NCBI RefSeq assembly: GCF_001446935.1
Contig: NZ_LKKK01000001.1
Span: 372,001-436,000, forward strand
Origin: Pseudomonas sp. TTU2014-080ASC
Lineage (GTDB): Bacteria; Pseudomonadota; Gammaproteobacteria; Pseudomonadales; Pseudomonadaceae
Direction: 5' to 3'
Length of the DNA: 64,000 nt
In this document: positions 1-64,000 of the stretch, one piece after another
Numbering within the stretch: position 1 is the stretch's first letter
Layout: every line of letters begins with the position of its first letter
Translations under genes and position numbers: made by a program
Notes under the pieces: model-generated
The model's database searches: none
What the model was told of the DNA's origin: nothing
What the model saw: the letters and a program-made list of their open reading frames with translations, nothing else

Positions 1-424
1 CTTCTGAATCAGGGACTTTTTCAGCACGGGCTTTGGGACCAAAGCCCCAGAGGTTCAGCAAAGGTTCAAGCGTCAGATCAAATGCACCATCACTGAGCGC
101 ATTCAACTCCCGACCTGTATCGATAAGTTTAAACACCGGTGCAGGCATCGCCTGGCAAGAACCTGCCGGGGCATCGTTAAACTGTTCGATTATCGAATCA
201 GGACGGTAAGTGGACATCTGCTTATCCACTTCAGCCAATATCGCCTGGGTTTCCGCCTTGAGCTGCTCAAGGCTAGGAGAATCACTGCTACGAACATATT
301 TGATGGTGTAGGTGCTACCCATGGTCGGGCCGGAAAACTCTTCTACACGATCAGAAAAGCCGCAACCCGTTAAGGCTGCCAGCAAGCTGGCAACAATAAC
401 GGGTCGAAGGTACACAAAATTCAT
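1..424 (-). CDS. apbE: FAD:protein FMN transferase ApbE (partial, N-terminal part)
   Basis: This is the 5' part of a gene that runs off the left edge; about 141 residues are visible. The product starts with a lipoprotein signal ending in a lipobox (LTGC, Cys21), so it should be anchored on the periplasmic face of the inner membrane. It then shows the ApbE hallmark stretch GPTMGSTYTIKY and, further on, STYRPDSIIEQFN and LWGFGPK. ApbE (Ftp) moves FMN from FAD onto Thr residues of target proteins. It begins 2 bases after the nqrF stop codon, and its targets here are most likely NqrB and NqrC, encoded just upstream, which carry covalent FMN. The C-terminal part, including the metal site, is outside the window. 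Confidence 0.93.
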   Translation of the reverse strand, partial: MNFVYLRPVIVASLLAALTGCGFSDRVEEFSGPTMGSTYTIKYVRSSDSPSLEQLKAETQAILAEVDKQMSTYRPDSIIEQFNDAPAGSCQAMPAPVFKLIDTGRELNALSDGAFDLTLEPLLNLWGFGPKARAEKVPDSE

Positions 425-426
425 GC

Positions 427-1650
427 TTAGCCGCCGAAGTCATCGAGCAGGATATTCTCCTCCTCTACTCCCAAATCGACCAGCATCTTGATCACCGATG
501 CGTTCATCATGGGTGGGCCGCACATGTAGAACTCACAGTCCTCTGGAGCAGGATGATCCTTGAGGTAGTTCTCGTACAGCACGTTATGGATGAAGCCGGT
601 GTAACCCGTCCAATTGTCTTCTGGCAGAGGATCGGACAAAGCCAGATGCCACTGGAAGTTCGGGTTCTCAGCCTGCAGCTTGTCAAACTCCTCAGTATAG
701 AAGGCTTCACGCAGAGAGCGGGCACCATACCAGAAGGTGATCTTGCGCTTGGACTTGAGGCGTTTGAGCTGGTCAAAGATGTGCGAGCGCATTGGCGCCA
801 TCCCGGCACCACCACCGATAAAGACCATCTCAGCATCGGTATCTTTGGCGAAGAACTCACCGAAAGGTCCGTACACAGTGATCTTATCGCCCGGCTTGAG
901 GCTGAACACATAGGAAGACATCTTGCCTGGCGGCAGATCGTCCTTACCAGGAGGCGGCGAGGCGATACGGATATTGAACTTAACAATCCCCTCTTCTTCC
1001 GGGTAGTTAGCCATCGAGTAAGCGCGAATGACGGTTTCCTCAACCTTGGACACGTATTTCCACTGGTTGAACCTGTCCCAGTCACCGCGATACTCCTCCT
1101 GAATATCGAAGTCCTTATAGTGAACTTCGTGCGGTGGACACTCCAATTGCACATAACCACCGGCACGGAAATCGACATTCTCGCCTTCGGGCAACTTCAG
1201 CGTCAGCTCCTTGATGAACGTAGCGACGTTCGGGTTGGACTCGACGGTGCATTCCCACTTCTTGACTCCGAAGACCTCCTCCGGGACTTCGATCTTCATG
1301 TCCTGCTTAACCGGAGTCTGGCAAGACAGGCGCCAGCCCGCACGGGCCTCACGCTTGGTGAAGTGCGATTCTTCGGTGGACAGCATCTCACCACCACCGC
1401 TTTCCACAATGCACTTGCACTGAGCGCAGGTACCACCACCACCACAGGCAGAGGACAGGAAGATGTTATGGTTGGCCAGCGTCTGCAGCAGCTTGCCGCC
1501 AGCCGGTACAACGATGGTTTTTTCGCCGTTGATCTCGATGCTTACGTCACCGCTGGAAACCAGCTTGGCGCGGGCAGCGAGAATCAGCACCACCAACGCC
1601 AAAACAATGGCGGTGAACATGCCGATGGCGAGAAAGATTTCGTAATTCAT
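427..1650 (-). CDS. nqrF: Na+-translocating NADH:quinone oxidoreductase subunit F
   Basis: 407 residues, normal NqrF length. NqrF is the electron entry subunit: NADH reduces FAD, which passes electrons to a [2Fe-2S] cluster. One N-terminal membrane helix (about 4-26) is followed by a plant-type ferredoxin domain with cluster ligands Cys69, Cys75, Cys78 and Cys110. A ferredoxin-reductase-like module follows, with the FAD motif RAYSMANY, an NAD-binding [11 protein letters not shown] motif and the C-terminal YMCGPPMM. It is the last nqr gene, 15 bases after nqrE and 2 bases before apbE, so all seven genes probably share a transcript. Confidence 0.97.
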
Positions 1651-1665
1651 CTGTTCATCCTTTCC

Positions 1666-2274
1666 TTACAGCTGCACGCCGGAGAAGGACATGAAGCCCA
1701 ACGACATCAGACCGATGGTGATGAAGGTGATGCCCAGCCCCTGCAAGCCAGCCGGTACATCGCTGTACTTGAGCTTCTCGCGGATACCCGCCAGCGCGGC
1801 TATCGCCAGCGCCCAAGACAGACCAGAGCCAAATCCATAAACGGTACTTTCGGCCAGGTTGTAGTCGCGCTCTACCATGAACAGGGTGCCACCCATGATG
1901 GCGCAGTTCACGGTGATCAGCGGCAAGAACACGCCTAAGGCGTTGTAGAGCGCCGGTACGTATTTATCCAGCAGCATCTCGAGGATCTGTACGATAGCCG
2001 CGATCACGCCAATGTAGCTGAGCAGGCCAAGGAAGCTTAGATCGACCTCAGGCAGACCAGCCCACGCCAGCGCACCATCCTTCAGCAGATAGGTATAAAT
2101 CAGGTTGTTCGCCGGCACGGTGATGACCTGCACCACAATCACCGCGATGCCCAGACCAATTGCAGTCTCGACCTTCTTGGAGATAGCGATGAAAGTACAC
2201 ATGCCTAGGAAGAAAGCCAGCGCCATGTTCTCGACGAACACAGCCTTGGCCAGCAGGCTGAGATAATGCTCCAT
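1666..2274 (-). CDS. nqrE: Na+-translocating NADH:quinone oxidoreductase subunit E
   Basis: 202 residues, a six-helix membrane protein homologous to NqrD, RnfA and RnfE. Together NqrD and NqrE form an inverted pair that holds an iron or Fe-S centre in the middle of the membrane. The expected ligand cysteines are present: Cys26 in FLGMCTFIA and Cys124 in TVNCAIMGG. Its ATG overlaps the nqrD stop codon by one base (TAATG), which suggests translational coupling and equal dosage of the two subunits. Confidence 0.97.
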
Positions 2275-2942
2275 TAGTAGGCCTCCTTGCTGGATACCTG
2301 AGGTGCCATCTTGTAGGCATTCGCCTCTACCTGATCCTTCTTCCAGCTACGGATAGCCCAGATGAAAAGACCGATAAGGAAGAACGCGGAAGGCGGCAGC
2401 AACAGCATGCCGTTGGGCTGATACCAACCACCATCGTTGACCACCGAAAAGACCTCGTAGCCCATCAGTTTGCCGGCACCGAACAGCTCACGGATGACAC
2501 CCAGCGCAATTAGCATGGCGCTATAGCCCAGACCGTTACCGATGCCGTCAAAGAACGACAACATGGGCGGATTTTGCATGGCGAAAGCTTCGGCACGCCC
2601 CATCACGATGCAGTTGGTGATAATCAGACCAACGAACACCGAAAGCTGCTTGGACAAACTGAAGGCATAGGCCTTGAGGACCTGATCGACCACGATTACC
2701 AGCGAGGCGATGATCACCATCTGCACGATCATGCGGATCGAACCCGGGATCTGGCTGCGGATCATCGAGATGAACAGGTTGGAGAAGCCAGTCACCAGCG
2801 TCAGCGCGGCGGACATCACCAGCGCGGTCTGCAAGTTCGAGGTCACTGCCAGCGCCGAGCAGATTCCGAGGATCTGCAGACCAATAGGGTTGTTGTTGAA
2901 GATCGGATTAAGCAGGACTTCTTTAATAGTCGGCTGCGACAT
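2274..2942 (-). CDS. nqrD: Na+-translocating NADH:quinone oxidoreductase subunit D
   Basis: 222 residues, six predicted membrane helices, paralogue of NqrE. The conserved metal-ligand cysteines are visible at Cys28 (ILGICSA) and Cys111 ([12 protein letters not shown]). It sits between nqrC (2 bases away) and nqrE (1-base overlap). In the complex it passes electrons across the membrane between the NqrF [2Fe-2S] cluster and the FMN of NqrC. Confidence 0.97.
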
Positions 2943-2944
2943 GA

Positions 2945-3733
2945 TCAGGCCTCCCCTGCACGCAGGTTAGCGATAAACGGGCCGAAGCCGTTCTGGCCGA
3001 GCCAGAACTTCAGCAGCTTGTCCACACCGACGCTGGTCAGGGTGGCGCCGGCCAGGCCGTCGACTTGGTGAGTAGCTTGCGGGCTCTGCGGATCGACACC
3101 GCCCTTGACGATCTGTACGGCGAGTTTGCCGTTTTCATCGAAAAGGGTCTTGCCAGGCCATTGGCCTTTCCATTTCGGATTGTCCACCTCGCCACCGAGA
3201 CCAGGAGTCTCGCTATGCTGGTAGAAGCCCATGCCCACAACAGTGTTCAAGTCACCTTTCAGGGCGATAAAACCGTGCAGGGTCGACCACAGGCCATAAC
3301 CACGCACCGGAAGGATCAGGGTGTCCATTTCGCCGTTCTTTTCCACCAAGTAAACAGTGGTGTAACGCTCCTGGCGCTTGATCCCGGCTATATCTTCGCT
3401 GCCCTTAAGAACCTCGGAGGTTTTCGGATCCTTGGCGGCCTTGAGCGGGTCGAAGGTAATCGGATCAAACGCATCAGAGAACTTACCGCTCTCCAGGTCC
3501 ACCAGCTTGGCGGTAATGGTGCTGTCGAACACTTCCTTGACCTTGGCACCGGACATGCCAGCCTCTCCCAAGCCAGCAATGGCAAGGATACTGCGCTGCT
3601 TGTCCAACAGGCGGTTTTCAACCTGGGTCGGCTTCAGTGCCACGGCAGCGCCGGCGACGAACACCGAGCACACCAAGCACACCAGTACTGCCACCGTCAG
3701 CGTGCGGATGGTGGATTCTTTTTGACTAGACAT
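2945..3733 (-). CDS. nqrC: Na+-translocating NADH:quinone oxidoreductase subunit C
   Basis: 262 residues from the ATG at 3733 (MSSQKES). A start 13 codons upstream (3772) is open but lies deep inside nqrB and lengthens the protein beyond the usual ~260 residues. With the chosen start the gene overlaps the end of nqrB by 8 bases. One N-terminal helix (about 10-30) anchors a periplasmic FMN-binding domain. The flavinylation motif is in [10 protein letters not shown]; the modified Thr is Thr231, the last residue of GAT. ApbE encoded downstream should attach the FMN. NqrC relays electrons to NqrB. Confidence 0.96.
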
Positions 3734-4937
3734 TGCGTGCCAGCCTCCGCTTGATATTGGCTTGAACGACAAAGTGGTCGATCAGCGGTGCAAACAGGTT
3801 GGCGAACAGGATCGCCAGCATCATGCCCTCAGGGAAAGCCGGGTTGACCACACGGATCAGCACAACCATCACACCGATCAGGGCACCGAAGATCCACTTG
3901 CCGGTATTGGTCATGGACGCCGAAACGGGATCGGTTGCCATGAAGAACATACCGAACGCAAAACCCCCCATCACGACGTGCCAGTACCACGGCACGGCGA
4001 ACAGCGGATTGCTGTCCGATCCGATTGAGTTGAACAACATGCTGGTAGCAATCGTGCCCAGCATGACGCCTGCCACAATGCGCCACGAAGCAATCTTGCT
4101 CAGCAGCAACACCAAACCACCGATCATGATGGCCAGCGTGCTGGTTTCCCCCAGCGAACCTTGAATCGTACCAATAAAGGCATCCATCCAAGTAACACCG
4201 TGATTGATGACGTTATCAATACCGCCAGACGCAGCCAGGCTCAGGGATGTTGCACCAGCAAAGCCATCCACAGTGGTCCACACCAGATCGCCGGACATTT
4301 GCGCCGGGTAGGCGAAGAACAGAAATGCACGGCCAGCAAGTGCCGGGTTGAGGAAGTTCTTGCCGGTACCACCGAATACTTCCTTACCGATCACCACACC
4401 AAAGCTGATCCCCAATGCAACCTGCCACAGTGGGATGCTCGGCGGCAGAATCAGGGCAAACAGCACGGAGGTGACGAAGAAGCCTTCGTTAACTTCATGT
4501 TTGCGGATCGAAGCAAAGAGCACTTCCCAGAAGCCGCCGACGATGAAGGTCACCGCGTAGACAGGCAGGAAGTAAGCAGCACCCTGGATGAAGTTGTCCC
4601 ACAGGCTGTTCGGATCGAAGCCAGCCAGCGAGCCGATCAAAGCAAAGCGCCAGCCATCTTGGCTTGCCAGCAGCTCGGGGCTCTGGGCAAAGATCAGGTT
4701 GGCTTGGTAGCCCGCGTTCCACATACCAAAGAACATGGCCGGAAAGGTGCACAGCCACACGGTGATCATCATGCGTTTGAGGTCGATGCCATCACGCACG
4801 TGAGCGGTAGTCTTGGTCACACTGCCTGGACGGTAGAAGAAGGTGTCAAATGCCTCATATAAGGCATACCACTTTTCGTACTTACCGCCCTTTTCGAAGT
4901 TGTGCTCGATCTTATCGAGAAATGCACGAATGCCCAC
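3726..4937 (-). CDS. nqrB: Na+-translocating NADH:quinone oxidoreductase subunit B
   Basis: 403 residues, about ten membrane helices. NqrB is the subunit thought to carry the Na+ path and the riboflavin and ubiquinone sites. The covalent FMN motif is in [10 protein letters not shown] (Thr230). Other conserved stretches include [28 protein letters not shown] before it and FMATDPVSA near the C-terminus. It starts 3 bases after the nqrA stop and its 3' end overlaps nqrC by 8 bases. Confidence 0.97.
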
Positions 4938-4940
4938 GGA

Positions 4941-6338
<1,398 letters not shown>

Positions 6339-6410
6339 TTAAAAGTGCGACACAGCGTTTGAATCCATCAAACACTGCACTTAAATGTCGGTCGCGGGAA
6401 AATCTGGCCA

Positions 6411-6440
6411 ATTATAGAGGCCAGAACCAAAGACTGGCCA
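6411..6440 (-). promoter_or_regulatory. Likely sigma-70 promoter of the nqr operon with inverted repeat on the -10
   Basis: On the minus strand TGGCCA (6440-6435) is followed after 18 bases by a perfect TATAAT (6416-6411). The leader to the nqrA ATG would be about 130 bases. A perfect 7-base inverted repeat, TCTGGCC and GGCCAGA (6403-6409 and 6419-6425), brackets the -10 hexamer with a 9-base spacer, and a third CTGGCC copy lies at the -35. The repeat could be an operator; no regulator can be named. Confidence 0.55.
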
Positions 6441-6577
6441 CACAAGACCTTGTTTTTCTTGACCGTTGGCTTTGCACGTAAACCTACGCCACATGCGTAA
6501 AACGGCCTTACACACACCTTTTGTAAAACAAAAAAGCAACCACTGCTGTGCAAAATTCAAAACATCACAAACAAAAA

Positions 6578-6602
6578 ACGGGAGCCGAAGCTCCCGTTTT
6601 TT
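6578..6602 (-). terminator. Rho-independent terminator of gap
   Basis: A perfect stem (ACGGGAGC / GCTCCCGT) with a small loop has A-runs on one side and T-runs on the other, so it can work in both directions. It lies just past the gap stop codon. Confidence 0.9.
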
Positions 6603-6614
6603 GTTACTTAGCGA

Positions 6615-8063
6615 TTAGCGTGGGAAAGCTGGCGGATTTACACCGGCCATATCTTCCATCACACGAATCACCTGACAGCTGTAACCGAACTCATTGTCGT
6701 ACCACACGTACAGCACAACACGGTTGTCATTGCAGATAGTGGCTTCTGCGTCGACTACACCTGCGTGGCGCGAGCCAACGAAGTCAGTCGAAACAACTTC
6801 CTGCGACTGTACGAAGTCGATCTGCTTCTGCAGCTCGGAGTGCATGGCCATCTGGCGCAAGTACTCGTTGATCTCTTCGCGGGTGGTGGCCTTCTCAAGA
6901 TTCAGGTTGAGGATAGCCATAGAAACGTTCGGCGTCGGAACACGGATCGCGTTACCGGTCAGTTTGCCTTTCAACACCGGCAGAGCCTTGGCCGCAGCAG
7001 TGGCCGCGCCAGTCTCAGTGATAACCATGTTCAGCGCAGCACTACGACCGCGACGGCTTCCTTTATGGAAGTTGTCGATCAGGTTCTGGTCGTTAGTGTA
7101 GGAGTGAACGGTTTCAACGTGACCGTTGACGATGCCGTACTGATCATTAACAGCCTTCAGCACCGGCACAATGGCGTTGGTGGTGCAGGAAGCAGCGGAA
7201 ATGATCTTGTCGTCAGCACTGATTTCGCTGTGGTTGATGCCGTGAACGATGTTCTTCAGCGCGCCTTTGCCAGGTGCAGTCAGAATCACGCGATCAACGC
7301 CCGGGCACTTCAGGTGCTGACCCAGGCCTTCTGCATCACGCCATTTACCAGTGTTATCCACCAGCAGCGCGTTCTTGATGCCGTACTGGGTGTAGTCAAC
7401 CGAGGACGGATCGTTGGAGTAGATCACCTGAATCAGGTTGCCGTTGGCAGTGATGGTGTTGTTGGCTTCATCAATGGTGATGGTGCCATTGAACTTGCCA
7501 TGCACTGAGTCGCGGCGCAGCAGGCTGGCACGCTTGATCAGGTCGTTCTCTGCACCTTTACGTACAACGATGGCACGAAGACGCAGGCCGTCACCGCCGC
7601 CAGTTTTCTCGATCAGGATGCGCGCCAACAGGCGACCGATACGGCCAAAACCGTACAGCACAACATCAGTGCCTTCGCGGGCATCACCGTTCTGCTTGCC
7701 TGCAACGTCAGCCAGTTCGTCCTTGACAAACTGTTCAATGCTGCGGCCATTGCCTTCGGTTTTGAACTTACCGACCATCTTGCCCAGATCAACCGAAGCC
7801 GAACCCAGCTTCAGTTCGCTCATGGTTTTGAGCACCGGGAAGGTATCGTGAACCGACAGTTCGCTTTCATCGCTCAGGCGATGACGTGCGAAACGGTGGG
7901 CTTTAAGAATGTCGATAACCGAACGGTTGATCAGACCACGGCCGTAGATCGAGGTGACCACGTTATTGTTACGGTAGAGCTGGCCAATCATCGGAATCAT
8001 CGCTTCTGCGAGAGCTTCACGATCAATCCACTCACCGAGACACTGGTCGGGCTTCTGAGTCAC
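6615..8063 (-). CDS. gap: Glyceraldehyde-3-phosphate dehydrogenase-like protein with N-terminal extension
   Basis: 482 residues, about 150 longer than classical GAPDH. The extra ~130 residues at the N-terminus (including LYRNNNVVTSIYGRGLINRS) precede the NAD-binding Rossmann motif GFGRIGR (138-144). The catalytic cysteine is Cys293 in SAASCTTN, and the C-terminal signature VWYDNEFGYSCQV is intact. Long forms like this are typical of pseudomonads and sit next to mfd there as well. The likely role is reversible oxidation of glyceraldehyde-3-phosphate, but the extended type may favour gluconeogenesis or another substrate. Single gene, divergent from mfd, with its own terminator. Confidence 0.92.
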   Translation of the reverse strand: MTQKPDQCLGEWIDREALAEAMIPMIGQLYRNNNVVTSIYGRGLINRSVIDILKAHRFARHRLSDESELSVHDTFPVLKTMSELKLGSASVDLGKMVGKFKTEGNGRSIEQFVKDELADVAGKQNGDAREGTDVVLYGFGRIGRLLARILIEKTGGGDGLRLRAIVVRKGAENDLIKRASLLRRDSVHGKFNGTITIDEANNTITANGNLIQVIYSNDPSSVDYTQYGIKNALLVDNTGKWRDAEGLGQHLKCPGVDRVILTAPGKGALKNIVHGINHSEISADDKIISAASCTTNAIVPVLKAVNDQYGIVNGHVETVHSYTNDQNLIDNFHKGSRRGRSAALNMVITETGAATAAAKALPVLKGKLTGNAIRVPTPNVSMAILNLNLEKATTREEINEYLRQMAMHSELQKQIDFVQSQEVVSTDFVGSRHAGVVDAEATICNDNRVVLYVWYDNEFGYSCQVIRVMEDMAGVNPPAFPR

Positions 8064-8152
8064 GGGCAGTACCTTCCACTTTGTAGGGGCTGAAAAAAAG
8101 GGGCTACATTATGACGATGCCGGCGTTCGGGAGCAATCCACGACTGTCTTGA

Positions 8153-8182
8153 CTGACACCACTGCCAATCGCCCGCTACAAT
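8153..8182 (+). promoter_or_regulatory. Likely mfd promoter
   Basis: CTGACA (8153-8158), an 18-base spacer and TACAAT (8177-8182) match sigma-70 consensus at 5 of 6 positions each. Transcription would begin near 8189, which excludes the upstream in-frame start at 8149 and favours the GTG at 8215 for mfd. Confidence 0.55.
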
Positions 8183-8214
8183 CCCCCGCTTCGTACCACC
8201 AACGTGAGCCACCT

Positions 8215-11200
8215 GTGTCCGTACTGCGCCTTCCGTCCCTACCGGCCAGCGCCGGGAAACAACATTGGGGCAACTTGCCCGGAGCTGCACTGAGTCTGGC
8301 GATTGCCGAAGCTGCCAGCAGCGCCAAACGTTTCACTTTATTACTGACGCCTGACAGCCAAAGTGCCGAGCGGCTTGAGCAGGAGCTACGTTTTTTTGCG
8401 CCTGAGTTGCCGATTCTGCATTTTCCTGACTGGGAAACCCTGCCGTACGACCTGTTCTCTCCGCATCAGGACATCATTTCCCAGCGGGTTTCGACTCTCT
8501 ACCGCTTGCCGGAACTGAAACATGGCATTTTGGTTGTGCCGATCACTACGGCACTACATCGCCTAGCTCCCAAGCGCTTTCTGCTGGGTAGCAGCTTGGT
8601 GATGGAGGTCGGCCAGCAGGTCGATGTGGAGCAACTGCGCGGCAACCTTGAGGCGGCAGGCTATCGCTGCGTTGACACGGTGTACGAACATGGCGAATTT
8701 GCAGTTCGCGGAGCCCTGATTGATATCTACCCGATGGGCAGCAGCGAGCCTTACCGCATCGACTTGTTTGACGATGAAGTGGAGACACTGCGCACCTTCG
8801 ACCCGGAAACTCAGCGCTCCGTAGATAAGGTCGAATCCATCAAACTACTGCCTGCCCGCGAGTTCCCGCTGGAGAAAAAGGCTGTTACTGACTTCCGTGG
8901 CCGCTTCCGCGAGCGTTTCGACGTAGATTTCCGCCGCTGCCCGATCTATCAGGATCTCAGCACCGGCATTACACCAGCCGGTATCGAGTATTACCTGCCA
9001 CTGTTCTTTGAAGAAACAGCCACCCTCTTCGATTACCTGCCAACTGACACACAGGTGTTCTCACTTCCGGGAATCGAAAAAGCCTCCGAGCAGTTCTGGA
9101 CCGATGCACGCAGCCGCTACGAAGACCGCAGAGTCGACCCCGAGCGCCCTCTGCTGCCTCCAGCCGATATTTTCCTACCCGTAGAAGATTGCTTTGCCCG
9201 CCTAAAAAGCTGGCCCCGCGTAGTCATCAGTCAGGACGACATAGAAGAAGGTGTCGGTAACAGCTGCTTCAACGCGCGCCATTTACCAGACCTGGCAATT
9301 CAGGCCAAAGCCGGTGAGCCACTGGCTGCGCTGCGCCGCTTTATTGAGGAATACACCGGTCGCGTACTGTTCTGCGCCGAGTCCGCAGGTCGCCGCGAAG
9401 TGCTGCTTGAGCTGTTGGCCCGACTGAAACTCAAGCCGAAAGAGTTTGAGAACTGGCAGGCTTTTACTACCGGCAAGGATCGTCTGGGCATCTGCATTGC
9501 ACCGCTGGACGAAGGTCTGCTGTTGGATGATCTGGCCCTGGTAGCCGAAAGCCCGCTATTCGGCCAACGCGTCATGCAGCGTCGGCGTCGGGAGAAAACC
9601 CGCGATGGCGGCGACAACGTCATCAAAAACCTAACCGAGCTGCGCGAAGGCGCGCCGGTGGTGCATATCGACCACGGCGTGGGCCGTTACCTCGGCTTAG
9701 TCACCATGGAGTTCGACGGCCAGGCCGCCGAGTTCCTCGCCCTGCAATACGCCGACGAAGCCAAACTCTATGTACCGGTCGCCAGCCTCCATCTGATCGC
9801 CCGCTACACAGGCAGCGACGACGCTCTGGCACCATTGCATAAACTGGGTTCTGAAACCTGGCAAAAAGCCAAGCGCAAAGCAGCAGAACAGGTGCGTGAC
9901 GTAGCTGCCGAATTGCTCGACATCTACGCACGCCGCGCCGCCCGTGAAGGATATGCCTTCGCAGACCCGAAAGTTGACTACGCCACGTTCAGTGCCGGCT
10001 TCCCGTTCGAAGAAACACCCGACCAGCAAGCCGCCATTGATGCTGTGCGTGAAGACATGCTGGCAGCCAAACCGATGGATCGCCTGGTCTGCGGCGATGT
10101 GGGGTTTGGTAAGACCGAAGTAGCCATGCGCGCAGCCTTTATTGCCGTACATAGCGGCAGACAGGTCGCCGTTCTGGTGCCCACCACCCTGCTCGCCCAG
10201 CAGCACTACAACAGCTTCCGTGACCGTTTCGCCGACTGGCCGGTAAAAGTGGAAGTGATGAGCCGCTTCAAGAGCGCCAAAGAAGTCAGTGACGCCATGC
10301 AGCAACTGGCCGAAGGCAAGGTGGATATCGTTATCGGCACCCACAAACTGCTGCAGGATGACGTCAAGTTCAGCAATCTGGGGCTGGTGATCATCGACGA
10401 AGAACACCGTTTTGGGGTGCGCCAGAAGGAACAGCTCAAAGCGCTGCGCAGCGAGGTGGACATTCTCACCCTCACCGCTACACCAATTCCGCGCACCCTG
10501 AATATGGCTGTGGCCGGCATGCGCGATCTGTCGATTATCGCCACGCCGCCCGCCCGTCGCCTGTCTGTGCGCACCTTTGTGATGGAAGAACACAACAACG
10601 TCATTAAGGAAGCGTTGCTGCGTGAACTGCTACGTGGTGGCCAGGTGTATTACCTGCACAACGATGTAAAAACCATCGAAAAATGTGCCGCAGACCTGGC
10701 TGAATTGGTCCCGGAAGCTCGTATTGGCATCGGTCACGGGCAGATGCGCGAGCGCGAGCTGGAACAGGTGATGGGCGATTTCTACCACAAGCGCTTCAAC
10801 GTGCTGGTGGCCTCAACCATTATCGAAACCGGCATCGACGTCCCGAGCGCCAACACCATCATCATTGAGCGCGCCGACAAGTTCGGCTTGGCGCAACTGC
10901 ACCAACTGCGTGGCCGCGTCGGCCGCAGCCACCACCAAGCGTACTGCTACCTACTGACTCCAGCGCGCAAGGCGATGACCGACGACGCGCAAAAGCGTCT
11001 GGAAGCCATTTCCGGCGCGCAAGACCTTGGCGCTGGCTTTACCCTAGCCACCCACGACTTGGAAATCCGTGGTGCTGGCGAACTGCTTGGCGATGGCCAG
11101 AGCGGGCAGATCCAGGCGGTCGGCTTCACCCTGTATATGGAAATGCTCGAACGGGCAGTCAAATCCATCCGCAAGGGTGAACAGCCAAATCTGGAACAAC

Positions 11201-11652
11201 CACTGGGCGGCGGCCCGGAAATAAACCTGCGCGTACCGGCGCTGATCCCCGAGGATTATCTGCCGGATGTGCATGCGCGCCTAATTCTGTACAAACGCAT
11301 CGCCAACGCCAGCGATGAGGAAGGCCTGAAAGAGCTGCAAGTGGAGATGATCGACCGCTTCGGCCTGCTGCCGGATGCGACCAAGAACCTGATCCGCCTG
11401 ACGCTGCTGAAACTGCAGGCAGAAAAGCTTGGCATCACCAAAGTCGATGCAGGTCCGCAAGGCGGACGGGTAGAGTTTGCGACGGACACCTGCGTCGACC
11501 CTCTGACCCTGATCAAGCTGATTCAGAGCGCACCAAACCGCTACAAATTCGAAGGTGCAACTCTCTTCAAATTCCAGGTGCCGATGGAGCGCGCCGAAGA
11601 GCGTTTCAATACAATTGAGGCCTTGTTTGAACGCCTCACCCCGTCAACCTAA
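8215..11652 (+). CDS. mfd: Transcription-repair coupling factor Mfd
   Basis: 1145 residues from the GTG at 8215 (VSVLRLPSLPA), close to the ~1148 of other pseudomonads. An in-frame start at 8149 would lie inside the promoter. Mfd removes RNA polymerase stalled at DNA lesions and recruits UvrA. The N-terminal UvrB-like module contains the conserved FPDWETLPYDLFSPH. An RNA-polymerase-interacting domain follows, and then a superfamily 2 DNA translocase with Walker A GDVGFGKTE (about 627) and DEEH box (about 727), TATPIPRT and the late motif QLRGRVGRS. The C-terminal regulatory domain is complete. csiV follows 10 bases later. Confidence 0.97.
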   Translation: MSVLRLPSLPASAGKQHWGNLPGAALSLAIAEAASSAKRFTLLLTPDSQSAERLEQELRFFAPELPILHFPDWETLPYDLFSPHQDIISQRVSTLYRLPELKHGILVVPITTALHRLAPKRFLLGSSLVMEVGQQVDVEQLRGNLEAAGYRCVDTVYEHGEFAVRGALIDIYPMGSSEPYRIDLFDDEVETLRTFDPETQRSVDKVESIKLLPAREFPLEKKAVTDFRGRFRERFDVDFRRCPIYQDLSTGITPAGIEYYLPLFFEETATLFDYLPTDTQVFSLPGIEKASEQFWTDARSRYEDRRVDPERPLLPPADIFLPVEDCFARLKSWPRVVISQDDIEEGVGNSCFNARHLPDLAIQAKAGEPLAALRRFIEEYTGRVLFCAESAGRREVLLELLARLKLKPKEFENWQAFTTGKDRLGICIAPLDEGLLLDDLALVAESPLFGQRVMQRRRREKTRDGGDNVIKNLTELREGAPVVHIDHGVGRYLGLVTMEFDGQAAEFLALQYADEAKLYVPVASLHLIARYTGSDDALAPLHKLGSETWQKAKRKAAEQVRDVAAELLDIYARRAAREGYAFADPKVDYATFSAGFPFEETPDQQAAIDAVREDMLAAKPMDRLVCGDVGFGKTEVAMRAAFIAVHSGRQVAVLVPTTLLAQQHYNSFRDRFADWPVKVEVMSRFKSAKEVSDAMQQLAEGKVDIVIGTHKLLQDDVKFSNLGLVIIDEEHRFGVRQKEQLKALRSEVDILTLTATPIPRTLNMAVAGMRDLSIIATPPARRLSVRTFVMEEHNNVIKEALLRELLRGGQVYYLHNDVKTIEKCAADLAELVPEARIGIGHGQMRERELEQVMGDFYHKRFNVLVASTIIETGIDVPSANTIIIERADKFGLAQLHQLRGRVGRSHHQAYCYLLTPARKAMTDDAQKRLEAISGAQDLGAGFTLATHDLEIRGAGELLGDGQSGQIQAVGFTLYMEMLERAVKSIRKGEQPNLEQPLGGGPEINLRVPALIPEDYLPDVHARLILYKRIANASDEEGLKELQVEMIDRFGLLPDATKNLIRLTLLKLQAEKLGITKVDAGPQGGRVEFATDTCVDPLTLIKLIQSAPNRYKFEGATLFKFQVPMERAEERFNTIEALFERLTPST

Positions 11653-11662
11653 GGATTGCTTC

Positions 11663-12202
11663 ATGCGTGCATTACGTTCACTGGCTTTGCTCGTACTTAC
11701 CCTATTCGGCGGGCTCAACGCCCCTGCTGCACTGGCAGATAGCTTGTTCTTGGTCGAAACCATCGTTTTTCGCCAGTCTGAGCAGGTCATCCCAAGCACT
11801 CAACAGCCCAAGGATGACTGGAGCGAAAATGCCCGCGTCTTAGACAGTAGTATCAGTCGCGTTTCCACACTGAACGATGAGGCCAGCAAACTGACACCTG
11901 AGAACGGCTATCAGATTCTGCTACACAAAGCCTGGCAGCAAAGCATCAGCAGTGATGACAGCAGCGTTGCCATCAGTGAGGGGCAAGGCCAGTTCGGGCA
12001 CTTTCCGGTACAAGGCACCATTACCCTGCGCGAAAAACGACCGGTGGAGCTGGATGCCGACATTTGGGTCAATCGCTTCGACAACCATGGTTCAATTTCC
12101 CAGAGCGAGCGACTCAAGCGCACCTCGCGCCTGAGCGTGGGAGAATTAACCTATCTGGACGGTGGCAGCATCGGCATGCTGATCCGTATACGGGCCTTGT
12201 GA
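11663..12202 (+). CDS. CsiV family protein
   Basis: 179 residues from the ATG at 11663, which is followed by a clear Sec signal peptide (MRALRSLALLVLTLFGG, cleavage near ALAD). The remainder matches the CsiV family of Pseudomonas proteins encoded beside mfd: the mature part starts FLVETIVFRQ, and the C-terminal half has GTITLREKRPVELDADIWVNRF. CsiV was described in Shewanella as a periplasmic peptidoglycan-binding regulator of Mn oxidation and c-type cytochromes. The molecular role here is not established. Probably cotranscribed with mfd. Confidence 0.8.
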   Translation: MRALRSLALLVLTLFGGLNAPAALADSLFLVETIVFRQSEQVIPSTQQPKDDWSENARVLDSSISRVSTLNDEASKLTPENGYQILLHKAWQQSISSDDSSVAISEGQGQFGHFPVQGTITLREKRPVELDADIWVNRFDNHGSISQSERLKRTSRLSVGELTYLDGGSIGMLIRIRAL

Positions 12203-12214
12203 ATCCCGGCAACT

Positions 12215-12243
12215 AAAAAGGGCCGCATTAGCGGCCCTTTTTA
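12215..12243. terminator. Bidirectional terminator between csiV and the glutaredoxin-like gene
   Basis: Perfect stem AAGGGCCGC / GCGGCCCTT with a 4-base loop, A-run before and T-run after. It sits between two convergent genes and suits both. Confidence 0.9.
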
Positions 12244-12266
12244 GTTCAGTTGCAATCACATCAAAC

Positions 12267-12509
12267 TCAAGTGGTCTGCAGAAATTCCACAACCTGCTCA
12301 GCAGCAAACGGCCAGTTGAGCTCCGCGCCGGTGTCCAATCGACGCAATACCGGTATGCGCAAGCCATAAGCCTCGACCCATTGTTCTTGTTCGGCAATAT
12401 CGATTAACTCGACCAGCAGGCCACGCTCAGCAAACGGCATGAGCACCGCCTCAGCCACTTCGCAAAGGTGGCAACCAAGGGTTCCGAACAGTTGGCACTC
12501 GGGAAACAT
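12267..12509 (-). CDS. Glutaredoxin family (thioredoxin-fold) protein
   Basis: 80 residues with the active-site motif CHLC near the N-terminus (LFGTLGCHLCEVAEAVL) and the cis-proline segment RIPVLRR. This is the short DUF836-type glutaredoxin family, probably a cytoplasmic thiol-disulfide protein. It is 59 bases downstream of the DUF5610 gene on the same strand and may be cotranscribed. Confidence 0.85.
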   Translation of the reverse strand: MFPECQLFGTLGCHLCEVAEAVLMPFAERGLLVELIDIAEQEQWVEAYGLRIPVLRRLDTGAELNWPFAAEQVVEFLQTT

Positions 12510-12568
12510 CAGCAGGCATCCAGGTAACGAAAGGCGCAGTAGTCTATCACTGCGCCTGACTTAGAGAC

Positions 12569-13687
12569 CTAGATCAGCTTGCTGAGTCCTTCAAGCAAGC
12601 TCTGATTGAGTTGGCCGGCCTTGTCCAATGCCGCCGGGCTGAAGCGGTCATCCAGCGAGAAACCACCGTTAAGCAGTGCCAGCAGGTTTTCCGGAGCCGC
12701 CTCTTTATCCGAGACCTGTTCAGCGCTTTTCAGCGCATCCAACAATGCCTGGGCGTAGTCGGCCAGCCAACCGTTAACAGCACTACTGGCCTGGCCATTG
12801 CCTTCCTGAGCGACTGCACTGTAAGCGTCGGTTGCCTGGCGAATGCTAGTCTGGGTCAGTCGTAGGCTCATGGACGCGAGTTGTTCGCCATCCATTTTTA
12901 AGTTCATGGCCTTATCGAAGGCCCCGGACAGATCGCCGGCGTAAAACTTGTCAGACAGCTCCTGTACCTGACTAAAGAGTTTTTCCAGCGCGGCCACTTC
13001 TTCATCGTCAAGCTCGCCATCCACCTGAACCTGCCAGGCGCCGATCTGGATGCTGCCTGACTGGCTGCTGGCAACTGCCACACTGCTGGAGCCGTTGCTA
13101 CTAAATGCTGCTGCGCTCTGCGACCAATTGGCCGAGGCTTGTGCCACAGAGATACGCAGACGATCACCATCACGAGTGGTGATCGCCATATCAAAGGTCT
13201 CAGCCTGAGCGGTAAAGCGCTCACTGTAGGCTGCTGCGCTCAGATTCGCGGTACTACCAGACAAAGGCTTGATCTGCTTGGACAGCTCGCCGAGACCATC
13301 CTGAATCTTCTGATAGGTTGAGTCGATATCCTCAGCCACCTTGCCCTGCAGTGCGCCCATTCCATCGAGAATCTTGCGGGCGTCAGCAAAGCCCTTCTCA
13401 ATCCCGGCCCGGGCCTGATCGAGTAAACCTTGTAACTGCGCGGTATCCGCCCCTGCAGCTTTTTCAGCCTGCAGGCGCTGCCCAACGAATCCCAGCACTC
13501 GTTCCGCCACTTTATCCGGCGAATAATCACTGGCCTTAGTCGTTAATGCGCCCGGCTCAAGTCCTAACCGCTCGCCCAAACGGTTAGCCAGCGTCGACTG
13601 ACCATCAACGCCGTTGCGGCTGATAGGTTGCGGATTGAACGCCGGAAGGCGGGAAGCTGCGGAGGCAAAGCTAGCCAAGGGATTCAT
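12569..13687 (-). CDS. DUF5610 domain-containing protein
   Basis: 372 residues, no signal peptide and no membrane helix. The N-terminal third, with SRNGVDGQSTLANRLGERLGLEPGAL and a helical LLDQARAGIEKGFADARKIL segment, matches the DUF5610 family common in pseudomonads. The C-terminal half is Ala/Ser/Gln-rich and mostly helical. No catalytic motif is visible. Function unknown; some related proteins sit near flagellar or surface genes, but nothing here supports that role. Its 248-base upstream region is divergent with the DUF883 gene. Confidence 0.75.
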   Translation of the reverse strand: MNPLASFASAASRLPAFNPQPISRNGVDGQSTLANRLGERLGLEPGALTTKASDYSPDKVAERVLGFVGQRLQAEKAAGADTAQLQGLLDQARAGIEKGFADARKILDGMGALQGKVAEDIDSTYQKIQDGLGELSKQIKPLSGSTANLSAAAYSERFTAQAETFDMAITTRDGDRLRISVAQASANWSQSAAAFSSNGSSSVAVASSQSGSIQIGAWQVQVDGELDDEEVAALEKLFSQVQELSDKFYAGDLSGAFDKAMNLKMDGEQLASMSLRLTQTSIRQATDAYSAVAQEGNGQASSAVNGWLADYAQALLDALKSAEQVSDKEAAPENLLALLNGGFSLDDRFSPAALDKAGQLNQSLLEGLSKLI

Positions 13688-13935
13688 GACAGTGCACCTG
13701 AAACGGGTATTCAGCTCTATAGCGGCAGCCCCGGACTATTCTTTAGGCATACGTCTTAATAACCGGACTAATGGCGTAACGTTGAGCAGCGCATACGATC
13801 TGACGAATGACATTGGGCACATTTTGTGAGGCCGTCCCATACTCAAAAGCCACACTTAAGTGCTAGTTAATTTGTGAACATTTGTCCCTGATCAAAGTCG
13901 AATGGATCACACCCTACACGGAAGAGGAAGAAACA

Positions 13936-14259
13936 ATGCCCCGTAAGTCCGCTTCAACTGCCAATGCCGCGCAAGACAAACTGCTCGAACAATTCCAGTC
14001 TTTGGTTTCTGATACCGAAAAACTACTTCAGGAATCCGCCGACTTGGCTGGCGATCAGGCAGAGAGCCTGCGCGAACAACTCCGAAACAGCCTAAGTAAG
14101 GCCCGGGACGCACTGAAGGGCACCGAAGAATCCCTTAAAGAACGTGGCAAAGCTGCAATTGATGCCACAGAAGGCTACGTGCAGAGCAATCCCTGGCAGA
14201 CCATTGGTTTCGCAGCTGCGATCGGTGTGCTGATCGGCCTGCTCATCGGCCGTCGTTAA
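13936..14259 (+). CDS. DUF883 family protein (ElaB/YqjD-like)
   Basis: 107 residues from the ATG at 13936, preceded by a good GAGGAAG ribosome site. A long amphipathic helical region carries KLLEQFQSLVSDTEKLLQ and is followed by a single C-terminal membrane anchor with glycine repeats (FAAAIGVLIGLLIGRR). E. coli YqjD and ElaB of this family tether stationary-phase ribosomes to the inner membrane. First gene of a three-gene set matching E. coli yqjD-yqjE-yqjK in order. Confidence 0.88.
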   Translation: MPRKSASTANAAQDKLLEQFQSLVSDTEKLLQESADLAGDQAESLREQLRNSLSKARDALKGTEESLKERGKAAIDATEGYVQSNPWQTIGFAAAIGVLIGLLIGRR

Positions 14260-14268
14260 GGGAAACTC

Positions 14269-14655
14269 ATGGACGCAACAACGCCCACCACTGAAAGTAC
14301 GCGCAGCAACTCCCCCCGCCGATTTGCCAGCGCTCTGTTGGGACTGTTGCAAGGCCATGTCGCCCTGTTTGTCGAAGAGTTAAAAGAGCAGCAAAGCAAT
14401 ACGCTCACCCTGCTGATAGTCACCGGCCTGGGGCTTCTGTTTGCTTTGCTGCTTATCTTCGGCCTTTCGGCAGCCTTGCTGATCGCTTTTTGGGACGACC
14501 ACCGCTTGTTGGTCATCTGCCTACTGTGCGCCTTTTATGCGCTGGGGCTGCTGACCTGCGTGGGTGTCCTGATCAGCCGCTTACGTAATGCCCCGACACC
14601 TTTCAGTGCGAGTCTCGAAGAATTGGCCCGCGACCGGGAGCAATTACTGCCATGA
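14269..14655 (+). CDS. Phage holin family / YqjE-like membrane protein
   Basis: 128 residues with two membrane helices (about 45-72 and 78-102) after a charged N-terminus that includes VALFVEELKEQQ. This is the PF07332 'Holin-X' family, the same as E. coli YqjE. There are no phage genes nearby, so lysis is unlikely and the name is only a family label. It ends in an ATGA overlap with the next gene. Confidence 0.85.
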   Translation: MDATTPTTESTRSNSPRRFASALLGLLQGHVALFVEELKEQQSNTLTLLIVTGLGLLFALLLIFGLSAALLIAFWDDHRLLVICLLCAFYALGLLTCVGVLISRLRNAPTPFSASLEELARDREQLLP

Positions 14656-14960
14656 ACCTTCCTGAAGTACCCGCCAAAGCCTCACGCCGTGAACTGCGAA
14701 AATCGGTACTACGCATGCAACTCGAACTGCATCGTCAGGAAATGCGCCATGAGGCTCTGGTGATGCTGGAGCCGCTGCGCAAAGTCCAGGGGCTGCGCAG
14801 TTCCATTGGCAGCACGTTAAAAGCCGGCCCCGCTCCGTTGTGGCTAACCGGCGGTGCACTATTGTTCACAGCCCTGGGGCGCAAGCGCCGTGGGTGGCGG
14901 CAAGTACTACGTCTGGCGCTGATTGCGCTGCCCCTTTTGCGTCGCAAAGTTAAAAGCTGA
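14652..14960 (+). CDS. Small basic membrane protein, YqjK-like position
   Basis: 102 residues, strongly basic, with a central hydrophobic segment (PLWLTGGALLFTAL, about 62-75) and a basic C-terminus ending LLRRKVKS. The ATG overlaps the previous stop by 4 bases. It takes the place of yqjK in the E. coli operon, though I can see only general similarity. Function unknown; perhaps a partner of the two preceding membrane proteins. Confidence 0.75.
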   Translation: MNLPEVPAKASRRELRKSVLRMQLELHRQEMRHEALVMLEPLRKVQGLRSSIGSTLKAGPAPLWLTGGALLFTALGRKRRGWRQVLRLALIALPLLRRKVKS

Positions 14961-15060
14961 TTTCCCTGATAATTGACGGGTTTAATACGCCGGGATCTTG
15001 CATCCTCCCGCCATAAAACCGAAGCTAGCGGGCATTGGCCTGTTATGGCGAGGATCAGCT

Positions 15061-16392
15061 TTGGATTGGCACTCACTGCTTAACCGTGAACGACTCGGCA
15101 AACCTACCCATAGTGCAGCCGAACTTGGACGTACCCCTTTTCACAAAGACCACGACCGCATCATCTTCTCCGGCGCATTCCGCCGTCTGGGCCGCAAAAC
15201 TCAGGTCCATCCTGTCTCCAGCAACGACCACATTCACACCCGCCTGACCCACTCTCTGGAAGTCGGCTGTGTGGGACGCTCGTTAGGTATGCGCGTTGGC
15301 GAGATGATCCGTGACACATTGCCTGAATGGTGTGCGCCCAGTGATTTGGGCGTAGTCGTGCAGTCTGCCTGTTTGGCCCACGACATCGGCAATCCGCCCT
15401 TCGGCCACTCAGGTGAAGATGCCATCCGCCACTGGTTCCATCAGGCTGCCCAGCGCGGCTGGCTGGACAGTATGAGCGACAGCGAGCGCAATGATTTTCT
15501 CAACTTCGAAGGCAATGCCCAGGGTTTTCGCGTGCTAACCCAGCTGGAGTATCACCAGTTTGATGGCGGCACACGGCTGACCTACGCAACCTTGGGCAGC
15601 TACCTGAAATACCCTTGGACAGCCCGACACGCAGAAGCCCTAGGCTATAAGAAGCACAAGTTTGGCTGTTACCAGAATGAACTGCCTGTCTTGAGCCAGA
15701 TCGCCCACAAGCTGGGCTTACCGCAACTGGAAGATGAACGCTGGGCACGCCACCCACTGGTGTACCTGATGGAAGCAGCGGACGACATCTGCTACGGCCT
15801 AATCGACCTGGAGGACGGCCTGGAAATGGAGCTACTCGAATACAGTGAAGTAGAAGCTCTGCTCCTCGGTCTGGTCGGTGAAGACTTACCGGAAACCTAC
15901 CGCCAGCTGGGTCCTAGCGATTCCAGACGGCGGAAACTGGCGATTTTACGTGGCAAAGCCATCGAGCACCTGACCAATGCCGCCGCCCAGGCTTTTGTCG
16001 AGCAGCAAGATGCGCTGCTGGCGGGTAATCTCAGCGGTGACCTGGTGGAGCACATGCACGGCACCGCCAAACACTGCGTACAAAGTGCAAAAGACATGGC
16101 CCGCCAGAAAATCTTCCAAGATAAGCGTAAAACCCTGCATGAAATCGGGGCTTACACCACGCTTGAGATTCTCCTCAACGCATTTTGCGGTGCAGCCCTT
16201 GAGCAACACGGAGGACGTAGCCCTTCGTTTAAGAACCGGCGAATCCTTGATCTTTTAGGCAACAACGCCCCCGATCCTAATAGCTCCCTTTACCACGCCT
16301 TTTTGCGCATGATCGACTTCATCGCCGGGATGACGGACAGCTACGCTACTGAAATGGCCCGCGAAATGACGGGGCGCTCCAGTCCGGTTTAA
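15061..16392 (+). CDS. dgt: Deoxyguanosinetriphosphate triphosphohydrolase-like protein
   Basis: 443 residues from a TTG at 15061 ([13 protein letters not shown]), which has GCGAGGA six bases upstream and gives the usual family length. An ATG at 14998 adds 21 residues of unconserved sequence. The HD-domain metal site is complete: [11 protein letters not shown], then [12 protein letters not shown] with His107-Asp108, and the later Asp in EAADDICYG. Enzymes of this class hydrolyse dNTPs to the nucleoside and triphosphate and help set dNTP pools. Three bases separate it from the next gene. Confidence 0.93.
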
Positions 16393-16395
16393 ACC

Positions 16396-17460
16396 ATGCG
16401 CACATCTCTCAGAGAAATATTCAGCTGGCATGCCGGCCCTCCCGCGTGGGGGGCTGCGCTGGTGGCTGGGCTGGGCTGCGGATTGCCCTTACTGCTGGGG
16501 CTGTTCAGCGCTCATCCCGGCTTTCTCTGGGCGTCGGTTGGTGCCTTTCAAGCAGCCCAAGCCAATCCTATGCATCGCCTGGGCATGTTGCGCATGCTGA
16601 TGCTGTGCATGCTTGGGGCACTGAGTGCCGGACTGGGGTTTTGGGTTGCCGACCAACATGTCTACAGTCTGTTTGTGTTTGCCGCATACGGTTTCCTACT
16701 GGCATGGCTGCAGCGTTTTGGCAGTGAGGCCGGAAAATTAGGCGTGGGCTTGGCTATCTGCTTGTGCCTCGGCCAGGCCCAACAAAGCCTGGGCGCGATG
16801 AACAGCCCGTATGCTGCCGCGATGTTGTTTATCCTCGGCGGACTGTGGGTCATGCTGCTGGCGTTTTTCCTGCGCGGCTTTCATGGCCTACGCATGTGGC
16901 CGCATATACCGCGCTTGCGCAGCTTGTTTAAAGTACTGCGCCAACATGCCAAACGCATGCCGCAGCATAAATGGCGTCTGCATGCACTGGGCTGTACCCT
17001 GGCCTTTGCTCTGTCGGGCTTGGTAGTCAATCTGGCCAATCTGCATCGTGGCTACTGGCTCACTATTACCGTCCTCTCGACCCTGCAACTGGAGTTCAAA
17101 GGCAGCCTGGTCAGGGCCGTTCAATCCACACTGGCCGGCCTTAGCGCAGCCGGCCTGCTGATTCTGCTGGGCCACAGCCTACAGAACCCGGTCATGATGA
17201 TCAGTTTGGTATTGCCTCTAATCGTTCTCAGCCGGGCACTGCAAGCCAACCATTACGGCCTGTTCGTGGCACAAACCACCATTTGCTTCGTGCTGCTGGC
17301 AGAAAGCCTGTCCCATGACTGGCATCTACCAGCCATCCGACTGTTCAACAGCCTGCTGGGTGTGGCGATTGGTCTGACAGTGGCGCTGTTCATTTATGGG
17401 CTGGCACGCAGGATAGAGCAGCGCCAGCCACCGATGCCTGCCCCTCAAAACGAACAGTAA
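16396..17460 (+). CDS. FUSC-like inner-membrane protein
   Basis: 354 residues, about nine or ten hydrophobic segments arranged as two repeats: residues ~18-160, then a charged loop ending KRMPQHKWRLHALG, then ~195-345. This layout fits the FUSC (fusaric acid resistance-like) family; the second half (RGYWLTITVLSTLQLEF) matches the FUSC motif. The protein lacks the long cytoplasmic domain of full-length AaeB-type pumps. Substrate unknown. Starts 3 bases after dgt. Confidence 0.8.
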   Translation: MRTSLREIFSWHAGPPAWGAALVAGLGCGLPLLLGLFSAHPGFLWASVGAFQAAQANPMHRLGMLRMLMLCMLGALSAGLGFWVADQHVYSLFVFAAYGFLLAWLQRFGSEAGKLGVGLAICLCLGQAQQSLGAMNSPYAAAMLFILGGLWVMLLAFFLRGFHGLRMWPHIPRLRSLFKVLRQHAKRMPQHKWRLHALGCTLAFALSGLVVNLANLHRGYWLTITVLSTLQLEFKGSLVRAVQSTLAGLSAAGLLILLGHSLQNPVMMISLVLPLIVLSRALQANHYGLFVAQTTICFVLLAESLSHDWHLPAIRLFNSLLGVAIGLTVALFIYGLARRIEQRQPPMPAPQNEQ

Positions 17461-17562
17461 GCAGCCCCCCCGCACACTTTTCCAATGGGGCGCAACGCGC
17501 GGGCAGCAAACTGTCCAGCTTTCACTATGCTTTCGACAGAGCATTAAGTACTAAGGTGTCGA

Positions 17563-20517
17563 ATGCATACCCTTCCGGAGTCTGACAAGCGCAGGTTTGC
17601 CCTGCACATTCACATAAGCCTGCTATTCAGCCTGTTGCTGCTGGGGTCAGGCATCATCTTGGGTATTTTCAATTATCAGCAGACCAGCAAGATCATCCTC
17701 GACAGCAGCAGTCAGCTGTTCGGGCAAATGCGCAATAGCGTCGAAGCCGACCTGAAAGGCACCTACCAGCCGATCCGTTCCATGCTCAACTTGCTCGCGC
17801 GCAATGAACAACTCAGCGGACGCGACCGTCACGCCCGTATGGTGATGCTGCCGATCTTCACCCAAGCTCTGATTGATAATCCTCGGCTCACGTCGATCTA
17901 CGTGGGCTACCCCAATGGCAGCTTCTACATGGTGCGTGCCCTACGCAACCAGACGACCCGGGAGCTGTTCTATGCCCCGCCCGAAGCAGCGTACCAAGTC
18001 TGGAGTATCGACCGGATCAGTGAACGCCGTGCGGACTCGGAATTTCTTTACATCGATGCGCAACTTAACATCATCAGCCGCCGCCAGAACCTGCGCGAGC
18101 CCTACGACCCACGCAGTCGCCCGTGGTATAGCAACGCCTTGCAAAGGCCTGGCCATTACACCACCGAGCCTTACAGTTTCTTCTCTACCAAAGAGATCGG
18201 CACAACCCTGGCCTTGGCCAGTGATGATAAAGGGGTAGTGGTCGCCGCCGACCTGACTCTGGCCGACCTTTCCGCCACCCTGGCCGCACACACACTGACA
18301 CCCTCCTCCGAGCTGGTCCTGTACAGCCCAGACGGACGGGTTGTGGCCTACCCTGATGCTGGCAAGCTGATCAAACCCGGTAACGATCAGCAGCGCACAC
18401 ATATCGCAGAACTGAGTCCGGTGCTGGACACCTTTTTAACGCTCGATGTGGATGACGGCAGCCCGCTGAACCATGTCGTGATAAATCATGAACGCTGGCA
18501 AGTGTCCTACTCAAAGTTCAGCGAGGGCGGTCCCAACGGTTTACGCCTGCTCATTCTTGCCCCTGAAAAAGAGCTGCTGAGCGATGCCTACCGAATCCGC
18601 TGGCAGGCCGCCGCCATCAGCCTGACCATTTTGTTGTTGTGCATACCTCTGGCCTGGCTGCTCTCCCATATCCTGGCCAAATCCCTGCGGGTTCTGGTCG
18701 GAGAAGCTGAGGCGATAAGGCGCTTCGACTTCAGTTACCCCGCCAGCGGGCGCAGCCTGGTTAAAGAAGTCGACCAACTCGCGGTGTCGATGAAGCGCAT
18801 GAAGGAGACCTTGTCGAGCTTCCTTGATATCACTGCCAGCCTATCCGCCGAAACGCGCTTTGATTCGCTGCTCAAGCGAGTGCTGCGGGAAACCGTTGAG
18901 CTCAGCGAGGCCCATGCTGGCTTGCTCTACCTGCTGAACGGCCACGACCTGGAACCCATCGGACTGTTTATTGATGGTCAGCAGCAAGACCTGAGTGAAC
19001 ACAACCTTAGTCACATCGACCTCGCCGCAGATGACACACCTAATGTGTTCAAACACGTTGCGTCAGGCGGTACCAGCATCAGCGAGTCGCTGGGGGAGAC
19101 AGCCTCGGATACCTTTCACGGCATCTTGCAGGCGCTATCTTGCGAGCAAGCCCACTTGGTCTGCACCGGCTTGCATAATCGCCAGGGGCAAACACTTGGC
19201 GTGCTGTTACTACTGAACCGAAACGAAGGACAAGACGACAATCTAGCCATGCTGCGGCCGGAGCGGATTGCATTTGTCGAAGCGGTCTCTGGAGTTGCTG
19301 CGCTCTGCATCGAAAGTCAGCGTCTACTGGAGCAGCAAAAAAACCTGCTGGATGCCTTTATCCAACTGCTGGCAGGTGCCATCGATGCCAAAAGCCCCTA
19401 CACCGGCGGGCATTGCCAGCGGGTTCCAGAAATCACCCTGATGCTGGCCAAAGCTGCAGCCGAGAGCGAAGAAGCGCCGTTCCGAGATTACCAACCCACA
19501 GACGAAGACTGGGAAGCCCTGCACATCGCCGCTTGGCTACACGACTGCGGCAAAATCACTACGCCCGAATACGTGGTGGATAAAGCCACCAAACTGGAAA
19601 CCCTCTACGACCGTCTGCATGAAGTGCGCATGCGATTTGAGGTTATCAAACGCGACGCCTGGATCAGCTACTGGCAAGCAGTGGCTAACGGTGGCAACAC
19701 AGAAGAACTGGCCCAAATCAGAGACAACCTGCTACATACACTCGACGATGAATTCGCATTTGTCGCCCAGTGCAACCTCGGCAGTGAAGCCATGGACGAA
19801 AGCGCTCTGCAGCGGCTCCACGAGATTGGACAAAGGACCTGGAGCCGTACCCTCAGTGATCGCATAGGCTTGTCCTGGGAAGAAAACCAGCGCCAGTCAC
19901 GTACCACCGAACCTGCTCTCCCGGTCGCCGAATACTTGCTGAGTGACAAGCCGGAACATCTGTTTGAACGCCCGCCGAATGAAAAAATCGCACAGAACAA
20001 TCCGTGGAATTTCAAAATGCAGGAGCCTCCGTACAAGTACAACCGCGGTGAGCTGTATAACCTTGGCATACGGCGCGGCACCCTGACCGACGAAGAACGC
20101 TACATCATCAACGGTCATATGCTCCAGACCATCCGCATGCTGACCCTTCTGCCGTTCCCGCCGCACCTTCGTAGCGTGGCCGATCTTGCCGGGGCTCATC
20201 ACGAAAAAATGGACGGCACGGGCTATCCCAAGCGATTGAAACGCGAAGACATGTCGCTGCCAGCCAGAATGATGGCAATTGCCGATATATTCGAGGCGCT
20301 AACTGCGGTGGACCGCCCCTACAAGAAAGGGAAACGCCTGTCTGAGTCGCTCAACATCATGGCGGGCATGTGCACAAACGGCCATATCGATGCCGAACTG
20401 TTTGGGCTCTTCATCCGGAAACAGATCTACCTGCACTACGCCAAACGCTTTATGCAAGACAATCAGATTGATCAGATCGACGAACAGGCAATATTGGCCA
20501 GAGCTGGCCTGAAATGA
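17563..20517 (+). CDS. dCache-HAMP-GAF-HD-GYP receptor, probable cyclic-di-GMP phosphodiesterase
   Basis: 984 residues. A membrane helix (about 16-36) and a second one near 345-368 enclose a periplasmic dCache sensor with the signature YDPRSRPWY. A HAMP-like linker, a GAF domain (about 425-590) and a C-terminal HD-GYP domain follow. Metal and catalytic residues are present: His617, His660-Asp661 (HDCGK), His852 (INGH), His879-His880 and the GYP loop in HHEKMDGTGYP. The signal should be a small periplasmic ligand and the output c-di-GMP hydrolysis to GMP. About 185 residues separate HDCGK from the next metal ligand, far more than in RpfG-like proteins. The insert begins KATKLETLYDRLHEVRMRFE and is known in one HD-GYP subfamily. 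Single gene with a strong hairpin after it. Confidence 0.92.
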   Translation: MHTLPESDKRRFALHIHISLLFSLLLLGSGIILGIFNYQQTSKIILDSSSQLFGQMRNSVEADLKGTYQPIRSMLNLLARNEQLSGRDRHARMVMLPIFTQALIDNPRLTSIYVGYPNGSFYMVRALRNQTTRELFYAPPEAAYQVWSIDRISERRADSEFLYIDAQLNIISRRQNLREPYDPRSRPWYSNALQRPGHYTTEPYSFFSTKEIGTTLALASDDKGVVVAADLTLADLSATLAAHTLTPSSELVLYSPDGRVVAYPDAGKLIKPGNDQQRTHIAELSPVLDTFLTLDVDDGSPLNHVVINHERWQVSYSKFSEGGPNGLRLLILAPEKELLSDAYRIRWQAAAISLTILLLCIPLAWLLSHILAKSLRVLVGEAEAIRRFDFSYPASGRSLVKEVDQLAVSMKRMKETLSSFLDITASLSAETRFDSLLKRVLRETVELSEAHAGLLYLLNGHDLEPIGLFIDGQQQDLSEHNLSHIDLAADDTPNVFKHVASGGTSISESLGETASDTFHGILQALSCEQAHLVCTGLHNRQGQTLGVLLLLNRNEGQDDNLAMLRPERIAFVEAVSGVAALCIESQRLLEQQKNLLDAFIQLLAGAIDAKSPYTGGHCQRVPEITLMLAKAAAESEEAPFRDYQPTDEDWEALHIAAWLHDCGKITTPEYVVDKATKLETLYDRLHEVRMRFEVIKRDAWISYWQAVANGGNTEELAQIRDNLLHTLDDEFAFVAQCNLGSEAMDESALQRLHEIGQRTWSRTLSDRIGLSWEENQRQSRTTEPALPVAEYLLSDKPEHLFERPPNEKIAQNNPWNFKMQEPPYKYNRGELYNLGIRRGTLTDEERYIINGHMLQTIRMLTLLPFPPHLRSVADLAGAHHEKMDGTGYPKRLKREDMSLPARMMAIADIFEALTAVDRPYKKGKRLSESLNIMAGMCTNGHIDAELFGLFIRKQIYLHYAKRFMQDNQIDQIDEQAILARAGLK

Positions 20518-20544
20518 GAGCAGATTGGGCTCAGCCTAAACAAC

Positions 20545-20568
20545 TCGGGGCCCGAAATCGGGCCCCGA
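20545..20568. terminator. Hairpin between the HD-GYP gene and yggL
   Basis: A perfect 11-base inverted repeat, TCGGGGCCCGA twice with a 2-base spacer. Very GC-rich stem but no T-run. It lies between convergent genes, so termination in both directions is plausible. Confidence 0.65.
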
Positions 20569-20578
20569 TGAATCAGAC

Positions 20579-20920
20579 TCAAGCCTTGTTGACTGGAGTC
20601 TCTGGGTACCACACGTCCAGTAGCGGGCTAACAGTCAGCTCAGTCAGCTCAGAACGGGCTTTCAGCCAGCTCTCAACGGCTGCACGCTGTTCTTCGTTGA
20701 CCGAACCACGCTTGGCCAGGCAAACCAGACCAAAATCGTCACCGCCAACATAGGCCAGACCATTTGCTTCCATCGCCTCGCTCAGGAACGCATCCAGAAA
20801 TGCATCAATGGCCTCTTCGCTCAAGTCTTCCTTGAAGTTCAGATTCAGCTCAAAGCCCAGCTCCTGGAATTCATCCACACAGAGTTTTTTGCGCAGACGG
20901 CGGGAACGGTTAGTAGCCAT
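20579..20920 (-). CDS. yggL: YggL family 50S ribosome-binding protein
   Basis: 113 residues from the ATG at 20920 (MATNRSRRLRKKLCVDEF). A longer frame reaches 21226 but adds only unconserved sequence. The conserved family pattern RLRKKLCVDEFQELGF, then a short alpha/beta domain with the acidic GGDDFGLVCLA, is typical of DUF469/YggL. E. coli YggL binds the 50S subunit. Cytoplasmic; divergent from dacB. Confidence 0.88.
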   Translation of the reverse strand: MATNRSRRLRKKLCVDEFQELGFELNLNFKEDLSEEAIDAFLDAFLSEAMEANGLAYVGGDDFGLVCLAKRGSVNEEQRAAVESWLKARSELTELTVSPLLDVWYPETPVNKA

Positions 20921-21138
20921 GGAACAATCCTCACAAGTAATAACGGCCCGCACTCTAACAGGTTCGCCAGCAAAGTGCCTCTTTATGGGGCGATGCGCTG
21001 AACGATCAGCAGCGAGTTTCCTGACCTGTGGCGCGATTTGCCCTGATCTGAACAGCGGATTCGGGCATAATCTACGGCGTTCATTCAGGCCGCCCGGCCA
21101 TTGCTGCGCCTGCCTTTTCAGCTGGAGACGAGCTGCAC

Positions 21139-22587
21139 ATGATGAAAACACTTCGCCGACTGGCCCTTGCCAGTTTGCTTCTGCCTGTGTGCCTGCCCCT
21201 GGCCGCAGCTGAGAGCCCTCTCTCAAACAAAGTTCAACAAGCCCTCAAAGTAAACAAAATCAGCCCACAATCGCTGTCCATCGCCGTTATTCCGCTGGAC
21301 GCCCCAGGCAATAGCGCGTTCTACAACGCCGACATTTCCGTCAACCCAGCCTCCACGATGAAGCTGGTCACCACCTTTGCCGCGCTGGAACTTCTAGGCC
21401 CAAACTACCAATGGAAAACCGAGTTCTATACCGATGGCACTCTGCGTAACGGTGTGCTTAACGGCAACCTCTACCTTAAAGGTGGCGGTGACCCAAAACT
21501 CAACATGGAGAAACTCTGGCTGCTGATGCGTGATCTGCGCGCCAATGGTGTACAACAGGTCAATGGCGACCTGATTCTGGATCGCAGCTATTTCGCTCAG
21601 CCGCTGCACCCGGAGTTCGATGACGACGGTGGCGACGCCTACAAACCATTCTTGGTTGCGCCTGACTCCCTTCTGGTCAACCTCAAGGCTTTGCGCTTTA
21701 TCAGCCGTACTGAAGGCGGCAAGGTGTATGTGGCCGCCGAGCCGCCCATTGCCTCAATCCAGATCGACAATCAGGTCAAAGCCCTGCCAGCTGCCAAATG
21801 CCCGGGCTGGCCGGATGTCCGTTACAACCCGGTCTCAGACAGCAACGGCATCCGCGTTGTCGTCAGTGGACAGCTGGCTGAAGGTTGCAGCTCGCAAGCC
21901 TACATTGCCCTGCTCGACCACCCCGGCTACGCCGCTGGCGTTATCCGCAGTACTTGGCAGGAGCTGGGCGGCAGCATCAGTGGTCAGAATCGCCTGGGCG
22001 CGGTGCCCGACAAAGCACGTCTTCTGGCCCGCGCTTACTCGCCAGACCTCGCGGAGGTAATCCGCGACATCAACAAGTACAGCAACAACACCATGGCCAA
22101 GCAGCTGTTTCTCAGCATCGGAGCTCATTACCGCACCAGCAGCGACACCGATGACGGCAAAGCTGCTCAGCGGGTTATCCGCAGCTGGCTGGCACGCAAG
22201 GGCATCACTGCCTCGCATCTGGTGATGGAAAACGGCTCGGGCCTGTCCCGCGCAGAGCGCGTGAGTGCCCGTGAGCTGGCTCAGTTACTGCAAGCCGCGT
22301 GGAAGAGCCCCTACGCAGCCGAGTTCATGACCTCACTGCCCTTGGCCGGCATGGACGGCACTATGCGCCGCCGCCTGCAGAACAGCCCACTAAAGGGTGA
22401 GGCCCGCATCAAAACGGGTACCCTCAACAATGTTCGGGCAATCGCAGGCTACAGCCGGGACAGCAATGGCAAAACCTGGGCGGTGGTCAGCATTCTCAAC
22501 GACCCGCGGCCATGGGGAGCATCATCGATTCTTGATCAGGTTCTGCTTGACCTGCATCGCCAGCCCAAGATCACAACCCAACGCTAG
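21139..22587 (+). CDS. dacB: D-alanyl-D-alanine carboxypeptidase/endopeptidase (PBP4)
   Basis: 482 residues with a Sec signal peptide (about 1-24). Penicillin-binding motifs are all present: SxxK at Ser72-Lys75 (STMK), SxN at Ser315-Asn317 (SNN) and KTG at 425-427. Between the first two lies the long insert typical of class C low-mass PBPs. It acts in the periplasm, trimming pentapeptides and cutting DD-crosslinks in peptidoglycan. In P. aeruginosa loss of dacB derepresses ampC; whether that holds here cannot be seen. An inverted repeat follows the stop codon. Confidence 0.95.
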   Translation: MMKTLRRLALASLLLPVCLPLAAAESPLSNKVQQALKVNKISPQSLSIAVIPLDAPGNSAFYNADISVNPASTMKLVTTFAALELLGPNYQWKTEFYTDGTLRNGVLNGNLYLKGGGDPKLNMEKLWLLMRDLRANGVQQVNGDLILDRSYFAQPLHPEFDDDGGDAYKPFLVAPDSLLVNLKALRFISRTEGGKVYVAAEPPIASIQIDNQVKALPAAKCPGWPDVRYNPVSDSNGIRVVVSGQLAEGCSSQAYIALLDHPGYAAGVIRSTWQELGGSISGQNRLGAVPDKARLLARAYSPDLAEVIRDINKYSNNTMAKQLFLSIGAHYRTSSDTDDGKAAQRVIRSWLARKGITASHLVMENGSGLSRAERVSARELAQLLQAAWKSPYAAEFMTSLPLAGMDGTMRRRLQNSPLKGEARIKTGTLNNVRAIAGYSRDSNGKTWAVVSILNDPRPWGASSILDQVLLDLHRQPKITTQR

Positions 22588-22593
22588 TCGTAC

Positions 22594-22619
22594 CTGACGG
22601 CGTGCACGCGCGCCGTCAG
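22594..22619 (+). terminator. Hairpin between dacB and yheU
   Basis: Perfect 9-base stem CTGACGGCG / CGCCGTCAG with an 8-base loop. No T-run follows, and the yheU ribosome site begins right after it, so it may only attenuate or stabilise the transcript. Confidence 0.5.
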
Positions 22620-22632
22620 TCAGGAGAACCCA

Positions 22633-22884
22633 GTGCTGATTCCCCATTATCTGCTTGAGGCTGAAACGCTCACCCGCTTGATTGAAGACTTCGTCACCCG
22701 GGAGGGCACTGACAACGGCGACGAAACCCCGCTGCATACCCGTACAGAACGGGTAAGACGGGCGCTCGAACGCCAAGAAGCCGTGATTGTCTTTGACCCA
22801 GAAAGCCAGCAGTGTCAGTTGGCCCTGAAACGGGATGTCCCGAAAGAATGGATTGAAGCTTTGAATCAGGCGCTCGACGAATAA
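22633..22884 (+). CDS. YheU family protein
   Basis: 83 residues from a GTG at 22633, preceded by CAGGAGAA. The sequence fits the YheU family (PF06794): LIPHYLLEAETLTRLIEDFVTREGTD, then a helical segment RVRRALERQEAVIVFD. Small cytoplasmic protein, function unknown. It sits 45 bases after dacB. Confidence 0.85.
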   Translation: MLIPHYLLEAETLTRLIEDFVTREGTDNGDETPLHTRTERVRRALERQEAVIVFDPESQQCQLALKRDVPKEWIEALNQALDE

Positions 22885-22941
22885 TCGCCCCTCCCCCGTC
22901 TGACCAAACGCATCGGCTGGTCAGTGAGTAGAGACATAGAT

Positions 22942-23748
22942 TTACTTAGTGCGCGGCATCCGCATTTTGTCAGCCATTGCAGCCATCTCGTCATAGATCA
23001 ACTGTGGGTTCTTCTGCTTCACCGCCCATGCCATCCGTCCCTGCTCATGGGGCAAAATCATGAACTGACCTTTGGCCACTTCCTGATAAATATAATCCGC
23101 AATGTCCGCAGCACTGATCGGCGAACCTTCCAGCAGCTTGCCAACCTGAGCCTTCATCTCCGGCTTAGGGCCACGGAAGGAGTCCAGCAGGTTGGTCTGG
23201 AAGAAAGAAGGACAGACCACGTGCACATCAATCTCCTGCATCTTCAACTCAGCCAAGAGGCTTTCAGAAAGCGCCACTACACCGGCTTTCGCCACATTGT
23301 AGTTACTCATTGCCGGCCCCTGCATCAGCGCTGCCATTGAAGCAATATTGATGATTGTCCCTTTACTCTCGACCAGCAAAGGCAGAAACGCCTTACAACC
23401 CTTAACTACGCCCATCAGATTGATTGCGATCTGCCAATCCCAATCTTCCAAAGAGAGCTCATTAAAGAATCCGCCAGATGCCACACCCGCGTTGTTAACG
23501 ATGACATCAATACCACCGAGCTTCTCTTCGCACGCTTGAGCGAATGCAGTCAGCTGACTGAAGTCCCTTACGTCACAGCGCTGAGTAAAACCATCACCAC
23601 CGGCTTCGCGCACCATCTTGAGGGTTTCAGCGACCCCCACGTCATTCACATCCGACAACGCCAGCTGCCAACCTTCACGCGCCCAACGCAACGCGATTTC
23701 ACGCCCCAAGCCTGATCCTGCACCGGTGATCATCATGCGATTTTGCAT
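22942..23748 (-). CDS. Short-chain dehydrogenase/reductase (classical SDR)
   Basis: 268 residues. NAD(P)-binding GAGSGLG near residue 9, structural NNAG, catalytic Ser and Tyr-x-x-x-Lys (SNYNVAKAG) are all present. The substrate cannot be read from the sequence; the C-terminal HEQGRMAWAVKQKNPQ is typical of uncharacterised pseudomonad SDRs. Single gene, convergent with yheU. Confidence 0.9.
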   Translation of the reverse strand: MQNRMMITGAGSGLGREIALRWAREGWQLALSDVNDVGVAETLKMVREAGGDGFTQRCDVRDFSQLTAFAQACEEKLGGIDVIVNNAGVASGGFFNELSLEDWDWQIAINLMGVVKGCKAFLPLLVESKGTIINIASMAALMQGPAMSNYNVAKAGVVALSESLLAELKMQEIDVHVVCPSFFQTNLLDSFRGPKPEMKAQVGKLLEGSPISAADIADYIYQEVAKGQFMILPHEQGRMAWAVKQKNPQLIYDEMAAMADKMRMPRTK

Positions 23749-23888
23749 AACGAGATCCTTTGATGGTTATTGTTCAGCGCATTCTAGCCAAGCCACCTAA
23801 TAATCCATTCACCATCAAGGTGCTGAATACAGACTCCAAAAGTTGCTCGAACATCCTGTTCAAGCTTGTCCCTCGTGATTACATAAAG

Positions 23889-23915
23889 AAAGAGGCCGGT
23901 CTTAGCCGGCCTCTT
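23889..23915 (-). terminator. Terminator of the ComEA-like gene
   Basis: Perfect stem AAGAGGCCGG / CCGGCCTCTT with a 7-base loop. On the minus strand it is followed by a T-rich stretch. It lies just past the ComEA-like stop codon. Confidence 0.85.
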
Positions 23916-23921
23916 GCTGCA

Positions 23922-24236
23922 TTATTTGACGGACAACTTGTCCCGATTCTTCTCAAAAAGCCCTTCGCCAATTCCCTTCACTTCAAGCAGCTCATCAACC
24001 GAAGCAAAACTGCCATGCTGCTCACGATAGCTGACGATTGCCTGCGCCTTGACAGCCCCTACACCAGATAACTCGCGCTGGAGGGTATCAGCGTCCGCTG
24101 TATTGAGATTAACCAGAACTGATGCAGATGATGGAGAAGATAAGCCCGGCTCACCTGCTTTAATAGTCTCAGCAGCACCCACCACAGACACTGAGGCACA
24201 CAAGGCAAAAGCCAGAATCGCTAAAATATTTTTCAT
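23922..24236 (-). CDS. ComEA-like helix-hairpin-helix protein
   Basis: 104 residues from the ATG at 24236, which has AAAGGA upstream and begins a signal peptide (MKNILAILAFALCASVSVVG). After a short linker come two helix-hairpin-helix motifs: VNLNTADADTLQRELSGVGAV and ELLEVKGIGEGLF. ComEA binds DNA in the periplasm during natural transformation. Most short pseudomonad proteins of this type are not proven competence factors. It follows wbpM as in P. aeruginosa. Confidence 0.87.
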   Translation of the reverse strand: MKNILAILAFALCASVSVVGAAETIKAGEPGLSSPSSASVLVNLNTADADTLQRELSGVGAVKAQAIVSYREQHGSFASVDELLEVKGIGEGLFEKNRDKLSVK

Positions 24237-24472
24237 GGAAGAGTCCTTTCGTATTTTATGAGTTATGAGCAGAGCGCCCACACTCTGGACCCTAAACGAC
24301 TGCCAAAAGGAGTCAAAAATGCAATTGATCTAATGCCAATAGATTCACAGCTACGCCTCTGAATCTGGATATTACGCAGCACAGACCACACGCTAGGGCT
24401 TTTAAGAGTAATCCGCTCATGACTCGGCAAGCACCTTGCTGACCACCCAACAGCAGTGCTAACAATTCGTCC
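24237..24472. other. Intergenic region between wbpM and the ComEA-like gene
   Basis: 236 bases, AT-rich, with no credible gene. It contains the likely start region of the ComEA-like gene. A plus-strand AAGGAG followed by a four-codon frame near 24310 looks accidental. Nothing else recognised. Confidence 0.4.
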
Positions 24473-26470
24473 TCACTCTAGGGTGACGTGCTTCTGCTTA
24501 TAGGCCCAATCGACAATGCTCTGTTCCGGGCAATACCCCGTTACCAGCTCGGTTAGCAGCTGGCGAAGGCGCACAAAGTCATCCTCATCCACCGCATCCA
24601 ACAACTCAGACAAACGTGCCTTAAACAATGGCCAAGCCAGATACTCTTCATTGGCCTTCATGATCATCGGATGGTCAGTCTCGGCGACCCCCTCACCAAT
24701 CAACAACTCCTCATAGAGTTTCTCGCCGGGGCGCAGGCCACTGAACTCAATGGCAATATCACCATGCGGGTTGGTCTCTGAGCGGACACTAAATCCCGAG
24801 TACTGAATCATCTTCTCAGCTAGATCGACGATTTTGATCGGGTCACCCATGTCTAACACAAACACGTCGCCCCCTACTCCCATAGCCCCGGCCTGAATCA
24901 CCAATTGAGCAGCTTCAGGAATGGTCATGAAATAACGGGTAATGTCTGGGTGGGTCACAGTAACCGGGCCACCGGCTTTGATTTGCTCCCGGAACAATGG
25001 GATCACAGACCCCGAAGAGCCCAATACATTGCCGAAGCGGACCATGGTAAAGCGCGTTTTGTTGACATGGGAGATGTTGCTGGAATCGCCAAATAACGTC
25101 GGCGCAGACTCACTACTCAACGCCTGCAAAACCATCTCAGCCAGACGCTTGGTGCTACCCATGATATTGGTTGGCCGTACCGCCTTATCGGTCGAAATCA
25201 GTACAAAATTCGACACGCCTGCACACAGAGCAGCCTGCGCGGTATATAGCGTACCTAGAACATTGTTGTACACGCCTTCAGCAATGTTGTGCTCAACCAG
25301 CGGAACCTGCTTATAGGCCGCAGCGTGGTACAGCGTCTGCACCTTCCAGCTGCTCATCACATCCAACAGCTTCCTGGCGTTGCTGACAGAGCCCAGTATG
25401 GGCACCAGCTTTATAGACATAGCAGAGCATTCAACTTTTGCCTGCAACTCCTTGTGAATGCTGTAGAGGTTGAACTCACTGTGCTCGTACAAGATGACTA
25501 CCAGCGGCTTCAAGGCAATAATCTGCCGACACAACTCAGAGCCAATTGAGCCACCAGCCCCCGTAACCATAACCACTTTGTCGCTTACACAACCACGCAA
25601 TAAGTGGGGATCGGCCGGCACCGGATCACGTCCTAACAGATCTGCAATATCTACTTCGCGAATGTCCTCAACCTTAACTTTGCCGCTGGCAAGGTCAGCA
25701 AAGTTTGGAACACTCCTTACATGAATTGGGAAATGCTCCAGCAGCGTCAGGATTTCCCGTCGACGACTACGGGAGATTGACGGTAACGCCAGCAAAACTT
25801 CCTGTGCGCCGGTCTTATCAATCATGGCCTGGATATAGGCCGGACTATACACGTGCAAACCCGCGATCGAACGATTGGCAATACTGACGTCGTCGTCAAT
25901 AAAAGCTACCGGCCGCATATGACGCCCCATCCGCAGCGCAGCAACCAATTGGTTCCCGGCTACACCTGCTCCATAAACAGCAACACGGCGCTCATGTGGT
26001 GAAATGCTAGACAGGACGTTATAGGGCGAAGCAGTAAACCAATCCCCCATAAAATACTGCCGCATGCACAAGCGCAGGCCACCAATAATTACCAAAGCCA
26101 AAAACCAGTAATTGAAAATCACAGTTCGGGGAATCGTCTGCGCATGCACGCCTAAGAAGTAGGAAACACCTGCCAGCACAAGAGATGAAAGAGTCACTGC
26201 CTTGATGATTGCAATCAAGGCATCGTTGCCGAAATAGCGCATAACCGCGCGATACATACCCATCCTAATAAATACAGGTATCGATACAACAGGAGCCAGA
26301 ATAAATAACCAGGTGTACTTCTCGAACGGCCCCCAAATATCAGAAACACCTAGTCGGACCAGGAATGCCAGCCATAGGGCGCTCCAGACCAGTAGAATAT
26401 CCGTCACTACCTGAAGCAGACGCTTTCGGCTTTTGGGCATTGCTAACAGCCAGGCTCTGGCTCTATCCAT
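24473..26470 (-). CDS. wbpM: UDP-sugar 4,6-dehydratase WbpM (FlaA1/PglF type)
   Basis: 665 residues from the ATG at 26470 (MDRARAW), the same length I recall for PAO1 WbpM. An in-frame start at 26506 adds 12 unconserved residues. Four N-terminal membrane helices (about 14-130) precede a nucleotide-binding domain (YGAGVAGNQL) and a C-terminal SDR-like dehydratase domain. The latter has TGAGGSIGSE and STDKAVRPTN with MGSTKR, where Met replaces the usual catalytic Tyr as in this family. It converts UDP-GlcNAc to the 4-keto-6-deoxy sugar needed for the first O-antigen sugar. In pseudomonads wbpM marks the end of the O-antigen locus. Confidence 0.95.
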   Translation of the reverse strand: MDRARAWLLAMPKSRKRLLQVVTDILLVWSALWLAFLVRLGVSDIWGPFEKYTWLFILAPVVSIPVFIRMGMYRAVMRYFGNDALIAIIKAVTLSSLVLAGVSYFLGVHAQTIPRTVIFNYWFLALVIIGGLRLCMRQYFMGDWFTASPYNVLSSISPHERRVAVYGAGVAGNQLVAALRMGRHMRPVAFIDDDVSIANRSIAGLHVYSPAYIQAMIDKTGAQEVLLALPSISRSRRREILTLLEHFPIHVRSVPNFADLASGKVKVEDIREVDIADLLGRDPVPADPHLLRGCVSDKVVMVTGAGGSIGSELCRQIIALKPLVVILYEHSEFNLYSIHKELQAKVECSAMSIKLVPILGSVSNARKLLDVMSSWKVQTLYHAAAYKQVPLVEHNIAEGVYNNVLGTLYTAQAALCAGVSNFVLISTDKAVRPTNIMGSTKRLAEMVLQALSSESAPTLFGDSSNISHVNKTRFTMVRFGNVLGSSGSVIPLFREQIKAGGPVTVTHPDITRYFMTIPEAAQLVIQAGAMGVGGDVFVLDMGDPIKIVDLAEKMIQYSGFSVRSETNPHGDIAIEFSGLRPGEKLYEELLIGEGVAETDHPMIMKANEEYLAWPLFKARLSELLDAVDEDDFVRLRQLLTELVTGYCPEQSIVDWAYKQKHVTLE

Positions 26471-26548
26471 CTTCACCCATCCTGAACCACAAATAGATAA
26501 CGGCAATATTGAGTAATTCCAGCGACCCTGCGCATGTTCCTCGCTAGT

Positions 26549-27565
26549 TCAAATAGGGTTATGCCTTGTACCCGCTCCGAAGTAAAAAGCCAAAACACCA
26601 AGCGGTATGAACGCTAAAAACAAACCAGTTATAACCGATAAGTACTCCGTAGCGACCAACATGCTGATGGGCAACAAAAACAAAAAGTTAATACACGCTA
26701 CCGAGATAGTCACACGCTTATGGCCATATCGATTAGCAGCATGCTGATAAGCATGTGATCTATGCGCTTGATACACTCGCTCCCCGCGAATAAACCGGCG
26801 CGCTAACGTAAGCGTGGCATCGACAATAAATACACCCAGCATTATTGCCCAGCAAAACATAAGATCAGGCTTATGCCAACCGGCGTTTATCGCCAAGAGT
26901 CCAAGACATAAACCCAGAAAGCCGCTGCCAACATCCCCCATAAATATTCTCGCTGGCGGGAAGTTCAGGATCAGAAAACCAGTGACAGCGGCGGCCAGCA
27001 ATAGAGGTACAGCAATAAGATGTTCGAAACCAAACAGCCCGTAGATTAGGCACATGGCTACGCAACAGCAGATGGCCTCTATAGCCGCAAGACCATCGAT
27101 ACCATCCATAAAATTATAAAGATTCAGCAGCCATACCAAGCTGGTAAGCCCCAGCAGCCATGACAACAGCTGAGGTTCAACAACAAAACCTGCCAATGTG
27201 AAAGATGGAAGGCCATTCAGCCAATACAGGCCGACCCCGGCTCCTAGAAAGTGGGCAAGCAACCGCCATCTTGCGGGGATCGACGCATGATCATCAGCAA
27301 AACCTATCAACGCGACGACTCCACAACCACCAGCCAAACTGATAGCAAGTGACGACTGCGCTGTTCCAAGCAAATAAAGAAGTACTACAGCTGAGATAAA
27401 CGCCAAGACAAAGCCCACCCCTCCACCGCGGGGAGTCGGTATAGCATGGGAGCTTCGGGCGTTTGGAATATCCAGGATGTGTCTGGATAATGCGTACTTG
27501 AGAGATCGCTGGGTCAGAAACCAGGAAAGCAGAAATACTGGGACCGCGAGCCATGAAAATGACAT
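26549..27565 (-). CDS. wbpL: Undecaprenyl-phosphate sugar-1-phosphate transferase, WbpL/WecA-like
   Basis: 338 residues with about ten membrane helices. The GT4/MraY-family motifs are present: SSHAIPTPRGGG near the start, NFMDGIDGLA, MGDVGSGFLG and the late HAYQH loop. This class loads a HexNAc-1-phosphate onto undecaprenyl phosphate and so starts O-antigen and A-band synthesis. It precedes wbpM, as in P. aeruginosa. The preceding rmlA is separated from it by a strong hairpin, so it may have its own promoter. Confidence 0.88.
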   Translation of the reverse strand: MSFSWLAVPVFLLSWFLTQRSLKYALSRHILDIPNARSSHAIPTPRGGGVGFVLAFISAVVLLYLLGTAQSSLAISLAGGCGVVALIGFADDHASIPARWRLLAHFLGAGVGLYWLNGLPSFTLAGFVVEPQLLSWLLGLTSLVWLLNLYNFMDGIDGLAAIEAICCCVAMCLIYGLFGFEHLIAVPLLLAAAVTGFLILNFPPARIFMGDVGSGFLGLCLGLLAINAGWHKPDLMFCWAIMLGVFIVDATLTLARRFIRGERVYQAHRSHAYQHAANRYGHKRVTISVACINFLFLLPISMLVATEYLSVITGLFLAFIPLGVLAFYFGAGTRHNPI

Positions 27566-27646
27566 CAGCTATACAGCTCCAAACTAAGATTTTTATAGTT
27601 ATACAAGACTAAACTATGGAGCCAACTAGTTACCCAGCCTGACCGC

Positions 27647-27676
27647 CCTTCAGTTGCCCCATATGGCAACTGAAGG
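27647..27676 (-). terminator. Hairpin between rmlA and wbpL
   Basis: Perfect 12-base stem CCTTCAGTTGCC / GGCAACTGAAGG with a 6-base loop, just after the rmlA stop. No T-run, so a partial terminator or mRNA-processing site is as likely as a full stop. The 122-base gap shows no trace of rmlC. Confidence 0.6.
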
Positions 27677-27687
27677 ATATTTAATCA

Positions 27688-28569
27688 TCAGCCCTCCAAA
27701 AGCTTCAAAAGATACTGACCATAGCCAGTCTTTTTCAGATCGTTAGCCTGAACCAGCAGTTGCTCGGCATCTATCCAGCCATTGCTAAACGCAATCTCCT
27801 CTAAGCAAGCGACTTTCAAGCCTTGGCGTTTTTCAATGGTATTCACAAAATGGCTGGCCTCAAGCAATGAGTCATGAGTTCCGGTATCCAACCAAGCAAA
27901 ACCACGACCTAGCAGCTCGACATTCAGTGAATCTTGTTCCAGGTACACACGGTTGACGTCCGTGATTTCAAGCTCGCCTCTTGCAGAAGGCTTAATATTC
28001 TTAGCAATATCAACAACCTGATTGTCGTAGAAGTACAAACCTGTCACAGCGTAGTTAGATTTAGGCTTTAGCGGCTTTTCTTCGATACTCAGTGCCCTTC
28101 CGGCTTGGTCGAATTCGACTACGCCAAATCGCTCCGGATCAGACACGTGATAACCAAACACCGTCGCCCCTTGAGTTTTCGCGTTAGCCGAGTGCAAGTA
28201 ATCGCTGAAGTGCTGGCCGTAAAAAATATTGTCCCCCAGAATCAAACTGCAGGGATCATTGCCAATGAACTGTTCCCCAATCAGAAATGCTTGAGCCAAA
28301 CCGTCAGGGCTGGGCTGTTCTGCATAACTCAGTTGAATCCCAAATTGGCTACCATCTCCGAGGAGACGGCGAAAGCCAGGGAGATCATCAGGTGTACTGA
28401 TAACCAAGACCTCACGGATACCGGCCAACATCAGTACAGAAAGCGGATAATAGATCATTGGCTTGTCGTAAATCGGCAGCATCTGCTTGGACACACCAAG
28501 GGTCAGAGGGTGCAGACGAGTTCCAGAGCCGCCAGCCAGGATTATTCCCTTTCGGTTCAATGAATTCAT
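27688..28569 (-). CDS. rmlA: Glucose-1-phosphate thymidylyltransferase RmlA
   Basis: 293 residues, full length. The nucleotidyl-transferase signature [11 protein letters not shown] is followed by [17 protein letters not shown], and the catalytic [20 protein letters not shown] stretch is intact. Makes dTDP-glucose, the first step of dTDP-L-rhamnose synthesis. The ATG overlaps the rmlD stop by 4 bases (ATGA). Confidence 0.97.
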
Positions 28570-29459
28570 TTATTGAGTACTTCCATTAACATACGTCTAA
28601 CGCCAACTTTCCAGTCAGGCAAATAAATGGAAAATGCGTCCTGTAATTTATTTGTATTGAGGCGTGAGTTTTTAGGGCGGGCTGCAGGTGTTGGAAATTC
28701 CTCACTGCATATTGGCTGAACTGTTTCAACTCGCAGCGGCAATCCCAGTTCGCGTGCAATCGAAAAAGCGTACTCCGCATAACCATGCCACGAAGTTTCG
28801 CCCGATGCGGCCAGATGATAGATCCCTGAGTATTCCGGTCGTGCAACAGCAGCTTTAATAGCTTGGGCCGTAACGTCTGCGATTAACTCCGCACCAGTTG
28901 GAGCCCCAACCTGATCCGCCACAACACTTAAAGATTCCCGCTCGCCAGCCAGGCGCAACATGGTCTTAGCGAAGTTATTACCCCGCGCACCATAAACCCA
29001 GCTAGTACGAAAAATCAGGTGGTTGCATTTACTAGCAGTTATCGCCTGCTCTCCAGCCAACTTGGTCACACCATATTGGTTCAATGGTCCCGTGTCAGCA
29101 GACTCAGTCCAAGGCTTGTCGCCCTCTCCATTGAAAACATAATCAGTCGAGTAGTGGACCAATAATGTTCCAAGAGAAGCTGCTTCTTCAGCAAGCAATT
29201 GACATGCTATTGAATTGACTTGGTATGCGCGCTCAGGCTCCGTTTCTGCCTTATCAACTGCGGTATAGGCAGCGGCATTAACGATGACGTCAGGTTTGAG
29301 CAATCGAATTGTTTTGCGAAGCGCTTCCGCGTTAGCTAAATCACCGCAAAGCGCACCCTCGTAATTTCGGTCCAGCGCGATTAACTCACCCAGAACCATT
29401 AACGAGCGCTGGAGTTCCCAACCGACCTGGCCGTTTTTTCCCAGCAATAGAATCCTCAC
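28566..29459 (-). CDS. rmlD: dTDP-4-dehydrorhamnose reductase RmlD
   Basis: 297 residues from a GTG start. N-terminal nucleotide motif [10 protein letters not shown]; catalytic Tyr and Lys in [23 protein letters not shown] present. It reduces dTDP-4-keto-L-rhamnose to dTDP-L-rhamnose with NAD(P)H. Its normal substrate comes from RmlC, which is not encoded here. It lies 2 bases after rmlB and overlaps rmlA by 4 bases. Confidence 0.95.
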
Positions 29460-29461
29460 GG

Positions 29462-30532
29462 TTACGTCTCACGTTGCGAATATTGCTGCTCGAACCAATT
29501 CTGATAGCTGCCACTTTTAACATGGGCTACCCACTCTGTGTTGGCCAAATACCACTCGACAGTCTTACGTATCCCCGTTTCAAATGTCTCCTCAGGCGTC
29601 CAACCTAACTCGCGCTGAATCTTGCTCGCATCAATAGCGTAACGCATGTCATGCCCCGGACGATCCTGAACATAAGTAATCAGCTGTGCGTGTGGACGAT
29701 GAGGTGAATCAGGCAGCAACTCATCCAGCAAGGAACATAGCGTATTAACAACCTCTATATTCTGCTTCTCGTTGTGCCCTCCGATGTTATACGTCTCACC
29801 GACAACACCTTCGGTCACAACCTTATATAAAGCTCGGGCGTGATCTTCAACATACAACCAGTCACGAATCTGATTACCCTTCCCGTAAACAGGCAAAGGC
29901 TTTCCCTCAACCGCATTGAGAATCATCAGGGGAATCAGTTTCTCAGGGAAATGATAGGGCCCATAATTATTCGAGCAGTTAGTAACAAGAACTGGCAACC
30001 CGTAGGTTCGGGCCCAAGCACGAACCAGATGGTCAGAGCTGGCCTTGCTAGCTGAATAAGGAGAACTAGGCTGGTACGGAGTCGTTTCGGTAAAAAGGTC
30101 TTCGGGACCTTCCAGGTCTCCGTAGACTTCATCCGTTGAAATATGGTGGAAGCGAAACGCAGCCTTACGCGCCTCATCCAAACTCATCCAATACTGGCGA
30201 GCGGCTTCGAGGAGAACATATGTGCCGACTATATTGGTCTGGATAAACTCAGAAGGCCCAGAAATGGATCGGTCAACATGGGACTCTGCTGCCAAGTGCA
30301 TAATCACATCAGGCTGGTGAGACTGAATAACTCGCTCAACTTCTTCGCGATCACAGATATCGACTTTTTCAAACCTGTATCGCGAACTGCTCGAAACAGA
30401 TGACAGCGACTCAAGATTTCCAGCATATGTCAATTTATCTACGTTGACGACCTCATCACCCGTATTATTGATTATATGCCGCACCACTGCCGAGCCAATA
30501 AAGCCGGCACCACCTGTCACCAGAACCTTCAC
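29462..30532 (-). CDS. rmlB: dTDP-glucose 4,6-dehydratase RmlB
   Basis: 356 residues from a GTG start. NAD-binding [13 protein letters not shown], catalytic [13 protein letters not shown], and the substrate-binding [18 protein letters not shown] and RDWLYVEDH segments are all intact. It converts dTDP-glucose to dTDP-4-keto-6-deoxyglucose. First gene of rmlB-rmlD-rmlA, the pseudomonad rmlBDAC order without its last member. Upstream lies ihfB; no wzz gene separates them. Confidence 0.96.
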
Positions 30533-30662
30533 AAAAGTACCTTTGAATACCCAAACCAGCTACGAAAAACAGATAAGAAAATTATACGTCTTACCTGAAA
30601 GAAGAAAGGCTCACCCATTAGAGGGCAGCTTAAAGAGATCAACGCCCATTAGGAGAACCTAA

Positions 30663-30953
30663 TCAGGCATCTTCTTCCTCATTAACCCGATCACGTAATT
30701 CCTTACCAGGTTTAAAGTGAGGAACGTATTTCCCATCTAGCCGTACCGAGTCTCCGGTCTTAGGATTTCGACCGATGCGGGGAGCTCGATAGTGCAGTGA
30801 AAAACTTCCAAATCCGCGGATTTCGATACGATCGCCTGTCGAAAGTGCCTGAGACATTTGCTCAAGCATGGTCTTGATTGCCAACTCGACATCTTTAGAC
30901 GAGAGCTGTCCCTGTTGGGAGACTATGCGCTCGATCAACTCCGACTTGGTCAT
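30663..30953 (-). CDS. ihfB: Integration host factor subunit beta
   Basis: 96 residues, canonical HU/IHF fold: [10 protein letters not shown] at the start, [21 protein letters not shown] for the DNA-binding arm, and KPGKELR at the end. With IhfA it bends DNA and helps sigma-54 promoters, recombination and transcription. It has its own promoter in the gap after the rpsA terminator. In pseudomonads this gene marks the border of the O-antigen locus. Confidence 0.97.
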
Positions 30954-31027
30954 GATTTTCCCTTCTTTTTCAAGCGGCTAGATCACTGGATAGGGTGTTT
31001 TTAGCATGCCTGATCGGATTTGAACAG

Positions 31028-31057
31028 CCTATAAAACAATGTGTTATAAAATTTCAA
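31028..31057 (-). promoter_or_regulatory. Likely ihfB promoter
   Basis: On the minus strand TTGAAA (31057-31052), an 18-base spacer and TATAGG (31033-31028), placed just after the rpsA terminator. The leader to the ihfB ATG would be about 70 bases. Confidence 0.45.
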
Positions 31058-31061
31058 GCAC

Positions 31062-31090
31062 AAAAAAGGGCGACCGAAGTCGCCCTTTTT
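31062..31090 (-). terminator. Rho-independent terminator of rpsA
   Basis: Stem AAAGGGCGAC / GTCGCCCTTT with a short loop, A-run on one side and T-run on the other, 15 bases past the rpsA stop codon. Confidence 0.9.
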
Positions 31091-31105
31091 CTGGATAACC
31101 TGAAC

Positions 31106-32791
31106 TTAGTTCTGGTTTTCCATTTGCGCACGGATCAGATCACCAATGGTGGTCGGACCAGCAGTTTCAACTTCCTGCTTACGCATTTCTTTGATTGCTT
31201 CTTTCTCGTCTTCAACGTCTTTCGACTTGATCGACAAGCTGATTACGCGGCTCTTACGATCAACGCTGATGATCTTGGCTTCAACTTCTTCGCCTTCTTT
31301 CAGTACGTTGCGAGCGTCTTCAACGCGATCACGGCTGATTTCAGAGGCCTTCAGAGTAGCTTCGATGCCATCAGCCAGAGTGATTACAGCACCCTTAGCG
31401 TCAACTTCTTTAACAGTACCGCGAACGATAGTGCCTTTGTCGTTAACAGCAACGTAGTCGGAGAACGGGTCTTCTTCCAGTTGCTTGATACCCAGGGAGA
31501 TGCGCTCACGCTCTGGATCTACGGACAGGATAACGGTTTCCAGCTCATCGCCTTTCTTGAAGCGACGTACAGCTTCTTCGCCTACTTCGTTCCAGGAGAT
31601 GTCGGACAGGTGAACGAGGCCGTCGATGCCGCCATCCAGACCAATGAAGATACCGAAATCGGTGATCGACTTGATGGTACCGGAGATCTTGTCACCCTTG
31701 TTGAACTGGCCGGAGAAGTCTTCCCACGGGTTGGTTTTGCACTGCTTGATACCCAGGGAGATACGACGACGCTCTTCGTCGATATCCAGAACCATAACTT
31801 CCACTTCGTCACCAACGTTAACAACTTTGGACGGGTGGATGTTCTTGTTGGTCCAATCCATTTCGGATACGTGCACCAGACCTTCCACGCCTTCTTCCAG
31901 CTCTGCGAAGCAGCCGTAGTCGGTCAGGTTGGTTACGCGTGCAGTAACGCGGGTGTTCTCCGGGTAACGTGCCTTGATAGCAACCCATGGGTCTTCACCC
32001 AGTTGCTTGAGGCCCAGGGAAACACGATTGCGCTCGCGATCGTACTTGAGGATTTTAACGTCGATTTCGTCACCAACGTTGACGATCTCGGAAGGATGCT
32101 TGATGCGCTTCCAAGCCATGTCGGTGATGTGCAGCAGGCCGTCGACGCCACCCAGATCCACGAACGCGCCGTAGTCGGTGAGGTTCTTGACGATACCTTT
32201 GACTTGCTGACCTTCCTGCAGGGATTCCAGCAGAGCTTCGCGCTCGGCGCTGTTCTCGGCTTCCAGAACGCTGCGGCGGGAAACGACAACGTTGTTGCGC
32301 TTCTGGTCCAGCTTGATAACTTTGAACTCGAGTTCTTTGCCTTCCAGGTGAGTGGTATCACGCACTGGACGGACATCAACCAGGGAACCTGGCAGGAACG
32401 CACGGATGCCGTTAACGTCGACAGTGAAGCCGCCTTTAACCTTACCGTTGATAACGCCCTTGACCACTTCCTCAGCGGCGAAAGCTGCTTCCAGAACAAT
32501 CCAGCACTCGGCACGTTTGGCTTTTTCACGGGACAGTTTGGTTTCACCGAAACCATCTTCAACCGCGTCCAGAGCAACGTGAACTTCGTCACCGACATTG
32601 ATAGTCAACTCGCCAGCTTCGTTCTGGAACTGCTCCAGAGGAATCAGGCCTTCGGACTTCAGACCAGCGTGAACAGTTACCCAACCAGCTTGGTAATCGA
32701 TGTCCACGATGATAGCGGTGATGATCGAGCCTGCCTGAAGGTTCAGGGTTTGTAGGCTTTCTTCAAACAGTTCAGCAAAGCTTTCGCTCAT
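31106..32791 (-). CDS. rpsA: 30S ribosomal protein S1
   Basis: 561 residues from the ATG at 32791 (MSESFAELF). The longer frame to 32860 is not conserved. Six S1 RNA-binding repeats are visible, each with a GxVxxxxxxGxxV-type core. Repeats 3-6 have the clear HxSDxSW or HxSEMDW pattern, for example LVHVSEMDW and [10 protein letters not shown]1 feeds mRNA to the ribosome. The gap to cmk upstream is 151 bases. A promoter is expected there but I could not pick one confidently. Confidence 0.98.
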
Positions 32792-32942
32792 TTTAATTCC
32801 TGTAAATTTAGGGCAGGGAATCCGCCCAAACCACACTCCAGACAATGTGGGTACGTTCATATTAAAAGAGACAAAAGGGTCTGGGACTGGGCACCCAAGC
32901 GTCTCCCTTTGAGCAAATCAACTTAAGGCAGTTGACGCTCGG

Positions 32943-33625
32943 TCATTCCACGATGTCGCGCGTTGCGGCCTCGTGAAGAATTCGTTCAAGCACTTGCTCA
33001 ATAGTCAATTCAGTGGAATCCAGCACAATTGCGTCAGCTGCTGGCTTGAGCGGCGCTACCGCACGCTGGCTATCGCGCTCATCGCGCGCCTGAATCTCTT
33101 CGAGAAGACTCGCGAGATTAACATCATCGCCCTTTGCCTTCAACTGCAAGTAACGACGACGCGCACGTTCTTCTGCACTGGCTGTAAGGAATATCTTCAG
33201 GGGCGCGCCCGGGAAGACCACCGTCCCCATGTCGCGGCCATCGGCAACAAGCCCCGGCAATTCCTGAAAAGCCTGCTGCCTCTGCAATAGCGCTTCACGC
33301 ACGGCGGGAAGGGAAGCGACCTGTGAAGCACTGGCCCCAACTTGCTCATTGCGGATCAGGCCGGTTACCTCCTCCCCCTCAAGGATGATGCGCTGCTCCT
33401 GGCCACCATCAGCAGCAATAAACTGCACGTCCAGATGAGCAGCGAGCAGCTTCATAGCCTCTTCGTTAGTCAGATCGATACGGCGATTTCCTGCTGCAAA
33501 CGCCAGCAGACGGTACAGGGCGCCGGAGTCAAGAAGGTTCCAGCCGAGTTTTCGTGCGAGCAAACCGGCAATAGTGCCCTTGCCTGATCCACTCGGGCCG
33601 TCAATAGTGATGACTGGCGCAACAA

Positions 33626-33629
<4 letters not shown>
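32943..33629 (-). CDS. cmk: Cytidylate kinase
   Basis: 228 residues with the P-loop GPSGSGKGT near the N-terminus, the CMP-binding [13 protein letters not shown] segment and the lid arginines in [13 protein letters not shown]. Phosphorylates CMP and dCMP. Its ATG overlaps the tyrA-aroA stop by 4 bases, so it is translationally coupled to the aromatic pathway genes. Confidence 0.97.
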
Positions 33630-35877
<2,248 letters not shown>

Positions 35878-35881
<4 letters not shown>

Positions 35882-36984
35882 GCGCTCAACACCTTGGCCA
35901 ACGCCTCAAGGAAGCGAGCATTCTCTGCAGGCAAGCCAATCGAAACACGCAGGAAGTTCGGCATGCCGTAACCGGCAACCGGGCGCACGATCACACCTTC
36001 GCGCAGCAGCGCCTGATTGATCGCAGCGGTATCACGACCAAAGTCCACGGCAATGAAATTGCCCTTCGACGGAATCCAGCTCAGCCCCAGCTCACGCAGC
36101 CCGGCTTCAAGCTGAGCCATACCGGCATCGTTCAGCTCACGGCTCTTCTGCATGTACTCAACGTCATCCAACGCCGCGCATGCAGCAGCCAGCGCCAGGC
36201 TGTTTACATTGAAAGGCTGACGCACACGATTGAGCACGTCAGCAATCTGCGCCGAGCTCAGTGCGTAGCCGACACGCAGCGAAGCCAGGCCATAGGCTTT
36301 GGAAAATGTGCGAGAAACCAGCAGGTTTTCGTAACGCGCCAAATACTTGAGACCATCCGGTAACTCATCGCCTTCAGCAAATTCGATATAGGCCTCATCC
36401 AATACCACCAATACGTCTTTAGGTACTTTAGAGAGGAATATCTCCAGCGCTTCAGGACCAAACCAGGTACCGGTCGGGTTATTCGGGTTGGCAATAAATA
36501 CGACACGGGTGTTCGCGTCGATTGCCGTCAGCATGGCCTCAAGATCATGACCATAGTCTTTAGCCGGAACCACTTTGGCCTCGGCACCAACAGCCTGGGT
36601 TGCGATTGGATAGACCGCAAAGGCGTACTGACTGAAGACTGCATTAACGCCAGGTGCCAGGTAAGCACGGGCAACCAGATCAAGAATATCGTTGGAGCCA
36701 TTGCCCAGCGTGACCTGATCAATCGCTACCCCACAACGGGCAGCCAGACGACTTTTCAGCTCAAAGCCGTTGCCATCCGGGTAGCGGGTCAGTTCGGCCA
36801 GTTCGGACCGAATTGCCTCCAGCACCTTCGGGCTTGGGCCCAGCGGGTTTTCATTGCTGGCCAGCTTGACGATCCCGGCAGGATCAAGATTCAGCTCTCG
36901 GGCCAACTCATCAACTGGCTTACCTGGCACATAAGGGGACAGTTGCTGCACGCCCGGCTGAGCCAGGGCAAGAAAATCAGTCAT
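35878..36984 (-). CDS. hisC: Histidinol-phosphate aminotransferase (HisC2 type)
   Basis: 368 residues, class II-fold PLP aminotransferase. SNENPLGPSPKV near the start, NPNNPTGTW, and the PLP lysine in SRTFSKAYGLASLRVGYA (near residue 227) are present. Within an aromatic operon this copy probably works on phenylpyruvate or 4-hydroxyphenylpyruvate as well as on imidazoleacetol phosphate. 75 bases separate it from pheA; it overlaps the fused gene after it. Confidence 0.93.
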
Positions 36985-37059
36985 TGCAAAGCCTCACGCA
37001 TAGCTTGCAGCTTTCATGCGCTCCGGCAATACAGAGCACATGAAAGCTGGTGGAGCAAT

Positions 37060-38154
37060 TTAAAGAACCGCTTTCGGGTATGAGCCCAGCACCTTCACGG
37101 CCACGGCTTCATGATTGATCTTTTCCAGGACATCCTTGATTAGCGGATCACGGTGATGGCCGACAAAATCAATGAAGAACACATAGGTCCACTTACCACT
37201 GCGCGAAGGACGCGTTTCGATACGAGTCAGGTCGATGCCATTGTTATGGAATGGCACCAGCAGCTCATGCAGAGCACCAGGCTTGTTGCGCATGGAAATG
37301 ATCACCGAAGTCTTATCATCCCCTGTCGGCGGCACTTCCTGATTACCGATAATGAGGAAGCGCGTGGAGTTGTCCGGGCGGTCCTCAATTTTCTCGGCCA
37401 GTTTGCTCAGGTCATAGAGCTTAGCCGCCATATCACCGGCGATCGCCGCACTGTTCCATTCGCTTTTGACACGCTTGGCGGCATCGGCATTGCTGGAAAC
37501 CGCCACACGCTCCACATTCGGATAGTGCGCATCCAGCCACTTGCGGCACTGAGCCAAGGACTGTGCGTGGGAGTATATACGGGTGATTTTGTCGGTCTTA
37601 GTGTTCTCGCCCACCAGCAGGTGATGGTGAATGCGCAACTCAACCTCACCACAGATCACCAGATCATGCTCAAGGAAGCTGTCGAGGGTGTGGTTGATCG
37701 CACCTTCGGTAGAGTTCTCAACCGGTACCACACCGAAGTTGACCGCACCGGCTGCCACCTCACGGAACACCTCATCAATGGCCGCCATCGGCACACTAAT
37801 CACTGCATGTCCAAAGTGCTTCATTGCGGCAGCCTGGGAGAACGTACCCTCAGGACCGAGATATGCCACACGCAGCGGATTTTCCAGAGCCAGGCAGGAA
37901 GACATGATTTCGCGGAATAACCGCGCCATTTCCTCGTTACCCAAAGGCCCCTTGTTGCGCTCCATGATGCGTTTAAGCACCTGAGCCTCGCGCTCCGGAC
38001 GGTAAAAGACCGGCTTTTCACCTTCTGCCAGCTCTTTCATCTTGACGCGCGCCACCTCTTCAGCACAGCGGGCGCGATCACTAATCAGCTCGAGAATCTT
38101 TTCATCAAGATTGTCGATACGCAGACGCAATGCCTGCAGCTCCTGCTCAGACAT
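37060..38154 (-). CDS. pheA: Chorismate mutase/prephenate dehydratase P-protein
   Basis: 364 residues in three parts: AroQ-type chorismate mutase (about 1-90, LRLRIDNLDEKILELISDR), prephenate dehydratase (about 95-275, GPEGTFSQAAA and the active-site TRFLIIG), and a C-terminal ACT domain (about 285-360) with the ETRP variant of the phenylalanine-sensing ESRP motif. It makes phenylpyruvate from chorismate. Feedback by Phe through the ACT domain is expected. The start codon overlaps the serC stop by 1 base. Confidence 0.97.
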   Translation of the reverse strand: MSEQELQALRLRIDNLDEKILELISDRARCAEEVARVKMKELAEGEKPVFYRPEREAQVLKRIMERNKGPLGNEEMARLFREIMSSCLALENPLRVAYLGPEGTFSQAAAMKHFGHAVISVPMAAIDEVFREVAAGAVNFGVVPVENSTEGAINHTLDSFLEHDLVICGEVELRIHHHLLVGENTKTDKITRIYSHAQSLAQCRKWLDAHYPNVERVAVSSNADAAKRVKSEWNSAAIAGDMAAKLYDLSKLAEKIEDRPDNSTRFLIIGNQEVPPTGDDKTSVIISMRNKPGALHELLVPFHNNGIDLTRIETRPSRSGKWTYVFFIDFVGHHRDPLIKDVLEKINHEAVAVKVLGSYPKAVL

Positions 38155-39245
38155 CAGCCGTGCTCCTTCTCGAACTCGGCCATGTAGGCAACCAGCGCCT
38201 CGACTGCATCCAGACCCACAGCGTTATAAATGGAGGCACGCATGCCGCCAACGGAGCGGTGACCTTTCAGGTTCAACAGACCGCGCGCATCGGCCCCCAA
38301 CAAGAACGGCTTATCCAGACGCTCATCAGCCAGGCGGAAAGGCACGTTCATCCACGAACGAGCATTGACGCTGATCGGGTTGCTGTAGAAGTCACTGCTG
38401 TCGATAGCTTTGTACAGCAGGTCTTTCTTAGCACGGTTCAGCTTCTCCATCGCCTCAACACCGCCCTGCTCCTTCAGCCACTCAAAGACCAAGCCAGACA
38501 GGTACCAAGCAAAAGTCGACGGGGTGTTGTACATGGAGCCGTTATCGGCAGCAATTTTGTAGTTGAGCATGGTCGGGCAAATACTGCGGGCGCGGCCGAG
38601 CAGGTCCTCGCGGACAATCACCACAACCAGGCCGCTCGGGCCGATATTCTTCTGCGCACCGGCATAGATCAGGCCGTAGCGGGACACATCCACTGGGCGG
38701 GACAGAATATCGGAAGACATATCTGTCACCAGCGGCACGTCGCCCACCTCTGGAATCCAGTCGAACTGCAGACCACCAATGGTTTCATTGCTGGCGTAGT
38801 GCAGGTAAGCAGCGTCCTTAGACAGCTTCCACTCGTTCTGCCCCGGAATGGCGAAGTAGTCGTATGCCTTAGCGCTGGCGGCGACATTTACATTGCCGAA
38901 GCGGCTGGCTTCTTCAATGCTCTTTTTCGACCAGATACCGGTGTCGATGTAATCAGCAACACCGTCTTCAGGCAGCAGGTTCAGCGGAATCTCAGCAAAC
39001 TGCTGGCTCGCGCCACCCTGCAGGAACAACACCTTGTAGTTGTTCGGAATCGCCATCAGGTCGCGCAGGTCTTGCTCGGCCTTGGCTGCAATCGCCGTGT
39101 ACTCGTCACTGCGGTGGCTCATTTCCATGACTGACAGACCTTTACCCTGCCAATCCAGGAGTTCAGCCTGGGCGCGTTGCAACACTGCTTCAGGAAGCGC
39201 GGCCGGGCCGGCGCAGAAGTTAAAGGCTCGCTTGCTCACATCCAC
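38154..39245 (-). CDS. serC: Phosphoserine aminotransferase
   Basis: 363 residues. FCAGPAALPEAVL at the start and the PLP lysine in GAQKNIGPSG (near residue 198) are intact. Makes 3-phosphoserine for serine synthesis, and also works in the PLP route on 4-phosphohydroxy-threonine. It is the promoter-proximal gene of serC-pheA-hisC-tyrA/aroA-cmk, 84 bases after gyrA, with inverted repeats between them. Confidence 0.96.
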   Translation of the reverse strand: MDVSKRAFNFCAGPAALPEAVLQRAQAELLDWQGKGLSVMEMSHRSDEYTAIAAKAEQDLRDLMAIPNNYKVLFLQGGASQQFAEIPLNLLPEDGVADYIDTGIWSKKSIEEASRFGNVNVAASAKAYDYFAIPGQNEWKLSKDAAYLHYASNETIGGLQFDWIPEVGDVPLVTDMSSDILSRPVDVSRYGLIYAGAQKNIGPSGLVVVIVREDLLGRARSICPTMLNYKIAADNGSMYNTPSTFAWYLSGLVFEWLKEQGGVEAMEKLNRAKKDLLYKAIDSSDFYSNPISVNARSWMNVPFRLADERLDKPFLLGADARGLLNLKGHRSVGGMRASIYNAVGLDAVEALVAYMAEFEKEHG

Positions 39246-39264
39246 TCTCGCTCAAAAATAGGGC

Positions 39265-39324
39265 GGCCGTGGAATTCCACGGCCCGCCAGACACTACACC
39301 AGCGGGGCGGCCTAAGCCGCCCCG
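39265..39324 (-). terminator. Two inverted repeats between gyrA and serC
   Basis: A perfect 20-base palindrome at 39265-39284 (half-site GGCCGTGGAA) and a second hairpin at 39303-39324 (CGGGGCGGC / GCCGCCCCG, 4-base loop) fill the gap. Neither has a strong T-run. They may end or attenuate gyrA transcription ahead of serC; the palindrome could also be a protein-binding site. Confidence 0.5.
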
Positions 39325-39329
39325 ACAGA

Positions 39330-42104
<2,775 letters not shown>

Positions 42105-42341
42105 GAGTAGCCTGGTTCCTTTTTCTGGTGAAACTCCGCGCCATTCGTCCTGAATGACAGGGAGCCAGTCGCCCAGCCTTACGGCTTACAGCGACTCACG
42201 ACAAATCAATCAGTTATGCCATCTATCAGCGCTGGTAAGAGGCCCCATCAAGGGCCCCTGAAACCGCCGGAGCTTACCACAAACAGTACGCTGCACCTAT
42301 CCCTTAGAGCAGCGAGTAGACGGTACAGACAGCGACTGGTG

Positions 42342-43421
42342 TCAATGCAGACGTTTACGGCACATTAACTGTGCCAGTTTCTCGGCATCCGGACGCTCTA
42401 CAACGCCTTTTTCCGTCACCAGGAAGTCGATCAGATCGGCAGGCGTGATGTCATATACCGGATTAAATGCTGCAACCTCTCCGCCCAGGCCTTCACCGGC
42501 CATCGCCAGAAGCTCTCCAGCCGCACGCTCTTCCAGAACGAGCTCATCACCATGGCACAACGACATATCGATACAGCAGCTCGATGCCACCACCATAACT
42601 CGAACGCCATGATGCATGGCTGCCACGGAGAGCTGGTAAGAGCCAATTTTGCCGACCACATCGCCATTTGCGGCAATTCTGTCCGCACCTAACACCAGCC
42701 AGGTGATCGGCTCCATCTTCATTAAATGAGAAGCTGCAGAATCCGCCACCACAGTGACAGGGATGTGCTCCTGAGCCAGCTCCCAGGCGGTTAGCCTCGA
42801 CCCCAGCAGCAGCGGCCGGGTTTCATCGGTGTAGATGCGTTCAACCAGTTGCCGTCGCCAAGCGGCACGCACGACGCCCAACGCTGTACCAAACCCTCCG
42901 GTTGCCAATGCCCCGGCATTGCCGTGGGTCATTAGACACTGCGCACCTTCCTGATGACGCCGAATCAGCCCTATACCATATTCCGCCATGGCCAGATTGG
43001 CTTCACGGTCAGCCTGATGAATCGCCACTGCTTCAGCCTCCATCAGCGCTGGCAGATGATCAGCACTTGAGTGTCGCTGCAACTGTTCACGCATATGCGC
43101 CAACACCTGCAACAAGTTAAAGACTGCAGGCCGCGCCGACTCCAGCTCAGCAATGTCGCTCAGCACAGACTCAAACCACTGCTCACTACAGCGAAAATGA
43201 CGCCGAACAGACATCGACACTGCATATGCTGCACAGATGGCGATTGCCGCACCACCACGCACGCTCAGGGTTCGAATTGCCTGGGCGACCTCAGTCGCTT
43301 CCACACACGGCAGCCAAACGTTTCTATCCGGCAGCATCCGCTGATCCAGAATATGCACAGCGCCGTCGCACCAGCGGACTGAACAGACCACCTCGGTCGA
43401 TAACAATTGATCGCGCATCAC
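42342..43421 (-). CDS. mtnA: MtnA-like protein (S-methyl-5-thioribose-1-phosphate isomerase family), active site altered
   Basis: 359 residues, full length for MtnA and with its C-terminal VERPDAEKLAQLM intact, beside gyrA and mtaD as in P. aeruginosa. MtnA isomerises methylthioribose-1-phosphate in methionine salvage. Here several conserved catalytic-site positions differ from the family: THCNxG is THGNAG, so the catalytic Cys is Gly167; RGAPAIG is RGGAAIA (55-61); the Gln of DETRPxxQG is Leu206; the Asn of ANKIGTY is Gly257. The catalytic Asp (Asp247, GADRIAANGD) is kept. The Cys change needs one base (TGC to GGC). The open frame suggests the protein is made. It could be an inactive relic, a regulator, or an isomerase with a new substrate. 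Confidence 0.85.
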   Translation of the reverse strand: MMRDQLLSTEVVCSVRWCDGAVHILDQRMLPDRNVWLPCVEATEVAQAIRTLSVRGGAAIAICAAYAVSMSVRRHFRCSEQWFESVLSDIAELESARPAVFNLLQVLAHMREQLQRHSSADHLPALMEAEAVAIHQADREANLAMAEYGIGLIRRHQEGAQCLMTHGNAGALATGGFGTALGVVRAAWRRQLVERIYTDETRPLLLGSRLTAWELAQEHIPVTVVADSAASHLMKMEPITWLVLGADRIAANGDVVGKIGSYQLSVAAMHHGVRVMVVASSCCIDMSLCHGDELVLEERAAGELLAMAGEGLGGEVAAFNPVYDITPADLIDFLVTEKGVVERPDAEKLAQLMCRKRLH

Positions 43422-43553
43422 TCCCCCATACTCAGCCGGCCATTATAGGCACAAGGTCGGCCAAACCTATGCACAGCTCACTGACAACCCTTCATGACCC
43501 AGGCGTTCCCCTATACACTCCCCCTCTTTTTTATGCGTTATGGAGAACCCGCC

Positions 43554-44891
43554 ATGCCCCGCCCTGTGCTTGACCTGCTGCTCCTGCCGGACTGGCTGGT
43601 CCCGGTCGAACCTGCGGGCGTGCTACTGAAGAACCATGGCTTGGGCGTAGCGGACGGAAAAATCGTACTGATCGCGCCCCGCGCAGATGCGCTAAAGCAT
43701 CAAGCCAAACACGTGATGGAACTGCCGGGGCGGCTACTGACGCCGGGCTTGGTGAATGCCCACGGGCATGCAGCAATGAGCCTGTTTCGTGGTATTGCAG
43801 ACGACTTACCGCTGACCACCTGGTTGGAAAAGCACATCTGGCCAGCTGAGGCCAAATGGGTCACCGAGCAGTTCGTGCAGGATGGCACCGAACTAGCCAT
43901 TGCCGAACAGCTGAAAGGCGGAATCACCTGCTTTTCGGATATGTACTTTTACCCGCAAGCAGCCTGCGGGCAAGTTCACGAAAGCGGCATTCGCGCCCAG
44001 ATCACCCTACCCATCCTCGACTTCCCGATTCCCGGTGCCCGTGATGCCGCAGAAGCTCTGCGCAACGGCATGAGACTGTTTGATGACCTGCGCCACCATC
44101 CGCGCCTGAAAGTCGCCTTTGGTCCTCACGCTCCTTACACCGTCAGCGATGACAAGTTGGAGAACATTCGGGTTCTAGCCGACCAGCTGGACGCAGGCAT
44201 TCATATGCACGTTCACGAAACCGCCCATGAGGTTCGCCAGAGCCTGGAGCAAAGGGGCGAACGTCCCCTGGCCCGACTCAATCGCCTCGGTCTCTTGGGC
44301 CCGCGTTTCCAGGCCGTGCATATGACCCAGATAAATGATGACGACCTCGAACTACTGGTCACCAGCAACAGCAGCATCATTCATTGCCCGGAATCCAATA
44401 TGAAGCTGGCCAGCGGCTTCTGCCCGGTTGAAAAACTCTGGCAAGCGGGCATCAACGTAGCCATCGGTACTGACGGCGCAGCCAGCAATAATGATCTCGA
44501 CCTGCTTGGCGAAACCCGCACCGCAGCCCTGCTGGCCAAAGCGGTCTCCGGATCGGCCTGCGCCCTAGACGCCCACCGAGCCTTGCGCATGGCCACACTT
44601 AACGGTGCCCGAGCGTTAGGACTGGATGACCAGATCGGCTCGCTGGAAGTCGGCAAACAGGCCGACTTGGTAGTGTTTAATCTTAACAACTTGGCCCAGC
44701 AGCCAGTGTATGACCCACTTTCACAGCTGATTTACACCGCAGGCAGCGCCTGTACAGAGCACCTGTGGGTCGGCGGCAAGCAATTGCTGGAGAGCGGCGC
44801 CTTGCTGCGCATGGACGAGCAACGCATCATCGACACCGCCCGCGCGTGGGGTGAAAAGATCCGAACCGGCCAGACGGGCACATCTGCATGA
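43554..44891 (+). CDS. mtaD: Methylthioadenosine/S-adenosylhomocysteine deaminase (TRZ/ATZ family)
   Basis: 445 residues from the ATG at 43554, preceded by TGGAGAA; a start 20 codons upstream is not conserved. Amidohydrolase metal ligands: NAHGHAAM (HxH), [18 protein letters not shown] and the Asp in [13 protein letters not shown]. In P. aeruginosa this enzyme deaminates methylthioadenosine to methylthioinosine. Divergent from mtnA and functionally linked to it in methionine salvage. It also may recycle S-adenosylhomocysteine. Confidence 0.93.
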
Positions 44892-45011
44892 CAAACGCTG
44901 CGACAAACTGACATACGTCTGCCATGCAACAGACGCCCAATGCACCCGACTAAACTGGCAACATGAGCTATTTGGCTCTCACCCTTGCCGCACTCTGATT
45001 CAGGGAACCTT

Positions 45012-45710
45012 ATGAGCAACGTAGACCACGCCGAAATCGCCAAATTTGAAGCACTGGCCCACCGCTGGTGGGACCGTGAAAGCGAGTTCAAGCCCCTGCA
45101 CGACATCAATCCACTACGCGTCAACTGGATCGACCAGCGCGTCGGTCTGGCTGGCAAGAAAGTGCTGGACGTTGGCTGTGGCGGCGGCATTCTCAGCGAA
45201 GCTATGGCCCAGCGCGGCGCTAACGTAACCGGCATTGACATGGGCGAAGCACCGCTGGCTGTAGCACAGCTACACCAGCTGGAGTCTGGCGTACAGGTTG
45301 AATACCGCCAGATCACCGCAGAAGCGCTGGCCGAGGAAATGCCCGCCCAGTTTGATGTGGTCACCTGCCTGGAGATGCTTGAGCACGTACCCGACCCCGC
45401 CTCGGTCATCCGCGCCTGCTACAAAATGGTCAAACCCGGCGGCCAGGTGTTTTTCTCCACCATCAACCGCAACCCCAAGGCTTACATGTTCGCCATCATT
45501 GGTGCGGAATACATCATGCGCCTGCTGCCACGCGGCACCCATGACTTCAAGAAATTCATTCGCCCTTCCGAGCTCGGCGCTTGGTGCCGCGCTGCCAATC
45601 TTCAGGTCAAAGACATTATCGGACTGACCTACAACCCGCTGACCAAACACTACAAGTTGGCCCCGGATGTGGACGTCAACTATATGATCCAGACTCTGCG
45701 CGAGGAATAA
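45012..45710 (+). CDS. ubiG: Ubiquinone biosynthesis O-methyltransferase UbiG
   Basis: 232 residues from the ATG at 45012 with CAGGGA upstream. SAM-binding GCGGG is in [42 protein letters not shown] and [15 protein letters not shown] are UbiG hallmarks. Performs both O-methylations in ubiquinone synthesis. Followed at 5 bases by mupP. Confidence 0.97.
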
Positions 45711-45715
45711 GGGGC

Positions 45716-46387
45716 ATGCGTTTACGTGCAGTACTTTTTGACATGGATGGCACGCTACTCGACAGCGCCCCCGACTTTATCGCCATCTGTCACGCAATGC
45801 GTACAGAGCGCGGGCTGGAGCCGGTTGCGGACAAACTGATCCGTGACAACGTCTCCGGTGGAGCCCGTGCCATGGTCGCCGCCAACTTCAATATGAGCGT
45901 GGATGACGACGGCTTTGAAGCCCTGCGCCTGGAGTTTTTGGAGCGCTACCAAAACCACTGCGCAGTCCTGACCCGCCCATTCGACGGCATTGGTCAACTG
46001 CTCAATGAAATTGAGCAGGCCAATATGATCTGGGGCGTGGCCACCAACAAACCAGTACGCTACGCCGAACCGATCATGCAGCAACTCAGCCTGGCCGAAC
46101 GCTCTGCCGTGTTGGTCTGCCCTGACCACGTCAGCCGCAGCAAGCCCGATCCAGAGATGATCCTGCTCGCCTGCGAGAAAATGGGCGTAGCGCCGTCAGC
46201 CACCCTGTTTGTCGGTGACGACGAAAGGGACATCGAAGCGGGCCGGGCCGCAGGCTGCAAAACAGCTGCAGTCAGCTATGGCTACATCCATCCTCAGGAC
46301 AATCCCCGTAACTGGGGCGCAGACGTGGTGGTGGACAGTCCCATGGAACTGCGTGACGTTCTTGAACGCGCTCAATGCGGCTGCTGA
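45716..46387 (+). CDS. mupP: N-acetylmuramic acid 6-phosphate phosphatase MupP
   Basis: 223 residues, HAD superfamily: [10 protein letters not shown] with Asp9 and Asp11, TNKP, the lysine in SRSKPDPEM and [10 protein letters not shown]. In pseudomonads the gene between ubiG and the YciK-like SDR is MupP, which dephosphorylates MurNAc-6-P so that AmgK can recycle cell-wall sugars. A general phosphoglycolate phosphatase cannot be excluded from motifs alone. Five bases after ubiG. Confidence 0.92.
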
Positions 46388-46426
46388 ATCCCCACGCAGC
46401 CACAAATGAATCAATGAGGCTTATTC

Positions 46427-47167
46427 ATGTTTGATTACACTGCCCGCCCTGACCTGCTGAAAAACCGGGTAATTCTGGTCACAGGCGCAGGTCGCGGAAT
46501 CGGCGCTGCAGCGGCCATGAGCTATGCTGCCCATGGCGCTACCGTGCTCCTGCTGGGCAAAACAGAAGATCATCTGGCCCGCATTTACGATGCCATCGAA
46601 GCCGCGGGATACCCACAAGCTGCGGTCATTCCGTTCAACCTGGAAACCGCACTGCCACACCAGTACGACGAACTCGCGGCCATGATCGAAGCCGAGTTCG
46701 GCAAAATTGACGGTCTCCTGCACAATGCCTCCATCATCGGCCCACGCACTCCGCTGGAACAGCTGTCTGGCGATAACTTCATGCGCGTCATGCAGATCAA
46801 CGTCAACGCCATGTTTATGCTGACCAGCACCCTGCTGCCGCTGCTGAAACTCTCGGACGATGCTTCAGTGATATTCACCTCCAGCAGTGTCGGCCGCAAA
46901 GGACGGGCGTACTGGGGCGCCTACGCGGTGTCAAAATTTGCCACCGAAGGCCTGATGCAGGTGATGGCCGATGAAGTCGAAGGCATCAGCAATGTTCGCG
47001 CAAACAGCGTAAACCCAGGTGCAACCCGCACCGACATGCGCGCCCAGGCTTACCCTGGTGAAAACCCGCAGAACAACCCTCTGCCCGAAGCCATCATGCC
47101 GGTCTATTTGTACCTGATGGGTCCCGACAGCAAAGGCGTCAACGGCAAAGCATTCGACGCCCAGTGA
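46427..47167 (+). CDS. yciK: YciK family SDR oxidoreductase
   Basis: 246 residues. TGAGRGIGAAAA, HNAS and catalytic YAVSK are intact, and the C-terminus (MPVYLYLMGPDSKGVNGKAFD) is typical of YciK. Activity unknown. Third gene of ubiG-mupP-yciK, 39 bases after mupP, and followed by a strong hairpin. Confidence 0.92.
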   Translation: MFDYTARPDLLKNRVILVTGAGRGIGAAAAMSYAAHGATVLLLGKTEDHLARIYDAIEAAGYPQAAVIPFNLETALPHQYDELAAMIEAEFGKIDGLLHNASIIGPRTPLEQLSGDNFMRVMQINVNAMFMLTSTLLPLLKLSDDASVIFTSSSVGRKGRAYWGAYAVSKFATEGLMQVMADEVEGISNVRANSVNPGATRTDMRAQAYPGENPQNNPLPEAIMPVYLYLMGPDSKGVNGKAFDAQ

Positions 47168-47174
47168 CCCCCGC

Positions 47175-47200
47175 ATCACCGCCGGTTTTCCGGCGGTGAT
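47175..47200 (+). terminator. Hairpin terminator after yciK
   Basis: Perfect 11-base stem ATCACCGCCGG / CCGGCGGTGAT with a TTTT loop, 8 bases after the stop codon. No T-run follows. Confidence 0.65.
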
Positions 47201-47310
47201 AACCGCAAAGACAGCAATTAGCCACTACGCACGGCAAAATTCCGGCAAACATTTGCCACTACCGCTCTCCAACACCTCTGAAAGCCAGTAAATTCAAGGC
47301 TTATCAAGGT

Positions 47311-47326
47311 TGGCATGAAAATCGCT
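47311..47326 (+). promoter_or_regulatory. Possible sigma-54 promoter of the diguanylate cyclase gene
   Basis: TGGCATG-AAAA-TCGCT fits the RpoN pattern TGGCAYR-N4-TTGCW with one mismatch and correct GG/GC spacing, 43 bases before the start codon. No enhancer site was identified. Confidence 0.35.
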
Positions 47327-47369
47327 CTAGCCCATACATTACCGCGTTACGGGTTAGAGGTAGAGTTTC

Positions 47370-48296
47370 ATGTCACCGCGTAAACCAACCAACACTATTG
47401 ATTTTGATACCGCCAAACTGCAACGCCTTGGCTACACCAAGCCTGCACAGAAGCCGATCAAGCCAATCAGCTTGGCGCAGTTGCGTCAGCAGCTCAATTT
47501 GCGCCTGCAAACCTCACTGGAAGTGGAGCGCATCATCGAGATGTTCTTCAACGAGGTGCAGCAGCTAATCCCGCTGAACACCCTGAGCTACGAGCTGAGC
47601 TCCTGCGACCTGCGATTCGAACTGGGTGAACGCGCCACGCACTGCGCCAGTTACCACCTCAATCATCAGGACCAATACTTAGGTGAGCTGACCTTCCGCC
47701 GCAGCGTCCGCTTCAGAGAAGAAGAACTCGCACAGCTGGAATCACTCTTGGCCAGCCTGGTCTACCCCCTGCGCAACGCCCTGCTCTACCGAGTTGCCGT
47801 ACATTCTGCGCTGCGTGATCCGCTGACTGAGACCGGCAACCGCATTGCCATGGAGCAGGCGCTGGGCCGCGAAATCGAAATTGCCCGGCGCAACCTGCAG
47901 CCTTTGTCGATCCTAATGATCGATATCGACCACTTTAAACAGATCAACGACAACCATGGCCATGGTACCGGCGATGAAGCCCTGAAAGCCGTAGCAGGCG
48001 CTCTGAAATCCAGCCTGCGCAATGTCGACATGGTCTTCCGCATCGGCGGTGAAGAGTTTCTGGTGCTACTGTCCAACACTAGCCAGGAAGCAGCCTCCAT
48101 GGTGGGTGAGCGCCTGCGCCAGGCGGTGATGAACACCCAGTATGTGGTAAACGGCGAAGCCATGACGCTGTCGATCAGCCTTGGTTGTGCAAGCCTGCAA
48201 CCGGGCGAGTCGAAAGACAGCCTGATGCACCGTGCTGACTGCGCTATGTATGCCTCCAAACGCGCCGGCCGTAACCGTCTGTCTATGGCCAGCTAA
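47370..48296 (+). CDS. GGDEF domain protein, probable diguanylate cyclase
   Basis: 308 residues. The N-terminal ~165 residues form an unnamed domain without membrane helices (LRQQLNLRLQTSLEVERIIEMFF, then NALLYRVAVHSALRDPLT). The C-terminal GGDEF domain has the active signature GGEEF (226-230) and, five residues before it, the inhibitory I-site RNVD. It should therefore make c-di-GMP and be subject to product inhibition. Cytoplasmic. The N-terminal part probably senses something or dimerises. Single gene with its own terminator. Confidence 0.93.
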   Translation: MSPRKPTNTIDFDTAKLQRLGYTKPAQKPIKPISLAQLRQQLNLRLQTSLEVERIIEMFFNEVQQLIPLNTLSYELSSCDLRFELGERATHCASYHLNHQDQYLGELTFRRSVRFREEELAQLESLLASLVYPLRNALLYRVAVHSALRDPLTETGNRIAMEQALGREIEIARRNLQPLSILMIDIDHFKQINDNHGHGTGDEALKAVAGALKSSLRNVDMVFRIGGEEFLVLLSNTSQEAASMVGERLRQAVMNTQYVVNGEAMTLSISLGCASLQPGESKDSLMHRADCAMYASKRAGRNRLSMAS

Positions 48297-48320
48297 AACC
48301 TGCTGCCTCATAGATGCGCA

Positions 48321-48351
48321 TAAAAAAGGCGACCCTAAGGTCGCCTTTTTA
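48321..48351. terminator. Bidirectional terminator between the GGDEF gene and rluB
   Basis: Stem AAAAGGCGACC / GGTCGCCTTTT, 4-base loop, A-run and T-run on opposite sides, between convergent genes. Confidence 0.9.
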
Positions 48352-48365
48352 GCATCTGCCAGACT

Positions 48366-49478
48366 TTATTCAGGCTTGCGGCCACGGCCAAAGCCAGGAC
48401 GCTGACCGTCCCGGGCCGGCTGGCTGCGGCGTTTGTCAGCACCTGCTGGCTTGCGACCCGGACGCTCAGTCAGCTCAATGCCAGGACGTTGACGCTTCTT
48501 GCCTACTTCAGCCGGACGCTCCGCCACCGGCGTACCACGACCTTGTTCCTGACGCGAGGCGCGCCCACGCCCGCCTTCAGCAGAGGCTGGCGAACCGTTG
48601 GCCGGACGCAGCGTGCGTGCCGGGCGCTCACCACGTACAGGTTTGGCCGCCTTGCGCTGCATACGCTCCAGCTTGTCACGGGCCTTTTCCTTCATCTCTG
48701 GCAAGGCAACCGGCTTGAGGCCAACTTCCTCACTGAGGATATCGACTTCACGCTGCCCCATCTCACGCCAACGCCCCATCGGCAGGTCAGAAGTCATGAA
48801 TACCGGACCGAAACGCACGCGCTTCAAACGGCTGACCACAACGCCCTGGGATTCCCAAAGACGGCGTACCTCACGGTTACGACCTTCCATCACCACGCAG
48901 TGATACCAGTGGTTAAAGCCTTCACCGCCCGGCGCTTCCTGAATATCAGTGAACTTAGCTGGGCCGTCTTCCAGCATGACGCCAGCCTTCAGACGCTCGA
49001 TCATCTCTTCAGTGACTTCACCACGTACGCGCACAGCGTATTCACGGTCCATCTGATACGAAGGGTGCATCAGGCGGTTAGCCAGCTCACCGTCAGTGGT
49101 GAACATCAGCAAACCGGTGGTGTTGATATCCAGACGACCGATATTGATCCAGCGGCCTTCACGCGGACGCGGCAGACGATCAAACACAGTCGGACGGCCT
49201 TCAGGGTCGTCACGGGTGCAGATTTCACCTTCTGGCTTGTTGTAGATGATGACGCGGCGAACGGTTTCAGCACGCTCTTCGCGGCGAATCACCTTGCCAT
49301 CAACGGCAATGGCGTCATGCAGGTCAACGCGCATACCCAACGTGGCCACTTCACCATTGACCTTAACGCGGCCAGCGGTGATCCAGGCTTCAACTTCACG
49401 GCGGGACGCCAGCCCCATACGGGCCATGACTTTTTGCAGCTTCTCGCCTGCAGGACGGATTTCTTCGATTTCACTCAT
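48366..49478 (-). CDS. rluB: 23S rRNA pseudouridine synthase RluB
   Basis: 370 residues from the ATG at 49478, with GGAGGTG upstream; the frame to 49565 is not conserved. An S4 RNA-binding domain ([22 protein letters not shown]) precedes the RsuA/RluB/E/F catalytic core, with the catalytic Asp in [14 protein letters not shown]. It modifies U2605 of 23S rRNA in E. coli. The last ~110 residues are Arg/Lys/Gly/Pro-rich low-complexity sequence, probably a disordered RNA-binding tail. Such tails vary among pseudomonads. Confidence 0.95.
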
Positions 49479-49612
49479 CTGGGCACCTCCCGGTGTTATC
49501 TGGTGAATAGACGAGCCAGACTGGCTCATCGAGGGGCGCGGATCATACGCGAAATATGGGTACACCGCACGGTTCAGATTAGCTGGTGATCAGCAGACCT
49601 TCAGTTTTTATC

Positions 49613-49780
49613 CTAAGACAACGCCGAAAGCGTCAGCAAACGCATGTCTGCTTCAGCCAACACCGCCCGCTGCTCGGCCTTGTCGAGCTTTTTCCAGGCT
49701 TTAATTTCAGCTTTACTGCGACCGCAACCGCGACAGATATTTCGATCAAACTTGCAGACTTTAATGCATGGATTCTTCAC
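49613..49780 (-). CDS. DUF1289 domain-containing protein
   Basis: 55 residues from a GTG at 49780. The family pattern is complete: NPCIKVCKFDRNICRGCGRS followed by EIKAWKKLDKAEQRAVL. The cysteines suggest a small metal-binding protein. Function unknown. It starts 9 bases after the scpB stop and is very probably part of that operon. Confidence 0.85.
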   Translation of the reverse strand: MKNPCIKVCKFDRNICRGCGRSKAEIKAWKKLDKAEQRAVLAEADMRLLTLSALS

Positions 49781-49789
49781 ATCAACGCC

Positions 49790-50614
49790 CTAATTGCCTG
49801 ATACCGGCTCCTCCTCGGCAACTGGCCGATCTTCATCGGTATCATCTTGAGTGTCTTGGCCCAACGCTGGCTCATCCTGCTCACCTGGCCAAACAGCCAG
49901 GTCATCGAAATCGGTTTTTAGACCTACTTCCATAGAGTCCAGTTCTGCCAGCAGGCTGCTGAAACTGGTTTCTTCTGAGACTTCGATGGTTTCTTCTTCA
50001 GCCGCTGCTGCATCAACCCGTGCCTGCAATCCTTCTGGAACAGCAGGATCATCATCAAAGGCCAACGCTGGCTCAGGCTCCAACTCACGTAGAGCGGCCA
50101 GTGGCGGCAGCTCATCCAAGCTTTTCAGGTTGAAGTGATCAAGGAACGAACGGGTGGTGGCAAACATAGCGGGCTTGCCCGGCACATCCCGGTAGCCCAC
50201 CACACGAATCCACTCTCGCTCAAGCAAGGTTTTGACGATCTGACTGTTGACCGCAACGCCCCGCACATCTTCAATTTCGCCTCGGGTGATCGGCTGGCGA
50301 TAGGCGATCAGAGCCAGAGTCTCCAACATCGCCCGGGAATAACGCTGCGGACGCTCTTCCCACAACCGGCCCACCCACGGCGCAAAACGCTCGCGTACTT
50401 GCAGTCGGTAGCCAGAGGCCACTTCCACTAACTCAAAGGCCCGACCTTCGCAGGATTTGGCCAGATGTTCCAACGCCTGCTTAAACAGCCCAGGCTCTGG
50501 CCGTTCGGCTTCTTCAAATAACTCGAACAACCGCTCAAGGGAGTTGGCTTTACCGGAGGCCAGCAAAAAAGCTTCAAGCAAGCTGGCCAGTTCCTGGGGA
50601 TCATTCAGATTCAT
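49790..50614 (-). CDS. scpB: Segregation and condensation protein B
   Basis: 274 residues. Two winged-helix domains (about 1-170) with the family segment YRQPITRGEIEDVRGVAVNSQIVKTLLER are followed by an acidic tail of ~90 residues (rich in Glu and Asp), longer than in most ScpB. Partner of ScpA in the SMC-ScpAB condensin. Two bases after scpA. Confidence 0.95.
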   Translation of the reverse strand: MNLNDPQELASLLEAFLLASGKANSLERLFELFEEAERPEPGLFKQALEHLAKSCEGRAFELVEVASGYRLQVRERFAPWVGRLWEERPQRYSRAMLETLALIAYRQPITRGEIEDVRGVAVNSQIVKTLLEREWIRVVGYRDVPGKPAMFATTRSFLDHFNLKSLDELPPLAALRELEPEPALAFDDDPAVPEGLQARVDAAAAEEETIEVSEETSFSSLLAELDSMEVGLKTDFDDLAVWPGEQDEPALGQDTQDDTDEDRPVAEEEPVSGN

Positions 50615-50616
50615 GC

Positions 50617-51435
50617 TTATTCAGCCCGCGCCCGCACATGGATTGGCCCGAAGGCTTCGTTCTGCACCAACTCGACCAATGATTCCTTGATCAACTCAAG
50701 CACCGCCATAAAGGTCACCACTACGCCAAGCTTGCCTTCCTCGGCAGTAAAAAGACTGACAAAAGGTACAAATGCCCCGCCTTTGAGACGTTCCAGCACT
50801 TCGCTCATACGCTCGCGGGTGGACAAGACCTCCCGCGTGACCTGATGGCTTTCAAACATATCCGCCCGGCGCAGTACTTCTGCCATGGACACCAGCAGCT
50901 CTTCCAAACTGACATCCGGCAACAGCTTGCGGGCACGGGCTTCCGGTGCATCCAGACGTGGCACGGTTATATCGCGGCCAACGCGGCTCAGGCCATCAAT
51001 ACCTTCTGCGGCGGCCTTGAAACGCTCGTATTCCTGCAGGCGGCGGATCAGTTCGGCACGCGGATCTTCTTCCTCAGCATCCGCCTCAGCTGATCGCGGC
51101 AGCAGCATGCGTGACTTGATCTCAGCCAACATAGCAGCCATCACCAGATACTCAGCGGCCAGTTCCAGGCGAACTGTACGCATCAGCTCGACATAGCTCA
51201 TGTACTGTCGGGTGATCTCTGCAACAGGAATATCCAGAACATCAATATTCTGTTTACGGATCAGGTACAGCAGCAGGTCCAACGGCCCCTCGAAAGCCTC
51301 TAGGAAGACCTCCAGCGCGTCCGGCGGAATATAAAGATCCTGCGGCAGCTCGGTCAGCGCCTGGCCATAGACCACGGCAAATGGCAGTTCTTGCTGAGCG
51401 CCAGCCTGTGGGTCCGGGGCAATTTGTTCTGTCAT
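50617..51435 (-). CDS. scpA: Segregation and condensation protein A
   Basis: 272 residues, kleisin. The N-terminal FEGPLDLLLYLIRKQNIDVLDI is the SMC-binding part, followed by YLVMAAMLAEIKSRMLLP; the C-terminal winged helix binds the other SMC head. Pseudomonads that encode ScpAB use it alongside MksB/MukB-type systems. Twenty bases after the yciO-like gene. Confidence 0.95.
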   Translation of the reverse strand: MTEQIAPDPQAGAQQELPFAVVYGQALTELPQDLYIPPDALEVFLEAFEGPLDLLLYLIRKQNIDVLDIPVAEITRQYMSYVELMRTVRLELAAEYLVMAAMLAEIKSRMLLPRSAEADAEEEDPRAELIRRLQEYERFKAAAEGIDGLSRVGRDITVPRLDAPEARARKLLPDVSLEELLVSMAEVLRRADMFESHQVTREVLSTRERMSEVLERLKGGAFVPFVSLFTAEEGKLGVVVTFMAVLELIKESLVELVQNEAFGPIHVRARAE

Positions 51436-51455
51436 AGGGGTTCTCGCGTCCGGGC

Positions 51456-52085
51456 TCAGCGCTCAGCGCCGAATGGTGTCGGATCACCACACCCAACCCG
51501 TAGCACCTGTGGTTCTTCTTCAAGCAGACTGACCACGGTAGAAGCCTCGAGATTGCCGTAGCCACCATCAATCACCAGATCCACCTGATGCTCAAGCATC
51601 TGGCGCATCTCGTAAGGATCGCTCATGGGCAGAGACTCGCCCGGCAAAATCAGGCTGACACTCATCAGCGGCTCACCCAGCTCAGCCAGCAATGCCAGGG
51701 CAATAGGATGACTCGGCACACGCATGCCGATGGTGCGGCGCTTGGCATGCAGCATGATACGCGGCACTTCCCGGGTCGCATTGAGAATGAAGGTGTAAGG
51801 GCCCGGCGTGTAGGTCTTGAGCAGGCGGAAGGCGGCCGTATCAACCTTGGCAAAGGTGCTCAACTGAGAAAGATCAGAGCACGCCAAGGTAAAGTTGTGC
51901 TTGTCATCCAGTTGGCGCAGGCGACGGATTTTCTCCAGAGCGCCTTTATCACCCAACTGACAGCCGAGTGCGTAGGAGGAATCGGTCGGATACACCACGA
52001 CGCCACCGTTGCGAATGATGTCAGCAGCCTGCTTGATCAGCCGCGGCTGGGGATTTTCCGGGTGTATCTGAAAGAACTGGCTCAC
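51456..52085 (-). CDS. YciO/Sua5/YrdC family protein
   Basis: 209 residues. It has the family core GGVVVYPTDSSYALGCQLGDKGALEKI and the PGPYTFILNAT loop. This is the YciO branch rather than TsaC; TsaC makes the threonylcarbamoyl-adenylate for tRNA t6A, while YciO activity is weaker or unclear. Probably an RNA-binding translation factor. Thirteen bases after the PHP gene. Confidence 0.88.
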   Translation of the reverse strand: MSQFFQIHPENPQPRLIKQAADIIRNGGVVVYPTDSSYALGCQLGDKGALEKIRRLRQLDDKHNFTLACSDLSQLSTFAKVDTAAFRLLKTYTPGPYTFILNATREVPRIMLHAKRRTIGMRVPSHPIALALLAELGEPLMSVSLILPGESLPMSDPYEMRQMLEHQVDLVIDGGYGNLEASTVVSLLEEEPQVLRVGCGDPTPFGAER

Positions 52086-52098
52086 TCTCGATCCCTGA

Positions 52099-52962
52099 TC
52101 AGATTGCTATTTGTTGTTCTGCCTGGCCAAAGCGTTGCCACAGAAGCGGCAGATCGTCAGGTAACGGGCGATACATGCCCAACTCTGACCATTGGCCCGG
52201 ACCATGGAAGTCACTACCAGCACTCACTAACAGTCCGAATTCTCGCGCCAGAATGGCCAGCGTGCCAACCTGTTCTGCAGGCTGCATACCATTGACCACC
52301 TCCAGCGCATGCCCGCCAGCACCTATAAACTCCGCCACCAGCTTGCGCCTTTTACTGCGGGTAAAGTCGTAATGCCAAGGGTGGGCTAGGCTCACCCATG
52401 CGCCAGAACGGCGTAGTGTGCCGACAGTCTCAGTCAACTCTGGCCAATGCTGTTTAACGTCGCCCAGTTTGCCTGCACCGAGCCATTTACGGAAAGCCTC
52501 GGTACGATCCTTCACATAACCCGCACGTATCAGATAATCAGCAAAATGTGGCCTGGCCGGGGCATTACCGCTGTCGCCGAGCGCCTGCTGAATCTCTCGG
52601 GCACCTTCTAGCGCCCCACTCATGCCTTTAAGAGCCAAACGCCTGGAGATTTCCTCGGCCCGCAGCCAGCGACCTTCATGCAGGGCAGTGATGGCCTTCT
52701 GTATAGCGGGAGCGGCAGGATCAAAGTCATAACCCAGCACGTGAATAGTCGCCCCGCCCCAAGTACAGGACAGTTCGATGCCACTTATCAAACGGACTCC
52801 CAGCTTGCGCGCTTCAGCCCGCGCCTCTTCAAGGCCTTCCAGGGTGTCATGGTCCGTCAGCGCCAACGTCCGTACACCACGCTCATGGGCGCGGGCCACC
52901 AGCGCAGCCGGGCTGAGTGAGCCATCTGACGCGGTACTGTGGCAATGTAGATCAACTTCCAT
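52099..52962 (-). CDS. PHP domain phosphoesterase, RNase AM-like
   Basis: 287 residues from the ATG at 52962 (MEVDLHCH); a start 7 codons upstream (52983) is possible, and neither has a strong ribosome site. PHP metal ligands: DLHCHSTASDG, LTDHDTLEG, GIELSC, HPWHYD and SAGSDFHGPG. Homologous to E. coli YciV/RNase AM and to 3',5'-nucleoside bisphosphate phosphatases, which trim short RNA and pAp. First gene of PHP-yciO-scpA-scpB-DUF1289-(rluB). Confidence 0.9.
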   Translation of the reverse strand: MEVDLHCHSTASDGSLSPAALVARAHERGVRTLALTDHDTLEGLEEARAEARKLGVRLISGIELSCTWGGATIHVLGYDFDPAAPAIQKAITALHEGRWLRAEEISRRLALKGMSGALEGAREIQQALGDSGNAPARPHFADYLIRAGYVKDRTEAFRKWLGAGKLGDVKQHWPELTETVGTLRRSGAWVSLAHPWHYDFTRSKRRKLVAEFIGAGGHALEVVNGMQPAEQVGTLAILAREFGLLVSAGSDFHGPGQWSELGMYRPLPDDLPLLWQRFGQAEQQIAI

Positions 52963-53106
52963 AACGGGCACTTTTCGAGTCATTCATGTTTGTTATTATG
53001 CAGGCAGATCACGATTCTTGCTGGCCCACACGACCATTCCCCTAAGTAAGCTGAGTTTGGCTGTTTTTATCTGGCTCGCCAGCAGCACACCTACTGATTA
53101 AGGACC

Positions 53107-53409
53107 ATGATGTTTTACGCAATCATCGCCACCGACGCTGAGAACTCACTGCAAGGCCGTCTGGATGCACGCCCTGCACACTTGGCCCGTCTCGAACAGC
53201 TGAAAAATGAAGGTCGCCTGCTGCTGGCTGGCCCGCATCCGGCGGTAGACAGCAACGATCCGGGCCCTGCTGGCTTTTCCGGCAGCCTGATCGTGGCAGA
53301 ATTCGAATCCCTGACGGCTGCACAGCAATGGGCTGAAGCCGATCCTTATCGGGCCGCCGGGGTGTATGCCTCTGTTCTGGTTAAACCATTCAAACGTGTA
53401 CTGCCGTAA
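53107..53409 (+). CDS. YciI family protein
   Basis: 100 residues (or 99 from the second Met). The YciI fold motif is visible: [29 protein letters not shown] and [12 protein letters not shown]. His and Asp in those segments form the presumed active site in this ferredoxin-like family. Function unknown. Divergent from the PHP gene, a link also seen in other proteobacteria. Confidence 0.9.
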
Positions 53410-53449
53410 CCCTCTGACGTCTGCCACCTCTAATAATTAAGGATTTCCG

Positions 53450-53827
53450 ATGAGATTAGGCTCACTGATTCTGCTGACAGCGTTATCTGCTCCTTGCTCT
53501 GTGCTTGCCGAACAAACCACACCGGTGTCATCTGAAATCTCAACGGCTGCGGCTGCTCCGACTGCAGCAGTGCAAGCGTCCACAGCGCTCGAACTGCAGC
53601 TGCAACAGCAAACGGCAGAGCAGGACGTTCAGCTGCAAGCTGCCCGCGAAGAAAATCAGCGCCTGCTCCAGAGACTGAGCCAGGCTCAGGCCAATAGCGC
53701 TCCACCGCCGCTGATTAGCGAACAACAAGCTTGGTACCTGATCGGCGCAGGTACTTTCCTGCTCGGCACTCTGCTCGGTGCATTGCTTCGTGGAAGCCGG
53801 CGGACCCGCCGTGAGTGGCTCAACTAA
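53450..53827 (+). CDS. Small membrane protein with coiled coil, encoded before cpxR
   Basis: 125 residues: signal peptide (about 1-20), an Ala/Ser-rich linker, a coiled-coil stretch (about 45-82, Gln/Glu-rich), a single C-terminal membrane helix (WYLIGAGTFLLGTLLGALL) and a basic end. The C-terminal part resembles the end of SH3-domain YgiM/TIGR04211 proteins, but the SH3 part is missing. Some Pseudomonas annotations call homologues 'translation initiation factor 2', which the sequence does not support. It ends 3 bases before cpxR, so it may be cotranscribed with cpxR. Confidence 0.75.
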   Translation: MRLGSLILLTALSAPCSVLAEQTTPVSSEISTAAAAPTAAVQASTALELQLQQQTAEQDVQLQAAREENQRLLQRLSQAQANSAPPPLISEQQAWYLIGAGTFLLGTLLGALLRGSRRTRREWLN

Positions 53828-53830
53828 GCC

Positions 53831-54508
53831 ATGTCTCATCTGCTACTGATAGACGATGATGTCGAACTCTGCGAACTGCTGGGCAGCTGGCTGACCCAGG
53901 AAGGCTTCCAGGTCAACGCCTGCCACGACGGCGCCAGCGCGCGTGAGGTCCTAAGTGCACTCACGCCCGAGGCCGTAGTGCTGGATGTCATGCTCCCGGA
54001 TGGCAGCGGACTGGAGCTGCTTAAAAAGCTTCGCAGCGATTATCCAGACCTGCCGGTTCTGATGCTATCAGCACGTGGAGAGCCGCTGGATCGAATATTG
54101 GGCTTGGAACTGGGAGCTGATGATTACCTGGCTAAGCCATGCGACCCGCGCGAGCTCACCGCTCGTTTGCGGGCCGTGCTGCGGCGCAGCCATACCCCCG
54201 CGCAAAGCAGTCAATTCGATTTGGGCGACCTGCATTACAGTCAGGCCCGAGGCACCGTCAGCATTGGTGATCACGAAGTCACCTTGACCGTCTCCGAAAG
54301 CCGCATTCTTGAAGCGCTGCTGCAACAACCCGGCGAGCCGGTAGACAAACAAGTGCTGGCGCAGCTGGCTCTGGGCCGCAAACTAACCCTGTACGACCGC
54401 AGCCTGGATATGCACGTCAGTAACCTGCGCAAAAAGCTCGGCCCACACAGCGACGGCCGTCAACGTATCCTGGCCTTACGCAGCCGTGGCTACTATTACG
54501 CGGTTTAA
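53831..54508 (+). CDS. cpxR: Response regulator CpxR
   Basis: 225 residues, OmpR/PhoB type. Receiver domain with acidic Asp8-10, phosphoacceptor Asp52 (VVLDVMLPDG) and Lys102 (LAKPCDP). The C-terminal winged helix ends in DRSLDMHVSNLRKKLG and RSRGYYY. Together with the sensor kinase encoded two genes on, it controls envelope-stress genes. Its consensus box lies directly after the gene, ahead of cpxP. Confidence 0.95.
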   Translation: MSHLLLIDDDVELCELLGSWLTQEGFQVNACHDGASAREVLSALTPEAVVLDVMLPDGSGLELLKKLRSDYPDLPVLMLSARGEPLDRILGLELGADDYLAKPCDPRELTARLRAVLRRSHTPAQSSQFDLGDLHYSQARGTVSIGDHEVTLTVSESRILEALLQQPGEPVDKQVLAQLALGRKLTLYDRSLDMHVSNLRKKLGPHSDGRQRILALRSRGYYYAV

Positions 54509-54515
54509 CCGTTTA

Positions 54516-54531
54516 TTTACCAAAGCTTTAC
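54516..54531 (-). promoter_or_regulatory. CpxR-binding box upstream of cpxP
   Basis: On the minus strand the sequence is GTAAA-GCTTTG-GTAAA, a perfect match to the enterobacterial CpxR box GTAAA-N(4-8)-GTAAA. It lies 83 bases before the cpxP ATG and just after the cpxR stop codon, so it probably activates cpxP directly. Confidence 0.8.
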
Positions 54532-54613
54532 GTTGCCCTGACTGCGCTTGACCTTGACCACCCTAAACTGAGCTCATCCGGTATCCACCGGGCTCAGAGA
54601 AGGAGAAATACTC

Positions 54614-55024
54614 ATGCGCAAGACGCTAACCGCAGCCCTGATCGCCCTGACCCTGCCAGCTATGGCTATGGCCATGCCACAAGGTGAACACCGACGCGCC
54701 GATGACTTTGGCCCCCGCTTTGCTAAGCAGCTGAACCTAACCCGCGAACAAAGCCGCGACATCCACAAAGCCATGGCAGAAAGCATGCGCACTCGCCATG
54801 ACATCACCCAGCGTTATCTGGACAAACTGCCTGCAGCCGAAAAACAAGCCATGCAGGACGAACTCAAGGCTGCCCGTGACAAGCAGCAAAGCAGCATTCG
54901 CAGCCTGCTGAATTCAGAGCAGCAGAAAGCCTTCGACGAGCTGCAAAAAAAGATGCAGGCGCGACAGGCTGAACGGGCCGAATTCCAAGCCTGGAAGGCC
55001 GAGAAGGACAAAAAGGCGCAATAA
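54614..55024 (+). CDS. cpxP: Spy/CpxP family periplasmic protein
   Basis: 136 residues with a Sec signal peptide (cleavage near AMAMA). The mature part is helical with an LTxxQ motif (LNLTREQSRDI) and many Lys, Gln and Glu residues. In Enterobacteria such proteins bind misfolded envelope proteins and inhibit CpxA. The good ribosome site (AGAAGGAG) and the CpxR box support strong induction under stress. It lies between cpxR and cpxA as in P. aeruginosa. Confidence 0.9.
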   Translation: MRKTLTAALIALTLPAMAMAMPQGEHRRADDFGPRFAKQLNLTREQSRDIHKAMAESMRTRHDITQRYLDKLPAAEKQAMQDELKAARDKQQSSIRSLLNSEQQKAFDELQKKMQARQAERAEFQAWKAEKDKKAQ

Positions 55025-55040
55025 TCTGGCGTCTCTCAGC

Positions 55041-55070
55041 GCCCGTCACACCTCACGTGTGACGGGCTTT
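55041..55070 (+). terminator. Terminator between cpxP and cpxA
   Basis: Perfect 11-base stem GCCCGTCACAC / GTGTGACGGGC with a 5-base loop followed by TTTGT. Probably lowers cpxA transcription relative to cpxP. Confidence 0.7.
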
Positions 55071-55094
55071 GTCATGCGTGGTTAAGGAGCCGGT

Positions 55095-56426
55095 GTGCGA
55101 TCACTTTTTTGGCGTGTATTTGCTAGTTTCTGGCTGGCCATTGCCCTTACGGCCGGGTTTTCTTTACTGCTGGGACGGGTTATCAATCAGGACGCCTGGT
55201 TGTTGAACCAACACCCGGCGCTCAAAGGCCTGGCCGAAGCCTGGACACAGCGCTACGAAAACGATGGCCCCGATGCTTCGCAGCAATTGCTGGAGGCGCG
55301 CAAGCGTGAATACCGGGTGGACGTGCAGGTGCTGGATGAAAATGGCATCTCCATTATCAGGGGTACCTTCCCTCCCCGAGCCGCCGCCTATGAAGCCCGG
55401 CATCCCAACGAAAAGCGCCTGCCGTGGCGGCGCCTGAGTGTGGAATACACCAGCCCGAAAAGCGGCGAAACCTACTTGCTGATTTACCGCCTGCCACTGC
55501 CTGCCGTCATTGAATGGCAACGTCAGAGTTTACTGTGGCCGATCAGCGCCATCAGCATCGCGTTATTGGTTGTCATCCTCGTCAGCCTCTGGCTGAGCCT
55601 GTCCATCACCCGTCCGCTCAACCGCTTGCGCGGCGCGGTACATGATCTTGGCCAAACCGCCTACCAGCAAAGCAGCTTGGCACACCTTGCCAAGCGCAGG
55701 GATGAGCTGGGCACACTGGCCGCCGACTTCAACCGCATGGGCGAACGGGTCCAGGGGCTGATCAGCAGCCAGCGCCAGCTGCTACGTGATGTTTCCCATG
55801 AATTGCGCTCGCCGCTGGCGCGCCTGCGCATTGCTATTGCCCTGAGCGAGCGCGCCGAACCGGCCGAGCAAAAGAAATACTGGCCACGCCTTACTCAGGA
55901 GTGCGACCGCCTGGAAGCTCTGATCAGCGAAATTCTGACCTTAGCCCGGCTGGATGCAGAATCCGGCAGCGTGCAAACCATTGCGCTGCGCCAAATGCTC
56001 GAGAAACTGCAGGAAGACGCCCGCATCGAAGCACCGGTGCAACACCTCCGAGTCGAATGCGAACCCAATCTGCCCCTTGTCGGTTGGGCGGATATGATCC
56101 AGAGCGCGCTGGAAAATCTGCTGCGAAACGCGCTGCGCTTCAATCCGCCGGAACAGGCCATAGAACTGTTAGCGCGCAAAGAAGGTGACTGGATTTGCCT
56201 GAGTGTGCGCGATCACGGTCCCGGCGTAGCTGAAGAGCACCTGGCCAGACTCCACGAGCCCTTCTTCCGGGCTCCGGATCAGTCCGCCAACGGCCATGGA
56301 CTTGGCCTGGCCATAGCACGGCGTGCAGCTGAGCGGCATGGTGGCCAGCTAATCCTGGCCAACCACAAAGATGGCGGGTTTATCGCAACCCTGCGCCTGC
56401 CGCTTAAACCTTCGGCCAGCGCGTAA
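55095..56426 (+). CDS. cpxA: Sensor histidine kinase CpxA/CpxS
   Basis: 443 residues. Membrane helices at about 4-28 and 146-172 enclose a periplasmic domain of ~115 residues. HAMP, then H-box with His235 (RDVSHELRSPL), N-box (ENLLRNALRFNPP), and G-boxes DHGPGV and GHGLGLAIARR follow. Signals envelope stress to CpxR. Its 3' end overlaps the convergent nitroreductase gene by 23 bases. Confidence 0.94.
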   Translation: MRSLFWRVFASFWLAIALTAGFSLLLGRVINQDAWLLNQHPALKGLAEAWTQRYENDGPDASQQLLEARKREYRVDVQVLDENGISIIRGTFPPRAAAYEARHPNEKRLPWRRLSVEYTSPKSGETYLLIYRLPLPAVIEWQRQSLLWPISAISIALLVVILVSLWLSLSITRPLNRLRGAVHDLGQTAYQQSSLAHLAKRRDELGTLAADFNRMGERVQGLISSQRQLLRDVSHELRSPLARLRIAIALSERAEPAEQKKYWPRLTQECDRLEALISEILTLARLDAESGSVQTIALRQMLEKLQEDARIEAPVQHLRVECEPNLPLVGWADMIQSALENLLRNALRFNPPEQAIELLARKEGDWICLSVRDHGPGVAEEHLARLHEPFFRAPDQSANGHGLGLAIARRAAERHGGQLILANHKDGGFIATLRLPLKPSASA

Positions 56427-56958
56427 TGAACGGCGTGATGTCAGGACGCGGCGCAGTCCGAGGTTCCTTCTCAGGCGTACCCAAATAGAGATAACCCACC
56501 AGTTGCTCATTGGCTTGCAAGCCCAGCCCGGCCAGCACCTGCGGGTTGTAGGCCATATCCCCAGTACGCCAGACGGCACCAATGCCCTGGGCATGAGCCG
56601 CGAGCAACATAGCGTGAGCCGCGCAACCAGCCGCGAGCACCTGTTCCTGCACCGGTACCTTGTGGCCCTCACTCACACAAGCAATCACCACAACCATCAG
56701 CGGGGCCCGTAATGGCATGTTACGGGCCTTGTTCAGGGCTTCCGGGGTGCTCTCAGCAGGCAGAGATGAAGCAAACAGCTCGCCCAGTTCCACCAAACCA
56801 TCGCCCTCAATGGTGAGAAAACGCCAAGGCTTTAGCTGACCGTGATCCGGGGCGCGCAATGCTGCCTGAAATAAGCGTTCACGCTGCGCCGCATCAGGGG
56901 CAGGTGCAACCAGGCGCGGGACCGAAACCCGCTCAGTCAGCGCGACAAGAGCATCCAT
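56404..56958 (-). CDS. Nitroreductase family protein (YdjA-like)
   Basis: 184 residues, short for the family, as is YdjA. FMN contacts in RAPDHGQLKPWRFLTIEG and the GIGAVWRTGDMAYNP segment match YdjA. Likely a dimeric flavoprotein with unknown physiological substrate. Overlaps cpxA tail to tail. Confidence 0.9.
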   Translation of the reverse strand: MDALVALTERVSVPRLVAPAPDAAQRERLFQAALRAPDHGQLKPWRFLTIEGDGLVELGELFASSLPAESTPEALNKARNMPLRAPLMVVVIACVSEGHKVPVQEQVLAAGCAAHAMLLAAHAQGIGAVWRTGDMAYNPQVLAGLGLQANEQLVGYLYLGTPEKEPRTAPRPDITPFITRWPKV

Positions 56959-57028
56959 CAGAAACCTCAGGTAGTAGAGTGGTCCGCCATTCTAATACCT
57001 GAACGCCGAAGTGGGACAATGCTCTACG

Positions 57029-57400
57029 CTATGCCACACGATCCGGCGACATTTCCGGCTGCTGAGGCGGCGTCAGTGGCGGCAGGCCATGGGCGCGGCG
57101 GGCATCGTCGCAGCGTGGGTTATGTACGCCATCAACCCAAGACGCTTCAAACTCGCGGCACGGTGAGGAGCGATGCTCATACAACGTGCAACGCACGCCG
57201 TCACCTACAGTGCCCATCAAGGCCGTGCAGCGTGAAGGTTTAGCGTCAGTCCCGATCATGGCAACACGATGCGGACTGATCTGTACCACTTTGTCATCCG
57301 GCACAGTTCCACCTGCCGATTGACACTCTCCCCAGAAAAAAGACACACGAAAAAACGCGCAGCAGGCACCGCACGTGAGACACGGATTGTTATCAGACAT
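57029..57400 (-). CDS. YkgJ family cysteine cluster protein
   Basis: 123 residues. The cysteine set CLTCGACC near the start, then CTALMG, CTLYEHRSSPC and CDDAR fits PF03692, thought to bind a metal or Fe-S centre. Function unknown. Single gene, divergent from trkH. Confidence 0.9.
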   Translation of the reverse strand: MSDNNPCLTCGACCAFFRVSFFWGECQSAGGTVPDDKVVQISPHRVAMIGTDAKPSRCTALMGTVGDGVRCTLYEHRSSPCREFEASWVDGVHNPRCDDARRAHGLPPLTPPQQPEMSPDRVA

Positions 57401-57553
57401 GATGTGGTCGACTCAGAAACCGGTGAGCACCGGCGCAAGTGGAATATTCTTATTCGGCGCAAAGCGCTTGTAAAGCGGCACCTTAGGGCTCTGCACAGGT
57501 AAACCGGTGCAGAGTAGAATGCAGCCTTTGTTCATCAATTGCCGAGTCTGTTC

Positions 57554-59008
57554 ATGTCAATGCCGACCGTGCGCATCATCGCCTTTATCCTCGGCATTTT
57601 CCTGATAACCCTCGCCGTCAGTATGCTGATTCCCATGCTGACGCTGCTGACCTACTCCGCTACCGGCGACCTCAGCGCCTTCATCTGGTCCAGCCTGATA
57701 ACAGCCATAGCAGGCCTGGCCATGGTGCTGCCTGGCCGCCCAAAAGAAGCACACCTGCGGCCGCGTGACATGTACCTGCTGACAACCGCCAGTTGGCTGG
57801 TGGTCTGCATCTTCGCTGCACTGCCGCTGATCATGGTGCAGCACATGAGCTACACCGATGCGTTTTTCGAAACTATGTCAGGTATCACCACCACCGGCGC
57901 AACGGTGCTGGTGGGACTGGACAGCACCTCCCCCGGTATTCTGATCTGGCGTTCGATGCTGCACTGGCTCGGTGGCATCGGTTTTATCGGCATGGCGGTG
58001 GCCATTCTGCCGCTGCTGCGCGTGGGCGGGATGCGCCTGTTCCAGACCGAATCCTCAGACTGGGGCGAAAAGGTCATGCCGCGCTCACACATGGCCGCTA
58101 AATACATTCTGGTGATCTATCTGGCGCTCACCCTCATTGGTTTCCTGGCCTTCTGGCAGGCCGGGATGACACCATTCGATGCGATCAACCACTCAATGGC
58201 GTCCATCTCCACCGGCGGTTTTTCCACCTCAGATCAATCCCTGGCGCACTGGCAACAACCAGCCGTGCACTGGGTTGCGGTGATCATGATGATCAGCGGC
58301 AGCCTGCCCTTTACCTTGTATGTGGCAACCCTGCGCGGCAATCGCAAGGCCATGATCCGTGATCAGCAGGTACGCGGCTTTTTGGGGTTCCTGCTGGTGA
58401 CCTGGCTGGTACTGGGCACCTGGCTGTGGCTGAACTCGAATAACGACTGGCTGGACGCCCTGCGCATCTCAGCGGTGAATGTCACCTCAATCGTCACCAC
58501 TACCGGCTTTGCCTTGGGCGATTACACCACCTGGGGCAGCTTCGCCATCCTCCTGTTTTTCTACCTGACCTTTATCGGCGGCTGCTCAGGCTCCACCGCT
58601 GGCGGCCTGAAAATCTTCCGTTTGCAAGTGGCCTACGTGTTACTCAAGGCCAACCTGCAGCAACTGATTCATCCCCGCGCGGTGATTAAGCAGCGCTACA
58701 ACAACCACACCATCGACGAAGACATCGTCCGCTCGATGATTACCTTCTCGTTTTTCTTTGCCATCACCATCGGTGTGATTGCCCTTGGACTGGCGGCAGT
58801 AGGATTGGACTGGACCACTGCACTGACCGGTGCCGTCACCGCCGTGTGCAACGTCGGCCCCGGTATGGGCCCGATCATTGGCCCAGCCGGTAACTTCGCC
58901 AGTCTGCCGGATACTGCCAAATGGCTGCTGAGCCTGGGCATGCTGCTGGGCCGCCTGGAAATTCTCACCGTACTGGTATTGCTGACCCGAGCGTTCTGGC
59001 GGCATTGA
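57554..59008 (+). CDS. trkH: Trk potassium uptake protein TrkH (first tandem copy)
   Basis: 484 residues from the ATG at 57554; a TTG at 57539 would add 5 residues. Four pore repeats carry selectivity-filter glycines: SGITTTGAT, SISTGGFSTSD, VTTTGFALGD and NVGPGMGP. Ten to eleven membrane helices. With TrkA it takes up K+ across the inner membrane. A second, closely similar copy starts 70 bases downstream. Confidence 0.96.
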   Translation: MSMPTVRIIAFILGIFLITLAVSMLIPMLTLLTYSATGDLSAFIWSSLITAIAGLAMVLPGRPKEAHLRPRDMYLLTTASWLVVCIFAALPLIMVQHMSYTDAFFETMSGITTTGATVLVGLDSTSPGILIWRSMLHWLGGIGFIGMAVAILPLLRVGGMRLFQTESSDWGEKVMPRSHMAAKYILVIYLALTLIGFLAFWQAGMTPFDAINHSMASISTGGFSTSDQSLAHWQQPAVHWVAVIMMISGSLPFTLYVATLRGNRKAMIRDQQVRGFLGFLLVTWLVLGTWLWLNSNNDWLDALRISAVNVTSIVTTTGFALGDYTTWGSFAILLFFYLTFIGGCSGSTAGGLKIFRLQVAYVLLKANLQQLIHPRAVIKQRYNNHTIDEDIVRSMITFSFFFAITIGVIALGLAAVGLDWTTALTGAVTAVCNVGPGMGPIIGPAGNFASLPDTAKWLLSLGMLLGRLEILTVLVLLTRAFWRH

Positions 59009-59078
59009 TCTGCGCCGGAACCCCCTGAACTGACTAGACTCTATAACGCTTCGTCTTGACGACATGGACCTTTGTTAA

Positions 59079-60533
59079 ATGGCTTGGCCAACCCTTCGGA
59101 TCATCACCTTCATCAACGGCATCTTTTTGCTGACGCTGTCCATCAGCATGGTCATTCCCATGCTGACGCTCACCATGTTTTCCCGGCCTGAAGAGATCAA
59201 CCCGTTTCTCTGGTCCAGTGTGATCACCTTTATGTCCGGCCTGAGCATGGTCCTCTACGGCCGTGCCCGTGACGTGCACCTACGACCACGGGACATGTAT
59301 CTGCTGACTGTCTCCAGCTGGGTATTGGTGGGGCTGTTTGCAGCGCTGCCGTTTATGTTTTCCCAGCACTTGGATTTCACCGACGCGGTGTTTGAGAGCA
59401 TGTCTGGGATCACCGCCACTGGAGCCACCGTACTGGTTGGTCTGGATGAAATGTCCCCCGGCATTCTGATCTGGCGCTCGGTGCTGCACTGGCTCGGCGG
59501 TATCGGTTTTATCGCCATGGCGGTGGCCATTTTGCCGATGCTGCGCATCGGGGGAATGCGTCTGTTCCAAACAGAATCGTCAGACCGCTCTGAAAAAATC
59601 ATGCCGCGCTCACATATGGTCGCCAAATACATGGTGGCGGCGTATGTGGGGGTCAGCACTTTGGGGTTTCTGGCACTGTGGCTGGCAGGTATGAGCGTGT
59701 TTGATGCGATCAACCACAGCATGTCGGCCATCTCCACAGGCGGATTCTCCACCTCGGATCAGTCACTGGCGAAATGGACTAATCCTGCCGTGCACTGGGT
59801 CGTTATCGTCCTGATGATTCTCGGCAGCCTGCCGTTCATGCTGTTTGCCTCGGCCTTGCGCGGAAACTTTATGGCGCTGGTCCGCGATCAGCAGGTGCGT
59901 GGCTTCATCACCATTTTGCTGTGCACTTGGTTCATTCTTGGGATCTGGTACTGGCTTACGACCGATATGCACTGGTACGACGCACTGCGTCATGTAGCGT
60001 TCAATACCACATCGATCATGACCACCACCGGGTTTGCCTTGGGCGACTACACCCTCTGGGGCGGCTTCGCCAGCATGCTGTTCTTCTACTTGGGTTTTAT
60101 CGGTGGCTGCTCAGGCTCAACCGCAGGCGGTCTGAAAATCTTCCGTTTCCAGGTGGCTTACACCCTGCTTAAAGCCAACCTGATGCTGTTGATTCACCCG
60201 CGCGCCGTGATCAAGCAACAGTACAACCGACACAATCTGGATGAAGATATCGTCCGCTCAATCCTCACCTTCTCCTTCTTTTTCAGTATCACCATTGCCG
60301 TTCTGGCGTTGGGCCTGACGCTGTGTGGTCTGGACTGGATTACCGCACTGACGGGAGCCGCCAGTACTGTGGCCGGTGTAGGCCCCGGCATGGGCCCGGT
60401 GATCGGCCCGTCCGGCAACTTCGCCAGCCTGCCAGATGCCGCCAAATGGATGCTAACGGTCGGTATGCTGCTGGGCCGCCTGGAAATTCTGACAGTTCTG
60501 GTCCTGCTGTTGCCGGCCTTCTGGCGCCACTAA
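59079..60533 (+). CDS. trkH: Trk potassium uptake protein TrkH (second tandem copy)
   Basis: 484 residues and colinear with the first copy over its full length; by eye about three quarters of residues agree. Filter motifs: SGITATGAT, AISTGGFSTSD, MTTTGFALGD and GVGPGMGP, so all four glycines are kept and both copies should be functional. The 70-base spacer has no terminator, so it is probably cotranscribed with copy one. The 3' end overlaps the convergent AraC gene by 4 bases. Confidence 0.96.
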   Translation: MAWPTLRIITFINGIFLLTLSISMVIPMLTLTMFSRPEEINPFLWSSVITFMSGLSMVLYGRARDVHLRPRDMYLLTVSSWVLVGLFAALPFMFSQHLDFTDAVFESMSGITATGATVLVGLDEMSPGILIWRSVLHWLGGIGFIAMAVAILPMLRIGGMRLFQTESSDRSEKIMPRSHMVAKYMVAAYVGVSTLGFLALWLAGMSVFDAINHSMSAISTGGFSTSDQSLAKWTNPAVHWVVIVLMILGSLPFMLFASALRGNFMALVRDQQVRGFITILLCTWFILGIWYWLTTDMHWYDALRHVAFNTTSIMTTTGFALGDYTLWGGFASMLFFYLGFIGGCSGSTAGGLKIFRFQVAYTLLKANLMLLIHPRAVIKQQYNRHNLDEDIVRSILTFSFFFSITIAVLALGLTLCGLDWITALTGAASTVAGVGPGMGPVIGPSGNFASLPDAAKWMLTVGMLLGRLEILTVLVLLLPAFWRH

Positions 60534-61537
60534 GGCTTAAGCCGCGTCCGGTATTCGCCGGGCGTGGTATCAAACCAGCGGCGGAACGCACGGAAGAAGT
60601 TGCTCGGGTCGGAAAAACCCAGCAGATAGGAAATTTCCAGCAGTGTCAGGTTGATCTGTTCCAGATACTGCACCGCCAGTTCGCGGCGTGTGTCGTCCAA
60701 CAATTGCTGGTAACTGGTGCCCTCATCTTGCAGTCGCCGCTGCAACGTCCGCTCTGATAACAACAACGCCTGTGCCACCACCTCACGCTTGGGCTCCCCC
60801 TGAGGCAGCAGGCGGCACAGCACCTGGCGCACCTGATGCGTCACCCTGCTGCCGGAAAAGCGTGCGAGATATTCACCGGCAAACCGATCGTGCAACAGTG
60901 CCAGCGACTCATTAGCCGATGGCAGTGGTGCCTCCATATCAGCGACCTCCATCAGCAGGGAGCAACATGGTGCATTGAAGCTGATGGGACACTGAAAAAC
61001 ATCCTTATAAGGAGTCAAGTCCTGAGGAGCACTCCCCGTAAAGTAAGCATGGCGCGGCCGCAAAGGCCGGTCGGTAATCCAACGGAAAAACGCCAGCGAG
61101 TACGCCATTGATGCCTCACCGCTCTGCGGAGCCGAAGCAATACGGTCACCATGAACAACCAGCTTGATCTCATAGCCTTCCGGCGTTGACTGGAGGCAAA
61201 GATCAGCACCTTCCGCAATGATTCGCTGGTAACGCACCAGACGTGAAATACCTTCCTTGAGGTTGCGGCTGCTCATCAAGGCGTAACCGACCACATTGAA
61301 TGAGGATGGCCGTAGAACCTTCGCCATGTTCAGGCCAATCGCAGGATTGCCGGTTAATTCAACTGCGCGTTGCCATAAGCGAGTCATCCCATCCTGAGGG
61401 AAACGAGCTTCCGGATCGCTCAGTAAGGAATAATCCAGGCCAAGCTGAGTGAACAGACTTTTACTGTCCAAGCCACCGTATTCGAGCGCTGCAGCAATCC
61501 CTGCCGCCCAACTTGAGGATGTGGTGCGTTCTGTCAT
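60530..61537 (-). CDS. AraC family transcriptional regulator (OruR/ArgR-like type)
   Basis: 335 residues. An N-terminal Arabinose_bd-like domain (about 20-205, RLWQRAVELTGNPAIGLNMA) precedes a C-terminal AraC/XylS double helix-turn-helix (ERTLQRRLQDEGTSYQQLL and EISYLLGFSDPSNFFRAFRRW). The inducer is unknown. A neighbour of the trkH pair by position; nothing ties it to potassium. Divergent from the Mpo1-like gene, which may be a target. Confidence 0.92.
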   Translation of the reverse strand: MTERTTSSSWAAGIAAALEYGGLDSKSLFTQLGLDYSLLSDPEARFPQDGMTRLWQRAVELTGNPAIGLNMAKVLRPSSFNVVGYALMSSRNLKEGISRLVRYQRIIAEGADLCLQSTPEGYEIKLVVHGDRIASAPQSGEASMAYSLAFFRWITDRPLRPRHAYFTGSAPQDLTPYKDVFQCPISFNAPCCSLLMEVADMEAPLPSANESLALLHDRFAGEYLARFSGSRVTHQVRQVLCRLLPQGEPKREVVAQALLLSERTLQRRLQDEGTSYQQLLDDTRRELAVQYLEQINLTLLEISYLLGFSDPSNFFRAFRRWFDTTPGEYRTRLKP

Positions 61538-61685
61538 GTGATGTTCTTATTAGGCGCTTATGGCAACGAAAGGATACTAATCTGGCACCAAATGTCAGTA
61601 GGTTTATCCACTCCCGCGCCTAGACTGCTACCAAGCCTGCGTGGCTGCAAGTCGTCAAAACAGCAATAACAAGAGGAGAGCTGTG

Positions 61686-62003
61686 ATGAGTACCAAGGCA
61701 CAAGAGCGCTTCACCAGCTTTGCTGAGTTCTACCCTTATTATCTGCAAGAACACAGCAATGCCGTTTGTCGTCGCCTGCATTATGTCGGCAGCATTCTGA
61801 TTCTGGTGATGCTGGCCTACGTGCTGATGACCCAACATTGGCTGTGGCTGATCAGTCTGCCATTCATCGGTTATGGCTTCGCCTGGGTCGGCCATTTCGT
61901 TTTTGAGAAGAACCGCCCCGCTACCTTCGATTACCCGCTCTATTCGCTGATGGGTGACTGGGTAATGCTCAAAGACGCCTTCACCGGTCGCATCAAGTTC
62001 TAA
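61686..62003 (+). CDS. Mpo1-like (DUF962) membrane protein
   Basis: 105 residues from the ATG at 61686, with AGAGGAGA upstream. TSFAEFYPYYLQEHSNAVCRRLHYVG is the DUF962 signature, two membrane helices follow (about 35-70), and it has the HFVFEKNRPATF segment. Yeast Mpo1 is an alpha-dioxygenase for 2-hydroxy fatty acids; the His residues in EHSNxxCRRLHYVG and GHFVFEKN are kept here, so related lipid chemistry is possible. Confidence 0.88.
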   Translation: MSTKAQERFTSFAEFYPYYLQEHSNAVCRRLHYVGSILILVMLAYVLMTQHWLWLISLPFIGYGFAWVGHFVFEKNRPATFDYPLYSLMGDWVMLKDAFTGRIKF

Positions 62004-62015
62004 CGTACTAAAATG

Positions 62016-62055
62016 ACGGTTTCCAACTAACAATAAAGCGTTAGGCGGAAACCGT
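62016..62055 (+). terminator. Stem-loop between the Mpo1-like gene and cyaB
   Basis: Outer stem ACGGTTTCC / GGAAACCGT with an inner stem CTAAC / GTTAG, 8-base loop. Follows the Mpo1-like stop by 13 bases; no T-run. Confidence 0.45.
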
Positions 62056-62165
62056 TCACACTGCTGAAATAGCTCTGGCACACCGCCTTGGTTATGATTC
62101 CCGCCTTTTTGATGTCGAACCCCCTTCGCGTCTGAGCCGTAAACAGCAGGGATTGCACCATAACT

Positions 62166-63560
62166 ATGGATGACTTGAGCTCTTCGCTTATCAGGAATCT
62201 TCCAGCCCCACCCATGCGTGAATACTACTCACGCACATTGGCCTACGTCGCCATGGCGGCCACCGTAACCGCTGGGGTGATCTGCCATTGTTTCACCTAC
62301 GAAATCATCTGGCTTATTCCTTATCTACTGATCTACCCGCATCTGGCCCACCAGATTGGCCGCCGTTTCAGGCATCAGTACCCAGAAGAAACACGCCTCT
62401 GGCTGCTGTTTGTCGACGCTATGCACACCGGCAGCATCATGGCACTGCTAGGTTTCTCCATTGTTCCCTCAATGATATCCGTGCTGCTTCTGGCGTCCAT
62501 CTCACTGGTGTCCGGCGGACTGCGTTACCTGAGCCTGACCATGCTGGTCACGCTCAGCAGCGCCGCGCTTTGCGCCGCCCTGTCTGAGGTTCAGATAGAC
62601 CTCAATACCCCACCTCTGGTGGCGATGGTCAGCCTCTCGTTCAGTGCCCTGCACATCTGTGTCACCGCCTACTTTGTGCACCGCCAGAGCCTCAAGCTGA
62701 TGGAGGTCACACAGGGCATGACCGAGGAAAAGCACAAAGCAGCCCAATTGGCACAGAACCTAGCCAAGTACCTGTCGCCTCAGGTGTGGGAGTCCATCTT
62801 TACCGGCCAGCGCAGCGTGCGCCTGGAAACCCAGCGCAAGAAGCTGACGGTTTTCTTTTCCGACATCAAAGACTTCACCGAACTGTCCGATGAGCTGGAA
62901 GCCGAAGCCCTCACCGATTTGCTCAACAGCTATCTGAACGAGATGTCGAAAATCTGCCTGAAATACGGCGGCACCATCGACAAGTTCGTCGGGGACAGCC
63001 TGATGGTGTTCTTCGGCGACCCAACAAGCAACGGCAGCAAAATCGACGCCATTAACGCCGTTTCAATGGCCATTGCCATGCGTAATCACATGCGAGTGAT
63101 GCGCCAGCAATGGCGTAAACAGGGCATCACCAAACCCCTGCAAATCCGCATGGGCCTTAATACCGGTTACTGCACAGTGGGCAATTTCGGCGCGGACACA
63201 CGTATGGACTACACCATCATCGGCCGCGAGGTGAACTTGGCCAGCCGCCTGGAGAGCGCAGCCGATACCGACGAAATCCTGATTTCCCACGAAACCTATT
63301 CACTGATCAAAGACCAGATCGTGTGCCACGATAAAGGCAACATCTGGGTCAAGGGTTTTACCCGCCCGGTGAAGATTTATCAGGTCGCCGACTTCCGTCA
63401 CTGCATGGGCAAGCCGTCCAGCTATATCGAGCATGAAATTCCCGGGTTCTCCATGAGCCTGGACACCAACCACTTAAACAGCTACGACAAAGAACGGATT
63501 ATCAGCGCATTGCGCGAGGCCGCTCACGAGCTGGAAAAAGACACCGTCAACCCGGACTAG
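62166..63560 (+). CDS. cyaB: Class III adenylate cyclase CyaB with MASE2 domain
   Basis: 464 residues. A MASE2 membrane sensor (about 25-180, about six helices) precedes a class III cyclase domain. The two metal aspartates are present: Asp233 in FFSDIKDFTELS and Asp277 in VGDSLMVFFGDP. So are the adenine-specifying Lys (TIDKFVGD) and the transition-state Asn/Arg (EVNLASRLES). In P. aeruginosa CyaB makes the cAMP that activates Vfr and virulence genes. Its 3' end overlaps the convergent glycosyltransferase by 14 bases. Confidence 0.95.
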   Translation: MDDLSSSLIRNLPAPPMREYYSRTLAYVAMAATVTAGVICHCFTYEIIWLIPYLLIYPHLAHQIGRRFRHQYPEETRLWLLFVDAMHTGSIMALLGFSIVPSMISVLLLASISLVSGGLRYLSLTMLVTLSSAALCAALSEVQIDLNTPPLVAMVSLSFSALHICVTAYFVHRQSLKLMEVTQGMTEEKHKAAQLAQNLAKYLSPQVWESIFTGQRSVRLETQRKKLTVFFSDIKDFTELSDELEAEALTDLLNSYLNEMSKICLKYGGTIDKFVGDSLMVFFGDPTSNGSKIDAINAVSMAIAMRNHMRVMRQQWRKQGITKPLQIRMGLNTGYCTVGNFGADTRMDYTIIGREVNLASRLESAADTDEILISHETYSLIKDQIVCHDKGNIWVKGFTRPVKIYQVADFRHCMGKPSSYIEHEIPGFSMSLDTNHLNSYDKERIISALREAAHELEKDTVNPD

Positions 63561-64000
63561 GCTCGGCCCGCATACAGGGCAAGCCATCCAGGGCAGGCTG
63601 AGCGCGCAGAAACGCCTCGGCCGAAGCCCGCCAGCTATGCTCCTGCATCGCGCGGGAACACCGTTCCCGGTCCAACAACAGTGCAGCCATACACGCAGCC
63701 TGCAGATCATCCGACATCACCCCGCTGACGCCCTCCACAATCACGTCCAGCGGCCCGGCAACCGGGAACGCCGCCACTGGTGTCCCACAAGCAATAGCCT
63801 CCACCATCACCAGCCCGTATGTGTCCGTCAACGACGGAAAAACCAAGACACTAGCCTGCTGATAAGCCTCGCGCAGCTCAGCGGCGAACAGATATCCGCT
63901 GAACTGCACATCCGGGTATTCCTGCTGCAGAGTTTCACGCTCAGGTCCATCACCCACCACTCGCTTGATGCCCGGCAATGCCAGATCGAGAAATGCCCTG
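63547..64000 (-). CDS. Glycosyltransferase family 4 protein (partial, C-terminal part)
   Basis: The 3' portion, about 150 residues; the gene enters from the right edge. The GT4 nucleotide-sugar motif is visible: VVGDGPE, then FVFPS-type ASVLVFPSLTDTYGLVMVEAIACGTPVAAFPVAGP with the catalytic EX7E glutamates. Resembles GT4 enzymes that add mannosyl or galactosyl groups to lipids. Donor and acceptor unknown. Overlaps cyaB tail to tail. Confidence 0.85.
   Translation of the reverse strand, partial: RAFLDLALPGIKRVVGDGPERETLQQEYPDVQFSGYLFAAELREAYQQASVLVFPSLTDTYGLVMVEAIACGTPVAAFPVAGPLDVIVEGVSGVMSDDLQAACMAALLLDRERCSRAMQEHSWRASAEAFLRAQPALDGLPCMRAEPSPG

Follow-up and report, generated by a model that had tools for sequence, protein, structure and literature searches.

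Predicted inactivity and a likely second, non-catalytic role of a Pseudomonas MtnA-family protein that lacks the catalytic cysteine

The window (the whole 64,000-nucleotide stretch of Pseudomonas DNA analysed here) encodes an MtnA-family protein that has no catalytic cysteine. The protein is predicted to be inactive, and its retention is, we think, likely due to a non-catalytic second role, which would predate loss of the methionine salvage pathway. Loss of the cysteine is common in the genus and accompanies absence of the rest of the pathway. As judged from sequence comparisons, the enzyme part of the protein appears to erode once the pathway is gone, and the protein remains under purifying selection.

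An MtnA-family gene with an altered active site

In profile searches the window protein scores 350 bits against TIGR00512 (cut-off 279) and 399 bits against NF004326 (cut-off 271), and it fails the model for ribose-1,5-bisphosphate isomerase, TIGR00511 (139.9 bits, cut-off 314.1). The first-pass annotation, made from the sequence alone, had described an intact reading frame with the fold kept, and both descriptions hold: the frame is open throughout (Table 1), the MtnA profiles are matched far above their cut-offs, and an AF2 model of the protein (pLDDT 92.1, pTM 0.91) has MtnA structures such as 1t9k, 6a34 and 2yvk as its top matches in the PDB. Translation probably starts at the ATG of codon 2 (43416-43418), giving 358 codons, because 11 of 12 aligned relatives begin at that Met; in the remaining relative (P0003) the frame runs through it. 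A genome-wide search for a second, intact mtnA, which had been proposed as a check, found the window gene to be the sole copy in the 4.52-Mb genome (99.96% complete).

Table 1. Positions of the mtnA-family gene, its altered motifs and its neighbours in the window
Feature	Position	Strand	Basis or remark
mtnA-family gene	42342..43421	-	359-codon open frame, GTG at 43419-43421; profile search and frame read
RGGAAIA, codons 55-61 (family RGAPAIG)	43239..43259	-	Frame read and alignment
Codon 167, GGC, Gly replacing the catalytic Cys (THCN to THGN)	42921..42923	-	Frame read and alignment
Codon 206, CTG, Leu replacing Gln of DETRPxxQG	42804..42806	-	Frame read and alignment
Codon 247, GAC, Asp, second catalytic residue (GADRI), retained	42681..42683	-	Frame read and alignment
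Codon 257, GGC, Gly replacing Asn of ANKIG	42651..42653	-	Frame read and alignment
C-terminal tail LMCRKRLH	42345..42368	-	Alignment of same-genus rows
mtaD-like amidohydrolase	43494..44891	+	NF006549 above cut-off; divergent neighbour of mtnA
gyrA	39330..42104	-	Downstream of mtnA, same strand

A cysteine and an aspartate of the MtnA family carry out the isomerisation, and we take Asn257 and Gln206 to line the phosphate site. For the related ribose-1,5-bisphosphate isomerase, the titles of PDB entries that describe substrate-bound Cys and Asp mutants agree with catalysis by these two residues. Compared with a functional MtnA, the window protein retains the catalytic Asp and lacks the catalytic Cys, the RGAPAIG motif, the Gln of DETRPxxQG and the Asn of ANKIG. 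The four changes are exactly those that had been reported, as codon reading and alignment of relatives confirm, and they are indeed concentrated at the pocket. The Gly codon at 167 is, as had also been pointed out, a single base away from the Cys codon TGC. Arg55, Arg97 and Lys258 are still present alongside Asp247. A metagenome protein 94% identical to the window protein (P0002) differs at residue 57 and shares Gly167, Leu206 and Gly257, which argues against a sequencing error.

Cysteine loss across the genus

The suggested alignment with MtnA and close relatives placed these changes in a wider setting. Among the 396 Pseudomonas genomes that had a match, we read the mtnA of 182, a single gene from each. 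In this non-random draw, which combines sampled relatives, the top of two similarity lists and outliers and leaves out G342 and G106, 93 genes have Cys at residue 167, 86 have Gly, 2 have Ser and one has Ala, and 89 of the 182, the window gene among them, therefore lack the cysteine. The loss is not confined to this genome; it is a repeated event in the genus. Among the window protein and its best 120 matches in a protein search, THGN or TYGN replaces THCN in 51 of 121, and three more fell outside the search string. Cys-less clusters in this set bear the labels P. putida, P. soli, P. entomophila and P. monteilii.

On a protein tree built with the active-site columns masked, the distribution of Cys and not-Cys over 181 rows demands a minimum of 14 changes (12 with the first rows). 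The losses are nested inside separate Cys-bearing groups, and the window mtnA forms a long, deep branch by itself.

Salvage pathway genes and the catalytic cysteine

Of 398 genus genomes, 156 match the mtnC profile (TIGR01691) above its cut-off; the scores are sharply bimodal, and six further genomes have weak matches under the cut-off. All 40 genomes with mtnC among the 182 read keep Cys167 and show no change in the tallied active-site columns; none of the 89 Cys-less genomes has mtnC above the cut-off in the profile search, weak matches far under it occurring in three of them (G307, G345 and G385). Among 80 chosen genomes, mtnP (TIGR01694) is above cut-off in 10 of 10 with mtnC, 13 of 30 with Cys and no mtnC, and none of 40 Cys-less; for mtnB (TIGR03328) the corresponding counts are 5/5, 0/16 and 0/24, and mtnK is above cut-off in none of 24 Cys-less genomes tested. 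Apart from the three weak mtnC-profile matches just named, mtnC, mtnB and mtnP separate cleanly as markers. Since mtnP, mtnK, mtnC and mtnB are below cut-off in the Cys-less genomes tested, these genomes appear to encode no recognised enzyme that directly makes the MtnA substrate or consumes its product. A Fisher test of mtnC against Cys in the first 169 genomes gives p 6e-14 with relatedness ignored; tree-based pairing gives 0-2 differing pairs out of 9 and about 1 out of 8, each differing the way one would expect, numbers that are too few for significance.

The mtnD profile (PF03079) was dropped as a pathway marker, as other cupins give continuous E-values, reaching 5.2e-29 in the Cys-less genome G371. 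Many mtnC-less genomes have an ARD-family (PF03079) match of middling strength, about 1e-15 to 1e-30, which is possibly a separate ARD-like cupin. G223 lacks mtnC and has a Cys-bearing MtnA; its mtnP is split over two frames (G223:C1:449384-450104; 1.4e-33 and 1.2e-49), perhaps a pathway caught during decay.

The first-pass annotation had proposed looking for mtnB, mtnC and mtnD in the window genome. Profile searches there found no match to mtnC, nor to mtnP or mtnK, and a match to mtnB only under the cut-off (1.7e-8); for mtnD the outcome is less clear-cut, the PF03079 match being weak (5.1e-6) and the profile being blurred by genus-wide cupin relatives. PF01048 is the phosphorylase and nucleosidase superfamily. 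Its sole match in the window genome lies within a 512-aa frame that, judged by its length, is probably an AMP nucleosidase. A single match, in a frame of about 500 codons, was likewise found in 10 of 12 Cys-less genomes examined, and the Cys-less genomes G117 and G124 have additional, weaker matches. By these searches the window genome holds neither a substrate supply for MtnA (mtnP, or mtnN with mtnK) nor the means of using its product (mtnB, mtnC and mtnD).

Stepwise changes in the pocket

We counted departures from the residue found in mtnC genomes over 23 active-site columns in the 80 genomes. The mean is 0.0 in genomes with mtnP and mtnC (n=10), 0.23 in those with mtnP only (n=13), 1.41 in those with neither gene and the Cys kept (n=17, G223 included) and 4.85 in those with neither gene and the Cys lost (n=40). 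Of the 40 rows with mtnC, 37 have Tyr or Phe at residue 39, mostly Tyr, and 2 have Cys; Cys39 is found in 86 of 88 Cys-less rows tallied and in 18 of 53 rows that have Cys167 without mtnC. It arises in parallel in many lineages, with 16 changes on the tree, and in the window it is encoded at 43305-43307. Cys248, adjoining Asp247, occurs in 86% of 83 Cys-less rows outside the G001 clade and in 5 of 50 mtnC-less relatives that still have Cys167. Both cysteines stand alongside Cys167 in intermediates, namely G331 and the group of G060, G231, G410 and G288. We read Cys39 as more probably an early pocket change than a migrated catalytic cysteine; in tree pairs of Cys39 against Cys167, about 2.8 of 8 go the expected way (p 0.25).

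All six genomes of the G001 clade have replaced Arg55, Arg97, His166, Cys167, Asn168, Asp247, Asn257 and Lys258 and keep full frames. This clade, G345, G064, G270 and G377 have each lost at least one of Arg55, Arg97 and Lys258 with their frames intact. Asp247 is not universal among Cys-less relatives and has become Glu in several lineages. The ratio of differences in the pocket to those in the rest of the protein, over 20 columns, is 0 in mtnC rows, where pocket dN is 0, 0.69 in the 50-genome and 0.79 in the 18-genome Cys-less clade, and 1.25 in the seven-row clade that holds the relatives of G001. Omega for pocket and rest is 0.041 and 0.081 in the 50-genome clade, 0.066 and 0.189 in the 18-genome clade, and 0.156 and 0.187 in the G001 clade. 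The two largest Cys-less clades thus show less variation in the pocket columns than elsewhere in the protein, and so some constraint on the pocket, whether structural or tied to a ligand, persists in them.

Retention and selection

An mtnA match is present in all 385 near-complete genomes of the genus sample (396 of 398 of all). Of 127 near-complete genomes taken from the order as a whole, 64 have one. All 89 Cys-less genes read, G342 being left out, are full-length at 356-358 residues. Across 181 rows, 116 positions are at least 98% conserved regardless of pathway state.

Omega, calculated pairwise (NG86) at dS 0.15-1.2, has a median of 0.084 for pairs with mtnC (n=721), 0.142 for pairs with Cys and without mtnC (n=1046) and 0.173 for Cys-less pairs (n=3339), the last including pre-loss time where a pair spans separate losses. 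Within groups, where pairs share the loss, omega is 0.018-0.122 in seven CESRP genomes, 0.05-0.194 in seven TYGN genomes, 0.145-0.22 in G003, G239, G297 and G366, and 0.137-0.192 in five tallied rows of the G001 clade. The dN/dS analysis proposed for the window gene thus gives an answer for related Cys-less clades (0.018-0.22 after loss), to which all these figures refer, the window gene itself being a long branch with no close DNA relative in the sample. Because the ratio of median omega in mtnA to that in mtaD is 1.39 in Cys-less genomes against 0.80 with mtnC (0.99 for Cys without mtnC), selection on Cys-less mtnA is mildly relaxed, not neutral. The earlier expectation that the gene is no decaying relic is borne out, since the low post-loss omega and the full frames speak strongly against a relic or pseudogene.

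At the 3' end of mtnA, synonymous diversity is unremarkable (0.89; the gene median is 0.87), and this argues against a DNA-level constraint before gyrA. The only broken copy noticed is in G342 (G342:C1:3295142-3296216; L186, L202), where mtnA is split by a frameshift into pieces that share 98-99% identity with one member of the 50-genome Cys-less clade. G339 (L056) has a Cys-bearing mtnA with an in-frame TAG close to the start. The apparent truncation of mtnA in G106 was discounted, since an N run breaks the assembly at that spot.

Genomic context and the C-terminal end

The window gene stands between two genes that we take to be mtaD and gyrA (Table 1), with a gap of 237 bp to gyrA. Its position beside mtaD, remarked on in the first-pass annotation, is a constant of the loci compared: mtaD adjoins mtnA in 103 of 103 4-kb loci and gyrA does so in 99, these loci representing 102 genomes (G001 twice), one locus being outside the genus. 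The presumed metal ligands of MtaD are complete in 99 of the 103 loci; three have Gln at one place and one lies partly outside the aligned piece. The ligands persist although mtnP is absent from the Cys-less genomes tested.

The LMCRKRLH tail stands out most among the features shared across the genus: it is identical in 169 of 182 same-genus rows, with near variants in the remaining 13, and it also ends intact, Cys-bearing enzymes. In three Cys-less sets, omega over twelve positions within 343-359 is 0.002-0.03. The tail is probably exposed or flexible, as pLDDT is 72 in the last block of the model. An SRKRLH end is found in G490 and G518, two other members of the same family. It is also found in G419 (L208; same family, another genus), whose protein keeps Cys167 and has Arg97, Asp247, Asn257 and Lys258 replaced; in its 4-kb locus gyrA adjoins mtnA and no mtaD was found. 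Outside the family, the 25 genes read, the best-scoring in the order, all retain Cys167, Arg97, Asp247, Asn257 and Lys258, and none of them has the LMCRKRLH tail; three of the 25, from one family, end LM....LH.

Discussion

By descent the window protein is an MtnA; by its active site and pathway context, as read from sequence, it would not pass as a working isomerase, and methylthioribose-1-phosphate isomerase activity of Cys-less MtnA is predicted to be dead. We propose that a second, non-catalytic role was in place in Pseudomonas MtnA before the salvage pathway was lost. The mtnBCD genes would have gone first and mtnP after them; early pocket changes at Asp199, Arg248, Asn257 and Tyr39 would have followed, and Cys167 would have been lost last. 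The kept role would be the binding of a partner protein, perhaps by way of the family-specific tail at the C-terminus, although the tail's link to it is a guess. Such binding would be independent of the pocket, since not one of the key catalytic and presumed phosphate residues is left in the G001 clade. We see even chances that Pseudomonas MtnA is a two-job protein, with a second, partner-binding job that needs no active site and is kept by every species, and an enzyme half that burns out at each pathway loss.

The first-pass annotation had offered a pseudoenzyme, a regulator or an isomerase with another substrate. The pseudoenzyme is supported, with the Cys lost, the pathway absent and the frame kept, and a regulator is possible; another substrate fits poorly, as related lineages also lose the partner Asp and presumed phosphate-binding residues, and a known substrate-making enzyme is absent from every Cys-less genome tested. 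The regulatory idea can be made specific as our main rival, a sugar-phosphate sensor like eIF2B-alpha in which the dead pocket binds a sugar phosphate and so switches a partner interaction. The two proteins belong to the same fold family, Arg55, Arg97 and Lys258 persist in the window protein, and in the Cys-less clades of 50 and 18 genomes the pocket still varies less than the remainder of the protein. We nevertheless hold the sensor to be unlikely, because Asn257 and Gln206, presumably part of the phosphate site, are lost in the window and because the G001 clade and four further genomes, each short of at least one of those three residues, indicate that pocket binding is not universally kept. 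There is a human precedent for a sensor: the former catalytic pocket of eIF2B-alpha binds sugar phosphates (PMC8187479).

That the protein is still an active enzyme with changed chemistry, using a cysteine that has migrated to position 39 or 248 or acting on a different substrate, seems to us quite improbable. The clustering of changes at the active site is real, Cys39 is nearly universal in Cys-less rows and rare in mtnC rows, Cys248 lies beside Asp247 in most Cys-less rows outside the G001 clade, and pseudoenzymes with migrated residues are known (PMC10211241). Both cysteines, however, precede the loss, being found in mtnC-less relatives with Cys167; T. maritima MtnA carries a Cys at the aligned place in addition to the catalytic one, and G345 lacks both Cys39 and Cys248. 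Asp247 has moreover turned to Glu in several lineages, presumed phosphate residues are gone in the G001 clade, and no constant new set of residues replaces the old. Very improbable, finally, is a relic kept merely for its position before gyrA or for lack of time to decay: mtnA does lie upstream of gyrA on the same strand, nearly all loci share the arrangement and one frame-broken copy exists (G342), but omega after the loss is low, 3'-end synonymous diversity is ordinary, every other Cys-less gene read has a full frame, and a gap separates the two genes.

The repeated loss of the cysteine has consequences beyond this gene. Pseudomonas proteins named methylthioribose-1-phosphate isomerase, for example in clusters labelled P. 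putida, P. soli and P. entomophila, are without the catalytic cysteine, and metabolic models that credit those species with a salvage isomerase are probably wrong for that reason. The genus offers a repeated natural experiment, with an active site that is invariant with the pathway and eroding without it while the remainder stays under selection, and a hidden second function becomes directly testable. If MtnA does have two jobs, it would be a bacterial counterpart of the passage from sugar-phosphate isomerase to eIF2B regulatory core, caught in transition in roughly a dozen separate lineages within a single genus, and many database proteins would be misnamed as isomerases.

That metabolic enzymes can have second roles, and that some proteins are pseudoenzymes, is well established (PMC10211241). 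A review of the salvage pathway (PMC6302742) covers, in its accessible part, MtnA promiscuity and a P. aeruginosa route via MTA deamination, and that part does not mention a Cys-less MtnA; a proteomic paper, likewise in its accessible part, treats P. aeruginosa MtnA as a salvage enzyme (PMC9748083). Among the papers listed by a search whose coverage mostly excludes subscription journals, none, judged by titles and the beginnings of abstracts, deals with a Cys-less MtnA.

Set against characterised MtnA (TIGR00512; B. subtilis 2yvk, T. maritima 1t9k), the window protein is without the catalytic Cys, Gln206 and Asn257 and has a family-specific tail, and its genome is without mtnP, mtnB, mtnC and mtnK above cut-off. 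Ribose-1,5-bisphosphate isomerase (TIGR00511) is a related sugar-phosphate isomerase whose Cys135 and Asp204 mutants were crystallised with substrate, according to PDB titles. The regulatory subunits of eIF2B (alpha, beta and delta) are likewise non-catalytic members of this fold family, kept for protein assembly and regulation; they are distant in sequence, at 10-21% identity, and eukaryotic with other partners, whereas here the loss is repeated within one bacterial genus. Human MRI1/MRDI still carries the enzyme's residues. It resembles the present case as an MtnA orthologue with a second role (4ldq, PDB title 'Mediator of Rho Dependent Invasion'), and differs in that this role is, as far as known, unrelated.
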